NCBI GenBank assembly: GCA_947489665.1
Contig: CANLEH010000004.1
Span: forward strand, 248,001-312,000
Reading direction: 5' to 3'
DNA from: an uncultured Roseicyclus sp.
Lineage (GTDB): Bacteria > Pseudomonadota > Alphaproteobacteria > Rhodobacterales > Rhodobacteraceae
Length of the DNA: 64,000 nucleotides
Shown here: piece after piece, positions 1 through 64,000 of the stretch
How positions within the stretch are numbered: the first letter of the stretch is position 1
How the letters are laid out: each line of letters begins with the position of its first letter
Notes under the pieces: generated by a model
The model's input: the letters and a program-made list of their open reading frames with translations, nothing else
Told to the model about the DNA's origin: nothing
The model's database searches: none
Program-made: the position numbers and the translations under genes

Positions 1-393
1 CTGGTGGCCGACGACAAGATCAAACAAGTCGTGATCTGTTCGGGCAAGGTCTACTACGACCTTCTTGAAGAGCGTGATGCGCGCGGGATCGACGACGTTT
101 ACTTGTTGCGGTTGGAGCAATTCTATCCCTTCCCGGCCCTTGCCTTGGTCAAGGAGTTGGAGCGCTTCAAGCAGGCCAAGATCGTCTGGTGCCAGGAAGA
201 GCCCAAGAACCAGGGCGCCTGGTCGTTCATCGAGCCGAACCTGGAATGGGTTCTGACCCGCATCGGCGCTGATACCAAACGGCCCCGGTACGCGGGTCGC
301 AATGCCTCTGCCTCGCCCGCGACGGGCCTGGCCTCCGTCCACAAATCCCAACAAGCCGCGCTGATCGACAGCGCGCTGACCATCGAAGGATAA
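1..393 (+). CDS. sucA: 2-oxoglutarate dehydrogenase E1, C-terminal fragment
   Basis: This is the 3' end of a gene that begins before the window. The 130 visible codons match the C-terminal transketolase-like domain of the thiamine-dependent E1 subunit: a strand carrying VVICSGKVYYDL, then the WCQEEPKNQGAW segment and a YAGRNASASPATG loop near the end, which are hallmarks of the family. E1 decarboxylates 2-oxoglutarate and hands the succinyl group to lipoyl-E2. The stop is six bases before the sucB start, so the two genes are almost certainly one operon. Nothing odd is visible in the fragment. Confidence 0.95.
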   Translation: MVADDKIKQVVICSGKVYYDLLEERDARGIDDVYLLRLEQFYPFPALALVKELERFKQAKIVWCQEEPKNQGAWSFIEPNLEWVLTRIGADTKRPRYAGRNASASPATGLASVHKSQQAALIDSALTIEG

Positions 394-399
394 ATAGAC

Positions 400-1914
<1,515 letters not shown>

Positions 1915-1943
1915 CCCGTCAAAGCATTGGATCAGAATTCCAG

Positions 1944-1973
1944 AAAGCCCCCGACGCTTGTTGGGGGCTTTTT
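1944..1973 (+). terminator. Rho-independent terminator after sucB
   Basis: A perfect nine-base inverted repeat, AAAGCCCCC (1944-1952) and GGGGGCTTT (1963-1971), encloses a ten-base loop and runs into a T-rich stretch. It sits 30 bases after the sucB stop, the expected place to end the sucAB transcript. The downstream msrB-like, MAPEG and lpdA genes then need their own promoters or read-through. Confidence 0.85.
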
Positions 1974-2111
1974 CTGTTATTCTGAGCGGGTCGTTGGATG
2001 ACTGAAGGTAAAGATATCCGCCCCCTCACATCCCCGGCACCTCCCGTCTTCGTGTTTTCCCAGTGATCGCCCCCGCGTGCGACCTTGCCAAAAGGACAAG
2101 GAGCCACTGAC

Positions 2112-2639
2112 ATGACACACCACCCGAACCGCCGGGCCTTCCTCGGGACAGCTGCCGCAACTGCACTGGCCGCACCGATGGCCAAGGCCCACACCGAAGC
2201 GCCTGGCAGCGAAGACCTCGCTTATGAGGTAACCCGCACCGAGGAAGAATGGCGTGCCATACTATCCGAGCACGAGTACCGCATTCTTCGGGAATTCGGG
2301 ACGGAGCCGCGATTTTCCTCGGATTATTGGCAGACGGAAGAGCCCGGCCATTACCATTGCAAGGGCTGCGATCTGACGATCTATGACAGTGATCAGAAGA
2401 CCAATCGCCTGATCGGCTGGGTCTTCTTCCACCACGCCCGACCCGAAAACGTGCTGCTTGGCATCGACGAATGGCCTGCGCAGATGTCGGAGACCGAGAT
2501 TGAAGAGGTCCGCCAAGTAACAGAGGTGCATTGCCGCCGCTGTGGCAGCCATTTGGGCCACTACCTGATCGTGCAGGGTGAGATACTGCATTGTATCAAT
2601 GGGGCCGCGCTCGACTTCGCACCTGAAGAGGCCAGTTGA
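2112..2639 (+). CDS. Tat-exported MsrB-like methionine-R-sulfoxide reductase
   Basis: A 175-residue protein starting at 2112, where AAGGAG (2098-2103) gives a well-placed ribosome site; the in-frame ATG at 2085 lacks one. Residues 6-27 form a twin-arginine signal (NRRAFLG, Ala-rich core, AKA), so the enzyme should be periplasmic. The rest matches the SelR/MsrB fold: zinc ligands in CKGC (Cys83, Cys86) and CRRC (Cys141, Cys144) and a CINGAAL segment that fits the catalytic RxCxNSASL motif with Cys161. The usual GWPSF loop is replaced by IGWVFF, so substrate use may differ. Likely role: repair of oxidised methionines in exported proteins. It is divergent but has the key residues. Confidence 0.8.
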   Translation: MTHHPNRRAFLGTAAATALAAPMAKAHTEAPGSEDLAYEVTRTEEEWRAILSEHEYRILREFGTEPRFSSDYWQTEEPGHYHCKGCDLTIYDSDQKTNRLIGWVFFHHARPENVLLGIDEWPAQMSETEIEEVRQVTEVHCRRCGSHLGHYLIVQGEILHCINGAALDFAPEEAS

Positions 2640-2690
2640 CCCGAGGTGGGATCAGCGCACATTGCGGCTGAACTCATTTCGGAGATGTAA

Positions 2691-3104
2691 ATGACCCCTG
2701 AGCTGACCGTTCTTGCCTTGGCGGGCCTTTTGCAGGCCGTCCAGTTCGGCCTTATGGCGATTCCGGCCAATCTGGAGGTTGGCACGGGAAAGACCCTGTC
2801 GCCCCGCGACAAGGGGCGATCCGGCGGGTCGATCGAGGAACAGGTGAGCCCGCGCACTGGGCGGTTGATCCGTGCGATGAACAACCATTTCGAGGCGTTG
2901 ATCCTCTTCACGATCGCGGTCGTCGTGGTCGCGCTTGGCGATGCATCGACATCCTTCACGGCACTCTGTGCCTGGATCTACCTTGCCGCGCGGATCCTTT
3001 ATGTTCCCGCATATGCCTTTGGCTGGGTGCCGTGGCGCAGTTTCATCTGGTTTGCCGGATTTCTGGCGACGGTTGCGATGATTTTGGCGACGCTTATCGC
3101 CTGA
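2691..3104 (+). CDS. MAPEG-family membrane protein
   Basis: The protein has 137 residues and four hydrophobic segments (about 3-24, 67-84, 86-103 and 114-136). The central EEQVSPRTGRLIRAMNNHFE region fits the MAPEG family (membrane-associated proteins in eicosanoid and glutathione metabolism), where the conserved Arg/Asn/Glu residues line the glutathione site. Bacterial members are mostly uncharacterised, so I do not assign a substrate. GGAG at 2681-2684 lies six bases before the ATG. It sits between the MsrB-like gene and lpdA, all on one strand, which hints at redox or thiol chemistry, but this is inference from position. Confidence 0.8.
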   Translation: MTPELTVLALAGLLQAVQFGLMAIPANLEVGTGKTLSPRDKGRSGGSIEEQVSPRTGRLIRAMNNHFEALILFTIAVVVVALGDASTSFTALCAWIYLAARILYVPAYAFGWVPWRSFIWFAGFLATVAMILATLIA

Positions 3105-3112
3105 ACCTCCGT

Positions 3113-3124
3113 TTGTGATCACAA
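3113..3124. promoter_or_regulatory. Perfect 12-base palindrome upstream of lpdA
   Basis: TTGTGATCACAA is fully self-complementary and lies between the MAPEG stop and the lpdA start. A GC-rich hairpin, GCCCGC and GCGGGC, follows at 3136-3152 without a T-run. The palindrome could be an operator for lpdA, but no regulator can be named from sequence alone. Confidence 0.3.
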
Positions 3125-3233
3125 GCTCCGAAAATGCCCGCGACACGCGGGCGCGTTCGGCAACTTGGGGTTGTTGCAGGGGCTGCTGCTCCATAGGTTC
3201 AGGCTAATGACCAGCACGCCTCAGGAGGCCCCA

Positions 3234-4622
3234 ATGTCCAGCTATGATGTCATCGTAATCGGCTCCGGCCCCGGTGGGTATGTTTGTGCGATCCGTTGCG
3301 CGCAACTGGGACTGAAGACGGCGTGTGTGGAGGGTCGCGAAACCCTTGGCGGCACGTGTCTGAACATCGGCTGCATTCCCTCAAAGGCACTGCTTCATGC
3401 CAGCCATCAACTGCATGAGGCCGAGCACAACTTCCCCAAGATGGGTCTGAAGGGCAAAAGCCCGTCCGTCGATTGGACCCAGATGCAGGCCTACAAGACC
3501 GATGTGATCGGCCAGAACACCAAGGGTATCGAGTTTCTGTTCAAGAAGAACAAGATCGACTGGCTCAAGGGTTGGGGCTCTATTCCCGAAGCGGGGAAAG
3601 TCAAAGTCGGCGATGAGGTGCACGAGGCCAAGCACATCATCATTGCCTCAGGGTCTGAGCCATCGAGCCTGCCGGGGATCGAGATTGACCAGAAGGTTGT
3701 TGTAGACAGCGAGGGTGCGCTGAGCCTGCCGAAAATCCCCAAGAAGATGGTGGTGATTGGCGCGGGCGTGATCGGGCTTGAACTGGGCTCGGTCTATGCG
3801 CGGCTTGGCACGCAGGTGCAGGTGATCGAATTCCTTGATCACATCACACCAGGCATGGATGCCGAGGTGTCGAAGGTGTTCCAGCGGACGCTCAAGAAAC
3901 AAGGCATTGATTTCGTGCTTGGTGCAGCCGTGCAGAAAGTGGATGCGACGAAGACCAAGGCAAAGGTCACTTACAAGCTGCGCAAGGATGACAGCGAAGT
4001 TGTCGCCGATGCCGATGTCGTCCTCGTAGCGACGGGGCGGAAGCCCTACACCGACGGGCTGGGGCTTGAGGCGCTTGGCGTGAAGATGTCGGATCGCGGC
4101 CAGATCGAAGTGGATGGGCAATATCGCACGAACGTGCCGGGCATTCTTGCCATCGGCGATGCGATCAAGGGGCCGATGCTGGCCCATAAGGCCGAGGATG
4201 AGGGCATGGCAGCCGCCGAGGTGGCGGCAGGCAAGCATGGCCATGTGAATTACGGTGTGATCCCGGGCGTAATCTACACCCACCCCGAAGTGTCCACGGT
4301 GGGTGAAACCGAGGAGAGCCTGAAAGAGCAAGGCCGGGCCTACAAGGTCGGAAAGTTCAGCTTCATGGGAAATGGCCGCGCCAAGGCGAATTTCGCAGGC
4401 GATGGCTTTGTGAAGATACTCGCCGACAAGGAAACCGACCGCATCTTGGGGGCGCATATCATCGGGCCGATGGCCGGTGATCTGATCCACGAAGTCTGTG
4501 TGGCGATGGAATTCGGGGCCTCAGCCGAGGATCTGGCGCTGACCTGTCACGCGCATCCGACCTATTCGGAAGCGGTGCGCGAAGCGGCTTTGGCCTGCGG
4601 CGACGGTCCGATCCACAGCTGA
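3234..4622 (+). CDS. lpdA: Dihydrolipoyl dehydrogenase (E3)
   Basis: The 462-residue flavoprotein reoxidises dihydrolipoamide of the 2-oxoacid dehydrogenase complexes using NAD. The start at 3234 is supported by AGGAGG (3223-3228) and by [15 protein letters not shown] as a normal N-terminus. Visible elements are the FAD-binding GSGPGG (11-16), the redox disulfide [13 protein letters not shown] (Cys42, Cys47), a second dinucleotide fold [13 protein letters not shown], the [17 protein letters not shown] flavin segment and the C-terminal HAHPTYSEA with the catalytic His-Glu pair. Length is typical. It lies 1.3 kb beyond sucB, separated by two unrelated genes and a terminator. Confidence 0.96.
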
Positions 4623-4662
4623 GTAAAGCGTGTCTGGTGGCGGCGGCGCGCTGGCGCTGCCG

Positions 4663-5085
4663 TCACTCGGCTGGCCCAATATAGCTCAAGACAATCTGGT
4701 GTGCGCGGAACTGGCTCGTCGGGATCAGGCAATCTCGAACGATGCTTTCCCCGGTGAAAGTGATCCGCAGAGGGTCTTGTTCAACCTGTCCGCGCACGGG
4801 GAAAGTTGTCTGACCACATACCTCGCTGCGCAGAATGACGGACCCGGCGAGCGTGCTGCCATTTATGCGTCCTTGGAAGAAGGTGGCGTTTGGAAATTCG
4901 CCTGCATATTGCGCCTCTTCGCTGGGGGAAAGGTGCCGGATGATGCGGGCTTGCCCTGCATCGGACAGGCGCAACACTGACCCATCTGGCATGGACCACA
5001 GGCTGTCACTGACGGCTGCAGTCGGGATCAGCAGATAAAGCGCGGCAAACAAAACGCCTGAGGCTGTGTGCAATGAACGGGTCAT
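4663..5085 (-). CDS. Secreted hypothetical protein
   Basis: About 140 residues beginning MTRSLHTASGVLF, with a hydrophobic segment (about 10-25) that looks like a cleavable Sec signal. A start 15 bases upstream is also possible. The mature part is short and polar, with two cysteines (SEVCGQ and VRDCLI contexts) that could form a disulfide in the periplasm. I do not recognise a family. It is convergent with lpdA, 40 bases away. An opposite-strand frame also exists here, but the signal peptide makes this strand the better reading. Confidence 0.6.
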   Translation of the reverse strand: MTRSLHTASGVLFAALYLLIPTAAVSDSLWSMPDGSVLRLSDAGQARIIRHLSPSEEAQYAGEFPNATFFQGRINGSTLAGSVILRSEVCGQTTFPVRGQVEQDPLRITFTGESIVRDCLIPTSQFRAHQIVLSYIGPAE

Positions 5086-5165
5086 GCCAGATGGTTGCAA
5101 CCTGCCGCATGGGCCGCAAGTACGGGTTTCCGGAACCCTCGGGCACGGCCCGGAGGTCGGTCTGA

Positions 5166-5813
5166 TCAGTTCGCCAAGAGCCGCAACCCTTGGGTGACAT
5201 CGGCTCGCAGAGCGAGCCGCAGACCCGGTTCATCCCCCGCCTTCAAGGCTGCAAGGATCAGGCGGTGGTGCGGTGGCGCCTCGGTCCGTCCCAAGCGGCC
5301 GTAGAGCGCGCGCATGGTCGGGCCCATCTGCAGCCAGACGGTTTCGGCCAATGCCAGCATCGCGGGCGCTTGCGCGCGCAAATAGAGGGTGCGATGGAAT
5401 TCAAGATTTGCGCGGATGTATCCGACCGCATCACGGCGCGCGATCACCTGGGCGACTTGCGTGTTGATCGCTTCCATCCGTTCGATCAATGCCGGATGGG
5501 CGCGGGGCAGGGCGCGGGAGGCCAATTCAGGCTCCAGCAGCGCGCGGATCGCGGCAAGCTCCTCAATGCGTTCGTTGGACAGCTCAGGCGTCGAAACCCG
5601 GCCCGAGGCGGACAGAAACAGCGCGCCTTCGCTCACCAACCGGCGCACGGCCTCCCGCGCAGGCGTCATGGACGTGCCGAACTCCTTGCCCAGGCCGCGC
5701 AGGGTCATCGCCTCACCCGGGCCGACTTCGCCGTACATGATGCGGGTTCGCAGGGCCCGGTAGACCCGATCATGGGCGACGGCGGCACCGGTTTCCGTGG
5801 GGCGAGGGTTCAT
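5166..5813 (-). CDS. GntR-family transcriptional regulator (FCD type)
   Basis: An N-terminal winged helix-turn-helix (about residues 12-75: YRALRTRIMYGEVGPGEAM, then LGKEFGTSMTPAREAVRRL) is followed by an all-helical FCD ligand-binding domain with His-containing helices (LEFHRTLY, APPHHRLILAAL). These regulators usually respond to small organic acids and often control adjacent catabolic genes; no target is evident. The ATG at 5813 follows the metallopeptidase stop by seven bases. Earlier in-frame starts (ATG 5837, TTG 5840) would overlap that gene. The two genes are probably co-transcribed. Confidence 0.85.
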   Translation of the reverse strand: MNPRPTETGAAVAHDRVYRALRTRIMYGEVGPGEAMTLRGLGKEFGTSMTPAREAVRRLVSEGALFLSASGRVSTPELSNERIEELAAIRALLEPELASRALPRAHPALIERMEAINTQVAQVIARRDAVGYIRANLEFHRTLYLRAQAPAMLALAETVWLQMGPTMRALYGRLGRTEAPPHHRLILAALKAGDEPGLRLALRADVTQGLRLLAN

Positions 5814-5820
5814 CAGCATG

Positions 5821-6537
5821 TCAGCTCGGGTCTCCATCAAAGCGCCAGGCCAACAGGTCGGCGCCGTTTTGCTTGATCCAACGGCGGTGGAGGTCCGTGT
5901 CAGGGCACAACCGCTTGCAGACCGCCCAGAAGCGATCCGAATGGTTCATCTCGGCCAGATGCGCGACTTCATGGGCGGCGACATAGTCGAGCACCTCAGG
6001 CGGGGCCATGATCAGCCGCCAGGAGAACATCAGATCACCCTTCGACGAACAACTGCCCCACCGCGACCGGGGGTCGCGCAGGGTGATGCGGCCATAGGGG
6101 CGGCCCAGCGTTCCTGCATGGCGCGTCACCGCCGCAGCCAGCCGCTCTCGCGCAAGGGCAGTCAGCAGGGCCTTGATGCGCGGTCCTTCCCGTGGGCCAA
6201 TGGGCACTTCGATGCGACCATCCGTGAAACGTGCGGCCCGGCCCGGCCCTTCGACGACCTCGCGAAGCTGCCCACAGATCGGAACGCTAGCCCCGATTTG
6301 CGCGCGCTGAACCCCGGGTGCGCGCTGCAAATGCTGGCGCACCCAATCCTCCCGCGCGCGCAGAAAGGCCAGAGCTTCAGACTCTGGCGCCCATGTCGGA
6401 AGGCTAAGGGACACCCGCCCATCGGCCCGGCTGACCCTCAAGGAAAACCGTTTCGCGCGGGCATTGCGGCGCACCAAAACCTCAACCGGGGGATCACCCG
6501 GCAGGACGTGGGTTGAAACGGGCGCGCGCGTTGCCAA
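5821..6537 (-). CDS. YgjP/WLM-type zinc metallopeptidase
   Basis: A 238-residue protein of the M48-related DUF45 (YgjP) group. The zinc site is visible: HEVAH (His189, Glu190, His193) followed by Asn-His (His199), then the family-typical FWAVCKRLCP helix. Upstream, RDPRSRWGSCSSKG is the conserved RWGSCS signature of this group. The start is inferred as TTG at 6537: GAGAGG lies six bases upstream, the N-terminus begins MATRAPVST, and no homologous sequence is expected further upstream although the frame stays open. The biological substrate is unknown. Confidence 0.85.
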   Translation of the reverse strand: MATRAPVSTHVLPGDPPVEVLVRRNARAKRFSLRVSRADGRVSLSLPTWAPESEALAFLRAREDWVRQHLQRAPGVQRAQIGASVPICGQLREVVEGPGRAARFTDGRIEVPIGPREGPRIKALLTALARERLAAAVTRHAGTLGRPYGRITLRDPRSRWGSCSSKGDLMFSWRLIMAPPEVLDYVAAHEVAHLAEMNHSDRFWAVCKRLCPDTDLHRRWIKQNGADLLAWRFDGDPS

Positions 6538-6543
6538 ATGACA

Positions 6544-6549
6544 CCTCTC
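6544..6549 (-). promoter_or_regulatory. Ribosome-binding site deciding a TTG start
   Basis: On the minus strand this reads GAGAGG, six bases before the TTG at 6537-6535. It is the best ribosome site near the conserved N-terminus of the YgjP-type peptidase and argues against much longer upstream starts in the same frame. Confidence 0.6.
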
Positions 6550-6636
6550 AGGCGGGATAGGGGAAAGCCTTTGACAGTCCTCTGACACTATGGCAGAGGA
6601 CCGCATCCCGCGATACCGATTATGCAAGGGGGTGTC

Positions 6637-6978
6637 ATGCCCAAAGAGGAATGGGGCGTTAAGCGCGTCTGCCCCACCACTGGAAAACGCTTCTACGATC
6701 TGGGCGCTGATCCGATCGTCAGCCCCTACACGGGCGAAGTTGTAATCCTTGAGACCGGCAAAGGCGGCGCGCAGAGCCTTGTCGCCGACAAATCCGCGAC
6801 CAAAGCTAAGGAAGCGGAGACCGAGGAAGAAGATCTGGTCCTCGATGACGATCTCGACATCGAAGAAGATGCCGACGCCGACATCGATGATGATGATGTG
6901 CTGGATGATGACGACGAAGATACCGTCGCACTTGATGATCTGGCTGATGTTGCCGCCGAAGGCAGCGACGACGACTGA
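6637..6978 (+). CDS. TIGR02300 family protein with acidic tail
   Basis: The 113-residue protein begins MPKEEWGVKRVCPTTGKRF, a hallmark of the TIGR02300 (FYDLN-acid) family found in alphaproteobacteria. Residues 1-35 form a small conserved domain including FYDLGADPIVSPYTGE. From about residue 55 onwards it is almost entirely Asp/Glu with a few hydrophobic residues, so the C-terminal half is predicted disordered and strongly negative. Function is unknown; acidic tails of this kind often mimic nucleic acid or bind basic partners, but that is speculation. It is divergent from the metallopeptidase. Confidence 0.85.
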   Translation: MPKEEWGVKRVCPTTGKRFYDLGADPIVSPYTGEVVILETGKGGAQSLVADKSATKAKEAETEEEDLVLDDDLDIEEDADADIDDDDVLDDDDEDTVALDDLADVAAEGSDDD

Positions 6979-7023
6979 TATTGGTTGAGGCCGGGATACG
7001 CGGCTTTGCAGCGATTTTTTCGC

Positions 7024-7051
7024 TTGCACGGTCCGCCGCCCGGCCTTAAAC
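7024..7051 (+). promoter_or_regulatory. Candidate promoter of tRNA-Ala
   Basis: TTGCAC (7024-7029) and TTAAAC (7046-7051) are separated by 16 bases and end 12 bases before the tRNA. This is reasonable spacing for a housekeeping sigma promoter with a short leader. The -10 box is off consensus, so the call is tentative. Confidence 0.45.
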
Positions 7052-7063
7052 CGCACCACCGAT

Positions 7064-7139
7064 GGGGCCTTAGCTCAGCTGGGAGAGCGCCTGCATGGCA
7101 TGCAGGAGGTCAGCGGTTCGATCCCGCTAGGCTCCACCA
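7064..7139 (+). tRNA. tRNA-Ala (anticodon GGC)
   Basis: The 76-base gene folds into a cloverleaf. The acceptor arm is GGGGCCT paired with AGGCTCC, with one G-T pair. The D-arm carries TAGCTCAGCTGGGAGAGC, the anticodon stem CCTGC/GCAGG holds the loop ATGGCAT (anticodon GGC), and the T-arm reads GGTTCGATCC. The CCA end is encoded. It stands alone, not inside an rRNA operon. Confidence 0.95.
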
Positions 7140-7258
7140 AGTATTTTTCGCAGAGCGAAAAACACGTCGCCCGGCAGGGGCTTTTCAACGAAAAGCTCCC
7201 GAAAGGGCAAATGGCCCCCAATATAGACACTTCCTGTGGTGCGAGTTACCAAGCCCAC

Positions 7259-8029
7259 ATGCCGTTTTCCGCAAACCTTGGCTTCCTCTGGACGGACCTT
7301 TCGCTGCCCAATGCCATCCGGGCCGCGAAAACTGCCGGGTTCGATGCGGTCGAATGCCATTGGCCCTATGACACGCCATCGCAAGACGTGGCCGCCGCAT
7401 TGCGAGAGACGGGCTTGCCCATGATCGGACTCAACACGGTTCGGGGCGACACCTCTGCCGGTGAAAACGGCCTCTCGGCCTTGCCAGGCCGCGAGGCGGA
7501 GGCGCGCGCGGCCATCGATCAATCCATCGCCTATGCGACAGAGATTGGTACGCACGCCGTCCACGTCATGGCCGGGTTCGCACAAGGGCCTGAGGCAGAT
7601 GCCACCTTTATCGCGAATCTTACCTATGCCTGCGCAGAGGCGACGCCGCATGGCATCACGATCCTGATTGAGCCACTGAACCATCACGACGCGCCTGGCT
7701 ACCATCTGCAGACGACGCATAAGGCCCGCGAAATCATCGATGCGGTCGCTGCCCCAAACCTGAAGCTGATGTTTGACTGCTATCACTTGCAGATCATGCA
7801 AGGCGACCTGACGCGCCTGCTGACCGAATGCATGCCGTTCACCGGCCACATCCAATTCGCCTCTGTCCCGGATCGTGGGCCGCCTGATGTGGGTGAGGTC
7901 AACTACCCGCATATCTTTCAGCATATTCGCGCACTTGGGTGGACCGCGCCGCTTGGGGCGGAATACAAACCCGGTGGGCCTACGGACCCAACGCTTGGCT
8001 GGCTGCGCAACCCGGCGTTCCGGGCCTAG
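7259..8029 (+). CDS. hyi: Hydroxypyruvate isomerase family protein
   Basis: A 256-residue TIM-barrel protein that should interconvert hydroxypyruvate and tartronate semialdehyde, linking glyoxylate and serine metabolism. It begins MPFSANLGFLW as family members do; an ATG at 7211 with a GAAAGGG site is a possible alternative. Metal and catalytic residues fit the family: Glu in ILIEPLNHHDAPGYHL, Asp/His in MFDCYHLQIMQGDL, the VPDRGPPDVGEVNY segment, and Glu in GAEYKP. It starts about 120 bases after the tRNA and converges with the next gene, whose end overlaps it by four bases. Confidence 0.88.
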   Translation: MPFSANLGFLWTDLSLPNAIRAAKTAGFDAVECHWPYDTPSQDVAAALRETGLPMIGLNTVRGDTSAGENGLSALPGREAEARAAIDQSIAYATEIGTHAVHVMAGFAQGPEADATFIANLTYACAEATPHGITILIEPLNHHDAPGYHLQTTHKAREIIDAVAAPNLKLMFDCYHLQIMQGDLTRLLTECMPFTGHIQFASVPDRGPPDVGEVNYPHIFQHIRALGWTAPLGAEYKPGGPTDPTLGWLRNPAFRA

Positions 8030-9216
8030 CGTTCGACGTCTGCGTCGATCCCAAGCTCCGCTGCGCGGGCGCGGATGGCGGCGACGTGACTTTCCCGCTC
8101 TGCCCCGCTCCACAAGCTTATCGTCAATTCCTTTGGGCCCATTGCGAAGATGCAGCTTTCAGCGGTGCCCGTATTGCTACCGGCAAAGATCCGGGAGCCC
8201 GCAAGGAGCGGGAAGTTGCGACCGACGCGGACGGGCGGCAGGAGCGATAGAATGACGTCGTAGGGCGCAAACCCGAAAAGCTGCCTGGGATAAAGCCAGG
8301 GCGCACGGGGATGCAGCCAGCGATGCACTTGCGTGATCCGCCTATACCACATCTGAGTGAAAAGCGGGCTTGGGCCGCGCGCCTTAAGCGTTGTGGCCAG
8401 ATCTTTTGCGTAGGTTTCGAAAGCGTCCGATTTGGGAATGCGCACCTCATCCATGCGGACGGTCAGATACTCGTCGTCGCACAGGTGTACGCGGGCTGCG
8501 GGCCGGTTCGAATAAGCCGCAAAGATCCCCTTCTTGCCGGGCTTTCGGTGGTGTGTGGTCAAGGCGAATAGAAGGTCACGCTGGCTAATGCCGATCCCCT
8601 TCGCGACGCGCTTGAGGTCCGTTCGGTCCAAAAGGATCCGCGCCATGGCAAAGTCGGCGCGGTCTGTTTTCTCGAACGCGGCCATGCTCAGGTTGATTAC
8701 CCACAGAAGCGGGATCACAAGCCAGACACCCAGTCGCGCCAATACAGGTATTCGGGCTGAGATAGTCGAACGCTCAGACCGGATCGCGTCGCGTCCACGA
8801 AGCAGGTCGGCCACATCCCCGCCTTCCATCAGGGCATGGGTTGTCTGAAAAACGATCCGGCTTTGCGGGCCGTTCGGGGAGGGAATGATCTGGCATAGCG
8901 CACGAAATGCAGGTTTGCCGGTATCGTGCAGCGGATGGCCGAGGCGATGGGACAGGTCCCGCGCCGCGATTTGCGCGTTATCGTATTCCTGGAACGCGCA
9001 TTGAGTGTGCCAATCGCCGGTGGCGTCACAGTCATGGCCGTTGTCCTGTAAAGACTCGCGCCACATCAACTGGGGTGCTGCTTCCACAACGTCGCCCACG
9101 AGCTGCAGAAACGATTCTTCCGTCACGGCACGGGGCAGATCGACCACCACATGCACAGTATTGCGTGCATGGGCGAGGTAGTATTGCAGGCCGGTGAACC
9201 GGCGGAAATTTGTCAT
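8026..9216 (-). CDS. Acyltransferase-like protein, WS/DGAT or condensation fold
   Basis: A 396-residue protein if started at MTNFRRFTGLQYYLA (a longer frame runs to 9270). The segment VFQTTHALMEGGDVADLL resembles the HHxxxDG core of wax-ester synthase/DGAT and condensation-type acyltransferases. The catalytic second His (His127) is kept, but the first His is Thr and the Asp is Glu. A hydrophobic stretch (RLGVWLVIPLLWVINLSM) follows, which could be a membrane anchor. The C-terminal GSNTGTAESCIFAMGPKEL region fits the second half of such a fold. The assignment is structural-motif based, and the substrate is unknown. Confidence 0.5.
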   Translation of the reverse strand: MTNFRRFTGLQYYLAHARNTVHVVVDLPRAVTEESFLQLVGDVVEAAPQLMWRESLQDNGHDCDATGDWHTQCAFQEYDNAQIAARDLSHRLGHPLHDTGKPAFRALCQIIPSPNGPQSRIVFQTTHALMEGGDVADLLRGRDAIRSERSTISARIPVLARLGVWLVIPLLWVINLSMAAFEKTDRADFAMARILLDRTDLKRVAKGIGISQRDLLFALTTHHRKPGKKGIFAAYSNRPAARVHLCDDEYLTVRMDEVRIPKSDAFETYAKDLATTLKARGPSPLFTQMWYRRITQVHRWLHPRAPWLYPRQLFGFAPYDVILSLLPPVRVGRNFPLLAGSRIFAGSNTGTAESCIFAMGPKELTISLWSGAERESHVAAIRARAAELGIDADVER

Positions 9217-9271
9217 ACGCGTCTTTGTGTTACCCAGCGGAAGCCTGCGCGCGATCCGTTCCACTTGCAAT

Positions 9272-9308
9272 GAAATAAGGCGCCCGAGCCCTAAAGGACC
9301 GGGCGCCT
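9272..9308 (-). terminator. Terminator of the sigma/VWA operon
   Basis: A nine-base perfect stem, AGGCGCCCG (9278-9286) and CGGGCGCCT (9300-9308), with a 13-base loop. Read on the minus strand it lies 20 bases after the VWA stop and is followed by TTATTTCATT. It should end the ECF sigma-VWA transcript before the acyltransferase-like gene. Confidence 0.7.
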
Positions 9309-9327
9309 GAACGTCATGAAAAAGGGT

Positions 9328-11433
9328 CTATTGGGAGAGGCTTTGTGCCAGGCGCATCAGCTGCACGGCCTCCTGCCGGTAACCGAACTCGTCTTCACCG
9401 CGATTGGCATTTGCGAGTGCGATCGCCTCGTCATAGCCCCAATCGCCGAGGAACTCGTTGCCGCGCAGAAGCTGGCCAAAACCTGCGATGGCAGCGGCGA
9501 ATTGTGCCTCCTGCCCCGGCTCCGAAGGTGCTGCGGGGATGGCGAAATCGACCAGCGCACTGTCTTCTTCGCCTGGCTCTTTCCAGCGCAGCGAGATGAA
9601 GCCAAGCTCATCGCCAAACTCCGTCTCTGCCCCGTCGTCAGCGGCATAGCGCAGGGGGGCAACCAACGTGGCGGGGGAGCCGACGGGTGTGACCTCATAG
9701 ATCGCCGTCACGGAATGGCCGGCACCCAATTCACCGGCATCAACCGCGTCATTGGCGAAGTCTTCACGGGCGAGTCCGCGCGTCTCGTAGCCGATCAGGC
9801 GGTATTCAGCAATGACCTCTGGGTTGAATTCCACCTGGATTTTCAGGTCATCGGCAATTGGGAAGAGGGCCCCGGCCAGTTGATCAACCAGCACCCGCTG
9901 TGCTTCGTGCAGGGTGTCGATAAAGGCAGCCGTACCATTCCCGTTCTGGGCCAGCGCCTGCATCGTGTCGTCTTGCAGGTTGCCGCGCCCGAAGCCCAGG
10001 ACGGACAGGTAAATGCCCGTATCCCGCTGCTCGCTGATATAGTCTTCCAGCGCGTTAGGATCGCTGATCCCAACGTTGAAATCCCCATCCGTTGCCAGCA
10101 GCACGCGGGACACCTCACCCTCTTCAGTCATCTCAGCTGCCAGATCATAGGCGGCCTGCAAGCCTCCCACGCCATTGGTGGAGCCGCCCGCTTGCAACGC
10201 CGTCAATGCTGCTGAAATCGTGGCCGTGTCACTGGCCGAGGTCGGCTCCAATGCCACACCGGCGCTGCCGGCATAAGTAACAATGGCGACCTGATCCTCG
10301 GGGTTCAGCCGATCAAGCATAAGGCGGAACGACTGGATCAGCAGGGGTAGTTTGGTCGGGTCGTTCATGGAACCCGACGTATCCACAAGGAACACGAGGT
10401 TTAGCGGCGGGCGATCTTCAATCGCCGGAAGCTCCCCCCGAATGCCAATATGGACCAGCTGCGTGTCGGGGTTCCACGGGGTCTGGAAGACCTCAACAGT
10501 CGGACGGAACGGGCTAACATCATCTGCATCGGGCGCGGGCAGGTCATAGGGGAAGTAGTTCATCATCTCCTCGATGCGGATGGCATCGGGGTCGGGAAGC
10601 TGGCCGCGGTTCAGGGACGACCGCAGCAGGGAATAGGCCGCCGTGTCTACGTCGCTGGAGAAGGTCGAGACCGGGTTCTCAGCCACAACCTGCACCGGGT
10701 TGTCGTCTGCGTTGGCGAATTCCTCGGTGTTTTGCGGGGTGGGAAGAGGTGCGGCGTCCTGGAAAAATCCGGTCGCGACGCGGCCTTCCTGCTGGATCAC
10801 TGTGGCGTTGCCATTGCCAAACTGAGTGATGCCGACTGCGCTGGACTCCTCAAAGGATAAGACCCCATTTTGCTCACCACTTGCCGTCGCATTGAAGCCA
10901 TTTGGTACGGCCACGCTTGGCAAAGCGATGTCGGGTGCAGCTTCAGCATCGGCGATCTCGGTTCGCGGCTGCGGGGCCGGAGCCGGAGCAGGTGCGCCAT
11001 CGGTGCTGATAGGCGCCAGGGCCACGTCATCCAGCACAAGCTCTTCGGCCTGTGCGTTTGGGACCGATCCGGTCTCTGCCTCGGCAGGCAGCGGATCAAC
11101 TTCGCTTATGCCGGGATTTGTAAGCGTCTCAGGGCCGCGCAAAAGCTCCTGCCCATAAGGGCTGAGCGTCAGGACGCCCACAGCGACAAGGGCGGTTGTG
11201 GCGGTCAATGCGCCGGTGGTGCGGGTCAAAAGCATATCAAAAGCTCCTCTGAAAAATCCCTTCTTCGGCGAAGGGTCAGAGCTTTGACGGGCCGCCTGTA
11301 GCAATCCTTGGGTGCGCGTGAAAAATTCCTGCGACCGCGCCAGTGTCTCGGCCTTGCGCGCGGCATCGGGCGCGGGCGTCGCTGCCTCCATCGCGCGTTT
11401 CAGGTCGTTGAGGTCCATATCGTCGGAGGTCAT
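9328..11433 (-). CDS. Membrane-anchored von Willebrand factor A domain protein (YfbK-like)
   Basis: The protein has 701 residues. Residues 1-60 are charged and presumably cytoplasmic. A hydrophobic segment (about 71-92) follows, then a long Ala/Pro/acidic linker to about 250. Next come a VWA-associated N-terminal region (SDVDTAAYSLLRSSLNRGQLP), the VWA domain with an intact metal-binding DTSGS, and a C-terminal DUF3520-like domain. The architecture matches YfbK-type proteins. The start codon overlaps the stop of the ECF sigma gene by four bases, so the two are translationally coupled. This suggests, but does not prove, that the N-terminus restrains the sigma factor. Confidence 0.85.
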   Translation of the reverse strand: MTSDDMDLNDLKRAMEAATPAPDAARKAETLARSQEFFTRTQGLLQAARQSSDPSPKKGFFRGAFDMLLTRTTGALTATTALVAVGVLTLSPYGQELLRGPETLTNPGISEVDPLPAEAETGSVPNAQAEELVLDDVALAPISTDGAPAPAPAPQPRTEIADAEAAPDIALPSVAVPNGFNATASGEQNGVLSFEESSAVGITQFGNGNATVIQQEGRVATGFFQDAAPLPTPQNTEEFANADDNPVQVVAENPVSTFSSDVDTAAYSLLRSSLNRGQLPDPDAIRIEEMMNYFPYDLPAPDADDVSPFRPTVEVFQTPWNPDTQLVHIGIRGELPAIEDRPPLNLVFLVDTSGSMNDPTKLPLLIQSFRLMLDRLNPEDQVAIVTYAGSAGVALEPTSASDTATISAALTALQAGGSTNGVGGLQAAYDLAAEMTEEGEVSRVLLATDGDFNVGISDPNALEDYISEQRDTGIYLSVLGFGRGNLQDDTMQALAQNGNGTAAFIDTLHEAQRVLVDQLAGALFPIADDLKIQVEFNPEVIAEYRLIGYETRGLAREDFANDAVDAGELGAGHSVTAIYEVTPVGSPATLVAPLRYAADDGAETEFGDELGFISLRWKEPGEEDSALVDFAIPAAPSEPGQEAQFAAAIAGFGQLLRGNEFLGDWGYDEAIALANANRGEDEFGYRQEAVQLMRLAQSLSQ

Positions 11434-11966
11434 TCAGCCTCCTCCCTTGTTTTCATCTCGCGCAGCATCTTCTTTGCCTCAGAGACACGCCATGCGATCG
11501 TTCCCTCGGATACCCCAAGGATTTCAGCGGCTTGCGCCTGCGTGACATCATCCAAAACCAGGGCGAGCGTGTCGCGCAGACTGGGCGACAAACCTGCCAT
11601 CGCGCTGTACAGCCAATCGACGCCCTCTGCTGCCTCGGCCACAGTCTTCTGGCGATCCACTTCCCAATCGGCCCATCCATCCGCGGCCCGGCTGTAACTT
11701 GCCGCGCGTCTTCGTCGGTCGGTCGCGGCGTTCACCGCCACCCGGTAGAGCCACGTTGTAACCTTCGCATCGCCCCGGTATCCCGCGAGCTTGCCGGGTA
11801 AGGCGAGGCATATGTCTTGTGTGAGATCCTCGGCCTCTGCCTTGGCCCCGGTCAGACGGAAGCACAGGCCGAACAGCCGGTCGTAGACGCGCGCGAGCAA
11901 AAGCTCGAACGCGGTCGCGTCACCGCCTGCAGCCGCAAGGGCCAAGTCTTCGTCACTCACATCCAT
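11430..11966 (-). CDS. ECF-type RNA polymerase sigma factor
   Basis: A 178-residue group IV sigma factor starting MDVSDEDLALAAAGG (an ATG six bases upstream is also possible). Region 2 contains AEDLTQDICLALPGKL and TTWLYRVAVNAATDRRRR. Region 4 is a helix-turn-helix with VTQAQAAEILGVSEGTIAWRVSEAKKML. Regions 1.1 and 3 are absent, as expected for ECF. It precedes and overlaps the VWA gene. The upstream gap holds an imperfectly understood dyad but no convincing ECF promoter that I could match. Confidence 0.92.
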   Translation of the reverse strand: MDVSDEDLALAAAGGDATAFELLLARVYDRLFGLCFRLTGAKAEAEDLTQDICLALPGKLAGYRGDAKVTTWLYRVAVNAATDRRRRAASYSRAADGWADWEVDRQKTVAEAAEGVDWLYSAMAGLSPSLRDTLALVLDDVTQAQAAEILGVSEGTIAWRVSEAKKMLREMKTREEAE

Positions 11967-11972
11967 GCGCAT

Positions 11973-12218
11973 CTCATACCTTATGACGGCGCGCGCGGGG
12001 CGATCCTTGGGTCGATTTCAGAAAAAAGTTGAACGAACATGCTTTCGATAATTGAGACTTTTATTCTCAAAAGACCCTTGACGAAGGGAGGCGTGCCGTC
12101 CCACACGAAGGCACTGCCCCATTGGCTGAGTCTATTGCCGTGATTGGCCATGGTGCCGCAGTGCAGAATCCCGATAGCCGGGGTACACGCGTCGCGACTC
12201 AACGAAAGCTCAGTGCCA
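11973..12218. other. Divergent intergenic region, sigma factor and TauE exporter
   Basis: This 246-base AT-richer gap drives both strands. It contains the dyad TTGAGA-N7-TCTCAA (12052-12070) and, on the plus strand, a TTGACG at 12078-12083 without an obvious -10 at standard spacing. I saw no small gene in it. Confidence 0.5.
12052..12070. promoter_or_regulatory. Inverted repeat TTGAGA-N7-TCTCAA
   Basis: Six-base arms flank an AT-only-but-one spacer in a divergent promoter region, the usual setting for an operator. A short hairpin role is also possible. No regulator is identifiable. Confidence 0.35.
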
Positions 12219-13145
12219 ATGCAGATCTATCTCCCCATCGCCGAGGTGAGCGTAAACGCTTTCCTTCTGCTGGGGCTGGGTGGGCTTGTCGGCATTCTAT
12301 CGGGCATGTTTGGCGTCGGTGGCGGGTTTCTGATGACCCCGCTGCTGTTTTTCATCGGCATCCCGCCAGCCGTCGCCGTTGCGACTGAGGCGAACCAGAT
12401 CGTCGCGTCGTCGTTTTCCGGCGTGCTGGCGCATTTCAAACGAAAGACGGTGGACCTCAGGATGGGGGTCGTCCTTCTGATCGGCGGCCTTGTCGGGGCC
12501 GCGATCGGGGTGCAGGTCTTCGCCGCACTGACCGCGATTGGGCAAGTCGATCTGCTGGTGAAGCTTTGTTACGTGGTCTTCCTGGGGATCATCGGCGGGC
12601 TGATGTTCTTCGAAAGCCTGAACGCCATCCGCAAGGCTCGCGCCGCCGGTGGAGCCGTGGCCGTACCCAAACGACGCCAGCGTGGGTGGATCGATGCGCT
12701 GCCCTTCAAGATGCGCTTCCGGACCTCCGGCCTTTATATCTCGGTGATCCCGCCTCTTTTGGTGGGCCTGTTCGTCGGGGTTCTGGCAGCCATCATGGGT
12801 GTGGGCGGCGGCTTCATCATGGTGCCCGCCATGATCTATCTGCTTGGAATGCCAACGAAAGTTGTCGTCGGCACGTCGCTGTTCCAGATCATCTTTGTGA
12901 CAGGTTTCGCGACACTGATGCACGCGACCACGAACTTCACTGTCGATATGGTGCTGGCCGTTCTGCTGTTGGTCGGCGGTGTGGTTGGCGCGCAGATCGG
13001 GGCGAGGATCGGGACGCGTCTGAAGGCTGAGCAATTGCGCATTCTGCTCGCGGTGATGGTGCTCGCGGTTTGTGGGAAACTGGCGTTTGATCTGTTGGTT
13101 ATGCCCTCTGAGCTCTACTCGATTGGCGCGGGAGCGGCACATTGA
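12219..13145 (+). CDS. TauE/SafE-family membrane exporter
   Basis: A 308-residue polytopic protein with about eight membrane segments in two repeated halves, each introduced by the family signature: GMFGVGGGFLMTPLL near residue 30 and AIMGVGGGFIMVPAM near residue 190. TauE/SafE proteins export sulfite, sulfoacetate or related organosulfur anions in bacteria where tested. The exact substrate here is not decidable. A start at MQIYLPIAEV is preferred, since the upstream extension to 12144 is not membrane-like. Its stop overlaps the start of the TIGR02186 gene, indicating coupling. Confidence 0.85.
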   Translation: MQIYLPIAEVSVNAFLLLGLGGLVGILSGMFGVGGGFLMTPLLFFIGIPPAVAVATEANQIVASSFSGVLAHFKRKTVDLRMGVVLLIGGLVGAAIGVQVFAALTAIGQVDLLVKLCYVVFLGIIGGLMFFESLNAIRKARAAGGAVAVPKRRQRGWIDALPFKMRFRTSGLYISVIPPLLVGLFVGVLAAIMGVGGGFIMVPAMIYLLGMPTKVVVGTSLFQIIFVTGFATLMHATTNFTVDMVLAVLLLVGGVVGAQIGARIGTRLKAEQLRILLAVMVLAVCGKLAFDLLVMPSELYSIGAGAAH

Positions 13146-13906
13146 GACGCATGGGCCAAACTCTCGTCGGGCTTGCAGCTCTCCTCGCAGTTTGTCTGCC
13201 TTTGCGGGCCGAAACGGTGGTGGCAGGCCTGAGCCGCGATGCGATTAACATCACGGCCAATTTCGTGGGTTCTGAGATCCTGATTTTCGGGGCAGTTGAG
13301 CGGGATGCCCCGTCGCCTGAGGGTGATCTGGAAGTCATCATCACGATCGAAGGGCCGTCCCAGCCAGTTTCCGTCCGGCGCAAGGACCGACGCTTTGGGA
13401 TTTGGGTAAATGCGGCCTCGATTGAGGTCGACGAAGCGCCGTCGTTCTACGCCGTTTCCACGACTGGACCCTTTGATGAGGCGTTAAGTCAGGTGGAAGA
13501 CCTGCGGCACCACGTTTCAATCTCCCGCGCGATCCGGGCGGTTGGCGTTGGAGTCGAGCATCCCGAAGAGTTCACCAACGCTTTGATCCGTATACGAGAA
13601 TCCGAGGATCTCTACCAAACCATCGAGGGTGGCGTCACTCTTCGTAACGAAACCTTGTTCGACACTTCGATCCGTTTGCCTGCAAACCTTGTTGAAGGTG
13701 ACTACAGGACCCGCATATTCTTGACGCGTGGGGGCGAAGTCCTCGATGTGTTTGAGCAGGATATCGCGGTGCGGAAAGTCGGATTGGAACGGTTTATCTA
13801 CAACCTCGCCCACGAACGGCCGTTGGTTTACGGCATCCTTTCGCTCGCCATTGCCATTGCGGCTGGATGGCTGGCCTCAGCCGTCTTCCGCTATATCCGG
13901 GCCTGA
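13142..13906 (+). CDS. TIGR02186 family transmembrane protein
   Basis: The protein has about 250 residues, an N-terminal signal segment (QTLVGLAALLAVCLPLRA), a long extracytoplasmic domain with ITANFVGSEILIFGAV, and one C-terminal membrane helix (YGILSLAIAIAAGWLASAVF). This matches the alphaproteobacterial Alph_Pro_TM/TIGR02186 family of unknown function. Translation starts either at the TTG overlapping the exporter stop or at the ATG at 13151. Pairing with a TauE/SafE exporter suggests a periplasmic partner of that transporter; this is inference from coupling. Confidence 0.8.
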   Translation: MRRMGQTLVGLAALLAVCLPLRAETVVAGLSRDAINITANFVGSEILIFGAVERDAPSPEGDLEVIITIEGPSQPVSVRRKDRRFGIWVNAASIEVDEAPSFYAVSTTGPFDEALSQVEDLRHHVSISRAIRAVGVGVEHPEEFTNALIRIRESEDLYQTIEGGVTLRNETLFDTSIRLPANLVEGDYRTRIFLTRGGEVLDVFEQDIAVRKVGLERFIYNLAHERPLVYGILSLAIAIAAGWLASAVFRYIRA

Positions 13907-13912
13907 AGGGCC

Positions 13913-14299
13913 GTGTCCGCCGAAGCCCAAGCTGTCGTCCGCCGGTTCTGGAAGGCTATGGCGACAAACGATTTCCAAGCTGCAAGCCTTTGTTTAACTG
14001 AAGATTTCCGCCTGCAATGGCCGCAATCTGAAGAGATGATCGAAGGGCGAGAGAACTTCGCTGCGGTCAATACGGCGTATCCGGCCAACGGGCTTTGTAC
14101 CTTTGATTTGCGCCGGATTGTTGGCGAGGGCGACCAGATCGTCACCGAGGTTGGGATCAGCGATGGTGAGATGCGCGCAACAGCCATCACCTTTCACACG
14201 GTGCGCGGCGATCTCATTGCTTTGCAAAGAGAATTCTGGCCCGACCCATTCGAGGCACCGGCCTGGCGGCGGCAATGGGTTCGGCGACCGGGGGACTAG
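13913..14299 (+). CDS. SnoaL-like / NTF2-fold protein
   Basis: A 128-residue single-domain protein with a GTG start seven bases after the TIGR02186 stop. It has the NTF2-like layout: an N-terminal helix (AQAVVRRFWKAMATNDFQAA), a turn with LTEDFRLQWP, then strands ending in ALQREFWPDPFEAP. Members include polyketide cyclases, isomerases and binding proteins, so no reaction can be assigned. It converges with, and overlaps by four bases, the SDR gene. It probably belongs to the exporter transcript. Confidence 0.7.
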   Translation: MSAEAQAVVRRFWKAMATNDFQAASLCLTEDFRLQWPQSEEMIEGRENFAAVNTAYPANGLCTFDLRRIVGEGDQIVTEVGISDGEMRATAITFHTVRGDLIALQREFWPDPFEAPAWRRQWVRRPGD

Positions 14300-15024
14300 C
14301 CGCGGCCGACATAGGGCATGTTGGTGGCCATGACCGTCTGAAACAGAACATTTGTCGACAGTGGCATGTTCGCCATGTGCAGGACCGAACGAGCGGCATC
14401 CTCGACTTTCATCATTGGCATCAGGGGCTTACCCTCGGCAATGAGGCGGTCGTTGAGGGCGTTGACGAGCTCAGTTTGGGCATTGCCGATATCGATCTGG
14501 CACGCTGCAATGTCGAACGGGCGACCATCGAGGGCAAGGGTCTTGGTCAGCCCAGTCACGCCATGTTTTGTTGTGGAATAACAGATACTTCCCTCACGTG
14601 GCGTGTGCGCGGATAGGGAGCCGTTGTTGATGATGCGGCCGCCTTGGGGGGATTGGGCGCGCATGGCGGCAAAGGCGGCGCGTGCGGTGTTGAACATGCC
14701 GGTGAGGTTTACCGCCACGCTATTGTGCCAATCGGCGGGATCAATCTCGTCAATCGTGCCTTGCGGCGTGAAGATGCCGGCGTTGTTGAAGACGGCATCG
14801 AGGCGGCCCCATTCTCCCAATAGCTGCGTAACAGCTTGTTCTACCTGAGTTAAATCCGTGACATCGCCAGGCAGGGCGAGCGCATTTTCGTGCGCCGCAG
14901 CCAGTTCCGCGAGCGGTTCCGCGCGGCGGGCGAGGAGGCCAACGCGCCAGCCATCTTCCAGAAAGGCGCGGGCAGTGGCGTGGCCAATCCCGCTGCTTGC
15001 ACCGGTGATGAGGATGGTTTTCAT
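14296..15024 (-). CDS. Short-chain dehydrogenase/reductase
   Basis: A 242-residue classical SDR. It has the cofactor loop TGASSGIG (7-14), the NNAG motif (80-83), Ser136 and the YSTTK catalytic pair (Tyr149, Lys153). Arginines after the second strand (LLARRAEP) favour NADP(H). The substrate is unknown. The start ATG is followed by the expected KTILITGASSG strand. It converges with the SnoaL-like gene and is separated from the helicase gene by an AT-rich 79-base gap containing TTTTTTTATAAC-like sequence that may carry its promoter. Confidence 0.9.
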   Translation of the reverse strand: MKTILITGASSGIGHATARAFLEDGWRVGLLARRAEPLAELAAAHENALALPGDVTDLTQVEQAVTQLLGEWGRLDAVFNNAGIFTPQGTIDEIDPADWHNSVAVNLTGMFNTARAAFAAMRAQSPQGGRIINNGSLSAHTPREGSICYSTTKHGVTGLTKTLALDGRPFDIAACQIDIGNAQTELVNALNDRLIAEGKPLMPMMKVEDAARSVLHMANMPLSTNVLFQTVMATNMPYVGRG

Positions 15025-15103
15025 GGATGTCCTCCGACACTTCCGCAGGGTGCAAGACCCTGTAGTGAATCTGTAGTTTTTTTATAACTACAATTGTAGT
15101 GCA

Positions 15104-16645
15104 TCACGGATCGACTCCGTCGGTTTCGGCCTCCAGCGCCAGCGGCGCGGCCTTCACCTCCAGATCATCTATTCCCAGCGCATCGGTCGGTCGCGAGAGA
15201 CGATACCGCGTGACCCAGATCAGACGCTCCTCGGCGCGGGTGATGGCGACATAAGCGAGGCGCTTCCAGAGGGCTTGGCCCGCCTCCATCCGACCGGCAC
15301 GCGACGCGGCGTAGAGGTCGGGCGCGAAGACCTGAACCTCGGGCCATTGGGAGCCTTGCGCCTTATGCGTCGTCACCGCCGCACCATGGAGGAACGCGGC
15401 CCCCATGCGGGCGGCGTAAGGAATGAAGGGCTCGTCCTCATCCGGTTTTTCGATCTTCACGATGGAGGCGGCGGAGAAACGTGGGGTTTCCGCGCCGATG
15501 ACGTGCAGGCGTGAGAAGCCAGGACGATTGCCGGGGCCGAGGTAGATGACGGGCGCGCCTTTGATGAGGCCGCGCGCCTCCAGGTCGATGCGCTTTTTGC
15601 GGTGTTTAAGGGGCAATTCGATGCCATCGCAGATGAGCGGCTCACCCGGCAGAAGCTCATCATCCGCCGCGCCGTGCGCGCCGCGGAAGGCGGAGATCAG
15701 GCGGATGCGGGTGGCGTTGCGCCAGACCAGAACGGGCGAGCGGGCCATCATGTCGGAGTTTACGGCGCCCGCGACCTGCACGCGGTCATCAGTTGCGGCG
15801 GCCTCGGTGATCATGCGCTCAAAGTCAGAGAATTCGAGATCTGGGTCGCCAAGGGCATGGGCGAGGTCGAGGATGGGGTTGTCGGCGTCTTGCCGGTGGA
15901 CGCGACCGAGGTGCAGAAGGTTGGGGCCTTTGAATTTATCGAAGACCATTTCGCCGGATTGGCCCACGGGGGCGAGCTGCGCCGGATCACCAAACAGGAT
16001 GAGGACGGGGAAGATTTCCTTGAGGTCCTGATATTGCTTGTCGTCGAGCATGGAGGACTCGTCGACCAGCCCAATGTCGAGCGCGTCTTCGCGGCGCTTC
16101 CAGCCGGTGATGAAATCGGAGCCGCGCAGGCCTGCGGAGGCGAGGGCAGCGGGGACGGATTTTGTGGCGTCGTAGACTTCCTTGGCGCGGTCGAGGGCGG
16201 CGTCGGTCAGGGCTTCGATCACTGGGCGTTCACCCTGTCCGGCCATCCATTCGGCGACTTTCTCAAATTCTGGGTCGTAGACGGGCGTGTAGAGGATGCG
16301 GTGGATCGTGGTCGCGGGAACGCCCCGGTTGCGCAGCACGGAGGCGGCCTTGTTGGTGGGGGCGAGGACGGCGACGGTGCGGCGATCCTTGCGGCGTTTG
16401 CCTTCCCAATCGCCTGAGATCAGATCAACGCCAGACCGTTGCAGGGCCTTGACGATTTCGGCCAGCAGAAGCGTCTTGCCCGAGCCTGCCTTGCCGGTGA
16501 TGGCGAGGACCGCGCCGCGCCCTTCGGCGACGGGGGTGGTGGTTTCATCGTCGATATCGACGCCCATATCCCGCAGCACCTCGGCCACGCGATCATGGGC
16601 CATGGCCTGATCGTCGGAGAAGGTAGGGGCGAGGGCGGTGGTCAT
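15104..16645 (-). CDS. RecD-like superfamily I ATPase/helicase
   Basis: The 513-residue protein has Walker A GKAGSGKT (51-58), motif Ia LAPTNKAA, Walker B VDESSM (194-199), motif III GDPAQLAPVG (219-228), and C-terminal motifs TTHKAQGSQW and AYVAITRAEERLIWV. This is the layout of RecD2/UvrD-type helicases that translocate 5'-3' on DNA. It lacks the long N-terminal region of RecD2, so it is a compact version. A role in DNA repair or replication restart is likely but unproven. Confidence 0.88.
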   Translation of the reverse strand: MTTALAPTFSDDQAMAHDRVAEVLRDMGVDIDDETTTPVAEGRGAVLAITGKAGSGKTLLLAEIVKALQRSGVDLISGDWEGKRRKDRRTVAVLAPTNKAASVLRNRGVPATTIHRILYTPVYDPEFEKVAEWMAGQGERPVIEALTDAALDRAKEVYDATKSVPAALASAGLRGSDFITGWKRREDALDIGLVDESSMLDDKQYQDLKEIFPVLILFGDPAQLAPVGQSGEMVFDKFKGPNLLHLGRVHRQDADNPILDLAHALGDPDLEFSDFERMITEAAATDDRVQVAGAVNSDMMARSPVLVWRNATRIRLISAFRGAHGAADDELLPGEPLICDGIELPLKHRKKRIDLEARGLIKGAPVIYLGPGNRPGFSRLHVIGAETPRFSAASIVKIEKPDEDEPFIPYAARMGAAFLHGAAVTTHKAQGSQWPEVQVFAPDLYAASRAGRMEAGQALWKRLAYVAITRAEERLIWVTRYRLSRPTDALGIDDLEVKAAPLALEAETDGVDP

Positions 16646-16682
16646 GGCGCGACCCTAGCGGGGCCGCGCGGGGGATGCGAGG

Positions 16683-16982
16683 TCAGATCGACAGGTCGGA
16701 AAGCCGCAAAGGGGCGGTGACGGTGTCGTCTTCTTCCATGTCATCGGCGGCTTCGGCGATAATCAGTGCCATGGTGCGCGCCAGTTTCGCGTCGGCGCGC
16801 CCGGGGCTGTTTCCGTTGAAGGTGGAGGCGATCACCTGATCGGCGGCGAGAAGCGCACGGATCAGCGCGGTGGCGCGGGCATCGGGGGCGTTCTGGCGCA
16901 GGGCCCAGATCACGGAGAGGGGGTCGGCGTCGCTGTTCATCACGGCACCAAGAACGGTTTCGAGCAGGGTTTCGTGGTTCAT
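16683..16982 (-). CDS. Small hypothetical protein
   Basis: The 99-residue soluble protein is rich in helices (ETLLETVLGAVMNSDADPLS, then ARATALIRALLAADQVIAS) and has an acidic C-terminus (DDMEEDD). No signal or membrane segment is present, and I do not recognise a family. It lies 37 bases upstream of the helicase on the same strand, so it is probably the first gene of a two-gene transcript. Confidence 0.6.
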   Translation of the reverse strand: MNHETLLETVLGAVMNSDADPLSVIWALRQNAPDARATALIRALLAADQVIASTFNGNSPGRADAKLARTMALIIAEAADDMEEDDTVTAPLRLSDLSI

Positions 16983-17148
16983 CGGTCTCGGTCTGTTTCT
17001 TCGCTGTTTTCAGGAGGAAATGACCGGGATTCTCCCGCGCGGTCGGTTTCAACGACGTCCGGGTGGAAATAGGGCGGGGAGGCGTTTGCACGCAAGGGTG
17101 CGGTCTGGAAACAGACAATTCGAGACAAATGGTTAAGCGTTTACCATG
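16983..17148. other. Intergenic region upstream of small hypothetical gene
   Basis: A 166-base gap between the doeB stop (17149) and the 99-residue gene start (16982), both on the minus strand. I see no clear hairpin or tRNA. It presumably carries the promoter for the hypothetical-helicase pair. Confidence 0.4.
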
Positions 17149-18147
17149 TCAGGGAAAATCGAGCGGCCCGCCGTCGGTTCCGATGACAAATGCGCAATCG
17201 CCGGGCTTGATGAGGCCCGGCACATGGCGGGCCGCGATCAGCCCTGCGCGTTGGGCGTAGATGGGTTTGGGGACCGTTTCTAAATCCTCCGGGTGATAGA
17301 TATGGGCGAGGATCTGGTGGCGCTCGACCGTGTCGCCCAGATCGGCCTGCGGGTGGAAGAGGCCCCTGTGCGTCGCGAAATGGAAGCCTGTGGGGTCGGA
17401 CAGATCGAGGGCGCGCGACGGTTTCACGCCAGCGGGCCAGTCGTAGATGACGTGTTTCGCCAGCACCTGCCGCAGGCCGTTTATCGCGATCTCGGCACAC
17501 GTGGCGGTGGCCGTCCCCGCGCCGCCAAGCTCGGTGGTGACGAAGGTCTTTCCGGCCCGTTCGGCAGCCCCGTCGAGCATGCCGGTATCGTCAATCTCGC
17601 GCAGGCGTGCGGTATAGGGGGCGGAGAAGGCGCGGGCGGCGTGGGCGCAGCGGCGATCCTGGTCCGCGTCGTCGAGGATGTGGCTGACGGCCATGGGCAG
17701 AAAGTCGAGCGTTTTGCCACCCGAATGCATGTCGATGATGAGGTCGGCGGCGGGGATCAGGTGGTCATTGAAGTAGGCGGCGAGTTTCTGGGTGAGGGTG
17801 CCGGTCGGGTCGCCCGGGAAGGCGCGGTTGAGGTTCACGCCGTCGATGGGCGAGGTGCGGGTCGCGGCCATGAAGGCGGGATGGTTGAGGGATGGGATCA
17901 GGATCAGGCGGCCTAGGATGTGGTCGGGCTCGGCGCTCCGGATGAGGTGGCGGATGGCGATGGGGCCTTCATATTCGTCGCCATGGGTGGCGCCGGTGAC
18001 GAGCGCGGTTTGACCGGGGCGGGTGCCGTTGATTACGCAGAGCGGGATCATGACATGGCCCCAGGCGCTGTCATCGGCGGAATGGGGGATGCGGATATGG
18101 CCGAAGTGCTTGCCGGGTTGGTCGAGGGGGATGGTGAGGCTGGTCAT
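17149..18147 (-). CDS. doeB: N-acetyl-2,4-diaminobutyrate deacetylase
   Basis: A 332-residue zinc hydrolase of the succinylglutamate desuccinylase/aspartoacylase family. Metal-site motifs are visible: TGATHGDEYEGP (His and Glu ligands) and DMHSGG (third ligand region), with NLNRAFPGDP between them. DoeB removes the acetyl group from N-alpha-acetyl-diaminobutyrate, the product of ectoine ring opening. The start ATG overlaps the doeA stop by four bases. The open frame extends much further upstream, but that part only mirrors doeA in another frame. The adjacent doeA makes the specific name likely. Confidence 0.88.
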   Translation of the reverse strand: MTSLTIPLDQPGKHFGHIRIPHSADDSAWGHVMIPLCVINGTRPGQTALVTGATHGDEYEGPIAIRHLIRSAEPDHILGRLILIPSLNHPAFMAATRTSPIDGVNLNRAFPGDPTGTLTQKLAAYFNDHLIPAADLIIDMHSGGKTLDFLPMAVSHILDDADQDRRCAHAARAFSAPYTARLREIDDTGMLDGAAERAGKTFVTTELGGAGTATATCAEIAINGLRQVLAKHVIYDWPAGVKPSRALDLSDPTGFHFATHRGLFHPQADLGDTVERHQILAHIYHPEDLETVPKPIYAQRAGLIAARHVPGLIKPGDCAFVIGTDGGPLDFP

Positions 18148-19322
18148 TTCACGAAGACCTCGCGAGGGAGGGTGGAGAGGCATTCGTGGCCGGTATCCGT
18201 GATGAGGATGGGTTCGGTGATCTCGATGCCGCCATCGGCGAGCCAGAGGGCGGGCATGAAATGGAAAGTCATGCCGGGTTCCAAGGGCGTCGTGTCGCCG
18301 CGCCGGAAGGACATGGTGCGCTCGCCCCAATCGGGCGGGTAGGAAAGGCCGATGGCGTAACCGGTGCGGCTGTCCTTTTCGAAGCCCAGCCGGTTGAGGG
18401 TGCCGTTGAAGGCATTGGCGACGTCTTCGCAGGTGTTGCCCGGTTTGGCCTGGTCGAGGGCTTTGTGGGTGGCCTCGATGACCGCTTTTTCGGCGTCCTT
18501 GAAGTGCTCTGGCATGGAGCCGAGGAAGAGCGTGCGGGATTGCGGGCAATGGTAGCGGCGGTAGACGCCGGCGATCTCGAAGAAGGTGGCTTCGCCGGTT
18601 TGCATGGGCTTGTCGTCCCACGTGAGGTGCGGGGCGGTGGCGTCGAGGCCGGAGGGGGTGAGAGGGACGATGGCGGGGTAGTCGCCCCAGGCGTCGCCGG
18701 TGCCTTTGGTGGCAGTCGACAGGATTTCAGCGACGAGGTGATGTTTGGGAAGGCCGGGTTCGGCGACCTCGAGGATGCGGGTGTGCATGGCCTCGACGAT
18801 GCGGGCGGCTTTGCGCATGCGGGTGATTTCCGCGTCGGATTTTACCGCGCGTTGCCAGTTCACGAGGCCTGTGGCGTCGATGAATTGCGTGTCGGGGAGG
18901 TGTTGCAGCAGCGTTTGGTGGGCGGCAGCGGAGTAGTAGTAATTGTCCAGCTCCACGCCCACACGGGTGCCTGAGCCGCCGCGCTGCCGGATCAGATCGG
19001 CAAGGGTTTCATGGGGATGTTTCGCGGGATTCTGGACGTAGGTGTCATCGTAGCCGATGACGTGATCGTCAGGCATGTAAACCGTCCGCAGCGCGCCGAG
19101 GCCGTCCATCGCGCGGCCCCACCAAAGCGGCAGGCCGGTGGGCGGCACGAGGACCGCCTGGTGCACGTAGAAGGACCAGCCGTCATAACCGGTGAGCCAG
19201 GCCATGTTGGACGGGTCGGTCACGATGAGCCATTCGACATTTGCCGCATCCATCGCGGCGCGGGTCTTGGCGAGGCGGGTGGCGTATTCCTCGGGCGAGA
19301 AGTTGGGGATGCGGTCAGGCAT
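18144..19322 (-). CDS. doeA: Ectoine hydrolase
   Basis: A 392-residue M24 (creatinase/aminopeptidase P fold) protein. The N-terminal creatinase-like domain contains VTDPSNMAWLTGYDGWSFY, and the C-terminal pita-bread domain contains YRRYHCPQSRTLFLG and GYAIGLSYPPDWGER. DoeA hydrolyses ectoine to N-acetyl-diaminobutyrate isomers. Length and coupling to doeB fit the known ectoine-utilisation pair, allowing the cell to use this compatible solute as carbon and nitrogen. The start MPDRIPNFSPEEYA is chosen because the frame upstream of 19322 lacks family character. No ectoine transporter or doeX-type regulator is in the window. Confidence 0.88.
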   Translation of the reverse strand: MPDRIPNFSPEEYATRLAKTRAAMDAANVEWLIVTDPSNMAWLTGYDGWSFYVHQAVLVPPTGLPLWWGRAMDGLGALRTVYMPDDHVIGYDDTYVQNPAKHPHETLADLIRQRGGSGTRVGVELDNYYYSAAAHQTLLQHLPDTQFIDATGLVNWQRAVKSDAEITRMRKAARIVEAMHTRILEVAEPGLPKHHLVAEILSTATKGTGDAWGDYPAIVPLTPSGLDATAPHLTWDDKPMQTGEATFFEIAGVYRRYHCPQSRTLFLGSMPEHFKDAEKAVIEATHKALDQAKPGNTCEDVANAFNGTLNRLGFEKDSRTGYAIGLSYPPDWGERTMSFRRGDTTPLEPGMTFHFMPALWLADGGIEITEPILITDTGHECLSTLPREVFVK

Positions 19323-19384
19323 GGGTATGGGTCCTCTGCGGTCCGGGCCGAGGCCCGGTCTGCGGGTCAGGTTTGCCGATGCGG

Positions 19385-19403
19385 ACGGGCTGGTCCAGCC
19401 CGT
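19385..19403. repeat. GC-rich inverted repeat beside repeat copy A
   Basis: ACGGGCTGG and CCAGCCCGT are perfect nine-base arms around a single base. It lies about 30 bases left of repeat copy A; the other two copies also have a strong GC hairpin on the same side. Confidence 0.6.
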
Positions 19404-19430
19404 TTGCGACAGGGGCAGGTTTTCGACCAA

Positions 19431-19496
19431 GTGGGGGCGCTGCCCCCGCTGCGCTACGCGCGCCTCCCCCGGAGGTTTTCTGGCAAGATGAAAGAG
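19431..19496 (-). repeat. Dispersed hairpin repeat, copy A
   Basis: On the plus strand it has GGGGGCGCTGCCCCC (hairpin 19433-19447), a variable GC-rich hairpin, CTCCCCCGGAGG, then a TTTTC-type stretch and GATGAAAGAG. The right end is 11 bases from the DUF1801 stop (19507), so it follows a minus-strand gene directly. Copies B (25411) and C (34233) share the layout. Confidence 0.7.
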
Positions 19497-19506
19497 AGGC
19501 AAGCCG

Positions 19507-19902
19507 CTACTTCAGGCGGTCGAGGCGGCCTTTGGTTTTGTAGATGTTCTTGTAGTCCCACTGGATCTCGCGCGCGTCTGAGAGCCATTTCGCCATGAGA
19601 TCGTGGTCGATTTGATCCGCGTCAGTGTAGCGTTTTTCGGCGGCTTTGAAGGTGCCGGAGGGGGTCAGGCCCGGCGTTGGGAAGGACTGGCCCGACCAGA
19701 AGAACAGGCGGAAACAGGATTTCAGTTTGGAATAACCAGTGATGGGATTGCCACCTAGAAACCAGACGGGGTGAGCGTGCCAGATTTTGGCCTCAGCCTC
19801 TGGCAAGGTCGCGGAGATCGTTGCGCGCAAGGCGTCAGCGATGGCGCGATCTTCAGGCGCAAGCGTGGCGTGAAAGGCATCTATGGTTGAGGGCTTGGAC
19901 AT
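19507..19902 (-). CDS. DUF1801 domain protein
   Basis: A 131-residue protein with the YdhG-like/DUF1801 layout: an N-terminal helix (DAFHATLAPEDRAIADALRA), AEAKIWHAHPVWFLGG, YSKLKSCFRLFFWSGQ and a charged C-terminal helix. The family is frataxin-like in fold and of uncertain function; an iron-related role has been suggested for some relatives, which I do not assert here. It is followed immediately by repeat copy A and is divergent from the aminotransferase, with a 94-base promoter region between them. Confidence 0.75.
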   Translation of the reverse strand: MSKPSTIDAFHATLAPEDRAIADALRATISATLPEAEAKIWHAHPVWFLGGNPITGYSKLKSCFRLFFWSGQSFPTPGLTPSGTFKAAEKRYTDADQIDHDLMAKWLSDAREIQWDYKNIYKTKGRLDRLK

Positions 19903-19996
19903 TGGTCCGGTCTCTCATCAGCTTTCGCAAAGGGTTGCGCAAATGCGCGCTCGGGTCCAGCGTGAGGATAAGTGAGCAAACCCGGAGGCTGCGCCC

Positions 19997-21367
19997 ATGC
20001 TGACGAATGATCAACTCTCAAAGTGGGATCGGGACCATTTCTTTCATCCCTCGACGCATCTGGGCCAGCACGCGCGGGGCGAGGCACCGGGTCGGATCAT
20101 CCAGAGTGCGGAAGGCTGCCATGTGACGGACCGCGACGGGAACCGTCTGCTGGATGCCTTTGCGGGGCTCTACTGTGTGAACATCGGGTATGGGCGGCAG
20201 GAAGTGGCCGAGGCCATTGCGGATCAGGCGCGGGAGTTGGCCTATTATCACTCCTATGTCGGGCATGGCACAGAGGCTTCGGTTACGCTGTCGCGGATGA
20301 TCGCCGAGCGCGCGCCAGAGGGGATGAACCGGACCTATTTCGGGCAAGGCGGGTCAGACGCGAATGAGACCAACATCAAGCTGGTCTGGTATTACAACAA
20401 CATCCTCGGCCGCACGGAGAAAAAGAAGATCATCAGTCGGTGGCGGGGCTATCATGGCTCGGGGATCGTAAGCGGGTCGCTGACGGGGCTTTCGCTGTTT
20501 CACAAGAAATTCGATCTGCCGCTGGATACGGTCCGCCACACAACGGCGCCGTACTATTTCCAGCGCGAGGATGAGGCGCAGAGCGAGGCGGAGTTTGTCG
20601 CCATGTGTGCTGCCAATCTGGAGGCCATGATCGAAACAGAGGGGGCTGACACGATTGCGGCCTTTATTGCGGAACCGGTGATTGGCACCGGTGGGATCGT
20701 GCCGCCGCCGGAGGGGTATTGGGCGGCGATCCAGCCGATCCTGAGGAAGCATGACATCCTGCTGATCGTGGATGAGGTGATTACCGGTTTCGGGCGGTTG
20801 GGTGCGATGTTCGGCTCCCCCCTTTACGGGTTGGAGCCGGATATCATGACCATCGCCAAGGGCCTGACGAGCGCTTATGCGCCTCTGTCAGGCTCCATCG
20901 TGCATGACCGGGTGTTCGAGGTGCTGGCCCGTGGCACGGATGAAAATGGACCGCTGGGCCATGGCTGGACCTATTCGGCGCATCCGATTGGGGCGGCGGC
21001 CGGGGTGGCGAACCTGAAACTGCTCGACTCTCTGGGGCTGGTGGACAACGCGGCGGAGGTTGGCCCGTATCTGACGCAAAGCATGACTGATGCCGTAGGC
21101 GACATGCCCCATGTGGGGGATGTGCGTGGTGTGGGCATGTTGACGGCGGTGGAGCTGGTGGCGGAGCCCGGCACGCGCAAAGGCTTTGATCCGGCAGCGA
21201 AGATCGTGCCGCAGATCGTGGCGGCCATGGGCCGGCGCGGAGTGATCGCGCGGGCCATGCCGCAGGCGGATATTATCGGGTTTGCGCCGCCCCTGTGCCT
21301 GAGCCGGGCGGAGGCGGATACGGTTGTATCGGTCACACGTGGTGCGATCGCCGAAGTTCTGGGATAG
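19997..21367 (+). CDS. Class III (omega) aminotransferase
   Basis: The 456-residue PLP enzyme has the class III signature DEVITGFGRLG with Asp259, and MTIAKGL with Schiff-base Lys288. GQGGSDANETNIKL forms the phosphate-binding region. The family covers beta-alanine, taurine, putrescine and diaminobutyrate transaminases. Ectoine breakdown by DoeA/DoeB yields 2,4-diaminobutyrate, whose next step is a transaminase (DoeD), so the neighbouring position makes that activity plausible. It is on the opposite strand, with a DUF1801 gene between, so the link is inference. Confidence 0.85.
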   Translation: MLTNDQLSKWDRDHFFHPSTHLGQHARGEAPGRIIQSAEGCHVTDRDGNRLLDAFAGLYCVNIGYGRQEVAEAIADQARELAYYHSYVGHGTEASVTLSRMIAERAPEGMNRTYFGQGGSDANETNIKLVWYYNNILGRTEKKKIISRWRGYHGSGIVSGSLTGLSLFHKKFDLPLDTVRHTTAPYYFQREDEAQSEAEFVAMCAANLEAMIETEGADTIAAFIAEPVIGTGGIVPPPEGYWAAIQPILRKHDILLIVDEVITGFGRLGAMFGSPLYGLEPDIMTIAKGLTSAYAPLSGSIVHDRVFEVLARGTDENGPLGHGWTYSAHPIGAAAGVANLKLLDSLGLVDNAAEVGPYLTQSMTDAVGDMPHVGDVRGVGMLTAVELVAEPGTRKGFDPAAKIVPQIVAAMGRRGVIARAMPQADIIGFAPPLCLSRAEADTVVSVTRGAIAEVLG

Positions 21368-21463
21368 GGGGAAACCTTAGCCCCGGCCCCCCTTTACGGC
21401 TGCGTCGTGATCCGGCTAGGCTGGATGCAATTACAGGCAAAGCATTTCGGAACAACGCACTAG

Positions 21464-22099
21464 ATGTCTGACACACACGTCACCTGCCCAAATTGCGGCT
21501 ATGGCTTTGACAATCTTCGCAAATCCACGCGGATGTTTGATTGCCCGTCCTGCGACACGACGCTGTTTCGCGAGGGCGCTGCGCTGAACCCAATCGGCAA
21601 TAACGGTGAGATGCACGATTATCCGATGCTGCTGGCCGTGAATGACAGTGTCGAGATTGGCGGGCAGAAATGCCTGGTCGTTGGCCATGCGCGGTATGAT
21701 TATGGGCGCGGGACATGGGACGAGTTCTGGGTTGAGAACAGCCAGGGCGCGGGCGCTTGGGTGTCCATCGACGAAGGAGATGTGGCGGTGCAGTACCCGT
21801 TTTCCGGCAATGCCGGGCCGCGCCGGAGTGATCCGCCCGCCGTGGGTGAAACGGTGTCCTACAACGGGCGTGACTACACGGTGACCGAGGGCGATACGGC
21901 CAAATGTATTGCGGTGCGCGGGCAGTTTCCGGAGCTGATCCAGGTGGGGGACGAGCACTATTTCATCAATGCGTCCGGGCCGTCGGGGCAGCTTTTGTCC
22001 GGTGAGTTCTGGGAAGGTGGCCATAGCTGGAGCGATGGAGAGTGGCTGGACCCGTTCACCTTGAAGATTGAGCGGTTGGACGGGAGCCGGGTGGCATGA
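21464..22099 (+). CDS. Zinc-ribbon DUF4178 protein
   Basis: A 211-residue soluble protein, first gene of a five-gene operon. It has an N-terminal zinc ribbon, CPNC (Cys8, Cys11) and CPSC (Cys27, Cys30), followed by a DUF4178 region of beta-rich sequence (about 55-205: VEIGGQKCLVVGHARYDYG, WDEFWVEN). No membrane segment is present. Its stop overlaps the next DUF4178 gene by four bases (ATGA), so the two are likely made in equal amounts. The function of DUF4178 is not established. Confidence 0.8.
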   Translation: MSDTHVTCPNCGYGFDNLRKSTRMFDCPSCDTTLFREGAALNPIGNNGEMHDYPMLLAVNDSVEIGGQKCLVVGHARYDYGRGTWDEFWVENSQGAGAWVSIDEGDVAVQYPFSGNAGPRRSDPPAVGETVSYNGRDYTVTEGDTAKCIAVRGQFPELIQVGDEHYFINASGPSGQLLSGEFWEGGHSWSDGEWLDPFTLKIERLDGSRVA

Positions 22100-23379
22100 G
22101 CGCGTCGCACGGCCTGAGTTCGATCAACTGCACCTCGTGCGGCGCGGGCCTTTCGGTTCTGGGCGGCGGGCGTGTGCAGAGCCATGTGTGCGGCTATTGC
22201 GGCGCGGTTCTGGACACGCAGGACAATTACAAGATCCTCGACAATATCGGGAAGCGCGATCATCCGGCCAGCCCGATGACCATCGGCATGACGCTGACTT
22301 ATGAGGGCGTCGAGTTCACTGTCATCGGTACGCTTGGGATCATGGAGCGCCATGGCGGGCGAACTTGGCGCTGGGTGGAGCATCAGGTGTTCTCGCCTAC
22401 GCATGGCTATCTGTGGCTGAATGTCGAGAATGGGCAGATCACGTTCACGCGCAAGGTGCGCGACTACAATATGGGCCATTGGTTGAGCCCCTCGACCGTT
22501 GAGCGTGCCGAGACGCCGCCGCGCCGGTCTTATGCGGGTCAGGTCTACAAATATTATGAGACGTCAGTGACGCAGATTGAGTTCATGGAAGGTGAATTCA
22601 ACTGGGTGCCGAAACTGGGTGAGAAGAAGCAGGTGGTCAGCCTGCTTGGCCCGGACGCGATGCTTGGTTTGGTGAAATCTGCGCGGGAGCGCGAGGTGGA
22701 GCTGACCAAGCTGATGGATCGCGAGGCCGTCGCGAAGGATATGGGCTTTGACGTCAGCGCGCTTGGCCCGGCGCAGAAGCATCCGTTGCAGCCTTACAGG
22801 CCGATGGCCGAGGAAGGGTTGCTGCGCAAGGCGTTGGGATGGACGGCGATCGCCTCGATCGTGTTGGGGATTGTCTTCATGATCATGGGGGGACGGACTG
22901 TCCTTGATACGCCGCGCGCGACGCTGGCCGAATTGCCCGAAAGCTACAGCTTTGAGGTGACGAACCGCAGCCAGCTGTCGCGGGTGCGGTTGGAAAGCAA
23001 TATGCAAAACGCCTGGGGTGTGTTTGCGGTGGAGGTGCTGGGTCCCGACGGGAACCCGGTGGTCGCGGCACAGCGGGCGATTTCCTACTATTCCGGGCGG
23101 TCAGGTGGTGAAAGCTGGTCGGAAGGCTCGCGCAATGCCTCTTTCCGGTTCCGACCAGAGACCGTGGGTACGCATACCTTGCGGCTGGAACGGGCCGAGG
23201 GCGGCAATGCGGCGGACAGTTTCACGTTGGGCGTGCGGGTGAGTGAGGGCAAACCGACCGCGTTCTGGATGTTCGTCCTGGCCGGGATTGCAAGCCTGGG
23301 CTGGCTTTATGTCGCCGGGCGGCGCGCGATCCATACATCGCGGCGTTTTGCGGGCTCGGATTGGCATGATGAGGATTAA
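22096..23379 (+). CDS. Membrane-anchored zinc-ribbon DUF4178 protein
   Basis: The protein has 427 residues. A zinc ribbon comes first (Cys12, Cys15, Cys32, Cys35), then a DUF4178 domain (about 55-200), a linker, one membrane helix (about 246-267), an extracytoplasmic beta-rich domain (about 270-385) and a second helix (about 389-407) with a short charged tail. The cytoplasmic part parallels the preceding small DUF4178 protein, suggesting duplication with gain of a sensor-like external domain. It probably scaffolds the operon's membrane complex; this is inference. Confidence 0.8.
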   Translation: MSASHGLSSINCTSCGAGLSVLGGGRVQSHVCGYCGAVLDTQDNYKILDNIGKRDHPASPMTIGMTLTYEGVEFTVIGTLGIMERHGGRTWRWVEHQVFSPTHGYLWLNVENGQITFTRKVRDYNMGHWLSPSTVERAETPPRRSYAGQVYKYYETSVTQIEFMEGEFNWVPKLGEKKQVVSLLGPDAMLGLVKSAREREVELTKLMDREAVAKDMGFDVSALGPAQKHPLQPYRPMAEEGLLRKALGWTAIASIVLGIVFMIMGGRTVLDTPRATLAELPESYSFEVTNRSQLSRVRLESNMQNAWGVFAVEVLGPDGNPVVAAQRAISYYSGRSGGESWSEGSRNASFRFRPETVGTHTLRLERAEGGNAADSFTLGVRVSEGKPTAFWMFVLAGIASLGWLYVAGRRAIHTSRRFAGSDWHDED

Positions 23380-23382
23380 GCG

Positions 23383-23565
23383 ATGACCCCGATCAGACTT
23401 ATCATCATCGGTGGCGCGGTCATGGCGCTGATGGGTGCCTCTTACCTAAGTTACTACGGTGTCGGACGCGAAAGCCGCGATCTGGCAGCGTCAACACAAT
23501 CGATCCGTACCGGATCATCGGGCGGCGGAAGTGGCGGCTTTGCCTTCTTCGGTCGGATCAAATGA
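23383..23565 (+). CDS. Small single-pass membrane protein
   Basis: A 60-residue protein with one hydrophobic helix (about 4-24, PIRLIIIGGAVMALMGASYL), a polar stretch and a GSSGGGSGGFAFFGR tail. It starts three bases after the second DUF4178 stop, within the operon, which supports its being real. No family recognised; it may be an accessory subunit of the DUF4178/DUF350 complex. Confidence 0.65.
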   Translation: MTPIRLIIIGGAVMALMGASYLSYYGVGRESRDLAASTQSIRTGSSGGGSGGFAFFGRIK

Positions 23566-23594
23566 AGTGCCTCAAGCAATAGGAACCTTTGCAG

Positions 23595-23813
23595 ATGTTT
23601 GAACAAATCATCGTCGCTGAACTGATCTCGATGCTGTTTTACAGCGTCATCGGGATGGTGCTGATGTACATCGCCTACAAGATCATCGAATTCCTGTCGC
23701 CGTTTCCGATCGTGAAGGAGATCGAGGAGGATCAGAACACCTCACTCGCCATTCTGATTGGGTCGGTGTTCATGTCGATGGCCATCATCATTGCGGCTGT
23801 CATCCTGTCTTGA
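23595..23813 (+). CDS. DUF350 membrane protein (single-unit form)
   Basis: A 72-residue protein with two membrane helices (about 7-33 and 50-71) joined by an acidic loop (VKEIEEDQNTS) typical of the DUF350/UPF0719 family. E. coli YjfL, a relative, carries two such units, so this is a half-length, probably oligomeric version. ATG at 23595 is preferred over a TTG at 23589. Its stop overlaps the spermidine synthase-like gene by four bases. DUF350 proteins repeatedly sit beside polyamine-enzyme genes, but their role is unknown. Confidence 0.8.
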   Translation: MFEQIIVAELISMLFYSVIGMVLMYIAYKIIEFLSPFPIVKEIEEDQNTSLAILIGSVFMSMAIIIAAVILS

Positions 23814-25384
23814 GCAAGCCTGATGCGTCAGCTTCGTCCCGTGCGGAGCTGACCCCCAAGGTCGCCTGGCTGCTGGCGGCCACCTTCGTGGTGGCGGTCG
23901 CGGGCCTGATCTACGAGCTGATCGCGGCGACCATCTCCAGCTATCTTCTGGGCGACTCAATTCGCCAATTCTCGTTCGTGATCGGGGTGTTCCTGAGTGC
24001 GATGGGCGTGGGCGCCTGGGCGTCGCGCTTTGTGGGTGACGCCTTGGGTGGGTTCGTGCGGGCGCAGATGGCGCTTGGCGTCATTGGCGGTGCGTTGGGG
24101 CCGCTTCTGTTTTTCACCTATGCGATTTACGGCGCGGTTGGCCTGCCGCTTTATGGTGGGCTGATCGCGATTGGGGTCCTGTCGGGGATGGAAATCCCGC
24201 TGATCAGCCGCGTGATGAAGGAGATCGGGGCGGCGGAGTTCCGGTTCGAAAATGTCCTGACGGCAGACTATATCGGTGCGCTCGCGGCCTCGCTGGCTTT
24301 TCCGCTGCTGATCGTGCCGAACCTGCCGTTGATGTCGGCGTCTGTGGCGTTTGGCATTCTGAACCTGTTGGTAGCTGGGTTCTCGCTTTATCTGTTCCGG
24401 GACCGGTTCGGGCGCGCGATGTGGGTGGCGTGGGTCGGGTTCCTCCTCGCGTCGCTCCTCGCCTTTGGCATGAGTGAGCGAATGGTCTCCGCCGTGGATG
24501 CGAGGCTGTTTCAGGATGAGGTGATTTTCTCAGAGACGACCTCCTATCAGTCGATTGTCATTACCCGCTTTGATGAGCGCTATCGGCTGTTTCTGGATCA
24601 TGCGATCCAATTCGATAGCCTGGACGAACACCGTTACCACGAGGCTTTGGTGCATCCAGCGATGGGGTTGGTGCCTGATGTGAGGTCTGTTCTGGTTCTG
24701 GGCGGAGGCGACGGCATGGCCGTGCGTGAAGTGCTGCGCCATGAGGGGGTGGAGCGCGTGGTTTTGGTGGACCTCGACCCGCGTGTGACCGAGCTCTTTT
24801 CAACGAACCCGGACCTTGTGGCACTGAATGGCGGGGCTTTGCTGGATGAGCGGGTAGAGGTGGTGAACACCGATGCCTGGGTCTGGGCGGCGGAGGGGCA
24901 TGGGGATGAGGTCTTTGACGTCATCATCGCGGATTTACCGGATCCGAAAAGTATCGCCCTGTCGAAGCTTTATTCTGTTGAGTTCTACGCGATGCTGATG
25001 GAACGGCTGTCGGGCGTTGGGCTGATGGTGACGCAAGCCGGATCGCCCACCTTTGCGGCCGACGCGTTCTGGATCACCGAGGCCACCTTGGCCGCGACCC
25101 GCAACCCGGTGGCACCGGGGCAGGGGTTGGGCACGCTGCCGTATCAGGTTTATCTGCCGAGTTTCGGGAATTGGGGGTTTGTGATGGCCGGGCCCGGTGT
25201 GCCGGGTGAGGGACGTGCGCCGGACTTGCCCGAGGGGTTGCGGTATTTGAACGCTGAAGTTTGGCGCGGCGCGCAGGCTTTTGGGGAGGATCAGCTGCCT
25301 GCGGGCGAGGTGCCGGTGAACACGATCCAGGGGCATCCGCTGGTCGCCGCTTATCAGCGCGGTTGGGACTTCTGGTTTCGGTAG
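23810..25384 (+). CDS. Membrane-embedded spermidine synthase-like protein
   Basis: The 524-residue protein is a fusion. Residues 18-222 form about seven membrane helices. Residues 235-520 form an aminopropyltransferase-type Rossmann domain with QSIVITRF (Gln247), DEHRYHEALVH (Tyr276 region), the GGGDGM nucleotide loop (298-303), the acidic Asp321 and DLPDP. Classical SpeE adds an aminopropyl group from decarboxylated AdoMet to putrescine. This membrane version lacks the usual GPAxxL segment after DLPDP, so the acceptor may be different. It is the last gene of the operon and is followed by a GC hairpin plus TATTTT. Confidence 0.85.
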   Translation: MSKPDASASSRAELTPKVAWLLAATFVVAVAGLIYELIAATISSYLLGDSIRQFSFVIGVFLSAMGVGAWASRFVGDALGGFVRAQMALGVIGGALGPLLFFTYAIYGAVGLPLYGGLIAIGVLSGMEIPLISRVMKEIGAAEFRFENVLTADYIGALAASLAFPLLIVPNLPLMSASVAFGILNLLVAGFSLYLFRDRFGRAMWVAWVGFLLASLLAFGMSERMVSAVDARLFQDEVIFSETTSYQSIVITRFDERYRLFLDHAIQFDSLDEHRYHEALVHPAMGLVPDVRSVLVLGGGDGMAVREVLRHEGVERVVLVDLDPRVTELFSTNPDLVALNGGALLDERVEVVNTDAWVWAAEGHGDEVFDVIIADLPDPKSIALSKLYSVEFYAMLMERLSGVGLMVTQAGSPTFAADAFWITEATLAATRNPVAPGQGLGTLPYQVYLPSFGNWGFVMAGPGVPGEGRAPDLPEGLRYLNAEVWRGAQAFGEDQLPAGEVPVNTIQGHPLVAAYQRGWDFWFR

Positions 25385-25416
25385 GTGGGGCGGGCCCGCC
25401 CGCCCACCCCTATTTT
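25384..25416 (+). terminator. GC-rich hairpin ending the DUF4178-SpeE operon
   Basis: GGTGGG (25384-25389) pairs with CCCACC (25403-25408) and the stem continues inward through CGGGC/GCCCG with one bulge. A CCTATTTT stretch follows. It starts at the stop codon of the spermidine synthase-like gene. It also forms the left hairpin of repeat copy B, so it may be part of that element. Confidence 0.5.
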
Positions 25417-25473
25417 GGGGGCGCTGCCCCCGTCCTGCGGACTCCCCCGAGGTATTTTCGAAACAAGGAAGAC
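25411..25473 (-). repeat. Dispersed hairpin repeat, copy B
   Basis: TATTTT, GGGGGCGCTGCCCCC, a variable GC block, CTCCCCCGAGG, then TATTTTCGAAACAAGGAAG. The right end is five bases from the stop of the minus-strand esterase gene (25478). It is the clearest of the three copies. Confidence 0.75.
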
Positions 25474-25477
25474 CGCG

Positions 25478-26137
25478 CTAACGGTTCAGCGTGGCGCGTA
25501 GGGCGGTGATGTCGTCTTGCAGAATGGAATGGCCCGCGCCGGGGGCGGTGACGAGCGTTGTTTCTGCGCCAAGGTCGTGGAAGATCGCGTTGCTTTCCTG
25601 AGCGCGGGTGAGGGGGATATGCGGGTCTTGTTCGTGAACGGATATGTGGACCGGTATTTCGCTCAGGTCCGTGGTGTAGGCGAAGCGTTTGGGGGCGTGG
25701 CCGTAGAGTGCATCGGTGGCGGAGCCGTCTGCATCGGAGGTGCCTATGAGGCCTGCCGAGAGGCCGAAGGCAGCCATGAGGTCGCCCGTACGGGCGGCAT
25801 ATTCCAGCGCCAGGCAGCCGCCTTGAGAGAAGCCCGCGAGGGCGATCTTGGAGCGGGGCATATTGAGAGCCTCGATGGCTGCGTCGATGGCGTTTATGCC
25901 GGATTGAACGAAGGGCTCCATCTGCGCCGTTGGCGCGAGGAAGGAGGTGGGCCACCAGCTGTGGCCGGGGGCTTGCGGGGCGGCCAGAGCGATGTCGGGC
26001 AGGCCGAGGGCTTGGCCAAGGCCGAGGATGTCAGCGGCGGAGCCCCCGCGGCCATGCATCAGGACGAGGCCGAAGCGCGCTTGGGTGGGGGAGGCGCCCG
26101 CCAGGGTGACGGGCGCCGGGTTGGTAGGGGGGCTCAT
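25478..26137 (-). CDS. Phospholipase/carboxylesterase family hydrolase
   Basis: A 219-residue alpha/beta hydrolase. The nucleophile elbow GFSQGG, the oxyanion strand VLMHGRGG, Asp in the VHEQDPHIP loop and His in GAGHSI form a complete catalytic set. Its size and motifs fit the YpfH/MhqD carboxylesterase group. The start overlaps the dioxygenase stop by four bases. In Bacillus, MhqD is co-encoded with the dioxygenase MhqO in quinone defence, and the same pairing occurs here. Confidence 0.85.
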   Translation of the reverse strand: MSPPTNPAPVTLAGASPTQARFGLVLMHGRGGSAADILGLGQALGLPDIALAAPQAPGHSWWPTSFLAPTAQMEPFVQSGINAIDAAIEALNMPRSKIALAGFSQGGCLALEYAARTGDLMAAFGLSAGLIGTSDADGSATDALYGHAPKRFAYTTDLSEIPVHISVHEQDPHIPLTRAQESNAIFHDLGAETTLVTAPGAGHSILQDDITALRATLNR

Positions 26138-27051
26138 GCGACTTTGAGGGGCGGGAGGACCCGTTCCAGCTTGTCGCGGATGCCCTCGTATTGCGGGGGC
26201 AGTTTGAGCGCCTCGCCCAGATGGGCGGGGTCTTCGTCGGTGGCGAAACCCGGTGGATCGGTGGCGATCTCGAAGAGAACGCCGCCGGGTTCGCGGAAGT
26301 AGATGGCGTTGAAGTATTGCCGGTCGCGGACTTCCGTGACGCCAAAGCCTGCGGTTTGCAGTTTCTCCTGCCAGTCGAGCTGCTCGGCATCATCGCGGGC
26401 GCGGAAGGCCACGTGGTGGATGGTGCCCGCGCCCTGCCGCCCGATGGAGGGGGCGTCGGAGCGCATGATATCGACGACTGCGCCTCTTGCATCGCCGGGT
26501 GCGCGGAGGCGGAGGCGTTCGGTGCCATCCTGGACCTCATGCCCGACCTCTTCCCACCCGAAGTGATCCGTGATCAGGCGGGCGGTTGGGGCGATGTCGT
26601 CTTCCCACAGGGTGACGGAGTGGAAGCCGTCGAGGGGGGCGTCGCTTTGGCGGTCGGTCTCCACCAGTTCGACGGGCGCTCCGTCGGGATCGCGGAGGAG
26701 GATCACCCGCTCACCGAACCGCTCTTTCGGTCCAAGGAAGTCGATGGCGCTTTCGGCGAGGTCTTCCATCCAGCCGTCGAATTTGCCTTGCGGCACGGCA
26801 TAGGCGTAGGCAGCGGCCATGCCGGAGCCTGCGCGGCCGGGGCCTGCATCGGCGAAGGGGAAGAAGGTGAGGATCGTACCGGGTTCCGCCGCGTCGTTGC
26901 CGTAGTAGAGGTGGTAGGTGTCGGGCGCGTCGAAGTTCACGGTCTTCTTCACAAGGCGCTGTTTCAGCGTGCCGGTGAAGAAATCGACATTGGCCTGGGC
27001 GGGACCGGAAATGGCGGTCACGTGGTGCAGGCCGGGGATGGTGGTGGACAT
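26134..27051 (-). CDS. Ring-cleaving dioxygenase (MhqO-like)
   Basis: A 305-residue protein made of two VOC (glyoxalase-fold) modules. Iron or zinc ligands are visible: His in PGLHHVTAISG, His in IHHVAFRARD, and Glu in GGVLFEIATD, preceded by YFREP. This matches the MhqO/extradiol-type family that acts on hydroquinones and catechols. The expected product flows to the coupled esterase. The ATG at 27051 matches the usual MSxxIPGLHHVT N-terminus. Confidence 0.87.
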   Translation of the reverse strand: MSTTIPGLHHVTAISGPAQANVDFFTGTLKQRLVKKTVNFDAPDTYHLYYGNDAAEPGTILTFFPFADAGPGRAGSGMAAAYAYAVPQGKFDGWMEDLAESAIDFLGPKERFGERVILLRDPDGAPVELVETDRQSDAPLDGFHSVTLWEDDIAPTARLITDHFGWEEVGHEVQDGTERLRLRAPGDARGAVVDIMRSDAPSIGRQGAGTIHHVAFRARDDAEQLDWQEKLQTAGFGVTEVRDRQYFNAIYFREPGGVLFEIATDPPGFATDEDPAHLGEALKLPPQYEGIRDKLERVLPPLKVA

Positions 27052-27271
27052 GTGCGTCTCTCCTGCGTTGTGGGGCGGTTGGCCCCGTTCATGCGCAAGA
27101 GATGGCGCGTTTGTGATTGTGCGAAAAGGCGAGAGAGCGCACGGGCGCTGTGCGCCGGTGCGGAGGTTGTCAAAGCAGTTGGCGTTTGAGTCGGATCACG
27201 ACCCGCTGTCTCGCGCCGTTAGCGCGAACGCGGAACGCGATACGAGTGCCTCGGATGAAACGCAAAGTGCT
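27052..27271. other. Intergenic region between ABC permease and dioxygenase
   Basis: A 220-base gap, both flanking genes on the minus strand. Next to the permease stop, a weak hairpin with AACGC and GCGTT arms (about 27255-27280) could help end the ABC transcript. I see no gene; the rest should contain the dioxygenase promoter. Confidence 0.4.
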
Positions 27272-28447
27272 TTAGCGTTCTTTCACGTAAGGCTCACCGC
27301 CTGCGCGGGGTGGGATGGCGCGGCCGACGAAGCCCGCGAGGATAACCACTGTCAGGATGTAGGGGAGCGCTTGCATGAATTGCACCGGAAGGACGATGGC
27401 GTTGAGCACTGCGCCGAGGCCTTGGGACGTGTCGAGCGCAGGCAGGCCAATGGCGAAGACAAGGCCGGCGATGAGCGTTACGGCAGGGATTGCGAGGCTG
27501 CCAGCGGAGGCTTTTCCACGCAGAAGCGCGACGAGGCGCAGGATCAGCATGATGCCCCCGATCAGCACAACGAAGAGGAAGGTCAGGCTGAGGAAGGTCA
27601 GGAGCTCAATGTTCTGGAAGCGGTTTCCGACCGCGTCGAGAAAGCCGAAGAGCAGGCAGGCACCGAGCGCTTCCCACGGGCGCCATTTGGCGAAGATGAG
27701 GGCAGCGAGGGCGATGAAGCCGCGCCCGGCGCTCATGTCTTTCACGAAGCCTGCGGAGAGGCCGGTGGCGAGGTAGGCGCCCGCCAGGCCGCACAGGACT
27801 CCGCAGATGATGACGGCGGCGTAGCGCAGGCCTACGACCGAGATGCCGGCGGTATCCACGGCGGCGGGGTTTTCGCCCACGGCGCGCAGGCGCAGGCCGA
27901 AGCGGGTGCGGTAGAGAACCCACCAGGTGAGCGGCACGATCAGAAGCGCGATGTAGACAAGGATTGAATGGCCGGAGAGCAGCTCGGAATAAACCTGCCC
28001 CATAGGTTCCTGTTGCGCGATGTCGCGAATGCGGGAGGCCGCGCCCGGCAACACGATCTCGGAAAAACGTGCATCGCCGGTCAGCGCGGGCGTGCGGCCG
28101 CCCTGGCTGAACCAGGTCTGCGCGATCACAACGGTCAGGCCCGCGGCGAGGAAGTTGATGGCCACGCCCGAGATCAGCTGGTTGCCGCGGAAGGTGATGG
28201 AGGCCACGCCATGCAGGATGGAGAGCGCGACGGAGGCGAGGATACCGACGCCAAGGCCGATCCAGACATTGCCTGACAGGAAGGCAAAGGCCGCTGAAAA
28301 GAAGGCGGCGGCCAGCATCTTGCCCTCAAGCCCGATGTCGAAGATGCCCGCGCGTTCCGAAAAGAGCCCGGCAAGGCAGGCCAGCAGGAGCGGCGTGGCC
28401 AGCCGGAGGGAACTGTCGGAGAGTTGCAGGATTGTCATGAAATCCAT
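27272..28447 (-). CDS. BMP-type ABC importer permease (second)
   Basis: The 391-residue inner-membrane protein has about ten hydrophobic segments and the BPD_transp_2 features GIFDIGLEGKMLAAAFFSA near residue 35 and GLRLRAVGENPAAVDTAGIS in the middle, where it contacts the ATPase. It corresponds to the YufQ/NupQ-like permease of nucleoside importers. It is the last gene of the transporter cluster, four bases after the LysE-type gene. The substrate is probably a nucleoside or related compound, judged from the BMP binding protein. Confidence 0.88.
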   Translation of the reverse strand: MDFMTILQLSDSSLRLATPLLLACLAGLFSERAGIFDIGLEGKMLAAAFFSAAFAFLSGNVWIGLGVGILASVALSILHGVASITFRGNQLISGVAINFLAAGLTVVIAQTWFSQGGRTPALTGDARFSEIVLPGAASRIRDIAQQEPMGQVYSELLSGHSILVYIALLIVPLTWWVLYRTRFGLRLRAVGENPAAVDTAGISVVGLRYAAVIICGVLCGLAGAYLATGLSAGFVKDMSAGRGFIALAALIFAKWRPWEALGACLLFGFLDAVGNRFQNIELLTFLSLTFLFVVLIGGIMLILRLVALLRGKASAGSLAIPAVTLIAGLVFAIGLPALDTSQGLGAVLNAIVLPVQFMQALPYILTVVILAGFVGRAIPPRAGGEPYVKER

Positions 28448-28450
28448 GGG

Positions 28451-29089
28451 TCAGATCCTCGACGTGGCGAGCTTGTAGGCGGCGAAGGCGAAGAAGGCGC
28501 CAAGTGCGCCTTCGACGTAAGCGCGCAAGCGGATATAGGCGGCGCGGACGGGGGTGGCGGAGAGCGCCAGGGCCCAGGCGGCGTGGCAGGCGAAGCTGAG
28601 GAGCGCGCAGGACATCACGAAGAGCGCGATCACCCAAAGCGGCGCGTTGGCGGTGGCCCCGACGGCGGCGATGGCGAGCCAAAAGGCGATGGCCTTTGGG
28701 TTGGTGACTTGCAGCAGGTAGCCCTTGGCGAAAAGCGCCGGGGCGGATTGCCGCGCGACGGTTTGGGCCGTGATCGTGGGCGGATGGATGGCCTTCTTGA
28801 ACGCGCCATAGGCGAGATAGGCGAGATAGGCAGAGCCTGCGAATTTCAGGGCCATCATGGCCCAGGCGGCTTGGCTGAGGATCAGGCCAACGCCGAGGAT
28901 TGTCAGGACGTTGATCGTAGCCGATCCGAGCGCGATGCCGGTACACGCGATAAGGGCGGCGGTGCGGCCCTGGCCAAGCGACAGGCCCATGAGCATCGCC
29001 ACGGCCGGGCCGGGAGAGGAGGCGCCGACAAAGAGGATGCCCCAGGCAACAGCGAAGGCGGGCAGAAAGGGGAGGAGCGTGTCGATCAT
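28451..29089 (-). CDS. LysE-family exporter embedded in ABC operon
   Basis: A 212-residue protein with six hydrophobic segments and the LysE/RhtB signature GASSPGPAVAMLMGLSLGQG near residue 25. These proteins export amino acids and derivatives. The gene start overlaps the upstream permease stop by four bases and its stop lies three bases before the next permease, so it is truly part of the ABC operon. It may export a metabolite of the imported compound. The internal position looks like a later insertion. Confidence 0.85.
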   Translation of the reverse strand: MIDTLLPFLPAFAVAWGILFVGASSPGPAVAMLMGLSLGQGRTAALIACTGIALGSATINVLTILGVGLILSQAAWAMMALKFAGSAYLAYLAYGAFKKAIHPPTITAQTVARQSAPALFAKGYLLQVTNPKAIAFWLAIAAVGATANAPLWVIALFVMSCALLSFACHAAWALALSATPVRAAYIRLRAYVEGALGAFFAFAAYKLATSRI

Positions 29090-30234
29090 GACGCGCCCCG
29101 CCGCATCGACATGAAGAGTTTCTCCATCGGCATGCGCACCATGTTGTCGAGCGCGCCGGTGAACAGGATCACAAGGGCCTGAATGACCAGGATCATCTCT
29201 CGGCTGACGGCGGGCATCTCAAACGCCAGTTCTGCGCCGCCCTGGTAGAGCATCCCGAACAGAAGCGCGGCAAAGCAGACGCCGATTGGATGCGAGCGGC
29301 CCATCAGTGCCACCGCGATGCCGACAAAGCCCGCCCCTGCGACGAAGTCGAGGCGGAGTTGTTCGCTTTCGCCCTGAACGGCGTTGATGGCCATGAGGCC
29401 CGACAAACCGCCGGAGATGAGCATCGCAATCATGGTGATTTTGACAGGGCTGATGCCCGCGTAGACGGCAGCGGTCTCGGAGTGACCGAAGGCACGGATT
29501 TCGTACCCGAGCCGGGTGCGCCAGATCAGGAGCCAGACACCGACAGCCGCCAGAAGGGCAATGAAGAAACTGACGTTCAGGGGCGTAGAAGAGCGGAAGC
29601 CAAGGAAGCCCGCGAAGGCGCCTGCATTGGGCAGATGCGTCGCCTCGGGGAAACGGACGGAAGCTGTCTCGGCCGAGCCGGGGATCGTGAAGATGTTGTT
29701 GAGCACGTAGATCATCAGCGAGGCTGCGATGAAGTTGAACATGATCGTGGTGATCACGATATGGCTGCCGCGCTTGGCTTGCAGATAGGCGGGGATCGCG
29801 GCCCATCCGGCCCCAAATAGGCCCGTCAGGAAGGTGACCGCGATAAGGGCCAGCGACCAATGCGGCCAGGGGATCAGCAGGCAGGCGATGGCGGCACCGA
29901 TGCCCGCGACATAGGCCTGCCCCTCCCCCCCGATATTGAAAAGCCGCGCGTGGAAGGCCACCGCAACGGCGAGGCCGGTGAAGATGAAGTTGGTGGTGTA
30001 GAAGAGCGTGTAGCCCCAGCCATAGGCCGAGCCGAAGGCCCCGTTGACCATGATGGACATGGCGCGGAAGGGGTTCTCGCCAATGATGAAGTAGACCACG
30101 AGGCCCGAGGCGAAGAGGGCGAGCGCCACACTGACCAGGGGGATCAGGATCACGTCCGCCCAGAGAGGCATGCCACCGCTTGTTCTCCGCTCAAACCCTT
30201 GGAAAAGGCGCTCAATATAGGTGGATTCGGCCAT
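29086..30234 (-). CDS. BMP-type ABC importer permease (first)
   Basis: A 382-residue polytopic protein with the conserved GGEGQAYVAGIGAA motif (about 102-115), GYEIRAFGHSETAAVYAGIS (ATPase-contact loop) and LMGRSHPIGVCFAALLFG near the end. It is the YufP/NupP-like half of the permease dimer. It begins two bases after the ATPase gene and overlaps the LysE-type gene. It works with the second permease and the double ATPase to import solute delivered by the BMP lipoprotein-type receptor. Confidence 0.88.
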   Translation of the reverse strand: MAESTYIERLFQGFERRTSGGMPLWADVILIPLVSVALALFASGLVVYFIIGENPFRAMSIMVNGAFGSAYGWGYTLFYTTNFIFTGLAVAVAFHARLFNIGGEGQAYVAGIGAAIACLLIPWPHWSLALIAVTFLTGLFGAGWAAIPAYLQAKRGSHIVITTIMFNFIAASLMIYVLNNIFTIPGSAETASVRFPEATHLPNAGAFAGFLGFRSSTPLNVSFFIALLAAVGVWLLIWRTRLGYEIRAFGHSETAAVYAGISPVKITMIAMLISGGLSGLMAINAVQGESEQLRLDFVAGAGFVGIAVALMGRSHPIGVCFAALLFGMLYQGGAELAFEMPAVSREMILVIQALVILFTGALDNMVRMPMEKLFMSMRRGAS

Positions 30235-30235
30235 G

Positions 30236-31774
30236 TTATGCGGCCCCCTTGGTCTCGTTCACGCCCGCCATGAGCAGGCCGAGGTCACCTTCGTTGGTCT
30301 CTGACGGAAGGCGTTCGCCGCTGATGACGCCGTCGAACATGACGGCGATGCGGTCGGAAAGGCCCATGATTTCGTCGAGTTCGACGCTGACGAGCAGCAC
30401 GGCTTTGCCCGCATCGCGGAGCGCGATGATCTGTTTGTGGATGAATTCGATGGCGCCGATGTCGACGCCGCGCGTGGGCTGGCCGATGAGCAGAAGCTCA
30501 GGCTGACGGTCCATCTCACGCGCCACAACGATCTTCTGCTGGTTGCCGCCCGAGAAGTTGCGCGCGGGCAGGCGCGGGTTGGGGGGGCGGACGTCGTATC
30601 GCTCCATCTTCTCAGCGCAGTCGGCTTTGATGGCTGCGTTGTTCATGAGCGGCCCGGATTGGTATTTCACGTCGTAGTGGTAGCCGAAGGCCACGTTTTC
30701 CCAAGCTTCATAGGGCATGATCAAGCCTTCGACCTGCCGGTCTTCGGGTACATGGCCGATGCCGCGCCTCCGCCGGGATTGACCGTCGCTTTCGCGGCCT
30801 GTCAGGTCGATCTGTTCGCCATGGAGCGTCACGGTGCCGCCTTGGGCCGGAATCATGCCGCCCAAGACTTCGAGCAATTCGGTCTGGCCGTTGCCCGCAA
30901 CGCCCGCGATGCCGAGGATTTCACCGGCGCGGATCTGGAAGGAGATGGATTTGACGCGCTCGACACCCGTGGGATCGACGACGCGCAGGTTTTGCACGTC
31001 GAGGACCACATCGCCTGGATTGGCGGGGTCTTTGTCGACTTGCAGGAGGACCTTGCGGCCCACCATCAGCTCGGCGATCTGGGCGGGCGAGGTCTCGGCC
31101 GTTTTGACGGTGGCCGTCATCTCGCCCCGGCGCATCACCGAAACGGTGTCGGTGATATCCATGATCTCACGCAGCTTGTGGGTGATCAGGATGATGGTTT
31201 TGCCTTCTTCCTTGAGGCGGCCAAGGATGCGGAACAATTGGTCGGCCTCGGATGGCGTCAGCACGCCAGTGGGCTCATCCAGGATCAGAATGTCGGCTTC
31301 GCGGTAGAGCTGTTTGAGGATCTCGACGCGCTGTTGGTGGCCGACAGAGAGGTCTTCGATCACCGCGTCCGGGTCGACCTCAAGCCCATATTCTTTCTCA
31401 AGGTCGATCAGAACCTTGCGCGCTTTTGAGATGGAAGGGCGCAGCATCGCGCCGTCTTCGGCGCCGAGGATGACGTTTTCGACGACCGTGAAATTCTCGA
31501 CCAGCTTGAAGTGCTGGTGGACCATGCCGATGCCGGCGCGGATCGCGGCCTGGCTGTCGGGGATGTTGGTCTGCTTGCCATTGATCCAGATCTCACCGGC
31601 ATCGGCCTTGTAGAAGCCGTAGAGGATCGACATCAGCGTGGATTTCCCCGCGCCGTTTTCGCCGACAATGCCATGGATTGCGCCCTTCGCCACGGACAGG
31701 GAAATGTCCTTGTTGGCCTGAACCGGGCCGAACGCTTTGGAGATGCCTTTGAGTTCGATGGCAGGGGCTGTCAT
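30236..31774 (-). CDS. BMP-type ABC importer ATP-binding protein (two domains)
   Basis: The 512-residue protein carries two fused nucleotide-binding domains, as in RbsA/YufO. The first has GENGAGKST (37-45), signature LSVGHQQRVEILK and Walker B ILILDEP. The second has a degenerate Walker A (GVAGNGQTELLEV) and signature FSGGNQQKIVVAREM with LLIGQPTRGVD. The loss of the second P-loop lysine is usual in this family. It lies after the binding-protein gene, separated by a hairpin. Confidence 0.92.
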   Translation of the reverse strand: MTAPAIELKGISKAFGPVQANKDISLSVAKGAIHGIVGENGAGKSTLMSILYGFYKADAGEIWINGKQTNIPDSQAAIRAGIGMVHQHFKLVENFTVVENVILGAEDGAMLRPSISKARKVLIDLEKEYGLEVDPDAVIEDLSVGHQQRVEILKQLYREADILILDEPTGVLTPSEADQLFRILGRLKEEGKTIILITHKLREIMDITDTVSVMRRGEMTATVKTAETSPAQIAELMVGRKVLLQVDKDPANPGDVVLDVQNLRVVDPTGVERVKSISFQIRAGEILGIAGVAGNGQTELLEVLGGMIPAQGGTVTLHGEQIDLTGRESDGQSRRRRGIGHVPEDRQVEGLIMPYEAWENVAFGYHYDVKYQSGPLMNNAAIKADCAEKMERYDVRPPNPRLPARNFSGGNQQKIVVAREMDRQPELLLIGQPTRGVDIGAIEFIHKQIIALRDAGKAVLLVSVELDEIMGLSDRIAVMFDGVISGERLPSETNEGDLGLLMAGVNETKGAA

Positions 31775-31814
31775 GGGCGCGGTCTCTGCTTGGGGGTCGG
31801 GCCGGATAGGAATC

Positions 31815-31842
31815 GGGCCGCACCTAGGGAAAGGCGCGGCCC
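31815..31842 (-). repeat. Hairpin between binding-protein and ATPase genes
   Basis: GGGCCGC (31815-31821) and GCGGCCC (31836-31842) form a seven-base stem with a 14-base loop and no T-run. In importer operons such hairpins often protect the binding-protein mRNA from 3' decay, giving more receptor than channel. Confidence 0.55.
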
Positions 31843-31871
31843 GTCTGTTTCGTTACAGCAAGGCCTTCGCC

Positions 31872-32873
31872 TTACTGCATTTCCACCGGGCAGGTGCCGT
31901 CATCGGTGAAGTTGTGCACCGAAAGGGTGCCCGCGATGATTTCGGCCTGTGCGGCTTCAACGGCGGCGATCATGTCTTCGGTGACCAGTTCGGCGTTGAA
32001 TTCATCCAGCGCGAAGCCAACACCGTCTTCGGCCAGGCCGTAGACGAAGATGCCGGGCTCGATACCGTCGGCGCCCGCGGTGAAGCTGTCATAGACGGCC
32101 ACGTCAACACGCTTGACCATCGAGGTCAGGACCATGCCGGGGTGCAGGTAGTTCTGGTTCGCGTCCACGCCGATCGACAGGATGCCTTCATCGGCTGCGG
32201 TTTGCAGAACACCGAGGCCGGTGCCGCCAGCGGCTGCGAACACAACGTCAGAGCCCTGGCCGATCTGGCCACGGGTCAGCTCACCACCGCGCACGGGGTC
32301 GTTCCATGCGGCGGGTGTGGTGCCGGTCATGTTGGCGATCACGGTGGCATCGGGGTTGGCCGCAACTGCGCCCTGGGCATAGCCGCAGGCAAAGCGCGAG
32401 ATCAGCGGGATGTCCATGCCGCCGACGAAGGACACGGTGCCCGTCTCGGACGCCATCGCGGCCATCATGCCGACGAGGTAGGAGCCTTCATGCTCGGAAA
32501 AGATGATCGACTGCACGTTGGGTGCGTCAACCACGCCGTCGATGATGACGAAGGTTGTGTCAGGGTAGTCGGGGGCGACAACTTCAAGCGCGGAGGCCTG
32601 GCTGAAGCCCGCCATCACGATGGGGTTGGAGCCTGCTTCGGCCAGACGGCGCATCGCCTGTTCGCGCTGCGCGTCATTCTGAAGCTCGATCTCGCGGTAG
32701 GTGCCGCCGGTTTCCTCGGCCCAACGCTCCGCACCGTTGAAGGCGCTCTCGTTGAAGGAGCGGTCGAACTTGCCGCCCAGATCGAAGATGACGGCAGGGC
32801 CATCGGCCAGCGCGCCGGAGGCGGACATGGCGATTACGGCAGCGGCGCCAAGAAGCGATTTCATCATGGTCAT
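31872..32873 (-). CDS. BMP-family ABC transporter substrate-binding protein
   Basis: A 333-residue periplasmic protein with a Sec signal (MTMMKSLLGAAAVIAMSASGALA) and no lipobox cysteine. The mature part has the BMP fold: FDLGGKFDRSFNESAFNGAE near the start and FAAAGGTGLGVLQTAADEG, SIGVDANQNYL later. Relatives (PnrA, BmpA, Med) bind purine nucleosides. The start is placed at the signal peptide; the frame upstream is not protein-like. It is the first gene of the importer operon. Confidence 0.9.
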   Translation of the reverse strand: MTMMKSLLGAAAVIAMSASGALADGPAVIFDLGGKFDRSFNESAFNGAERWAEETGGTYREIELQNDAQREQAMRRLAEAGSNPIVMAGFSQASALEVVAPDYPDTTFVIIDGVVDAPNVQSIIFSEHEGSYLVGMMAAMASETGTVSFVGGMDIPLISRFACGYAQGAVAANPDATVIANMTGTTPAAWNDPVRGGELTRGQIGQGSDVVFAAAGGTGLGVLQTAADEGILSIGVDANQNYLHPGMVLTSMVKRVDVAVYDSFTAGADGIEPGIFVYGLAEDGVGFALDEFNAELVTEDMIAAVEAAQAEIIAGTLSVHNFTDDGTCPVEMQ

Positions 32874-33043
32874 ATTCTTTGGTCTCCCGGTTGGTTCTGG
32901 GGTTGCCGGCCATTGGTCTGGCCTGTCCCCGAAGCAGAAACCCCGCCCACGGGACGGAATCCTTGCCGTGAATAAGGGCAAAGCGGGCCGGAAGGGTCAA
33001 CCGGATTCTGGCGGTTGACGAGGCGTCAGTGCCTGCGTTGGCA
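32874..33043. other. Upstream region of the BMP importer operon
   Basis: A 170-base gap between the binding-protein start and the rimI stop. I looked for a purine riboswitch fold, which some nucleoside importers carry, and saw no convincing one. It should contain the importer promoter. Confidence 0.4.
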
Positions 33044-33472
33044 TCATTTGCCCGAGGATTGGGCAGGGAATTCCAGCCGCATCTGGATCGCGTCGGATTG
33101 CGTCTCATCATCGGAGGCGTAGTAGCCTGTGCGGCGGCCGAACTCGGTGAAGCCGGCACTTTGGTAAAGCGAAAGGGCGGCCGTGTTGGCGGCGTCGACG
33201 TCAAGGAAGACAGTGGTTGCCCCGGCGGCTTGGACGGCCTCAAGGCTGCGGTTCAACAGGTGGCGGCCATGGCCCTGTTTACGGGCTGTGGGCAGGATCG
33301 AGATAGTGATCAATTCCGCCTCGGGCGGGATGATCTGCAACATCGCAAACCCGTGGTCTGACGTGACGATCTTGTAGGACGGGTTGGCCAGAAGGCTTTC
33401 GAACTCGTGCGCCGACCAGCCCCGTGGAAAGCTGGCTGCGTGCAGCGCGGCAAGGGTTTCGGCGAGGGTCAA
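33044..33472 (-). CDS. rimI: Ribosomal-protein-alanine N-acetyltransferase-like
   Basis: A 142-residue GNAT-fold protein. Motif A appears as ITISILPTARKQGHGRHLLNR, with the acetyl-CoA loop, followed by VFLDVDAANTAALSLYQSAGFTEFGRRTGYY, the usual RimI ending. RimI acetylates the N-terminal alanine of ribosomal protein S18. Its ATG overlaps the tsaB stop by four bases; tsaB-rimI coupling is common in bacteria and supports the name. Confidence 0.85.
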   Translation of the reverse strand: MTLAETLAALHAASFPRGWSAHEFESLLANPSYKIVTSDHGFAMLQIIPPEAELITISILPTARKQGHGRHLLNRSLEAVQAAGATTVFLDVDAANTAALSLYQSAGFTEFGRRTGYYASDDETQSDAIQMRLEFPAQSSGK

Positions 33473-34104
33473 AGCATTTTCGGCCCGGCCTCGCGGCTGG
33501 GGGCGGCGTCGGCGGGCTTGACGTAGAGGGGCGCGGGGCGGGGCTGCGGTGTGCCAAGGCGGATCGCAGCGATGCGCGCGATGGCGGACGCTGGCGCATA
33601 GGCCGCAGGGGCATGGTCTATGCCGAGGTCGGCTGACAATTGGGGCGAGTCCTGCCCCACAAAGGTGATATCGGGAAGGAGCCAGTCGCCGATCTGGGAT
33701 CTTGCCACCAATTCCGGCGCACGATCTGCGCCTGTGGCGAACCGTTGCAGGTAGACCTGATCGCGCGGCGCGTTGATGGACGCCAAAGTGGGGCGCGGCG
33801 CCTCAAACGCCAAGGCGTCCAGAATGGAAACTCCAATGGCCGGGATGCCGAGGGCGAGCGCAAGCCCGCGTGCTGCTGAGACGGAGATGCGGATGCCGGT
33901 GAAGTTGCCCGGCCCGATACCGACACCGATGGCGGTGAGGTCGGAAAGGGACGCATTGGCATCCCCAAGGGTCTGTTCGATCATCGGCATAAGATGTTCG
34001 GCCTGGCCCTTCGCCATATTGACGTAATGGGCCGCAGCAACATCGCCGTCGCGAAACAGCGCGGTGCCCACCCAGGGGCCGGATGTGTCGAAGCCGAGGA
34101 TCAT
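33469..34104 (-). CDS. tsaB: tRNA threonylcarbamoyladenosine complex subunit TsaB
   Basis: The 211-residue actin-like-fold protein partners TsaD and TsaE in forming t6A37 on ANN-decoding tRNAs. The N-terminus MILGFDTSGPWVGTALF is characteristic, as are GVGIGPGNFTGIRISVSAARGLAL and INAPRDQVYLQ. Lack of the metal-binding residues of TsaD fits TsaB. The start at 34104 is chosen because upstream codons translate a GC hairpin region and repeat copy C. Confidence 0.92.
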   Translation of the reverse strand: MILGFDTSGPWVGTALFRDGDVAAAHYVNMAKGQAEHLMPMIEQTLGDANASLSDLTAIGVGIGPGNFTGIRISVSAARGLALALGIPAIGVSILDALAFEAPRPTLASINAPRDQVYLQRFATGADRAPELVARSQIGDWLLPDITFVGQDSPQLSADLGIDHAPAAYAPASAIARIAAIRLGTPQPRPAPLYVKPADAAPSREAGPKML

Positions 34105-34142
34105 GGCCCCGGGGTTAGGCAGGTTGTCCTGGTCTTGCAAGC

Positions 34143-34195
34143 CCGGGGCGGAGGCCGTCGGCCCACCCGCCCGCCCCCGTCGGCCTCCGCCCCGG
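34143..34195. repeat. 15-base-pair GC hairpin upstream of tsaB
   Basis: CCGGGGCGGAGGCCG (34143-34157) and CGGCCTCCGCCCCGG (34181-34195) are perfectly complementary, with a 23-base loop. It lies in the tsaB leader and left of repeat copy C, matching the hairpin-plus-repeat order seen at copies A and B. Confidence 0.75.
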
Positions 34196-34232
34196 ACGAG
34201 CAGCAGGCATGGCCCAAGGGGGAGACGGGTTA

Positions 34233-34292
34233 TGGGGGGCGCTGCCCCCGCCGCCAGAGGCGGCTCCCCAGGCATATTTTTGGAACAAAGAG
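34233..34292 (-). repeat. Dispersed hairpin repeat, copy C
   Basis: GGGGGCGCTGCCCCC, then a CCGCC-AGA-GGCGG hairpin, CTCCCCAGG, then CATATTTTTGGAACAAAGAG. The right end is eight bases from the stop of the minus-strand GFA gene (34300). It is in the same orientation to its gene as copies A and B. Confidence 0.7.
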
Positions 34293-34299
34293 AGCGGGG

Positions 34300-34740
34300 T
34301 CAGTTGGTCAGGCGGTCGCGGCCCGACCCGGCATCGCGCGGCAGATCGTCTGCGATATGCAACCAAGGCAGTGCGCTGTCGGCATGGCTGTGGCCTTGGG
34401 GCGCAAGTGTATCGGCCTGATCGAGCAGGCCGAGGGGGACGTAGAGCTGATCCGGCAGATAGTCGTAGGTGGCGCAAAGCTGCGTGCCGCAATCGAGGCA
34501 GAACCAGCGGTTCACGCCTTTGGTGAAGCTTTTGCGGGGGCCGCGAGAGGGGGCGAAGGTCACCTGGTGCTGTGCGAACGCCGCGAAGGCCGCAACGGGC
34601 GCGCCGCTGAGGCGGCGGCAATCGGTGCAATGGCAATAGGTGACAGTCTGGGGGCGGGCGGTGGCGGTCAGGCCCGTCCGCCCGCAATAGCAGTGTCCGG
34701 TAATGGGTGCCGTGTCAGACGGCAACCGGGCGGACCTCAA
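34300..34740 (-). CDS. GFA-family (CENP-V/GFA) zinc protein
   Basis: About 140 residues with the GFA zinc-binding layout: GHCYCGRTGL, TYCHCTDCRRLSGAPV and a later RWFCLDCGTQL. Members include glutathione-dependent formaldehyde-activating enzyme (Gfa), but most are of unknown activity. The start is uncertain: TTG at 34740 overlaps the NFU gene by 26 bases, and a TTG at 34725 is an alternative. There is no ATG before the first cysteine. Repeat copy C follows directly. Confidence 0.78.
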   Translation of the reverse strand: MRSARLPSDTAPITGHCYCGRTGLTATARPQTVTYCHCTDCRRLSGAPVAAFAAFAQHQVTFAPSRGPRKSFTKGVNRWFCLDCGTQLCATYDYLPDQLYVPLGLLDQADTLAPQGHSHADSALPWLHIADDLPRDAGSGRDRLTN

Positions 34741-35278
34741 CCACTTCGGGGATGTAGTGGCGAAGCAGGTTCTCGATGCCCATTTTCAGCGTCAGGGTCG
34801 AGGAGGGGCAACCTGCGCAGGCACCTTGCATGTGCAGGTAAACCACGCCGCGATCAAAGCCGTGAAAGGTGATGTCGCCGCCATCCTGAGCCACGGCGGG
34901 CCGCACGCGGGTATCGAGGAGCGTTTTGATCTGGCCCACGATTTCACCATCTTCGCCGTCATGTTCGGCATGGCCGCCGGCGGCCTGTGCTTCGCCGTCC
35001 ATCACCGGCGCGCCGGATTGGAAATGCTCCATAATCGCGCCGAGGATCGCGGGTTTGATATGGTCCCAATCGATGGCTTCGGCTTTGGTGACTGTGATAA
35101 AATCCGTGCCGAAGAATACGCCCGTCACACCGTCGACCGCGAAGATGCGGGTGGCGAGGGGGGATTTGTCCGCCGCGTCAGCCGATGGGAAATCGGCGGT
35201 ACCGGCCTCAAGCACGGTCTGGCCGGGCAGGAACTTGAGCGTGGCAGGGTTAGGGGTGGCTTCGGTTTGGATGAACAT
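34715..35278 (-). CDS. NFU-type iron-sulfur cluster carrier
   Basis: A 187-residue protein with an N-terminal Nfu_N domain (MFIQTEATPNPATLKFLPG) and a C-terminal NifU-like domain carrying the cluster-binding CAGC (Cys154, Cys157) followed by PSSTLTLKMGIENLL. It should carry 4Fe-4S clusters to target enzymes. An acidic, His-rich linker (about 95-112) separates the domains. It heads a short minus-strand cluster with the GFA, tsaB and rimI genes. Confidence 0.92.
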   Translation of the reverse strand: MFIQTEATPNPATLKFLPGQTVLEAGTADFPSADAADKSPLATRIFAVDGVTGVFFGTDFITVTKAEAIDWDHIKPAILGAIMEHFQSGAPVMDGEAQAAGGHAEHDGEDGEIVGQIKTLLDTRVRPAVAQDGGDITFHGFDRGVVYLHMQGACAGCPSSTLTLKMGIENLLRHYIPEVVEVRPVAV

Positions 35279-35354
35279 GGCGCATATCCTTACTGGTTAA
35301 GTCAGATATGCGACTGCACCTGCGTGGAGTCAAGGTGATTGGAATGGTTCTAAA

Positions 35355-36989
35355 CTACTCCGCTGCCTCCGGGCGCTCGCGACTGTCGAGCGGCCAATTC
35401 AGGCCTTCGCGCGCAAGGTGCTGTTCGAAATAGTCCCGGAACGGCGGCAAGCTCTCGTAAAGCTTGAGGAAATGCGCGCGGTCAAGGACAAGGACAGTCG
35501 TGTCTTCCAACGCACGGGCCGTGGCAAGGCGACGGGTTGCGCCAAACACCATGCGTTCGCCGAAATGCTCGCCGGGCCCGACGCGGCGGGTTTTGGGGGC
35601 GTCCACGGTGTCGCGGCGCACTTCGACGGCGCCTTCGATGACGGTGTAGAGGCCATCGGCGCGATTGCCGGTCTCGTAGATGCGGTCGCCCGCCCGGTAA
35701 TGGACGTGACGTGCGGCGGGCGGCGTGTAGGAATTGAGGTTCACAAGGCTGCGCGGCGTCACCCAATCCAGCACCCAATGGCTGAGCACCCAGACCTTGG
35801 CGGGGAAACCCGGCAGGAACGCGACGTAGTAGGCGCGCCAAAGCACCCAGGCGAGGAAGCCTTTCAGCCTGATGCCCATCACATCGGCTATGCCGCGTCG
35901 CCCGCCGAGCGAGGCCATGGCGCCCTTGGAGGTGTATTCAAACGGTTTGCGCGGCTCGCCCCGGATCGTTCGGGCGATGTTGGCGGCAAGTTGCTTGGCC
36001 TCTCGCACTGCGAATTGCGCGGTGGGTGGGGCGAAATCGGCGCGGTCGGTGGCGCCCTCTTTCATCGGGATCAGGGCGCAATCGCCCAGGGACCAGACGC
36101 CATCGCGGTCGGGGACGGAGAGGTCGCGGACCACGGCGATACGGCCATGTTGCAGGGGCAGGTCCATCCGTTCGACCACGGGGGCGGGCGCGTTGCCGAT
36201 GGTGGCCACGACGGTGCGGCAGTCGATTACGTCGCCAGTTGTGGTGGTGATCTGAGTGCCGGTGGCGCTGGCGATGCCGGTGTTCAGGCGGATTTCGATG
36301 CCGCGCTTCTTGAGCTGCTCGCCTGCGTACTGCGCGAGGGATTCTGGCATTTCGGCCAGGATTTTGTCGGCGAATTCCAGAACGATGATGCGCACCTCGT
36401 CGCGCGAGACGTTCGGGTAGTATTTCAGGGAGCGGTCGATCAGTTCGGCCATCTCACCCACCGTCTCGATCCCCGAAAAGCCGCCGCCGATGACAGTGAA
36501 GGTCAGGGCACCGCGTTTGACTTCGGGCAGGTTGGTGGTGTCGGCATGTTCCAGCCGCTCGATCACGTGTGCGCGCAGGCGGCGAGCGTCTTCGAGGCCC
36601 TTCATCGTCAACGCATGGTCCTGCAGGCCGGGGGTGCGGGAGAGGTCGACGGTTTGGCCAAGGGAGACGACGAGGTGGTCGTAGCTGATCTCGGTTGGGC
36701 GGCGCTGGACGCCCTGGAAAACCGTGACGGTCTTGGTGGCAAAATCGACACTGTCGATGAGCGCTTTGCGGATGGTCACGCCCTTTAGGAGGAAGCGGAA
36801 GGGGGAGGTTGCATGGATCGGCGTGACGGAGCCTGCGCCGACCTCAGGCAGAAGCGGTTGAAAGACGAAGTAGTTTTCGGCTGTGATCAGCTCAATCTCA
36901 GCGGTGTCGCGCAGTTCGCGCTTGAGGGCACGGGCGGTGTAGAGACCGCCGAAGCCGCCACCGAGAATGACGATGCGAGGTTTGGGCAT
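35355..36989 (-). CDS. Type II NADH dehydrogenase fused to a cyclic-nucleotide-binding domain
   Basis: The protein has 544 residues from MPKPRIVILGGGFGG. Residues 1-400 form an NDH-2-type flavoprotein with FAD loop GGGFGG, NAD loop VIGGGFSGIE, and SLGDCALIP, followed by an amphipathic membrane-binding region (LAWVLWRAYYVAFLPGF). Residues about 430-530 form a CNB domain with a phosphate-binding cassette-like FGERMVFGATRRLATARA. NDH-2 passes electrons from NADH to quinone without pumping. The fused sensor domain suggests allosteric control. An upstream ATG at 37022 is less likely. Confidence 0.9.
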   Translation of the reverse strand: MPKPRIVILGGGFGGLYTARALKRELRDTAEIELITAENYFVFQPLLPEVGAGSVTPIHATSPFRFLLKGVTIRKALIDSVDFATKTVTVFQGVQRRPTEISYDHLVVSLGQTVDLSRTPGLQDHALTMKGLEDARRLRAHVIERLEHADTTNLPEVKRGALTFTVIGGGFSGIETVGEMAELIDRSLKYYPNVSRDEVRIIVLEFADKILAEMPESLAQYAGEQLKKRGIEIRLNTGIASATGTQITTTTGDVIDCRTVVATIGNAPAPVVERMDLPLQHGRIAVVRDLSVPDRDGVWSLGDCALIPMKEGATDRADFAPPTAQFAVREAKQLAANIARTIRGEPRKPFEYTSKGAMASLGGRRGIADVMGIRLKGFLAWVLWRAYYVAFLPGFPAKVWVLSHWVLDWVTPRSLVNLNSYTPPAARHVHYRAGDRIYETGNRADGLYTVIEGAVEVRRDTVDAPKTRRVGPGEHFGERMVFGATRRLATARALEDTTVLVLDRAHFLKLYESLPPFRDYFEQHLAREGLNWPLDSRERPEAAE

Positions 36990-37086
36990 GGGGATCGCTT
37001 CGCTCCTGTTCGCGCCATACATATATGCTCAGTCCGAGCGGATAGCGAGGTAGGGCTGCTATGCAGTCAGCGCGCGGCTTGCGATG

Positions 37087-37542
37087 TCATGTGATGGCTT
37101 CAAGCTGCTCTTTGCTGAGTTCGACGGGCACCACGGTCATCGGCACGGGCAGGTTGCCTGCCTGATGTGTCAGGCTCGTCACAAGCGGGCCGGGGCCGCC
37201 TTTGCCGGAATTTGCGCCCAGAACAAGAACACCGATTTCCTTGTTGATATGGATATGTTCCAAGATTTCCTCGACCGGCACGCCTTCGCGGATCACCAGG
37301 GTCGGGTCGATGTCCTGCTTGTCGCGCATCCATTTGGCGAAGACGTTGAAATGCGCCTCGATCCGTTCGCGGGCCTCGGCGCGCATAACCTCGCCTACGC
37401 CGATCCAGTGATTGAATTCATCGGGTGGGATCACCGACAGGATCTCGACCCCGCCGCCGGTATTATGGGCGCGCATGGCAGCAAAGCGCATGGCGTTGAG
37501 GCATTCGCGGGTGTCATCGAGGATGACGAGAAATGTGCGCAT
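37087..37542 (-). CDS. Universal stress protein
   Basis: A 151-residue UspA-fold protein beginning MRTFLVILDDTRE. The C-terminal loop GVLVLGANSGKGGPGPLV fits the ATP-binding motif GxxGxxGxxxxxS in a shifted form, with TSLTHQAGNLPVPMTVVP after it. Unlike classic UspA the loop holds extra glycines, so nucleotide binding is probable but unsure. It sits 97 bases upstream of the NDH-2 fusion on the same strand, suggesting shared stress or energy regulation. Confidence 0.85.
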   Translation of the reverse strand: MRTFLVILDDTRECLNAMRFAAMRAHNTGGGVEILSVIPPDEFNHWIGVGEVMRAEARERIEAHFNVFAKWMRDKQDIDPTLVIREGVPVEEILEHIHINKEIGVLVLGANSGKGGPGPLVTSLTHQAGNLPVPMTVVPVELSKEQLEAIT

Positions 37543-37711
37543 CTGTTGGGACCCCTCTCTCCGACGATGGAGCATGACGGAGGGGGGCGGGCCTGTCTAG
37601 CGGAAGATGGGTTGGGTGCACAGTGTGCAAGGTTGCACGCATGGGTTAAACTATTGATATACTAAGGTAATCGCGATTTTGTTTACCAAATTTTAACGAA
37701 TTCAAAGGCCC
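37543..37711. other. AT-rich region upstream of the universal stress gene
   Basis: A 169-base gap between the aminotransferase stop and the stress-protein start, noticeably AT-rich (37645-37705). It has the palindrome TGCACA-G-TGTGCA (37617-37629) and an additional TTGCAC. It probably holds the promoter of the stress protein. Confidence 0.5.
37617..37629. promoter_or_regulatory. Palindrome TGCACAgTGTGCA
   Basis: Six-base perfect arms around one base, about 75 bases upstream of the universal stress protein start. A further TTGCAC follows at 37633. It is a plausible operator, but the regulator is unknown. Confidence 0.35.
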
Positions 37712-38575
37712 TCAGGCAGCAGATGCGGCCCAATCCCAGTAAAGCTCCCGCGCGCGTTTGGTGACGGGCCCGTGCTGGTAGATTGTCCCGTCAAATTCCA
37801 GCACTGGCGTGACCTTGTTCAGGTTGCCGGTCATGAAAACCTCGTCCGCAGCCCGGAAATCGTCATAGCCAAGGACGGTCTCCGTCACCTGATAGCCATC
37901 CGCGCGCAGGTTCTTCATGTGCCGTTGCCGGGTGATGCCGTTGAGGAAGGTGCCGTTGGGGATGGGTGTGAAGACCTCCCCATCGCGGACCATGAAGATG
38001 TTGGCCGTAGCGGTCTCAGCCACGTTGCCCATGGCGTCGGTCACAAGGGCGTTGTCATAGCCTTTGGAACGCGCCTCCATCAGCATGCGGGCGTTATTGG
38101 GGTAGAGGCAGCCGGCCTTGGCGTCGAGCACGGCGGTGTTCAGGATGGGGCGGTGAAAACGCGTGGTGGTCAGGGTCGAATAGGCATCGGGCGCGCCGAT
38201 TGGGACCTCTTCAAGGCAGATGAAAAAGCCCGCCTCCGTCTCGGCGGGCACGATGCCGTAGGCGCCGCCGTCGATGCCGAAGAAATTGGGACGGATGTAA
38301 ACGGGCGTGTCCTTGGGATAGCGTTTGAGACCTTCCCAGACGATGTCGAAAATCTGTTCGCCGGTCAGGCCGGGATGCAGGCTGAGCGCCCTGGCGGAGC
38401 GGACGACACGGTCGCAATGGTTGCGCAGGTCGGGGGCGAGGCCGTTCACATAGCGTGCGCCGTCGAAGCAGGTTGTGCCTTGGAAGGTAGCATGGTCGGC
38501 GGCGCGCATAACCGGCACGTCATCATCGTGCCATTCGCCGTTCAAGTATGTCTTGATGTTTGTGCCATTGGCCAT
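37712..38575 (-). CDS. ilvE: Branched-chain amino acid aminotransferase
   Basis: A 287-residue class IV PLP enzyme with Schiff-base Lys153 (LDAKAGCLYPNNARM), Glu187 (NVAETATANIF) holding the pyridine nitrogen, and phosphate contacts in NGITRQRHM. YIRPNFFGIDGG is a typical substrate-loop segment. It catalyses the last step of Leu, Ile and Val synthesis. D-amino acid transaminases share the fold, so specificity is probable, not certain. The start MANGTNIKTYLNGEW is normal. Confidence 0.88.
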   Translation of the reverse strand: MANGTNIKTYLNGEWHDDDVPVMRAADHATFQGTTCFDGARYVNGLAPDLRNHCDRVVRSARALSLHPGLTGEQIFDIVWEGLKRYPKDTPVYIRPNFFGIDGGAYGIVPAETEAGFFICLEEVPIGAPDAYSTLTTTRFHRPILNTAVLDAKAGCLYPNNARMLMEARSKGYDNALVTDAMGNVAETATANIFMVRDGEVFTPIPNGTFLNGITRQRHMKNLRADGYQVTETVLGYDDFRAADEVFMTGNLNKVTPVLEFDGTIYQHGPVTKRARELYWDWAASAA

Positions 38576-38617
38576 AGTGCCCTCCCCCGTCTGCGATGGG
38601 GGGAGGGTAGAGCGTGG

Positions 38618-38830
38618 TTACATGGAAGGTCCAGAGGTGAAGCCCTGCTGATAGTCCATGCTTGCGCCATCGGTCTTTGCGGCGCGCGATGCGGTGCGGG
38701 TCGAAAGATGTTCCGACCGGGCGTGTTTGGCTGCCTTCGTGCGGCAGGTTGTCTGAGTGGCCACGATCCGATCAGAGATACGGTCAGTGGCGGGTGCGGT
38801 CGGCGTATCCGACCGGGTGAGACGAGTCAT
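38618..38830 (-). CDS. Small basic Ser/Thr-rich hypothetical protein
   Basis: A 70-residue frame starting MTRLTRSDTPTAPATD, with GGGGGGAT a few bases upstream as a ribosome site. It is rich in Arg, Thr, Ser and Ala and has one Cys, with no membrane segment or recognised domain. It may be a real small protein, since the ribosome site and start are good. It could also be a spurious frame. Confidence 0.4.
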   Translation of the reverse strand: MTRLTRSDTPTAPATDRISDRIVATQTTCRTKAAKHARSEHLSTRTASRAAKTDGASMDYQQGFTSGPSM

Positions 38831-38971
38831 GCAGATCCCCCCGTTTCTGGTGCTGTCGATGTCTGAAGTATCGAGGAACATAACGTCAGAAATGTGAATG
38901 TAAAGTTAACGTAGGCGTTAGATTTGTGCAGGAATGCACAATGGCGCAACGTCACCTTGATTTGCTGGCCC

Positions 38972-39454
38972 TCAGGCCTCGGCCAAAAGAGCGTCGAGAT
39001 CCAGGCGATCCGTTGTCATGGACAGATCACCATCGGCATTTCGGGGCCAATCCTCAGGCGCGCGGTCCCAATAGAGTTCGATCCCGTTGCCATCGGGATC
39101 ATCGAGATAGATCGCTTGCGACACGCCGTGATCGGACGCCCCGTCGATGCGAACGTTGTGGGCGAGGACGTTTGTCAACGCTTGGGCCAGCGCCTTTCGG
39201 GTGGGGTAAAGAAAGGCGACATGGAAAAGGCCGGTTGCGTTGGGTGCCGGGCGCGGGCCACCCCGACTGCGCCATGTGTTGAGCCCGATATGGTGATGGT
39301 AGCCCCCGGCGGACATGAAGGCTGCATCGCTCCCGTAGGTTTGCTGAACGTCCAGCCCGATCACGTCGCGGTAGAACGCAATAGAACGCTCAAGGTCGGA
39401 AACCTTGAGATGAGTGTGGCCAATCGTGGTGCCGGGGTCTGCTTTGTAGGTCAT
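38972..39454 (-). CDS. VOC-family dioxygenase-like protein
   Basis: A 160-residue single glyoxalase-fold protein. Metal ligands fit the family: His in GHTHLKVSDLERSIAFYRDV, His in LFHVAFLYPTR, and Glu in DPDGNGIELYWDR. GGYHHHIGLNTW is typical of catechol 2,3-dioxygenase-like VOC members. The start at 39454 gives a family-like N-terminus. The substrate is unknown. It follows trpS after a 107-base gap with a large hairpin. Confidence 0.82.
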   Translation of the reverse strand: MTYKADPGTTIGHTHLKVSDLERSIAFYRDVIGLDVQQTYGSDAAFMSAGGYHHHIGLNTWRSRGGPRPAPNATGLFHVAFLYPTRKALAQALTNVLAHNVRIDGASDHGVSQAIYLDDPDGNGIELYWDRAPEDWPRNADGDLSMTTDRLDLDALLAEA

Positions 39455-39500
39455 CGAAGAATTCCTTTCGACGACAGAAGTGGTGAGTGCGGTTGCGCAG

Positions 39501-39529
39501 CACAATCCTGCGTGCGCGCAGGGTTTGTG
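39501..39529 (-). repeat. Long hairpin between trpS and VOC genes
   Basis: CACAA-T-CCTGCG, loop TGCG, CGCAGG-GT-TTGTG: an 11-base-pair stem with a small bulge. It follows the trpS stop on the minus strand but has no T-run, so it may be a pause or mRNA-stability hairpin. A TTCGTACGAA palindrome lies nearer trpS (39541-39550). Confidence 0.45.
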
Positions 39530-39561
39530 TGCGCCGATTATTCGTACGAAAATTCAGGCGT

Positions 39562-40587
39562 TCAGCTGCGCAGCATGCCCACGATGTCGTAGGTCTTCTC
39601 CAGCACCGGCACGGTGATTTCGCGCGCACGGTCCGCGCCGCGGCGCAAGATGCGGTCAATCTCGGCCTTGTCGTCCATCAGGCGGCTCATCTCGGCCGAA
39701 ATGGGCGAGAGTTTTTCGACGGCAACCTCAGAGAGCGCGACCTTGAAGTGGCCGAAGAGAGAGCCTGCGTGCTGATCCAGAACAGCTTGCGGTGTGATGT
39801 CCGCGAGTGCCGCGTAAATGTTGACGAGGTTGCGGGCATCGGGGCGGTCGGCCAGCGCGTCCATGTTGTCGGGGAGCGGGTCGGGGTCGGTTTTGGCCTT
39901 GCGGATCTTCTTGGCGATGGTGTCGGCATCATCGGTCATGTTGATCCGCGTCTTTTCGGACGGATCAGACTTAGACATCTTCTTGGTGCCGTCCTGCAGG
40001 TTCATCACCCGGGTGGCCGCGCCTTCGATGACCGGCTCGGTGATCGGGAAGAAATCGACGTCATAGTCGTGGTTGAACTTCGCAGCGATGTCGCGCGTCA
40101 GCTCCAGATGCTGCTTCTGGTCGTCGCCCACGGGGACATGGGTCGCGTGGTAGAGCAGGATGTCGGCGGCCATCAGCGCGGGATAGGCGAGCAGACCGAG
40201 CGAGGCGGCTTCGGCATTTTTGCCGGCCTTGTCCTTGTACTGCGTCATCCGCTCCATCCAGCCCATGCGGGCGATGCAGTTGAAGATCCAAGCAAGCTGC
40301 GCGTGTTCGGGGACCTGGGATTGGTTGATGAGAATGGATTTTTCGGGGTCGATGCCGGAGGCGATGAAGCCTGCGCAAAGCTCGCGCGTATTGTGGCGGA
40401 GTTCGTCGGGGTCGAGCAGTTTGGCGGTGATCGCGTGCAGGTCGACCATGCAATAAACCGTCTCGAACGAGCCTTCGTCCTGCATATCCACGAAACGCTT
40501 GATGGCGCCGAGGTAGTTGCCAAGTGTCAGCCCACCCGACGGCTGGATGCCCGAAAAGACGCGGGGGGTGAATTGGGTCTCTGCCAT
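39562..40587 (-). CDS. trpS: Tryptophanyl-tRNA synthetase
   Basis: A 341-residue class I aminoacyl-tRNA synthetase. The HIGH-equivalent motif is [13 protein letters not shown] near residue 17, and KMSKS appears as [26 protein letters not shown] and [23 protein letters not shown] form the tryptophan and ATP pocket. Length is normal. The start [15 protein letters not shown] is preferred over an upstream ATG at 40623. Confidence 0.96.
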
Positions 40588-40681
40588 GGTCGGTCCCTCA
40601 ATGCTTTTGGCCCCACTGGCCAAGAGCCGCCGGAGGGCTTACCCACAGGGACACAAGCCGTCAACCAAAGGTCCGCCGCCA

Positions 40682-41365
40682 GTGGAAGATCACAACGTAT
40701 CCCCCTTCAACGCCTTGCCGCCGGTTGTCGTGGCTTTGGCCGTGGTCATCTTTGGGCTGGAGCTGATGTTTCAGGCGGCCACGGCCGGGTTTCTGGGTGG
40801 GCAGGGCGGCGTTGGCTGGCGGTTGGCGGCGATGGAGGATTACGCGGTTCTGGATCAGGTTTGGGTGTGGATGGTGACCAACGGGATCTACCCGCCAGAG
40901 CAGCTTTTGCGCTTTGTGACCTATCCGCTGATCCATGGCAGCTTTGTCCATGCGGCCTTTGTGGTCGTGTTCATCCTGGCGTTGGGCAAAATGGTGGCGG
41001 AGGTTTATTCGACGCTGGCGTTCCTGGCGGTGTTCTGGGTGTCGGCAGTGGTGGGGGCCTTGGGGTTCGTGCTGGTCATGGACAGCCCTTTCCCGCTGGT
41101 CGGCGGCTATCCCGGCGTTTACGGGTTGATTGGGGCGTTCACCTTTCTGATGTGGATGCGGGCAGAGGCGCAAGGGTCGGGCCAGATGCGGGCCTTTGGG
41201 TTGATCGGCGCGCTTCTTGCGATCCAATTGCTGTTTGCGTTGATCAACGGCGAGTTCGGGACAGTGGTGGCAGATTTCGCCGGGTTTCTGACGGGATTGA
41301 TGTTGTCATTTGTGGTCAGCCCTGGCGGGTGGGCGCGGTTGCTAAGCCGGATGCGTCAGCGCTAG
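40682..41365 (+). CDS. Catalytically inactive rhomboid-like membrane protein
   Basis: A 227-residue protein with six to seven membrane helices arranged like GlpG. The rhomboid landmarks are present but the catalytic ones are lost. In helix 2 His85 and His90 remain, but the oxyanion Asn is Val94. The GxSG serine site reads GGYPGVYGLIG (141-151) with no serine, and the catalytic His site reads VADFAGFLTGL (196-206). It should not be a protease. Start taken as GTG at 40682. It may be a chaperone or scaffold, as other dead rhomboids are. Confidence 0.78.
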   Translation: MEDHNVSPFNALPPVVVALAVVIFGLELMFQAATAGFLGGQGGVGWRLAAMEDYAVLDQVWVWMVTNGIYPPEQLLRFVTYPLIHGSFVHAAFVVVFILALGKMVAEVYSTLAFLAVFWVSAVVGALGFVLVMDSPFPLVGGYPGVYGLIGAFTFLMWMRAEAQGSGQMRAFGLIGALLAIQLLFALINGEFGTVVADFAGFLTGLMLSFVVSPGGWARLLSRMRQR

Positions 41366-41425
41366 AGTCCCAGTGTTGCCCGTCACTATGGGGTGGCGGC
41401 GAAGAACACGGGACATCGAGCAAAT

Positions 41426-41833
41426 ATGAACATATTGAAAACCCTTGCTACCGGGGCAGTGGCCCTTGGCCTGATGGGCGCTGTGGCACAAGCGCAGACG
41501 CGGGCCGAGATTGAGGCAGCGTTTACCAACCAGCTTTTGACGGTCAGCGAATATCGCGACCCGAATGGGCCGTCGGATTTCTCCATGACGGTGGAGTTCC
41601 GCGCGGGCAACGTGGCGCGCTTCAATGCGACCGGCGAAGAGGCCTGGGCCATCTGGCGCGTTTCGGGGCGGCAGATTTGTACGACTGTGTCGGTGTTGCA
41701 GGGCAATACGCTGGTGCCCGTGGAGGACGAGGAATGCCTGCGGGTTCTGTTCAACGGGGATCAGGTGCAGCTGAACTTCCCCGACAGCAATGGCGGGACG
41801 ATCTATTACGTCGGGCGCCTCACGCCGCTTTAA
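41426..41833 (+). CDS. Secreted hypothetical protein
   Basis: The 135-residue protein has a clear Sec signal (MNILKTLATGAVALGLMGAVAQA). The mature domain is about 110 residues, beta-rich, with two cysteines (GRQICTTV and DEECLRVL) likely joined as a disulfide. No family recognised. The start at 41426 fits the signal; ATG at 41393 adds a non-signal extension. It ends four bases inside the convergent murJ stop. Confidence 0.7.
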   Translation: MNILKTLATGAVALGLMGAVAQAQTRAEIEAAFTNQLLTVSEYRDPNGPSDFSMTVEFRAGNVARFNATGEEAWAIWRVSGRQICTTVSVLQGNTLVPVEDEECLRVLFNGDQVQLNFPDSNGGTIYYVGRLTPL

Positions 41834-43476
41834 CCCCGCCTGAGTGCGCCGCGCATCTCAGCCAGGCTGAAGGCACCGAAGAGGCGGCCAAAGCCGTAAT
41901 AGCTGGCCATGCCGATCAGGATCAGCAGCGCCAAGGCGACATAGCGGATGCCCTCGGCCCCGAAGAAGGGGCCGAGGATAATCTCAGCCCCCAGCAAGAC
42001 GACGCCCATACACAGTGCGGCAGCGCAGATGCGCCAGATCCGGCTGCGGAAGCGGGTGTCGAATTGCGCCTCATCCCCCATACTGCGACGGCCTTTGGAC
42101 AGCAGGGCCACCATGACCCAAGCCGCAGCCGTCGTCGCAATCGCGGCCCCCAGAAAGCCGATCAGAAGAGCCAATCCAATGGCCACGACCGCATTCACGA
42201 CCATCGCAACCAAGGCGAAGCGAAAGGGTGTGCGTGTATCTTCACGTGCGAAGTAAAGCGGTTGCAGCACTTTTTGCAGTACAAAGGCCGGAAGGCCGAT
42301 GGCGTAGACGGTCAAGGCAAGGGCGGTGGCCGCAGTATCATCGGTGCTGAAGGCGCCGCGTTCAAACAGGACCGAGATGAGGGGCACGGGAATGACAGCC
42401 AGCGCCACGGCGGCGGGCACAGTCAGGACCATCGAGATCTCCGCCGCGCGCGACAGCGCATTGCGCCCACCCTTTGCATCGCCCGCGCGCAGACGGCGCG
42501 ACAGATCAGGCAACAGCACGATCCCGATCGCTATGCCCACCATGCCTAGAGGCAGTTGATAGAGGCGGTCGGCGTAGTAGAGCCATGCAATGGCTCCGTC
42601 GAAAAAGCTGGCCACCTGACGGCCCACCAGCAGATTGATCTGCACCACGCCGCCGGCAAGCATGGCGGGAAGCGCTATGATGGCGAGTTTCTTGATGTCT
42701 GGCGTCAGGCGGGGCAGGCGCAGCCGCACGCGAATCCCTGCACGTTCGGCAGCGACCCAAACGAGCACCAGCTGCGCGATCCCGGCGAGCGGCACGCCCC
42801 AGGCGAGGGCGGTGGCGTAGCGCTCCTCCGGGTAGACGAGAGAGGTCATCTTGCCGTCGGGCTGGAACCATTCGGCCCCCAGCATCGCGGCGACGAGGAT
42901 GATGTTGAGTAGAACGGGCGCGGCGGCGGCGGCGGCAAAGCGGCCGAGGGCGTTCAGGACGCCCGAGAAGAGCGCGGCGAGGGAAATGAAGAGGATATAG
43001 ACGAAGGTGATACGCCCGTAATCCGTTGCAAGATCCAGCCGTTCATCCGCCGCAAAACCGCCTGCCATGGCAAGAACCAACCAGGGCATCGCAGCGGTTG
43101 CGAGTAAGGTCAGCACGATGAGGATGGTGGCGAGGCCCGAGAAAGCGTCTTGCGCAAAAGTTTGAGCGTCTTCGCCGCCTTCGACCTTCTTGGAGAAAAG
43201 CGGCACGAAGGCAGTGTTGAACGCACCTTCCGCAAAGAAGCGACGAAAGAGGTTGGGCAGCGAGAATGCGACAAGAAACGCCTCATTCACCGGGCCGGTA
43301 CCAAGGAACGCGGCCAGTAGTATATCGCGCACAAAGCCCAAGATGCGGCTGGCTAAGGTCCAGACACCAACGGTGAAGAACCCGGCGATCAGTCGTATGG
43401 GCCGGGCGGCTGCCAACTCCTCAGGCCCCCGCCCGTTCAGCCACGCGCGCAATCGCGGCGCGGAGTTTCTTTTCAA
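41830..43476 (-). CDS. murJ: Lipid II flippase MurJ
   Basis: About 530-548 residues with 14 hydrophobic helices and the MOP-superfamily signatures: SRILGFVRDILLAAFLGTGPVNEAFLVAFSLPNLFRRFFAEGAFNTAFVP near the start. It moves lipid-linked peptidoglycan precursor across the inner membrane. The start is unclear: ATG at 43476 overlaps glnD by 56 bases, while a TTG at 43416, adjacent to GAGGAG, would start right at AAARPIRLIAG but with no ribosome spacing. The core begins at PIRLIAGFFTV either way. Confidence 0.93.
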   Translation of the reverse strand: MKRNSAPRLRAWLNGRGPEELAAARPIRLIAGFFTVGVWTLASRILGFVRDILLAAFLGTGPVNEAFLVAFSLPNLFRRFFAEGAFNTAFVPLFSKKVEGGEDAQTFAQDAFSGLATILIVLTLLATAAMPWLVLAMAGGFAADERLDLATDYGRITFVYILFISLAALFSGVLNALGRFAAAAAAPVLLNIILVAAMLGAEWFQPDGKMTSLVYPEERYATALAWGVPLAGIAQLVLVWVAAERAGIRVRLRLPRLTPDIKKLAIIALPAMLAGGVVQINLLVGRQVASFFDGAIAWLYYADRLYQLPLGMVGIAIGIVLLPDLSRRLRAGDAKGGRNALSRAAEISMVLTVPAAVALAVIPVPLISVLFERGAFSTDDTAATALALTVYAIGLPAFVLQKVLQPLYFAREDTRTPFRFALVAMVVNAVVAIGLALLIGFLGAAIATTAAAWVMVALLSKGRRSMGDEAQFDTRFRSRIWRICAAALCMGVVLLGAEIILGPFFGAEGIRYVALALLILIGMASYYGFGRLFGAFSLAEMRGALRRG

Positions 43477-46258
43477 GCCCGGCGCGTTTGCTTTCCGAGT
43501 GCAGTTTCAGGCCGAACATGTCCTTGACGTAGAAGGTGTCGACGACCTGTACGCCATACGTCGCGATGACGGCAGAGGCGATGTAGATGTTGGAAGCCGC
43601 GAAGGTCTTGGTCAGATCATAAAGAAGGCCGGGCCGGTCGCGTGTATCAACCTCGATGATCGTGTAGATCTCGGACCCTTCATTGTCGAAGGTGATGTTG
43701 GTTGGAACGTCGAACGGGCGTTCGCGTTTTTTGATCTTGTCGCGACGCTCCATCGCCTCGGACGCCAGCACCTCGCCTTTGAGCGTCTTGCGGATCATGC
43801 CGGTCAGACGCGGCAGACGGGCTTTTTCGTACGGGTGGCCGTCGCGGTCCTGAACCCAGAATACGGCGGTCGCGTAGCCGTCCTTGGAGGTATAGGTTCG
43901 CGCATCGACAACGTTTGCGCCGACCAGCGATAGCGCGCCCGCCAGCCGGCAGAAAATGCCGGGATGGTCAGGTAGGGCAAAGCAGACGCGGGTGGCATCG
44001 CGATCTTCGTCCTGTTTGGTGTCGATGCGGATTTCGTCGTTTTCCAGCCCGCGCAGCAATTCCGCGAAGGTGACCTGTGTGGGTAGGTCGAGCCCCTGCC
44101 AATAAGGGCCGTAGTGGCGATCCATTTCGGCCTTGAGGTCGGCCTTTGGCCAGTCGCTCAAAGCCACGCGCAGGAACTTTTTGGCGTCGCCTTCCAACTG
44201 CTCGCGGTTGATATCCTCAAGCCCTGTTTCCAGCGCGGAGGCGGTTGCGCGGTGCAGGCCCCGCAGCAGGGTCGCTTTCCAATTATTCCAGGTGTTCGGG
44301 CCAACGCCGCGAATGTCACAGACCGTTAGCACGGTAAGTAAATCAAGGCGTTCGCGGGTTTTCACGGCCTTGGCAAAATCGCGCACGGTGCGCGGATCCG
44401 CGATGTCGCGTTTCTGGGCCATGTCGGACATCAGCAGATGATAGCGGACCAGCCATTCGACGGTTTCACATTCAGCTGGTTTCAAGCCAAGGCGCGGACA
44501 GATGGCACGGGCCATACGCGCGCCGAGGATCGAGTGGTCTTCTTTCCGGCCCTTGCCGATGTCGTGCAGCAGGCAGGCCACAAAAAGAACCTTCCGGTTC
44601 ACGCCGCGCTTGAGGATGCCGGAGACCAAGGGGAGTTCTTCGACCAGCTCCTCCCGCTCGATCTGAGCGAGGGTGGAGACGACCTGGATCGTATGCTCGT
44701 CGACCGTGAAGCTGTGGTACATGTTGAATTGCATCATCGCGACGATGGGCGCGAATTCTGGCAGGAAGGCCGCCAGCACCCCAAGCTCATTCATCCTGCG
44801 CAGACCCCGTTCGGGGTTGCCGTGTTTGAGCATCAGGTCAAGGAAGATGCGGTTGGCTTCCGGGTCGCGGCGCATGGCGTCGTCGATCAGGTCAAGACGC
44901 GCGGAAACCTCGCGCATGGCGTCGGGGTGGATCAGATAGCCTGTCCGTAGCCCCTCTTCGAACAGACGCAGGATATTCAGCTTGTCCTTGAAGAAGGTCT
45001 TGGGCCGGTCGATCGTCAGCCGATTTTGTTTCAGCGCATAACCGGGCTTGAGCCGTTTGCGCCGGTTCACGCCGCGCAGGAAGCCCAGAATCGCCGGTTC
45101 CTGTTTGACGTGCCGCGCCTCCAGCCCCGTCAGGAAGATGCGGGTCAGCTCACCCACTTGAGTGGCGTGGCGAAAGTAGTCCTGCATGAAATGCTCGACT
45201 GCGCGACGGCCGGAATGGTCGGAATAGCCAAGGCGATCGGCCACTTCGACCTGCATATCGAAGCTGAGCATGTCCTGCGCGCGTCCGGCGATCAGGTGGA
45301 GGTGGCAGCGCACGGCCCATAGAAAGCGTTCGGCGGCGTCGAAAGCGGCAAACTCCTCGGGCCGGAAAACCTTTGCCTTTACCAATTCGGCCGCGCGGCT
45401 GACGCCATGTTCGTACTTGGCGATCCAGTAAAGCGTCTGCAGGTCGCGCAGCCCGCCTTTGCCCTCCTTGACGTTCGGCTCCAGCATGTAACGTTGCCCG
45501 CCTTGGCGCTTGTGGCGGCTGGCGCGTTCTTCGAGTTTGGCTTCGATGAACTCGCCAGTCGTTTTCTCGAACAGCTGGGTGCGCAGGGTTTCGGCCAACT
45601 CGGCACTCAGGGTCGGGTCGCCGTAGAGGTGACGCATCTCAAGCAACGTGGTGCGGATCGTGTAATCCTGCTTGCCAAGGCGCAGGCATTCCTTTTCGGT
45701 CCGGCTGGCATGGCCGACCTTGAGGCGCAGGTCCCACAGCATGTAGAGCGCGCTTTCGATGACGCTTTCGATCTGCGGGGTAACTTTGTAGGGCGTTAGG
45801 AACAGCAGGTCGACGTCTGAATGGGGGGCCATTTCCCCGCGACCATAGCCGCCGACCGCCAGAACACTCATCCGTTCAGACCCGGTTGGCACGCCAGTGG
45901 GGTGCAAAAAGGTCTGGGCCACGCGCATGACTTCGGTGACCAGAATGTCGGTCAGGTGGGCATAGGTTCGCGTGGCACGGCGCGCGGCAAGCGGATTTTC
46001 CACAATGGCATCGGCGATGCGGGCGCGGCCGGTTTTCTGCGCCTCCAGCAATTCAGCGACGGTTGCCGCACGGATCGCGGCTGCATCAGGGGCGGATTGG
46101 CAGGCGCGATCGATCCGGGCCTGCAGCGCTGGCCTGTCTACAATAGCTTCGCCGGGCAGCAGAAGTGTGCCCGGCTCGGAAGGGTTTGAGAGGGACGGGT
46201 TGCGTGGCCGGTCAGAGACCGGCACCGCCAAGGCGTCTTGGGGCGGGGTCAATGACAC
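43421..46258 (-). CDS. glnD: [Protein-PII] uridylyltransferase / uridylyl-removing enzyme
   Basis: The 945-residue bifunctional nitrogen sensor modifies PII proteins according to glutamine. The nucleotidyltransferase domain has GGYGRGEMAPHSDVDLLFL (about 132-150) with the acidic pair. The HD phosphodiesterase domain has ACLLHDIGKGR near residue 565. Two C-terminal ACT domains contain DHPGIFCRLAGAL and DTRDRPGLLYDLT. All active-site motifs are intact. The start overlaps the LpoA-like gene end by 47 bases, so a later start cannot be excluded. Confidence 0.95.
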   Translation of the reverse strand: MSLTPPQDALAVPVSDRPRNPSLSNPSEPGTLLLPGEAIVDRPALQARIDRACQSAPDAAAIRAATVAELLEAQKTGRARIADAIVENPLAARRATRTYAHLTDILVTEVMRVAQTFLHPTGVPTGSERMSVLAVGGYGRGEMAPHSDVDLLFLTPYKVTPQIESVIESALYMLWDLRLKVGHASRTEKECLRLGKQDYTIRTTLLEMRHLYGDPTLSAELAETLRTQLFEKTTGEFIEAKLEERASRHKRQGGQRYMLEPNVKEGKGGLRDLQTLYWIAKYEHGVSRAAELVKAKVFRPEEFAAFDAAERFLWAVRCHLHLIAGRAQDMLSFDMQVEVADRLGYSDHSGRRAVEHFMQDYFRHATQVGELTRIFLTGLEARHVKQEPAILGFLRGVNRRKRLKPGYALKQNRLTIDRPKTFFKDKLNILRLFEEGLRTGYLIHPDAMREVSARLDLIDDAMRRDPEANRIFLDLMLKHGNPERGLRRMNELGVLAAFLPEFAPIVAMMQFNMYHSFTVDEHTIQVVSTLAQIEREELVEELPLVSGILKRGVNRKVLFVACLLHDIGKGRKEDHSILGARMARAICPRLGLKPAECETVEWLVRYHLLMSDMAQKRDIADPRTVRDFAKAVKTRERLDLLTVLTVCDIRGVGPNTWNNWKATLLRGLHRATASALETGLEDINREQLEGDAKKFLRVALSDWPKADLKAEMDRHYGPYWQGLDLPTQVTFAELLRGLENDEIRIDTKQDEDRDATRVCFALPDHPGIFCRLAGALSLVGANVVDARTYTSKDGYATAVFWVQDRDGHPYEKARLPRLTGMIRKTLKGEVLASEAMERRDKIKKRERPFDVPTNITFDNEGSEIYTIIEVDTRDRPGLLYDLTKTFAASNIYIASAVIATYGVQVVDTFYVKDMFGLKLHSESKRAGLEKKLRAAIARVAERAGA

Positions 46259-47378
46259 TCACCTGTTGGTTCACGATTGCAGCCACGGCGAGGGCGCGCT
46301 GGATCGTTCCGTCGTTGAGGAAGCGGAATACACCGCCTGCGCCGTCCACCTGGCCGGCGGCCACGAAATCTCCGGCGCCGAGGCGGCCCGTGCCAGCGGT
46401 CTGTGCGACCGCGCGGATTGCGTCATAGCCCAGGCTGCCTAGCGCATGCGGCGCGCCGCCATTGGTGGCGGCGTACCGTGCGTTGAAATCTGCGGCCGCA
46501 CCGGTGTCAGGCAAGGTGAACCAGCCACCCTGAAGGCCCGAAAACTCAAGCGTTGCCGGCGGAATGTCCCAGCGGGTCAGGCCCATCATCTGCGTGGTTG
46601 CGGGGTTCAACCCGTTCTCTTGCAGCAGCTGCGCAAAAAGTGGCAGGGCGCCCGCGCTGTCCGAGGTCAGAAGAACCGCGTCCGAGTTGCGGGCTGCGGA
46701 CGTGACCTGTGGGACCACGTTGACCACGCCGACCTGGCTGAACTCGTAGGGAATCGTTGCGGTGATATTGGCACCGCTCCGGGCCGCGGCAGTGCGCACG
46801 GCATCGCGTGCCACTTCACCGGCTAGATTGCTGGCGTGCACAAGCACGATATTGCCCCGACCCTGACGGGCCGCATAGCTGACGATGCGGTCAGCGGTAT
46901 TGGCGAAGGTATAACCCAGGACAAGCACATTGCCGCCCGCAATCTCAGTGTTGTTGGAGAAGCTGAGCACGGCGACGTTCGAGTTCGCGACCGCCACACC
47001 GACGGCTGCAGCTGCGTCTGAGCGCAGCGGGCCGACGATCACATCTGCGCCGTTGCCCACCGCTTCCTGTGCGCGGGTGGCGGCGGTGGCTGCGTTGCCG
47101 GCGGTGTCATAGACGGTGATGTTGATCGTGGCGTTGCCCGCCACGTCTGCGGCGGCAAGCCGGGCCGCATTTTCCAAGCTGCGCGAGAGAAGCGCGTCGC
47201 CACCGCCGCCGGACATCGGCAAAAGCATAGCAACTTCAATGGTCTGGCCACTGACGCGCGGGCCGGTTCCAAGCCCGATCGGGCCACCGCCGATTTGACA
47301 AGCCGTCAAAACAAAGGTCAGGAGCAGAGCGCCCAATATGCGAGCTGGGTTGCGAAGTTTTGCGAAACCGGAAACCAT
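46212..47378 (-). CDS. LpoA-like periplasmic-binding-fold lipoprotein
   Basis: A 388-residue lipoprotein. The signal ends in LTAC with lipid-modified Cys27. The mature part has the type 1 periplasmic binding fold: VAMLLPMSGGGGDALLSRSLENAARLAAADV, VIVGPLRSDAAAAVGVA, GLTRWD. This matches alphaproteobacterial LpoA-like (YraM) penicillin-binding-protein activators and branched-chain-amino-acid binding relatives. It stands divergent from rsmI, a conserved LpoA neighbour in many genomes, which supports the call. Confidence 0.82.
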   Translation of the reverse strand: MVSGFAKLRNPARILGALLLTFVLTACQIGGGPIGLGTGPRVSGQTIEVAMLLPMSGGGGDALLSRSLENAARLAAADVAGNATINITVYDTAGNAATAATRAQEAVGNGADVIVGPLRSDAAAAVGVAVANSNVAVLSFSNNTEIAGGNVLVLGYTFANTADRIVSYAARQGRGNIVLVHASNLAGEVARDAVRTAAARSGANITATIPYEFSQVGVVNVVPQVTSAARNSDAVLLTSDSAGALPLFAQLLQENGLNPATTQMMGLTRWDIPPATLEFSGLQGGWFTLPDTGAAADFNARYAATNGGAPHALGSLGYDAIRAVAQTAGTGRLGAGDFVAAGQVDGAGGVFRFLNDGTIQRALAVAAIVNQQVSVIDPAPRRLGGAGL

Positions 47379-47571
47379 TGGACGATGCCCTCCCTCGAGG
47401 CGTACTTAATTCTCACAGCGGGAGCCCGCGCATGCACGCTACGGCCTATGCCAGATCAAGTAAACGATCCGACCGTGCCGTCCAGTGCCCCCGCGCTGCA
47501 GATGGACCATCCGACCCCTTGAACGCAAGCGCCTTGACGCCCCACGGCCCGCTTATGGCGGAGCGGCGCGC

Positions 47572-48429
47572 ATGACGGCAGGGGGAAAAGTGCAGCCAGG
47601 ATTGCATTTTGTGGCAACGCCGATCGGCTCGGCACGTGACATCACGTTGCGCGCATTGGATGTGCTGACTGCGGCGGATGTCATCGCGGCGGAAGATACA
47701 CGCACGGCGCGGCGGTTGATGGAAATCCACGGTGTCCCCGTCGCGGGCCGCCAGATGATTGCCTATCACGATCACAGCAGTGCGCAGGCGAGGGCGGGAT
47801 TGCTGAAGCTGCTGCAGGGCGGGAAATCAGTGGCCTATGTCTCGGAGGCGGGGACGCCATTGGTCGCAGATCCTGGCTACCAGTTGGGGCGCGCCGCGAT
47901 TGAAGAGGGGATTGCAGTGTATTCTGCGCCCGGCGCGTCGGCGGCCCTGGCGGCGCTGAGCGTGTCTGGGCTGGCCTCGGACCGGTTTTTGTTCGCGGGT
48001 TTTCCGCCCCCACAGGCCGGGGCGCGGCGCAAATGGCTGGCCGAGCTGGATGCCGCGAAGGCCACAATCATCCTCTACGAAAGTCCCAAACGCGTTTACC
48101 GAACATTAGATGAATTGTGCGAGGTGTTGGGAGAGGAACGAGAGGTGGCGCTGTGCCGGGAATTGACCAAACGCTTCGAGGAGGTCCTGCGCGGCACCTG
48201 TGGACAGGTCCGCGACCGGTTGGCGGAGCACCCGGTGAAGGGCGAAATCGTTCTGGTGCTCTCGCGCGGGACGGGTCCGACGATCTCAGATGCCGACATC
48301 GAAGCCGCCTTGCGGGCGGCGATGGACGATCTGCCATTGAAAAAGGCCGCGGCGCAGGTGGCCGAGATGCTGAACGTGTCGAAACGGGATCTTTATCAAC
48401 TGGGCCTGAAGCTGAAAAACGACGGCTGA
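47572..48429 (+). CDS. rsmI: 16S rRNA (cytidine1402-2'-O)-methyltransferase
   Basis: A 285-residue tetrapyrrole-methylase-fold enzyme. Conserved segments are LHFVATPIGSARDITLRALDVL, AAEDTRTARRLM, YHDHSS, VSEAGTPLVADPGY and YESPKRVYRTLDEL. It uses AdoMet to methylate C1402 in the ribosomal P site. The start MTAGGKVQPG follows GGCGGAG. The frame upstream to 47485 is not family-like. It is divergent from the LpoA-like gene. Confidence 0.94.
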   Translation: MTAGGKVQPGLHFVATPIGSARDITLRALDVLTAADVIAAEDTRTARRLMEIHGVPVAGRQMIAYHDHSSAQARAGLLKLLQGGKSVAYVSEAGTPLVADPGYQLGRAAIEEGIAVYSAPGASAALAALSVSGLASDRFLFAGFPPPQAGARRKWLAELDAAKATIILYESPKRVYRTLDELCEVLGEEREVALCRELTKRFEEVLRGTCGQVRDRLAEHPVKGEIVLVLSRGTGPTISDADIEAALRAAMDDLPLKKAAAQVAEMLNVSKRDLYQLGLKLKNDG

Positions 48430-48779
48430 GGGGGCAGGATGCCTATCTCTCTGGGAAAGCAGCCGAAGTTCAGGTTATGCGGCTCTATTTGGACCATGAG
48501 CACATTCTGGTGGCCCGTCGCTGGCGCGGCACCGGGGGTGAGATTGACCTGGTCATGGAACGCGACGGACAAGTCGTTTTCGTTGAGGTCAAGAAATCAA
48601 CAACCCATGCTCGTGCCGCCGAGAGTCTGTCCCGCAAGCAAATTGCCCGCCTTCTTCAAAGCGCGGAACATTGCCTTGGCGGATTTCCCAGAGGCAGCCT
48701 AACGCCGATGCGTTTTGACGTCGCTTTGGTCGATGGTGCTGGCCGTATTGATATCCTGCAGAATGCGCTGTCCGCCTGA
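48426..48779 (+). CDS. YraN (UPF0102) family protein, start unresolved
   Basis: The frame matches the YraN nuclease-like family: DAYLSGKAAEVQV, ARRWRGTGGEIDLVMERDGQVVFVEVKKS, which resembles the Holliday-junction-resolvase-like fold with Asp and Glu-x-Lys catalytic residues. But no ATG, GTG or TTG exists at the right place. CTG at 48426 is the only codon near a start. The ATG at 48439, with AGGGGG upstream, is in another frame, and the in-frame ATG at 48477 would remove the conserved N-terminus. Options are a CTG start, a frameshift, or a shortened protein. Adjacent to rsmI, as usual for yraN. Confidence 0.6.
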   Translation: MRGQDAYLSGKAAEVQVMRLYLDHEHILVARRWRGTGGEIDLVMERDGQVVFVEVKKSTTHARAAESLSRKQIARLLQSAEHCLGGFPRGSLTPMRFDVALVDGAGRIDILQNALSA

Positions 48780-48844
48780 TCGCCTCTTGCACTGGCCCCA
48801 CGGCCACGCCAAGTGAAGGCGATAGTATATGCGGAGGGACAGGC

Positions 48845-49786
48845 ATGTTGGTGGCGTTTCAGATGGATCCGATCGAAGCGGTCGATATTGCGGCCGATTC
48901 CTCGTTCCGTTTGGCAGAGGAAGCGCAGGCACGTGGGCATGATCTGCTGGTCTACACGCCGGACGATCTGTTCTACCGCGAAGACCGCGTGCTGGCGCGG
49001 GCGCGTCGGATCAAGGTGCAGCGTGTTCACGGGGATCATGTTCAGGCAGAGGCCGCGGAAATCGTTGACCTGGCCGATGTGGACGCAATCTGGCTGCGCC
49101 AGGACCCGCCGTTCGACATGGGCTACATCACCACCACGCATCTGCTGGACCGTCTGAAAGGCACAACGCTGGTCGTGAACGACTCATTTTGGGTGCGCAA
49201 TTGCCCTGAAAAGCTGTTGGTGCTGGATTACCCGGATCTGACCCCACCCACGATGATCGCCCGTGATATCGAGATGCTGAAGGCGTTCAAGGCGGATCAT
49301 GGCGATGTCATCCTCAAGCCGCTCTACGGCAATGGCGGCGCGGGCGTGTTCCGCCTGACGCCCGAGGACCGGAACCTGAATTCTTTGCATGAGCTGTTCA
49401 CCGGCATCAACCGAGAGCCTTTGATCATGCAGAAGTTCCTGCCTGATGTATCGGCGGGCGATAAGCGCGTGATCCTTGTCGATGGAGAGCCGGTCGGGGG
49501 CATCAACCGGGTGCCTGCAAAGGGCGAGACGCGGTCGAACATGCATGTTGGCGGGCGACCCGAGGCCACTGCACTGACGGAGCGGGAGTTGGAGATATGC
49601 TCCATCATCGGCCCGCGCCTGCGTGAAATGGGCCAGGTTTTCGTGGGCATCGACGTGATCGGCGGCTGGCTGACCGAGATCAACGTGACCTCACCCACCG
49701 GCATTCAAGAGCTGGAGCGCTTTGATGGCGTGAACATCGCCGCAAAGATCTGGGAGGCGGTGGAGCGCCGCGTCGCCGAGGGGTGA
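48845..49786 (+). CDS. gshB: Glutathione synthetase
   Basis: The 313-residue ATP-grasp ligase adds glycine to gamma-glutamylcysteine. Visible landmarks are LRQDPPFDMGYITTTHLL, VLDYPDLTPPTMIARD, VILKPLYGNGGAGVFR (ATP loop), QKFLPDVSAGDKRVILVDGE and INVTSPTGIQE. Length is normal. GGAG lies 11 bases before the ATG. Its stop overlaps the GTG start of the alpha/beta hydrolase by four bases. Confidence 0.96.
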   Translation: MLVAFQMDPIEAVDIAADSSFRLAEEAQARGHDLLVYTPDDLFYREDRVLARARRIKVQRVHGDHVQAEAAEIVDLADVDAIWLRQDPPFDMGYITTTHLLDRLKGTTLVVNDSFWVRNCPEKLLVLDYPDLTPPTMIARDIEMLKAFKADHGDVILKPLYGNGGAGVFRLTPEDRNLNSLHELFTGINREPLIMQKFLPDVSAGDKRVILVDGEPVGGINRVPAKGETRSNMHVGGRPEATALTERELEICSIIGPRLREMGQVFVGIDVIGGWLTEINVTSPTGIQELERFDGVNIAAKIWEAVERRVAEG

Positions 49787-50691
49787 GCCTGCGACTGGCA
49801 GTTCTGAATGTCGGCTGCCGCTTGGTTGGCAAACCGCGGCTGCGTTACGTCAAGCGACCTGGCAGCCAGCGCAAGGATTTCGACCTTCTGGGCCGTGCTC
49901 TGAGTGGCCGGGCCAACGGCCTGACAGAGCGGGTTTTGGCTGGGGTGCCACCGCTGACAGTGACTGAACCGCCCGAGGGTGGGGCGGGCACAATCCTATA
50001 TTTCCACGGTGGCGGCTTTATCGCCGGATCGCCTTTGTCGCATCGGGCGCTGATCCGCAGCCTTGTGCGGCGTAGCGGCGCACGTGTCGTGGCACCGGAT
50101 TACCGTCTGGGGCCGGAACATCGCTTGCCAGCCGCGCAGGACGATGCGCGGGCGGCCTGGGATGTTTTGATTGCGCAAGGCACGCGAGCCGGAGAAATGG
50201 TGCTGGCGGGCGACAGCGCGGGCGGTGGCCTAGCGCTGTCGCTGATGGCGGAGTTGGGGGCGGAGGGCGTTCGGCCAGCGGCTTGCGTTGCGTTTTGCCC
50301 TTGGACCGACCTCACAGGCTCGGGCGCGTCGATGGTCGAGAATGCAAAGCGCGACCCGCTTTTGCCGGCTGAACGTTTGCCGGACCTGATCGGGTTTGCC
50401 GTAGCTGAAGGCGCCGATCTGGCAGACCCGCGCCTGTCGCCGCTGTTTGCCGATTTCACCGCGCCGGCCCCAACCCTCATCCAGCACTCACAGACCGAGA
50501 TCGTGCGGGATGATGCGTTGCGAATGGCCGAGGTCTTGCAACGGGCTGGTGGCGAGGTCGTGGTTCAGGCCTGGCCGAACCCGCCCCACACCTGGCAGAT
50601 TTTCGGCGACGCCCTGCCGGAGTCGCGCGATGCGATCGAGAAGGCCGCGCAATTTATCAAAGCTCGCCTAAGTCTCGCGCGATCCGATTAG
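49783..50691 (+). CDS. Alpha/beta hydrolase (HSL/Aes-type esterase)
   Basis: A 302-residue esterase of the hormone-sensitive lipase family. It has FHGGGFIAGS (oxyanion hole), GDSAGGGLAL (nucleophile Ser), Asp in TEIVRDDALRMAE and His in NPPHTWQIF. GTG start overlaps gshB stop. The 3' end overlaps the comM-like gene by 24 bases in convergent orientation. The substrate is unknown. Confidence 0.9.
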   Translation: MSLRLAVLNVGCRLVGKPRLRYVKRPGSQRKDFDLLGRALSGRANGLTERVLAGVPPLTVTEPPEGGAGTILYFHGGGFIAGSPLSHRALIRSLVRRSGARVVAPDYRLGPEHRLPAAQDDARAAWDVLIAQGTRAGEMVLAGDSAGGGLALSLMAELGAEGVRPAACVAFCPWTDLTGSGASMVENAKRDPLLPAERLPDLIGFAVAEGADLADPRLSPLFADFTAPAPTLIQHSQTEIVRDDALRMAEVLQRAGGEVVVQAWPNPPHTWQIFGDALPESRDAIEKAAQFIKARLSLARSD

Positions 50692-52209
50692 GCGGTAGCC
50701 GATGGCCTCAGCGATATGCGGGGTGCTTACGGTCTCGACCCCTTCCAGATCCGCGATGGTACGCGCCAGTCGCAAAACGCGGTGATAGCCGCGTGCGGTC
50801 AGGTGGAATTCGTCGGCCGCTTTCAGAAGCATCTCCTTGCCCGGCGCGTCTGGCGTGGCGATCTGATCGAGCAACGCGCCTTCGGCATCGGAATTGACTA
50901 GTGCGTTTGCCCCAAGGGTCGAGAAACGGTCCGCTTGCACGGCGCGCGCCTGGGCAACGCGCGCGGCTATGGTCGCGCTGGTCTCGCCCGAAGCAGGCAG
51001 GTCAAGGTCGGAATAGGCGACGGGCGGCACTTCAAGGCGCAGATCGAACCGGTCCATCAGGGGGCCTGAGATCTTGCCCATGTAATCCTGCCCGCAGACG
51101 GGCGCGCGGTTGCAGGCCTGGTTCGCATCGTAAAGCTGCCCGCACCGGCACGGATTGGCGGCAGCGATCAGAAGAAAGCGGCACGGGTAGGTGACATGGG
51201 CATTGGCGCGGGCGACCACGACATCGCCCGTCTCGATAGGTTGGCGCAGGGTCTCAAGCACCTGGCGCGGGTATTCGGGGAACTCGTCAAGGAACAGAAT
51301 GCCGTTATGGGCGAGGCTGATCTCCCCGGGTTTGGCGCCGCGCCCACCGCCGACGATGGCGGCCATGGAGGCCGTGTGATGCGGCGCGCGGTAAGGCCGG
51401 GTGCGCGAGATGCCGCCTTCGGTCAACAGCCCCGCAAGCGAATGGATCATCGAGGTTTCCAGCGCCTCGGGCGCGGACAGTGGCGGCAGGATGCCCGGCA
51501 GGCGCGCGGCGAGCATGGATTTGCCCGAACCTGGTGAGCCAATCATCAGCAGATGGTGTCGCCCGGCGGCGGCGATTTCGACCGCACGCTTGGCGCGTTC
51601 CTGTCCACGCACCTCGGAGAAGCATTTCGGGCCTGTGTCGGAGGCGACTTCGCCCGGTTTCGCGGGCTCCAGTGGCGCGCGGTCCGTCAGGTGGGCGATC
51701 AGTTCGGCCAGCGAGCTTGCCGCGAAAACGGGTGTGGCGCCGACCCAGGCGGCCTCCGCCCCGCAGCCGGAGGGGCAAAAGAGCGTGCGCCCATCCTCCC
51801 CCGCGGCAAGGGCTGTCGGCAAGGCGCCGAGCACGGGAACGAGGCGTCCGTCGAGCGACATTTCCCCCAGGGCCATGGCGGTTTCCACACGCTCTTTCGG
51901 CACGATTCCCAGTGCGGCCAAAAGCGCCAGTGCGATGGGGAGGTCGAAATGCGAGCCTTCCTTGGGCAGGTCAGCAGGCGACAGGTTCACCGTGATCCGG
52001 CGTGACGGGAGCGCGATGGCCATGGCCTGCAGCGCCGTCTTCACCCGTTCGCGCGCCTCTGACACGGCCTTGTCAGGCAGGCCAACGATGGCAAAGCCCG
52101 GCAAGCCAGCGGTCACAGCGCATTGTACTTCAACCCGACGCGCCTCCAACCCTTCGAAAGCGACGGTGTGGGTCAGCGCGAGCGCTTCGGGAGAAGGTGA
52201 ATCAAACAT
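50668..52209 (-). CDS. comM: YifB-family magnesium chelatase-like ATPase
   Basis: A 513-residue protein with an N-terminal ChlI-like domain (VQCAVTAGLPGFAIVGLPDKAVSEARERVKTAL), an AAA core with Walker A GSPGSGKSMLAA and Walker B FLDEFPE, and a C-terminal Mg_chelatase_C region (TARGYHRVLRLARTIADL). The CxxCGQLY cysteines lie between. In Haemophilus and Vibrio ComM is a branch-migration helicase in natural transformation, so the same role is possible. The ATG at 52209 is the natural start. Confidence 0.9.
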   Translation of the reverse strand: MFDSPSPEALALTHTVAFEGLEARRVEVQCAVTAGLPGFAIVGLPDKAVSEARERVKTALQAMAIALPSRRITVNLSPADLPKEGSHFDLPIALALLAALGIVPKERVETAMALGEMSLDGRLVPVLGALPTALAAGEDGRTLFCPSGCGAEAAWVGATPVFAASSLAELIAHLTDRAPLEPAKPGEVASDTGPKCFSEVRGQERAKRAVEIAAAGRHHLLMIGSPGSGKSMLAARLPGILPPLSAPEALETSMIHSLAGLLTEGGISRTRPYRAPHHTASMAAIVGGGRGAKPGEISLAHNGILFLDEFPEYPRQVLETLRQPIETGDVVVARANAHVTYPCRFLLIAAANPCRCGQLYDANQACNRAPVCGQDYMGKISGPLMDRFDLRLEVPPVAYSDLDLPASGETSATIAARVAQARAVQADRFSTLGANALVNSDAEGALLDQIATPDAPGKEMLLKAADEFHLTARGYHRVLRLARTIADLEGVETVSTPHIAEAIGYRLIGSRET

Positions 52210-52254
52210 GATCCAGTCCTAGCCGGATCATGGTTAGCGAAGTGTTAACGAACC

Positions 52255-52938
52255 TTAAGAGAAGGTCGGGAAGGGGATGCGTTCCAGAGGGGCCTTGTCG
52301 TAGACCGCGACCTCTGCATCCTCCACGAGCCCCTCCGCGCGCCAGCTGAGGAAGCTGGGATGCGTGGTCAGCGCCTTCGCGTATGTGGCGACGGTGTCGG
52401 ACATCGGCAAGCCATAGGTCAGAAGGCGCGTGACGACAGGGGCGTAGAAGGCATCGGCGAGGGTGAAGTCGCCGTAAAGGAACGGCCCGCCGGAACGGTT
52501 CAAGGCGCGGGTCCAGACCTCTTCAATGCGTTCGACATCGGCAAGCACGTCGTCCGATGGCTCAAACCCGGCCCAGGCGGTGCGCAGGTTCATCGGGCAG
52601 GCGCCGCGGATTGCGGTGAAACCGGAATGCATTTCGGCGATGATGCTTTGCGCCTCGGCCCGTGCGACCGGGTCGGCGGGGAGCAGGCCCTTGTCAGGGA
52701 AGGCTTCGGCCAGATGCCAGCCGATGGCGAGGCTGTCGGTCAACATGCCTCCGTCGGGCGTGCGAACGGCGGGCACGGTGCGATGCGCGCCGAAGGTGGC
52801 CACGTCGTCGTAGAAGGTATCGGAATAGATGACCGCCGAATGCACAGAAACGGAGATGTCGAAGGGGGCGAAACTGAGCCAGCCGCGCAAGGACCAACTG
52901 GAATAGCTTTTTTGCCCGATAAGCAGAGAATATGTCAT
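52255..52938 (-). CDS. Glutathione S-transferase family protein
   Basis: A 227-residue protein beginning MTYSLLIGQKSYSSWSLRG. The thioredoxin-like N-domain carries RTVPAVRTPDGGMLTDSLAI with the cis-proline and glutathione contact, and the all-helical C-domain follows. The position of the usual active-site Ser/Tyr (SYSSWS) fits. The start at 52938 is chosen because the frame upstream to 53094 runs antisense to the phosphatase. The substrate is unknown. Confidence 0.85.
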   Translation of the reverse strand: MTYSLLIGQKSYSSWSLRGWLSFAPFDISVSVHSAVIYSDTFYDDVATFGAHRTVPAVRTPDGGMLTDSLAIGWHLAEAFPDKGLLPADPVARAEAQSIIAEMHSGFTAIRGACPMNLRTAWAGFEPSDDVLADVERIEEVWTRALNRSGGPFLYGDFTLADAFYAPVVTRLLTYGLPMSDTVATYAKALTTHPSFLSWRAEGLVEDAEVAVYDKAPLERIPFPTFS

Positions 52939-52996
52939 GGGCGCATCAATGCCGGGATTTGCGTGGGCGTCAAACCAAAGGGCCTGATGTGCTCCA

Positions 52997-53575
52997 TCAC
53001 GGGGTGTGATTGATTTGTTCCGCCCGCCAGATACCGTTGGTTTCAACAAGCATCGTCGCCGAAAGCGGGTCGATCTCGTGGCCCAATGCCTCATAGGGCG
53101 TCATGCCGGTGGCGTAGGCCATATGGCACAGGATGACACCGAAATGGGCGACGCAGATCAGATCGCCTTCCTGTTGCGCCAACACGTCATCCACTGCCCG
53201 CGCGACACGTCGCGTGACCGCATTCCAGCTTTCGCCTTTTGGGGGCGCGACATCGCCCGGTTCTTCCCAGAAGGCGCGGCTGAGCTCGGGATGGGTGGCG
53301 GCGACTTGTGTGAAATGCACGCCGTCCCAGTCGCCGAAGTTGAATTCCCGCAGGTCCGGGGCATGCGCAAGGCGCAGGCGGCCTGCTGCAACGGCATCTG
53401 CCGTGGCCACGGCCCGTTTCAGGTCGGACGAGATGATTGGCGCATCCGGGGGCAACCACGCGCTAAGGCGGGCTATGGCTGCATGGTCTGACAGATCGGC
53501 AGGCACATCGCGCCATCCGGTGAACGTCTTTTGATGGGTTGGGCCATGGCGCACCCAGACCAGGCGCCTCACCAT
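52997..53575 (-). CDS. Histidine phosphatase (CobC-like)
   Basis: A 192-residue phosphoglycerate-mutase-fold enzyme with the RHG motif WVRHGPT and catalytic His10-region, SSDLKRAVATADAV, LREFNFGDWDG and CVAHFGVIL with the second His. The Glu/Asp-rich FNFGDWDG resembles CobC (alpha-ribazole phosphatase). Its start overlaps the end of cobU by seven bases, so a role in cobalamin nucleotide-loop assembly is likely, but other sugar-phosphate substrates are possible. Confidence 0.78.
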   Translation of the reverse strand: MVRRLVWVRHGPTHQKTFTGWRDVPADLSDHAAIARLSAWLPPDAPIISSDLKRAVATADAVAAGRLRLAHAPDLREFNFGDWDGVHFTQVAATHPELSRAFWEEPGDVAPPKGESWNAVTRRVARAVDDVLAQQEGDLICVAHFGVILCHMAYATGMTPYEALGHEIDPLSATMLVETNGIWRAEQINHTP

Positions 53576-54120
53576 GGATCGTCCACATCATCGAGATTTG
53601 GCTGGCCTTTGAGCACTTGCGGCAGGCCCGCGCGGACATAGACGACCAGATCACATTCGGCTGCGATGCGTTGGTTGGCCTCGCCCTGTGCCCGCTGGAA
53701 CGCCCGGGCCAGTGCGTTTTCCGGCACCACGCCGCCCGAGACATCGTTTGAGACCAGAACAACCGGCGCGCGCATCTGGATCAGCACGTCGATCAGCAGG
53801 TCCAATTCCTCCTGCCAGTCGCCATCGTCGATCATCAGGTTGGTCAGCCAAAACGTCACGCAATCCAAGAGCGCGACTTCGCCGCCCTCGATCTGCGCCA
53901 GGGCGCGGGCCGCATCATGGGGGGCTTCCACCGTGCGCCACCCCTGACCGACACGGCGTTCGCGATGGGCCTGGATTTTTTCGGACATCTCGCCGTCCAG
54001 CATCTCAGCCGTGGCGATGTAGACTTTGGCCAAGCCGGATTGATGCACCATCCGTTCGGCAAAGGTGGATTTGCCGCTGGAGGCACCGCCAAGAACAAGG
54101 CTAAGGGGGGGCAGACGCAA
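53569..54120 (-). CDS. cobU: Adenosylcobinamide kinase / guanylyltransferase
   Basis: The 183-residue bifunctional enzyme phosphorylates adenosylcobinamide and attaches GMP in late vitamin B12 synthesis. The P-loop is GGASSGKST (11-19), with HRERRVGQGWRTVE (catalytic His) and SNDVSGGVVPENALARAFQ. Length is typical. It starts a two-gene unit with the CobC-like phosphatase. It is divergent from the rpoH gene, with 104 bases between. Alphaproteobacterial literature calls it CobP. Confidence 0.93.
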   Translation of the reverse strand: MRLPPLSLVLGGASSGKSTFAERMVHQSGLAKVYIATAEMLDGEMSEKIQAHRERRVGQGWRTVEAPHDAARALAQIEGGEVALLDCVTFWLTNLMIDDGDWQEELDLLIDVLIQMRAPVVLVSNDVSGGVVPENALARAFQRAQGEANQRIAAECDLVVYVRAGLPQVLKGQPNLDDVDDPW

Positions 54121-54224
54121 TTTAATGTCCCGAATTGTGATCCAAACGTTTTTTACCTGCGTAACCCTATTTGAAAGCCGCCGAAACAGGCGTGTTCAGA
54201 CAGGTTCAAAACCGGGGGGTCGTT

Positions 54225-55106
54225 ATGGCATTGGATATGGGATCAGACCAGTCACTTTCCCGCCGCGCGATGAAGGCGGAATTGCTGGATGCAGAGACGG
54301 AATTGCGGCTGGCTTATGCCTGGCGCGATGAGCGGTGCGAAGAAAGCCTGCATCGTTTGGTGACAGCGTATATGCGCCTTGCCATTTCGATGGCCGCGAA
54401 ATTCAAGCGTTACGGCGCACCGATGAATGACCTGATCCAGGAAGCGGGCCTTGGTCTGATGAAGGCCGCCGACAAATTCGATCCGGACCGCGGCGTGCGT
54501 TTCTCAACCTACGCGGTGTGGTGGATCAAGGCGTCGATCCAGGACTATGTGATGCGCAACTGGTCGATGGTGCGCACAGGCTCCACCTCTTCCCAGAAAT
54601 CGCTGTTCTTCAACATGCGCCGCGTGCAAGCCCGGCTGGAGCGCGAGGCGATGCAGGTGGGCGAGACGCTCGACAAGCATCAGCTGCGCCAGATGATCGC
54701 AACGGAAGTCGGCGTTCCGCTGCACGATGTCGAGATGATGGAAGGGCGCCTTGCGGGCTCCGACTATTCGCTGAACGCCACGCAATCGGTCGATGATGAG
54801 GGCCGCGAGTGGATTGACGCGCTGGAAGATACCAGCGAGCAGGCGGAAGAGATTGTGGAAGCCGATCACGACCGCATGCAGCTGCGCGAATGGCTGATTA
54901 CATCGATGAATGCCCTGAACGAGCGGGAACGGTTCATCGTGCGCGAACGCAAGTTGCGTGAAGACCCGCGGACGTTGGAAAGCCTCGGCAATGAGCTTGG
55001 CCTTTCCAAGGAACGTGTGCGCCAGCTTGAAGCCGCAGCCTTCGGCAAGATGCGCAAAACGCTTGAGGCGCAATCGAAGGAGGTTCGGTCATTTTTCGCC
55101 GTGTGA
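54225..55106 (+). CDS. rpoH: RpoH-type (sigma-32) RNA polymerase sigma factor
   Basis: A 293-residue sigma-70-family protein of the heat-shock group. Region 2 contains AYMRLAISMAAKFKRYG, DLIQEAGLGLMKAADKFDPDRGVRFSTYAVWWIKASIQDYVMRNW, and the RpoH box QKSLFFNMRR. Region 4 has the helix-turn-helix ESLGNELGLSKERVRQLEAAA. The GGGGGG site before 54225 supports this start. Many Rhodobacteraceae have two RpoH proteins, the second linked to oxidative stress. Which one this is cannot be told here. Confidence 0.92.
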   Translation: MALDMGSDQSLSRRAMKAELLDAETELRLAYAWRDERCEESLHRLVTAYMRLAISMAAKFKRYGAPMNDLIQEAGLGLMKAADKFDPDRGVRFSTYAVWWIKASIQDYVMRNWSMVRTGSTSSQKSLFFNMRRVQARLEREAMQVGETLDKHQLRQMIATEVGVPLHDVEMMEGRLAGSDYSLNATQSVDDEGREWIDALEDTSEQAEEIVEADHDRMQLREWLITSMNALNERERFIVRERKLREDPRTLESLGNELGLSKERVRQLEAAAFGKMRKTLEAQSKEVRSFFAV

Positions 55107-55216
55107 TCCTCCATGCGCCATTGGTGCTGTTAGCTGGTCTTTTTGTGGTGACGCTGTTCGTGTCGCCACCGACCGCGTCGCCGATTGAAGCACCTTTGGC
55201 GATAGTCGCGCCCTGA
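55103..55216 (+). CDS. Candidate 37-residue membrane peptide
   Basis: A GTG start overlaps the rpoH stop (GTGTGA), giving a peptide MILHAPLVLLAGLFVVTLFV, then a Pro/Ala-rich tail. It is one membrane helix (about 5-20) plus a short tail. Coupling to rpoH and the clean helix suggest it could be real, but its size and lack of homologs make this tentative. Confidence 0.35.
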   Translation: MILHAPLVLLAGLFVVTLFVSPPTASPIEAPLAIVAP

Positions 55217-55303
55217 ATCCCCCCCATTTGTGCCGTCCCGAATCTGATTGAAGGGGCGCGGGCACGCGCCTAACGTGTGCGCGCGACGGCTAAGGGGCAC
55301 AGA

Positions 55304-56506
55304 ATGCTGACCAATAAGCGAATTCTCCTGATCATCGGGGGCGGCATTGCCGCGTTCAAATCGCTCGACCTGATCCGGCGCCTGCGGGATCAGGGCGCGA
55401 CGGTCACGCCTGTTCTGACCAAAGCCGCCGAAGAATTTGTCACACCTCTGTCAGCGTCTGCTCTGGCAGCAGAGAAGGTCTACCGCGATCTGTTCGACCT
55501 GACTGACGAGGCTGAGATGGGCCATATCGAGCTGTCGCGCGCGGCGGATCTGGTGGTGGTTGCCCCCGCCACAGCAGATTTGATGGCCAAGATGGCCCAT
55601 GGCCATGCCAATGATCTGGCCTCCACTCTTTTGATGGCAACCGACAAGCGCGTGCTGATTGCGCCCGCCATGAACGTGCGCATGTGGGAGCATCCGGCGA
55701 CCCAGCGCAATCTTGCGACTTTGCAGAGTGATGGTGTGTTGGTCGTTGGCCCCGACGAAGGCAATATGGCCTGCGGGGAATTCGGCCCGGGCCGGATGAG
55801 CGAAGTGCCAGATATCGTCGCCGCTGTGGATGCAGCGCTGAGCGATGGGCCGTTGAAGGGAAAGCATGTGCTGGTGACGTCTGGCCCCACGCATGAGCCG
55901 ATTGATCCCGTCCGCTACATCGCCAACCGATCCTCCGGCGCGCAGGGCACGGCAATTGCTGCAGCCCTACGCGATCTGGGCGCATCGGTGCGGTTCGTGA
56001 CCGGCCCGGCCTCTGTACCGCCCCCGGCGGGGGTTGAGGTTGTGCGGGTTGAGACGGCGGCCGAGATGGCCGCGGCCGTGGATGCGGCCCCTCATCCAAC
56101 TGACGCGGCTGTTTTCGCAGCGGCGGTGGCCGATTGGCGGGTGGAAAATGCCAGCGGGTCGAAGATGAAAAAGGACGGCAGCGGCAACGCCCCGGCGCTG
56201 GAATTTGCGGAGAATGTGGACATTCTTGCAAGTGTGTCGAAGCGGACCGAAGGGCGGCCCTCGCTGGTGGTTGGCTTCGCGGCCGAGACCGATGATGTCG
56301 TAGCCAACGCGACAGCCAAGCGCACCCGCAAAGGCTGTGATTGGATCGTCGCCAACGATGTCTCGCCCGAGACTGGGATCATGGGCGGGGCAGAGAACCG
56401 GATCGTGCTGATTTCCCAAGACGGGGCCGAGGAATGGCCTAGGTTGGGAAAGGATGAGGTGGCTCGCCGCTTGGCTTCGCGGATCGGTGAGGCTTTGACG
56501 GCGTAG
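55304..56506 (+). CDS. coaBC: Phosphopantothenoylcysteine decarboxylase / phosphopantothenate-cysteine ligase
   Basis: A 400-residue bifunctional enzyme of coenzyme A synthesis. The flavin-binding CoaC domain (1-185) has GGGIAAFKSLDLIRRL, the catalytic His region, APAMNVRMWEHPATQRN and GNMACGEFGPGRM with the active-site Cys. The CoaB domain (190-400) has VTSGPTHEPIDPVRYIANRSSG and NDVSPETGIMGG. The start at 55304 gives MLTNKRILLIIGGG. It lies directly before dut, a common order in bacteria. Confidence 0.96.
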   Translation: MLTNKRILLIIGGGIAAFKSLDLIRRLRDQGATVTPVLTKAAEEFVTPLSASALAAEKVYRDLFDLTDEAEMGHIELSRAADLVVVAPATADLMAKMAHGHANDLASTLLMATDKRVLIAPAMNVRMWEHPATQRNLATLQSDGVLVVGPDEGNMACGEFGPGRMSEVPDIVAAVDAALSDGPLKGKHVLVTSGPTHEPIDPVRYIANRSSGAQGTAIAAALRDLGASVRFVTGPASVPPPAGVEVVRVETAAEMAAAVDAAPHPTDAAVFAAAVADWRVENASGSKMKKDGSGNAPALEFAENVDILASVSKRTEGRPSLVVGFAAETDDVVANATAKRTRKGCDWIVANDVSPETGIMGGAENRIVLISQDGAEEWPRLGKDEVARRLASRIGEALTA

Positions 56507-56524
56507 GATCGGGACGTCTGGGGG

Positions 56525-56992
56525 ATGCAGGTGCCGGACATTGAGGTGATGCGAGAGGAATGGGCCGACGCCGAGGTCGCCCTGCCTGACTATGCAACGG
56601 CGGGTGCCGCCGGTGCCGATCTGCGTGCAAATTTCGCGGAGCCAGACCGGGACGGGTTGGTCCTGGCCCCCGGCACGCGAGCGCTGGTGCCGACGGGCCT
56701 GCGGGTGGCGATCCCCGACGGGTTTGAGATGCAGATCCGCCCCCGGTCGGGCCTTGCGCTGAAGAACGGAGTGACGCTCGCGAATGCGCCAGGCACCATC
56801 GACAGCGACTATCGCGGGCCATTGGGGGTGATCCTGATCAACCTTGGGCATGAGCCGTTCACGGTCGACCATGGCGCACGCATCGCGCAGGTGGTTGTGG
56901 CACCCGTGGTGCAGGCGCAATACCGTATGGTCGAGACGCTGAACGACACCGCGCGGGGGGCTGGCGGGTTCGGGTCGACGGGAACGCGCTGA
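56525..56992 (+). CDS. dut: dUTP diphosphatase
   Basis: The 155-residue trimeric dUTPase hydrolyses dUTP to dUMP, keeping uracil out of DNA. All five motifs are present: [41 protein letters not shown] and the C-terminal [10 protein letters not shown]. It starts 18 bases after coaBC, so the two are co-transcribed. Its stop overlaps the start of the ThiF gene (TGATG). Confidence 0.96.
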
Positions 56993-58044
56993 TGCTGTTC
57001 GTTTTGTTTCTTGCGGCCGTGTTGTGGGGCATTGGCCATGTGATGAAGACGCCGGTTCAGGCGCGTCTCTACATGCTTGGCTTGCTTTACGTTGCGGTGC
57101 TTGGCGTCCAGATCGCCTTGCCCCTCGGCCATCCCCTGCGCGAGGCAACTGGCGGGTCTGCGGCGCTGTGGCTTTTGCTTGGTGCGTTCGTCGCCCTTGT
57201 TCTGGGCTACCGCCTTGTGCTCGGGCGCATCCGCGGCCGCGCCGAAGAGATTGAAGCCGCGCGCGAGGCCGATACAGACCAGCCGGAAGGACCGTTTCGG
57301 GACGTGGAGTTGGAGCGTTACGCCCGCCACATCACTTTGCCCGATATTGGCGGCGGCGGGCAGCTTGCGCTGAAAAACGCGAAGGTACTGGTGGTGGGCG
57401 CAGGCGGGCTTGGCGCGCCGGTCCTGTTCTATCTGGCGGCTGCGGGTGTGGGGCGGATTGGGGTGATCGACCACGACGTTGTCAGCCTGTCGAACCTGCA
57501 ACGCCAGATTATTCACACAGATGACCGCACGGGCATGCCCAAGGTCTTTTCTGCCGAAATGGCGGTGAAGGCGTTGAACCCTCATGTTGATGTGCGCCCT
57601 TACGATCGCGCGCTGACAGAGGATGTCGCAGAAGCACTTTTCGCTGATTTCGACCTGATCCTCGATGGAACGGATAATTTTGAGGTGCGTGCCATGATCA
57701 ACCGCGCTGCGGTGGCGGCTGGCCGGCCCGTGATTGCAGGGGCCATCAGCGCGTGGGAGGGGCAGATCACGATCTACGATCCCGCGGGCGGCGCGCCGTG
57801 CATGGCCTGTATCTTTCCCCAAGCCCCGGCACCGGACCTTGCCGCCACCTGTGCGGAAACCGGCGTGATTGGTGCGTTGCCGGGTGTGGTCGGGTCGATG
57901 ATGGCGCTTGAAGCCGTGAAAGAGATCACCGGGGCGGGGGAGGGCCTGCGCAGGCGGATGCTGATTTACGATGCACTCCACGCCGAGACACGCACCATCA
58001 AGGTGCAGCGCAAGGCCGATTGCCCGGTTTGTGGTGCGCTCTAG
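56992..58044 (+). CDS. Membrane-anchored ThiF/MoeB/HesA family protein
   Basis: The protein has 350 residues. Residues 1-80 contain about three hydrophobic helices (1-17, 25-45, 56-77), unusual for this family. The E1-like domain follows: GAGGLGAPVLFYLAAAG (137-153, ATP loop), VIDHDVVSLSNLQRQIIH, DGTDNF, zinc cysteines CMAC (270, 273) and CPVC (344, 347), and Cys287 in ATCAETGVIGALPG. The family adenylates small sulfur carriers such as MoaD or ThiS. It overlaps dut. The membrane part suggests tethering to a complex. Confidence 0.88.
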   Translation: MLFVLFLAAVLWGIGHVMKTPVQARLYMLGLLYVAVLGVQIALPLGHPLREATGGSAALWLLLGAFVALVLGYRLVLGRIRGRAEEIEAAREADTDQPEGPFRDVELERYARHITLPDIGGGGQLALKNAKVLVVGAGGLGAPVLFYLAAAGVGRIGVIDHDVVSLSNLQRQIIHTDDRTGMPKVFSAEMAVKALNPHVDVRPYDRALTEDVAEALFADFDLILDGTDNFEVRAMINRAAVAAGRPVIAGAISAWEGQITIYDPAGGAPCMACIFPQAPAPDLAATCAETGVIGALPGVVGSMMALEAVKEITGAGEGLRRRMLIYDALHAETRTIKVQRKADCPVCGAL

Positions 58045-58110
58045 GCGGGCGGGCCTTGTGCCTTGGTGCGGCTCGGCCATACTGACCTCAGAAAAACAGG
58101 GAGTCTGACC

Positions 58111-58899
58111 ATGAAACACGTTGTTTTAGCCGCCTTGGCTGCACTTGTTCCGTTCGCCGCAGCCGCTGATGGGCATTTACCCGACCTTGAAGGGCGCGAG
58201 ATCGTTGTTGTGACGGAAAACGCCTACCCGCCGCTGCAATTCATCGATCCGGTCACGGGCATGGCCATCGGCTGGGAATATGATGCGTTGGAGATCCTGG
58301 CGGAGCGCTTGAACTTCACCCCGGTCATCGAAAACATCAGCTGGGACGCGATGATCCCGGCGGTGTCCGGGGGGCAATACGACATGGGCATGACCGGCAT
58401 CACAATCCGCGAGGATCGCGACGAATTGGTCGATTTCTCAGCACCTTACATGGTTAGCCAGATGCGCATGCTGGTTGGAGCCGATGAAGACCGCTTTGCC
58501 ACGGCAGAGGAATTCGGCGCAGATGACGAGCTTCTGATTGGGTCCCAAGCGGGCACGACACCGTTCTATGTAGGTGTATACGACGTGCTCGACGGCGACG
58601 AAGGCAATCCACGGATCGTGCTGTTCGAGACGATCCCCGCCGCGATTCAGGCACTGATGACCGCGGATGTGGATATGGTTCTTGCGGACTCCGCGGGCGG
58701 GCAGGGCTATGTCAGCGCGAATCCGGACCGGTTGCAGATGATCGGAGATCCGCTGGGAACTGAGGAATTCGGCTTCATCTTCCCCAATGACAGCGATCTG
58801 GTCGCGGCCATTGATGCAGGCATCGAGTCGATGCGTGAGGATGGGACGCTCGCGGAACTCGACCAGCGTTGGTTCGTCGACTACGCGCTTGGCCAGTAA
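58111..58899 (+). CDS. Amino-acid-type ABC transporter substrate-binding protein
   Basis: A 262-residue periplasmic protein (SBP family 3) with Sec signal MKHVVLAALAALVPFAAAADG. The mature fold shows VVTENAYPPLQFIDPVTGMAIGWEYDALEILAERL, the ligand-binding TGITIREDRDELVDFSAPY, and a C-terminal half with ALMTADVDMVLADS. The start follows AACAGGGAG. It is 39 bases before the permease gene. Ligand likely a polar amino acid. The ATPase is not next to it. Confidence 0.9.
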   Translation: MKHVVLAALAALVPFAAAADGHLPDLEGREIVVVTENAYPPLQFIDPVTGMAIGWEYDALEILAERLNFTPVIENISWDAMIPAVSGGQYDMGMTGITIREDRDELVDFSAPYMVSQMRMLVGADEDRFATAEEFGADDELLIGSQAGTTPFYVGVYDVLDGDEGNPRIVLFETIPAAIQALMTADVDMVLADSAGGQGYVSANPDRLQMIGDPLGTEEFGFIFPNDSDLVAAIDAGIESMREDGTLAELDQRWFVDYALGQ

Positions 58900-58938
58900 A
58901 GCATTGGGCGCGCTGGGTTTTCCGGCGCGCCATACCCC

Positions 58939-59736
58939 ATGATCTCCCCAACACCGCAGGACAAGGATTTCCCCTGGTGGCTCGTCGCGCTTGGCGCGCT
59001 CGGGGTCCTTGCTGTTTGGCGGATGTGGGGGGATCCGATCTACGAACAGCTTGTCGTCACCTTGCGGCGCGGTGTGGGCATCACGGTGATGGTGACGCTT
59101 GTTGGCTTCGCGATGGCGTCGCTGATGGGGATGGGTCTCGCGCTGATGAGCCTGTCGCGCAGCCTGGTTTTACGTCAGATTTCAAGATTTTACGTCGAAA
59201 TCGTGCGCGGTGTACCAATCATTGTATTGCTGCTTTACGTGGCCTTTGTCTTCGCGCCAGCGCTAGTGGCGAGCTACAATTGGGTGGCCGAAAATATCGG
59301 GGCCGATACGATCCGCACGCGGGATTTCCCGCTTCTCTGGCGGGCGATAATCGCGCTGGCGATTGGGTATTCGGCCTTCATAGCCGAGGTGTTCCGTGCG
59401 GGCCTGCAATCCATTGACAAGGGACAGTTGGAGGCAGCGGATGCCTTGGGTCTAAGCCGTTGGAATCGCTTCAGACATATCGTTTTCCCGCAAGCCATTC
59501 GAACGATCCTGCCGCCCTTGGGCAATGACTTTGTGGCGATGGTGAAGGACTCGTCGTTGGTGTCCGTTTTGGGCGTTCTGGACGTGACGCAATTGGGCAA
59601 AGTGATTGCCGCGTCGAACTTTCGCTACTTCGAGACCTACAATGTGGTGGCGCTGATTTACCTAACGATGACCGTTACATTGTCTCTGCTTCTCAGGCGG
59701 TTAGAGGTTCGGTTGAGACAAAGTGAGCGGCGCTAG
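58939..59736 (+). CDS. Amino-acid ABC transporter permease (HisM type)
   Basis: A 265-residue inner-membrane protein with the His/Glu/Gln/Arg/opine permease signature. About five helices include GVGITVMVTLVGFAMASLMG, YVEIVRGVPIIVLLLYVAFVF, and the EAA loop QLEAADALGLSRWNRFRHIVFPQAIRTILPP, which docks the ATPase. It forms an importer with the preceding binding protein, but no ATP-binding gene follows, so one must be supplied from elsewhere. Confidence 0.92.
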   Translation: MISPTPQDKDFPWWLVALGALGVLAVWRMWGDPIYEQLVVTLRRGVGITVMVTLVGFAMASLMGMGLALMSLSRSLVLRQISRFYVEIVRGVPIIVLLLYVAFVFAPALVASYNWVAENIGADTIRTRDFPLLWRAIIALAIGYSAFIAEVFRAGLQSIDKGQLEAADALGLSRWNRFRHIVFPQAIRTILPPLGNDFVAMVKDSSLVSVLGVLDVTQLGKVIAASNFRYFETYNVVALIYLTMTVTLSLLLRRLEVRLRQSERR

Positions 59737-59787
59737 GGTGCCCTTCCGCGCCGCCACGCCTATCTGTGATCCAAAGGAGATCTGCCA

Positions 59788-61806
59788 ATGACAAACCCAT
59801 TGCTTGAGACCTGGGACACGCCATTCGAATTGCCGCCGTTCGAGCGGATCACCGACGCGGACTTTGCGCCTGCCATGGAGGCCGCAATTTCCGAGGCGCG
59901 CCAAGGGGTTATCGCGATTGCGGAGAACCCCGACGCGCCGACCTTCGAGAATACGATCGAGGCGTTGGAATTGTCTGATGCGCTTTTGAACCGGGTCGCA
60001 GCGGTATTCTACAACCTTGCCGGGTCGGATTCGAACTCGGCGCGGGAGGAATTGCAGCGGGACTTTGCCCCGAAATTGTCGGCGCTGTCTTCGGAAATAT
60101 CCAACAATTCCAAATTGTTCGCCCGAATTGATGATTTGTGGTCGCGTCGTAATGAGCTTGGCCTGACCGATGAGCAGATGCGTGTGTTGCATCTGACCCG
60201 GCGCGGCTTTGTCCGCTCGGGCGCGGCATTGGAAGGGGATGCACGGGAACGGCTGACAGAGGTGATGGCGCGGCTGTCTGTTTTGGGGACATCGTTCACG
60301 CAGAACCTGCTCGCGGATGAGCGTAACTGGTTCATGCCATTGGAGGAATCCGATCTGGAGGGCCTGCCGGATTTCGTTGTTGATGCCGCCCGTGCGGCGG
60401 GGGAAGAGAAGGGCGCGGACGGGCCGGTGGTGACTTTGTCGCGGTCTTTGATCGTGCCGTTTTTGCAGTTTTCGCCCCGTCGGGATTTGCGCGAAACGGC
60501 CTACAAGGCCTGGGCCGCGCGTGGGGCGAATGGCGGCGAGACCGACAATCGCGAGATTGCCGCGGAGACGCTCGTGCTGCGTGATGAGCGCGCCAAGCTG
60601 TTGGAATATAAGGATTTTGCGGCATTCAAGTTGGAAACCGAAATGGCGGGATCCGCGGAGAATGTGCGCGATCTGTTGATGGCAGTTTGGGAGCCGGCGA
60701 AGCGCCAAGCCGAGGCGGATGCGGAAAAATTGGCGGCAATGATGGCCGAGGATGGCGTGAACGGGCCGTTGGAGCCTTGGGATTGGCGCTATTATTCGGA
60801 AAAGCGGCGCAAGGCGGAGCATGATCTGGATGAGGCGGAGTTGAAGCCGTATCTGTCGCTTGAGGCGATGATTGCAGCGTCGTTCGACTGCGCCAATCGG
60901 CTGTTCGGGTTGGAGTTCAAGCCGCTGGATGTGCCGCTCTACCACCCCGATGCGCGGGCTTGGGACGTCACGAGGGATGGCGCACATGTCGCTGTTTTTA
61001 TTGGAGATTACTTCGCGCGCGGGTCGAAAAGATCGGGTGCCTGGTGCTCGGCCATGAGGTCTCAGAAGAAGCTCGGCAGCGATACCAGACCGATTGTTGT
61101 GAACGTGTGCAACTTCGCGAAAGGCGCGCCGAGCTTGCTGTCTTATGACGATGCGCGGACGTTGTTTCACGAGTTCGGGCACGCGCTTCACCAGATGCTG
61201 AGCGACGTGACCTATGCGTCGATTTCGGGCACGTCGGTGGCGCGGGACTTTGTGGAATTGCCGAGTCAGCTTTACGAACATTGGCTGGAAGTACCTGAAG
61301 TGCTTGAGAAATTTGCCACTCACGTGGAAACGGGTGAGGCGATGCCGAAAGATATGCTGGAGCGGCTTCTGGCGGCGCAGACCTATGATATGGGCTTTTC
61401 GACCGTGGAATATGTCGCCTCGGCCCTTGTGGACCTGGATTTCCACGATGGCGGTGCGCCGGATAACCCAATGGAATCGCAGGAAAAAACACTTGAGCGG
61501 ATTGGGATGCCACACGCAATTGAGATGCGGCATCGGACGCCGCAATTCGCCCATGTCTTCGCGGGTGATGGCTATTCCAGCGGATACTACAGCTACATGT
61601 GGTCGGAAGTGATGGATGCGGATGCGTTCGAGGCCTTTGAAGAGGCCGGCGGCGCGTTTGATTTGAGCATGGCTAAGTCGCTGGAAAAACACATTCTTTC
61701 GGCGGGAGGAAGCCAGGAAGCGGACGTGCTTTATACCGCATTCCGAGGGCGGATGCCCGGGGTTGAGGCGCTGCTGAAGGGGCGTGGACTTGATGATGCG
61801 GCGTGA
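59788..61806 (+). CDS. prlC: M3-family oligopeptidase (oligopeptidase A-like)
   Basis: A 672-residue zinc peptidase with HEFGHALHQ (His461, Glu462, His465), the third ligand region downstream, and the family-typical SYKYMWSEV-like segment (YYSYMWSEVMDADAFEAF). N-terminal helices carry NPDAPTFENTIEALE. It degrades short peptides, including signal-peptide fragments in E. coli OpdA (PrlC). Dipeptidyl carboxypeptidase (Dcp) is a close alternative. It converges with the SH3 gene across a palindrome-rich gap. Confidence 0.88.
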   Translation: MTNPLLETWDTPFELPPFERITDADFAPAMEAAISEARQGVIAIAENPDAPTFENTIEALELSDALLNRVAAVFYNLAGSDSNSAREELQRDFAPKLSALSSEISNNSKLFARIDDLWSRRNELGLTDEQMRVLHLTRRGFVRSGAALEGDARERLTEVMARLSVLGTSFTQNLLADERNWFMPLEESDLEGLPDFVVDAARAAGEEKGADGPVVTLSRSLIVPFLQFSPRRDLRETAYKAWAARGANGGETDNREIAAETLVLRDERAKLLEYKDFAAFKLETEMAGSAENVRDLLMAVWEPAKRQAEADAEKLAAMMAEDGVNGPLEPWDWRYYSEKRRKAEHDLDEAELKPYLSLEAMIAASFDCANRLFGLEFKPLDVPLYHPDARAWDVTRDGAHVAVFIGDYFARGSKRSGAWCSAMRSQKKLGSDTRPIVVNVCNFAKGAPSLLSYDDARTLFHEFGHALHQMLSDVTYASISGTSVARDFVELPSQLYEHWLEVPEVLEKFATHVETGEAMPKDMLERLLAAQTYDMGFSTVEYVASALVDLDFHDGGAPDNPMESQEKTLERIGMPHAIEMRHRTPQFAHVFAGDGYSSGYYSYMWSEVMDADAFEAFEEAGGAFDLSMAKSLEKHILSAGGSQEADVLYTAFRGRMPGVEALLKGRGLDDAA

Positions 61807-61870
61807 CGGGATCTGGTTAGCAGCTTTCGATTTCCGAAATCCTTGTCCGAGTCCGGCACCCGAAAAATCC

Positions 61871-61985
61871 TGACCATGTGGTCACATCTGTGTCCATCTG
61901 GTCAGATTTTTCGCGAAAAATGCGACCATTTGGTCAGAGTTTTGCGGCCAATCCGGACCGTTTGGTAAGTGTGACCATCTGGTCG
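61871..61985. repeat. Cluster of five near-identical 14-base palindromes
   Basis: Copies at 61871 (TGACCATGTGGTCA), 61891 (TGTCCATCTGGTCA), 61923 (CGACCATTTGGTCA), 61955 (GGACCGTTTGGTAA) and 61972 (TGACCATCTGGTCG). Spacing between starts is 20, 32, 32 and 17 bases, mostly not in helical register. The arms GACCA/TGGTC are kept while the centre varies. Confidence 0.8.
61906..61921. repeat. Perfect 16-base palindrome
   Basis: ATTTTTCGCGAAAAAT is fully self-complementary, sits between the second and third GACCA palindromes, and has A/T-rich arms. It could act as a bidirectional terminator element for the convergent genes or as a protein site. Confidence 0.6.
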
Positions 61986-62017
61986 CTTCCTTGGATCGTC
62001 GGGCAGCTCGTGCCGTG

Positions 62018-62545
62018 TCAGTCGAACACCTCGCCCGGATCGACACCCCAGAGCGCGGCGGTCTGGACCCAGCCGCGATAGCCGCCGACCTCCATCAGGC
62101 ACCAATCGGGTTGGCATTCGTCGAGCCGCCCGGTGACGCCAAGTTCGGCATGGGCACGGATCGTCGAGGTCAGGTCAGGGCGGGAGTAGAGGGGGAGCAT
62201 GTCGATCTCGACTATCGCGGAGCGCTCGCCCGACAGGAGCGAATAGTGCATCCAGCCGCCCGCGCCGTCGCGGTCGACCACGCGGCGCCAATGGCCGTGT
62301 TCGGCCACGATCATCATCGGCATGTTGCGGCGGGTGAAGACCCAGTCGATGCGGTGGGAACGGGACGGGCCGCGGCGGGCATTGCCCTCGGACGCGCGCA
62401 TCGAGACGTAGCGCGGGATCGGGAAGCCGGTGACGGGGCCAACTCGTTCCGGCGCGGCTTCGGTCGTTTGGGCCACGGATGTGGTGGGCGCCAGAGCAAA
62501 GGTGCAAAGAAAAAGTGTGACAAAGCCGATAAGGGCGTTGCGCAT
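62018..62545 (-). CDS. Periplasmic SH3-domain protein
   Basis: A 175-residue protein with Sec signal MRNALIGFVTLFLCTFALAP. Two SH3-like units follow, the first with VSMRASEGNARRGPSRSHRIDWVFTRRNMPMMIVAEHGHWRRVVDRDG and the second with YSRPDLTSTIRAHAELGVTG ending in GGYRGWVQ. Bacterial SH3 domains of this kind usually bind peptidoglycan or cell-wall enzymes. It lies in divergent orientation to the D-2-hydroxyacid dehydrogenase. Confidence 0.83.
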   Translation of the reverse strand: MRNALIGFVTLFLCTFALAPTTSVAQTTEAAPERVGPVTGFPIPRYVSMRASEGNARRGPSRSHRIDWVFTRRNMPMMIVAEHGHWRRVVDRDGAGGWMHYSLLSGERSAIVEIDMLPLYSRPDLTSTIRAHAELGVTGRLDECQPDWCLMEVGGYRGWVQTAALWGVDPGEVFD

Positions 62546-62678
62546 GGGTTCCTGCCTCGAATCCAATGACCCGTACTGGGCCAGACGTGTCCTCAATCGT
62601 TCCAGTGATCTTGCGCCACCGGTAACGATAGGAGAGTGTCACGGGAGAGGGCCAAAACCAAGCGTTCGGAGAAGAAGC

Positions 62679-63665
62679 ATGGCAGGTGAGCGGTTAAGTG
62701 TTGTCGTTACGCGACGGTTGCCAGAGGCGGTCGAGACACGGATGAGCGAATTGTTCGACGTGGAATTGCGCGAAGATGACAGCCCCATGAGCCGCGAAGA
62801 TCTGGTGGCCGCAATGGGGCGGGCGGATGTTTTGGTGCCCTGTATCGCCGACAAGATCGACGGTGGGATGCTGGGCCAGGCCCGGGATCGGCTGAAGCTG
62901 ATCGCGAATTTTGGCGCGGGTGTGGACCATATTGACGTGTCCACCGCGCGGCAAAGGGGCATTTTAGTGAGCAACACGCCCGGTGTGATGACGGACGACA
63001 CCGCCGATATGGTCATGGCGCTGATGCTTGGTGTGTTGCGGCGGGTGCCCGAGGGCATGGCCACGATGCAGGCCGGAAACTGGGAGGGCTGGTCGCCCAC
63101 GGCGTTCATGGGCGGGCGCATTGCGGGCAAGCGGCTGGGCATTCTGGGCATGGGCCGGATCGGGCAGGCCGTGGCGCGGCGGGCGGCGGCGTTCGGGATG
63201 CAGGTGCACTACCACAACCGGCGTAGGCTGCATTCCGAGACGGAGACCGAGTTGCAGGCGACCTATTGGGAAAGCCTCGACCAGATGATCGCGCGGATGG
63301 ATGTGGTGAGCGTGAACTGCCCCCATACGCCAAGCACGTTCCACCTGATGAATGCGCGGCGGCTGAAGCTGATGAAGCCGGAGGCGGTGATCGTGAACAC
63401 CTCGCGCGGGGAGGTGATCGACGAGAATGCGCTGACGCGGATGCTGCGCGCCGGTGATATTGCGGGGGCGGGTCTGGACGTGTTCGAGAAGGGGCGCGAG
63501 GTGAACCCGCGCCTGCGCGATCTGCAGAACGTCGTGTTGCTGCCGCATATGGGATCGTCCACGCGAGAGGGGCGGATCGAGATGGGCGAGAAGGTTCTGA
63601 TCAACATCAAGACCTTCGCCGATGGGCACAGGCCGCCGGATCTGGTTGTGCCGAGCATGCTGTGA
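62679..63665 (+). CDS. D-2-hydroxyacid dehydrogenase (glyoxylate/hydroxypyruvate reductase-like)
   Basis: A 328-residue NAD-dependent enzyme of the 2-hydroxyacid family. It has GILGMGRIGQAVARRA (NAD loop), NTSRGEVIDENAL (catalytic Arg), Glu in DVFEKGREVNPRL and His in LLPHMGSSTREGR. It should act on glyoxylate, hydroxypyruvate or D-glycerate. The start at 62679 has GGAGAAG upstream. An isomerase of the same pathway lies at 7.3 kb. Its stop overlaps the next GTG start by four bases. Confidence 0.92.
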   Translation: MAGERLSVVVTRRLPEAVETRMSELFDVELREDDSPMSREDLVAAMGRADVLVPCIADKIDGGMLGQARDRLKLIANFGAGVDHIDVSTARQRGILVSNTPGVMTDDTADMVMALMLGVLRRVPEGMATMQAGNWEGWSPTAFMGGRIAGKRLGILGMGRIGQAVARRAAAFGMQVHYHNRRRLHSETETELQATYWESLDQMIARMDVVSVNCPHTPSTFHLMNARRLKLMKPEAVIVNTSRGEVIDENALTRMLRAGDIAGAGLDVFEKGREVNPRLRDLQNVVLLPHMGSSTREGRIEMGEKVLINIKTFADGHRPPDLVVPSML

Positions 63666-64000
63666 GTGAGCGCAGGGAACCTCCGCTAAAGGCACCGGAG
63701 CGACCGGTGGATGCGGAGCGCCCTGTTTTGCAGGGTGAGCGTCGCGGCGATGCGCCGAAGGGGCAGAGAGCCGGATTGCGGCCCGTGATTTTTGCGATTG
63801 TCGGCTTGGTGTGTCTGGTCGTGGGCGCGTGGGACCTTGTGCGGGGCGGCGGGATAAACCCGGCCTTGCCGCCAGCGGTGGATGCGGCGGAGGATGTCGC
63901 CGTGGTGACGGCGGGGGTCTACGTGAGCTTGCGCGCGATCAACGCGGCTTTGTCGGCGGCGCAGGAGGTGGAGGTCGGCGCCTCCATCGGGGCGCAGGCG
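63662..64000 (+). CDS. Membrane protein of unknown function, N-terminal fragment
   Basis: A gene continuing past the window end; 113 residues visible. GTG at 63662 overlaps the dehydrogenase stop. A Pro/Arg/Glu-rich cytoplasmic start (about 1-42) is followed by one hydrophobic helix (RPVIFAIVGLVCLVVGAWDLV) and an Ala/Val-rich region (VDAAEDVAVVTAGVYVSLRA). No family recognised from the fragment. Confidence 0.55.
   Translation, partial: MSERREPPLKAPERPVDAERPVLQGERRGDAPKGQRAGLRPVIFAIVGLVCLVVGAWDLVRGGGINPALPPAVDAAEDVAVVTAGVYVSLRAINAALSAAQEVEVGASIGAQA

Follow-up and report, generated by a model that had tools for sequence, protein, structure and literature searches.

The operon described here lies at positions 21464–25384 of a 64,000-nt window, the whole stretch of DNA analysed, which corresponds to positions 248,001–312,000 of the forward strand of contig CANLEH010000004.1 (assembly GCA_947489665.1) from an uncultured Roseicyclus sp. 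The five genes (A to E) that a preliminary description had placed in this region were all present as open reading frames, all on the (+) strand. Genes A and B share an ATGA overlap, B and C are separated by 3 bases, C and D by 23 (29 if counted from the in-frame ATG at 23595 rather than from the TTG start of gene D), and D joins E, which also starts with TTG, through a TTGA overlap. Promoter signals around the operon were no more numerous than in shuffled sequence, and an excess of terminator-like sites (9 vs 3.9 expected) was set aside, the majority lying within genes. The upstream class-III aminotransferase gene (19997–21367) was also discarded as a member of the system, a close homologue being found at the same place in few of the loci examined (L021, L022, L011, L143 and L119/L142, the last pair being the same genomes as L022/L021).

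Gene A (21464–22099) encodes a soluble protein of 211 residues with a zinc ribbon (two CxxC pairs) and a DUF4178 domain (PF13785, 82.6 bits, residues 59–197). The product of gene B (22096–23379; 427 residues) also has a zinc ribbon and DUF4178 (64.3 bits, residues 63–204), followed by a transmembrane (TM) helix, an external β domain, a second TM helix and an acidic end. Both DUF4178 assignments of the preliminary description were borne out by Pfam, and the zinc ribbons it had recognized are visible as CxxC pairs, with Pfam zinc-ribbon matches below their cut-offs. The AlphaFold2 model of B (pLDDT 94.7) and an alignment of 53 sequences place the β domain (22885–23262), with its conserved SYYxGxDxGxSWSEGS stretch, between helices 240–263 and 390–420, the arrangement originally proposed. 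No Pfam family matched this domain and no convincing solved fold was found; the listed Foldseek matches of B, with a weak Seipin hit (7rsl) among them, all had query TM-scores below 0.2, and none was accepted as a relative.

Gene C (23383–23565) encodes the expected single-TM peptide of 60 residues, with no match in Pfam and a Gly/Ser/Arg tail ending in ...FGRIK; the AAA codon of its last residue, an invariant lysine (see below), lies at 23560–23562. Gene D (23589–23813; 74 residues) is rightly called a half-length DUF350 unit, because its PF03994 match (43.9 bits) spans model positions 3–65 of 133.

Gene E (23810–25384; 524 residues), here named mSpeE, is a full-length match to NF002956 'polyamine aminopropyltransferase' (613.7 bits, against a cut-off of 472) and to Pfam Spermine_synth (PF01564, 102 bits). 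Its AlphaFold2 model (pLDDT 93.5) agrees with the seven-helix spermidine synthase-like enzyme first described: a membrane domain of seven helices (residues 6–220; 23825–24469), with the N-terminus predicted inside, precedes an aminopropyltransferase domain (24518–25192) supported by Foldseek, alignment and invariant columns. The best Foldseek matches of the model were 1uir, 7xif and 6bq2 (E-values 5e-17 to 1e-16, probability 1.00). The motifs YQ, DExxYHE, GGGDG, DLD and DLPDP are kept, and the GGGDG, DE..Y-H-E and D..D-P columns are invariant among 67 aligned sequences. The absence of GPAxxL had been taken as a sign of an unusual acceptor. This argument was rejected as weak, since in the alignments examined the nearest solved enzyme, Pyrobaculum 7xif, likewise lacks it; at this site the Medicago thermospermine synthase 6bq2 reads GPCYKL, while the spermidine synthase 2e5w retains the segment as GPAEML.

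A closer inspection of peptide C revealed that its last residue is the most conserved feature of the tail. A family HMM trained on sequences lacking their last five residues (the seeds having been chosen in the K-ending reading frame before trimming) recovered a member in 62 of the 68 loci with this layout, and all 62 end in Lys; the other six bear the tail at the end of a DUF4178 gene. Position -1 is 100% Lys, while no other of the last 15 columns exceeds 47%. When C was chosen by hydrophobicity only, 11 of the 68 loci gave no candidate and the first choice was non-K in 5 of 57; in these five the choice was an overlapping ORF read in a different frame, and the K-ending ORF is also present there.

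Similar Gly/Ser-rich tails ending in Lys are found in other layouts, on lipoproteins, DUF4178 fusions and other one-TM peptides. Altogether 87 of 94 mSpeE loci carry one (62 + 22 in other layouts + 3 more), in a sample 80 of whose loci, the best of 581 confirmed matches in a wider search, are skewed toward the query. An other-layout locus was counted if an ORF with a hydrophobic start and at least 7 Gly+Ser in 20 residues ended in Lys; for L067 and L095 the qualifying ORF is a short peptide (5.5 kb away in L095), the protein of L094 lies 6 kb away, and a Lys-ending opposite-strand ORF of L097 was left out. The gaps that contributed the 3 additional loci also contain non-Lys-ending ORFs in other frames. 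Six of the remaining seven genomes have such a peptide beside DUF4178 elsewhere, and the seventh locus is cut by a contig end. In a second locus set (36 of 45 mSpeE matches and 3 of 13 plasmid matches) the tail is present in 34 of 39. The two sets overlap by at least two genomes (L119/L022 and L142/L021), L009 and L025 of the first look like near-duplicates, and the counts are not independent because the loci share descent. Among the five loci of the second set with no Lys tail, no partner gene accompanies mSpeE in L117, L130 or L133 within the stretch examined and L111 has an oxidase only, yet in L139 speD and DUF350 occur together with a DUF4178b-like gene.

Scans that ignored the last residue gave Lys ends in 27/32 and 35/43 qualifying ORFs; 136 kb of other DNA gave a single qualifying ORF, ending in Arg. 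Other proteins of the same loci seldom end in Lys (SPFH 0/36, SpeD 1/49, DUF350 0/81, oxidases 5/46, mSpeE 3/93). When the ORF clusters of the 39 loci are ranked by tail Gly+Ser, the top one comprises 12 proteins of a single family, every one ending in Lys and eleven showing, as judged by eye, a lipobox-like start. Loops 2-3, 4-5 and 6-7 of mSpeE exceed loops 1-2, 3-4 and 5-6 in K+R in 93/93 sequences. From the lipoprotein anchors, the TM-then-tail order of the DUF4178 fusions and this positive-inside pattern combined with the seven helices, the catalytic domain and the Lys tail are both predicted to lie outside the cytoplasm, at the outer face of the inner membrane.

The co-occurrence of the five families was checked, and the set (the 7-TM aminopropyltransferase with a DUF350 unit, a small membrane peptide and either one or two zinc-ribbon proteins of the DUF4178 type) recurs far beyond close relatives, in Acidobacteriota, Gemmatimonadota, Bacteroidota, Campylobacterota, Elusimicrobiota and Pseudomonadota. 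Among 198 genomes of the family, full-length mSpeE occurs in 11 of the 12 that bear DUF4178 (0.85 expected; Fisher p 1e-14); in the twelfth (G158) the DUF4178 gene sits 85 bases from a contig end. All five genes stand in order in eight of thirteen family loci; in two, C was missed by one scan and found by another, and in three variant loci mSpeE was the only gene detected. Frequent additional neighbours are AdoMet decarboxylase (speD; near mSpeE in about half of relatives, encoded away from the operon in Roseicyclus), an FAD oxidase (within 9 kb in 47 of the 94 loci, the best 80 of 581 included) and an SPFH protein (36 of the same 94; elsewhere in the Roseicyclus genome). These counts are HMM matches at E <= 0.001, weak ones included, in ORFs within 9 kb, and the two DUF4178 HMMs cross-match each other's members. 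The constant company of mSpeE and Lys tails follows from the sampling, since mSpeE defined the sample.

The near-invariant Lys end on a small anchored protein beside mSpeE suggests that a polyamine is built onto that protein. At slightly less than even confidence, we propose that the operon is a membrane-bound system aminopropylating a protein, in which mSpeE transfers an aminopropyl group to the C-terminal lysine of C. The earlier idea that the enzyme aminopropylates something else, a lipid or a peptide, fits such an acceptor. SpeD, present wherever mSpeE occurs in the family sample, would make decarboxylated AdoMet (dcAdoMet), and E would move its aminopropyl group onto the side-chain amine of the lysine, which the flexible tail of C would project from the membrane. 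This would yield N6-(3-aminopropyl)lysine, with a spermidine skeleton. The two-helix protein B with its external domain may form, together with soluble A and with D, the DUF350 unit, a platform in the membrane for displaying the tail, transporting the donor or sensing the outcome. Trimming or oxidation of the product could fall to the FAD oxidase, which has a twin-arginine-like start; such a role would be missing, as the gene is, from about half of the loci. The polycationic tail might serve the envelope, perhaps under stress. One point against the proposal is that, with the mSpeE domain predicted to face the periplasm, dcAdoMet would be needed there and would have to reach the active site of the outward-facing domain; we know of no transporter that brings it to the periplasm. 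It is possible, if somewhat doubtful, that this represents a novel protein modification, an extracytoplasmic aminopropylation of C-terminal lysines by a membrane-embedded enzyme giving anchored proteins a genetically encoded spermidine-like end. Among the matches listed by literature searches, none dealt with lysine aminopropylation, as judged by titles and the starts of abstracts.

The family name, the fold shared with soluble free-amine enzymes and the fact that mSpeE is the sole Spermine_synth match of the Roseicyclus genome weigh against a lysine acceptor. They fit a less probable alternative in which mSpeE is an ordinary membrane-tethered polyamine synthase (forming spermidine from putrescine, or thermospermine from spermidine) that supplies free polyamine to the envelope while the Lys tail only docks or senses. 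The intact motifs agree with it, as do the nearest solved relatives, which by their titles use agmatine, triamines or spermidine, and the presence of SpeD in 14/14 mSpeE genomes of the family sample (3.25 expected, p 2e-10). Since nspC was not found in the Roseicyclus genome either, mSpeE could be the spermidine synthase of this cell. Across the 198 genomes, however, mSpeE is independent of both other spermidine routes (2 genomes shared with soluble SpeE, 2.1 expected; 4 with nspC, 4.4 expected), and 99 have none of the three; here soluble SpeE means the 30 genomes with NF002956 matches of 141–170 bits and nspC the 62 with at least 279 bits, weaker matches, such as G094 (252 bits) for nspC, being excluded. 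A replacement of soluble SpeE by mSpeE was considered and dropped: the exclusivity seen in the 46 SpeD genomes (p 3e-6) arises because that sample is conditioned on SpeD, and it vanishes over all 198. An ordinary synthase also leaves unexplained the predicted outside location and the final-residue Lys of otherwise divergent anchored proteins.

Improbable, although compatible with lysine aminopropylation, is the PSP-like membrane-stress device proposed by Ravi et al. 2024 (PMC11237479, in the excerpts available), which would monitor polyamines or aminopropylation and alter membrane structure through an SPFH or PspA effector. The SPFH genes counted above are in line with it, and so is the gene annotated as toxic anion resistance protein that adjoins the Alteromonas locus; yet both PspA and CesT/Tir are missing from the Roseicyclus locus, the one PspA match of the genome lies on another contig (C1), and the proposal names no chemical step. 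The Alteromonas locus L104 has a lipoprotein. Very improbable is a use of the Lys in other chemistry, such as side-chain oxidation by the FAD oxidase or attachment at the carboxylate, which the annotated E. coli peptide--spermidine ligase would presumably use, with mSpeE acting on something else: the oxidase is near mSpeE in half of the loci, but it was not found in Roseicyclus by one protein search (run without a positive control) or in about half of the loci, and the Lys tail occurs in these as well.

Should the lysine prove to be the acceptor, the large family annotated as spermidine synthase would consist of protein-modifying enzymes. Hypusine is a known polyamine modification of lysine; aminopropylation of the tail would be a second, perhaps the first outside the cytoplasm. 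DUF350, DUF4178 and the SPFH/PspA partners would then have a definite chemistry to centre on, AdoMet decarboxylase would have a purpose besides free spermidine, and dcAdoMet or its aminopropyl group would have to cross the inner membrane.

In comparison with known systems, the catalytic domain of mSpeE shares fold and motifs with the Thermus triamine/agmatine aminopropyltransferase (1uir, 3anx), Pyrobaculum SpeE (7xif) and the Medicago enzyme (6bq2), at 29–31% identity; those solved chains have no membrane domain and use free amines, whereas mSpeE carries seven TM helices. Its glycine-rich motif reads GGGDGM or GGGDGL, against the GGG(D/E)G(G/A) given in the excerpt of PMC11107197. The preliminary statement that no function is established for the set was fair, except that a prediction was already in print: the excerpts of Ravi et al. 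2024 (PMC11237479) associate a 7TM spermidine synthase with PspA-CesT/Tir and a lipoprotein as well as with DUF350 and DUF4178, and a search on DUF4178 gave nothing useful beyond that paper. Their Shewanella example (AAN56744-47) has in common with the operon a 7TM-fused synthase-like enzyme, DUF350, DUF4178 and an anchored protein. Unlike it, Roseicyclus has two DUF4178 zinc-ribbon proteins and a half-length DUF350; by Pfam, the CesT/Tir-PspA dyad is absent from its five proteins, and in place of a lipoprotein with a Ctha_1186 domain, none being seen among the five genes, there is peptide C. The Lys tail is not described in those excerpts, and the invariant C-terminal lysine on the peptide beside mSpeE is new here. 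A similar annotated operon, on plasmid p1 of Novosphingobium sp. ES2-1 (NZ_CP063446), reads SPFH, DUF4178, DUF4178, a 48-aa protein ending in ...PSHK, DUF350 and aminopropyltransferase; there, unlike in Roseicyclus, an FAD-dependent oxidoreductase and speD adjoin. The kinship with E. coli yjfIJKLMC noted in the preliminary description holds for DUF350 (YjfL) and for the anchored Gly/Ser/Arg tail. YjfC and YgiC, annotated as peptide--spermidine ligases (a group named ATP-grasp in the excerpts of Ravi et al.), neighbour the tails of YjfM (...ARGHWGG) and YgiB (...SRSMGG); yjfIJKLMC, ygiBC and the operon would share polyamine chemistry on a peptide. The E. coli tails (two proteins only) end in Gly-Gly and that of Roseicyclus C in Lys; the E. 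coli enzymes are ligases, while the operon has an aminopropyltransferase and, by Pfam, no glutathionylspermidine-synthetase-like ATP-grasp domain among its five proteins. If the lysine is indeed aminopropylated, bacteria would have two convergent ways of polyamine-capping Gly/Ser/Arg tails, one ligating ready-made spermidine to Gly-Gly ends through YjfC/YgiC and the other building a spermidine-like end on a terminal lysine.

All five open reading frames described for the operon at 21464-25384 on the forward strand of the window are present. Gene A (21464-22099, 211 aa) and gene B (22096-23379, 427 aa) match DUF4178 with 82.6 and 64.3 bits, respectively, in line with the assignment in the preliminary description, while the half-length DUF350 protein named there, gene D (23589-23813, 74 aa), aligns with the opening half of its model (43.9 bits). 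Gene E (23810-25384, 524 aa), noted as spermidine synthase-like and here called mSpeE, matches Spermine_synth (102 bits) and scores 613.7 bits (cut-off 472) as a full-length match to the polyamine aminopropyltransferase model NF002956. The 60-residue product of gene C (23383-23565) gave no family match in the Pfam search. The zinc ribbons ascribed to genes A and B are visible as CxxC pairs, but their Pfam zinc-ribbon matches stayed under cut-off. The seven helices expected for mSpeE appear in its AlphaFold2 model (pLDDT 93.5) at residues 6-220, followed by the enzyme domain, and in the model of gene B (pLDDT 94.7) a helix (240-263) follows a beta-rich part, with a beta domain between it and the second of the two anticipated helices (390-420). 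The external domain of gene B (window 22885-23262) carries a conserved SYYxGxDxGxSWSEGS stretch, matches no Pfam family and might serve to read or bind the tail described below. At the C-terminus, relatives of B often have a stretch of Asp/Glu along with a conserved RW..SD motif; the last residue of the best DUF4178b match per locus is Asp in 47 and Glu in 19 of 83, and this may be a polyamine- or metal-binding end at the membrane's inner face. A class-III aminotransferase (PRK07482-like, 799 bits) is encoded on the same strand at 19997-21367, 96 bases upstream of the operon, a position kept in the nearest relatives only among the compared loci.

The operon is real, ancient-looking and widely kept. 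It was followed at 94 mSpeE loci, namely the best 80 of 581 confirmed matches from one scan of named genomes, 13 loci of the window's family and the window itself, counting partners with purpose-built HMMs among the open reading frames within 9 kb of mSpeE (E up to 0.001). The grouping first described for the window recurs in this set (80 loci being the best of 581), with DUF4178 type a, the relatives of gene A, near mSpeE in 84/94, type b, the relatives of gene B, in 83/94 and DUF350 in 81/94; SpeD, the AdoMet decarboxylase, lies within the same distance in 49/94, an FAD oxidase in 47/94 and an SPFH protein in 36/94. The commonest order in Acidobacteriota and Gemmatimonadota is SPFH, speD, DUF4178a, DUF4178b, small peptide, DUF350, mSpeE and oxidase; in some Betaproteobacteria and Acidobacteriota the two DUF4178 types are fused into one protein, and plasmid p1 of Novosphingobium sp. 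ES2-1 offers an annotated example of the operon. Corynebacterium glutamicum, a control genome, matches both mSpeE and DUF4178, and the actinobacterial operon is presumably the DUF4247 variant named by Ravi. In Pfam the single oxidase that was scanned hits NAD_binding_8 (46.8 bits) and Amino_oxidase (43.5 bits), and no NCBIfam model exceeded its cut-off; RRxFL-like starts, which we take to be twin-arginine motifs, were seen by eye on the few oxidase N-termini inspected. The one SPFH protein scanned combines Band_7_1 (249 bits) with a zinc ribbon. In the window's own genome an SPFH relative is encoded elsewhere (438 bits with the purpose-built HMM), and no FAD oxidase was found in a single protein search run without a positive control.

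Locus after locus, one of the small open reading frames between B and DUF350 ends in lysine, as does gene C (FGRIK). Peptide HMMs were built from seeds picked as the Lys-ending frame and then cut by their last five residues to lessen circularity. The expected arrangement of B and DUF350 occurs at 68 loci, 62 of which yielded a member, and lysine is the last residue in 62/62 of these with an HMM that had not seen the last five residues. Among the other open reading frames of those gaps 5/80 end in Lys, four of the five being tail ends of loci lacking a family member. With the members aligned from their C-terminal ends, Lys occupies position -1 in 100%, and no other column among the last 15 exceeds 47%. 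Control proteins of the same loci end in Lys in 0/36 (SPFH), 1/49 (SpeD), 0/81 (DUF350), 5/46 (oxidases) and 3/93 (mSpeE) cases; for the two DUF4178 types the counts are 8/81 and 8/83, at least six of them tail-bearing fusions.

The terminal lysine is also found on other proteins. The peptide family is missing from 32 loci. At 22 of them another protein with a hydrophobic start has a Gly/Ser tail ending in Lys, and three more have a peptide of 47-48 aa ending in YHK or FHK, so that a lysine tail occurs at 87/94 loci overall (80 being the best of 581). The other seven have mSpeE without partners in the stretch examined, three at a contig edge; their genomes all carry DUF4178 elsewhere (7/7), followed by a Lys-ending peptide in six, and the seventh is cut by the end of the contig. 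A second set of 39 loci comprised 36 regions from a search of the phylum (mSpeE in 44/398 genomes, 45 matches) and 3 of 13 plasmid hits, Tritonibacter mobilis being among the 13. The tail is present in 34/39; it is absent from L117, L130 and L133, where no partner gene was found, from L111, with the oxidase as only partner, and from L139 despite speD, DUF350 and a DUF4178b-like gene. When open reading frames of the 39 loci were ranked by tail Gly+Ser content ignoring the last residue, the top cluster had 12 members, 12/12 ending in Lys, one from Alteromonas and the rest from other genomes of the phylum; by eye, 11 of the 12 have a lipobox-like start. A blind scan for a hydrophobic start and at least 9 Gly+Ser among 20 residues, again ignoring the last one, gave Lys at the end of 27/32 open reading frames in the 39 loci and 35/43 in the 94; a single one, ending in Arg, came from 136 kb of other DNA.

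Carriers of the tail comprise several kinds of one-TM peptides, lipoproteins, and DUF4178 fusions extended by a TM and tail. A DUF4178-less variant of the operon within the window's family (L010, L018, L019) has speD, a protein of roughly 200 aa ending in RSGGxxAGK, and mSpeE. BLAST clustering in the 39 loci separates the lipoproteins from the window-type peptides; the carriers may still have a remote ancestor in common. In the Alteromonas mediterranea plasmid locus L104 (5950-13187) an mSpeE-speD operon includes an annotated toxic anion resistance gene, presumably of TelA type, besides DUF4178, a lipoprotein-like protein ending in SSGK and a 289-aa DUF350 protein; this might connect tellurite-type resistance with the mSpeE system. 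At L094, four DUF350 half-unit matches follow one another on the minus strand (5698-6526), adjoined on that strand by a protein with a lipobox-like start ending in RFGGK (about 6563-7612). This array suggests that longer DUF350 proteins may have arisen by repeats of the window-type half unit.

Among 198 genomes of the window's family, 14 have full-length mSpeE, 12 DUF4178 and 46 AdoMet decarboxylase. The first two coincide in 11 genomes against 0.85 expected (p 1e-14); in the twelfth DUF4178 genome (G158) that gene lies 85 bases from a contig end. mSpeE goes with SpeD, since 14/14 mSpeE genomes carry it (3.25 expected, p 2e-10), within 2.5 kb in 7/13 family loci, and hence presumably with decarboxylated AdoMet, the aminopropyl donor. 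A supply of free spermidine would be an alternative role for mSpeE, and in the window's genome it is the sole Spermine_synth match, SpeD lies on a contig other than the operon's, and nspC was not found in the profile search of the 198 genomes. Across the family the occurrence of mSpeE shows no association with soluble SpeE (30 genomes scoring 141-170 bits to NF002956; 2 in common against 2.1 expected) or with nspC (62 genomes scoring at least 279 bits; 4 against 4.4), and 99/198 genomes have none of the three; this independence therefore gives no sign that mSpeE is retained for free spermidine.

Modification of the tail by mSpeE is the reading we prefer. The enzyme retains YQ, DExxYHE, GGGDG, DLD and both Asp of DLPDP in alignments, and its predicted fold is that of enzymes titled triamine/agmatine aminopropyltransferase, SpeE and thermospermine synthase. 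Lipoproteins are exported, and in the DUF4178 fusions the zinc-ribbon part precedes the TM and the tail follows it; the tail is therefore expected on the outer side of the inner membrane. In 93/93 mSpeE sequences loops 2-3, 4-5 and 6-7 contain more K+R than loops 1-2, 3-4 and 5-6 (means 8.0 vs 1.7), which with seven helices predicts an outside catalytic domain as well if helix seven crosses, non-crossing reversing the side. mSpeE would place an aminopropyl group on the side chain of the invariant C-terminal Lys, which is the simplest way of connecting the enzyme's activity with this residue, and the product would share its carbon and nitrogen skeleton with spermidine. Both acceptor and place of reaction are predictions from sequence, with strong statistics.

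This kind of operon is already known, as it is described in Ravi et al. 2024 (PMC11237479). The passages of that article consulted here do not mention the lysine tail, and no paper on it was among those listed by searches of open-access literature. Judged by these passages, the present analysis adds the tail rule and a form of the operon that has SPFH, SpeD and oxidase but lacks PspA. In E. coli, YjfC and YgiC carry the annotation peptide--spermidine ligase, and the DUF1190 proteins YjfM and YgiB, which adjoin them, have Gly/Ser/Arg tails ending in Gly-Gly. By analogy, the mSpeE and YjfC/YgiC systems may arrive at one kind of end product by two routes.
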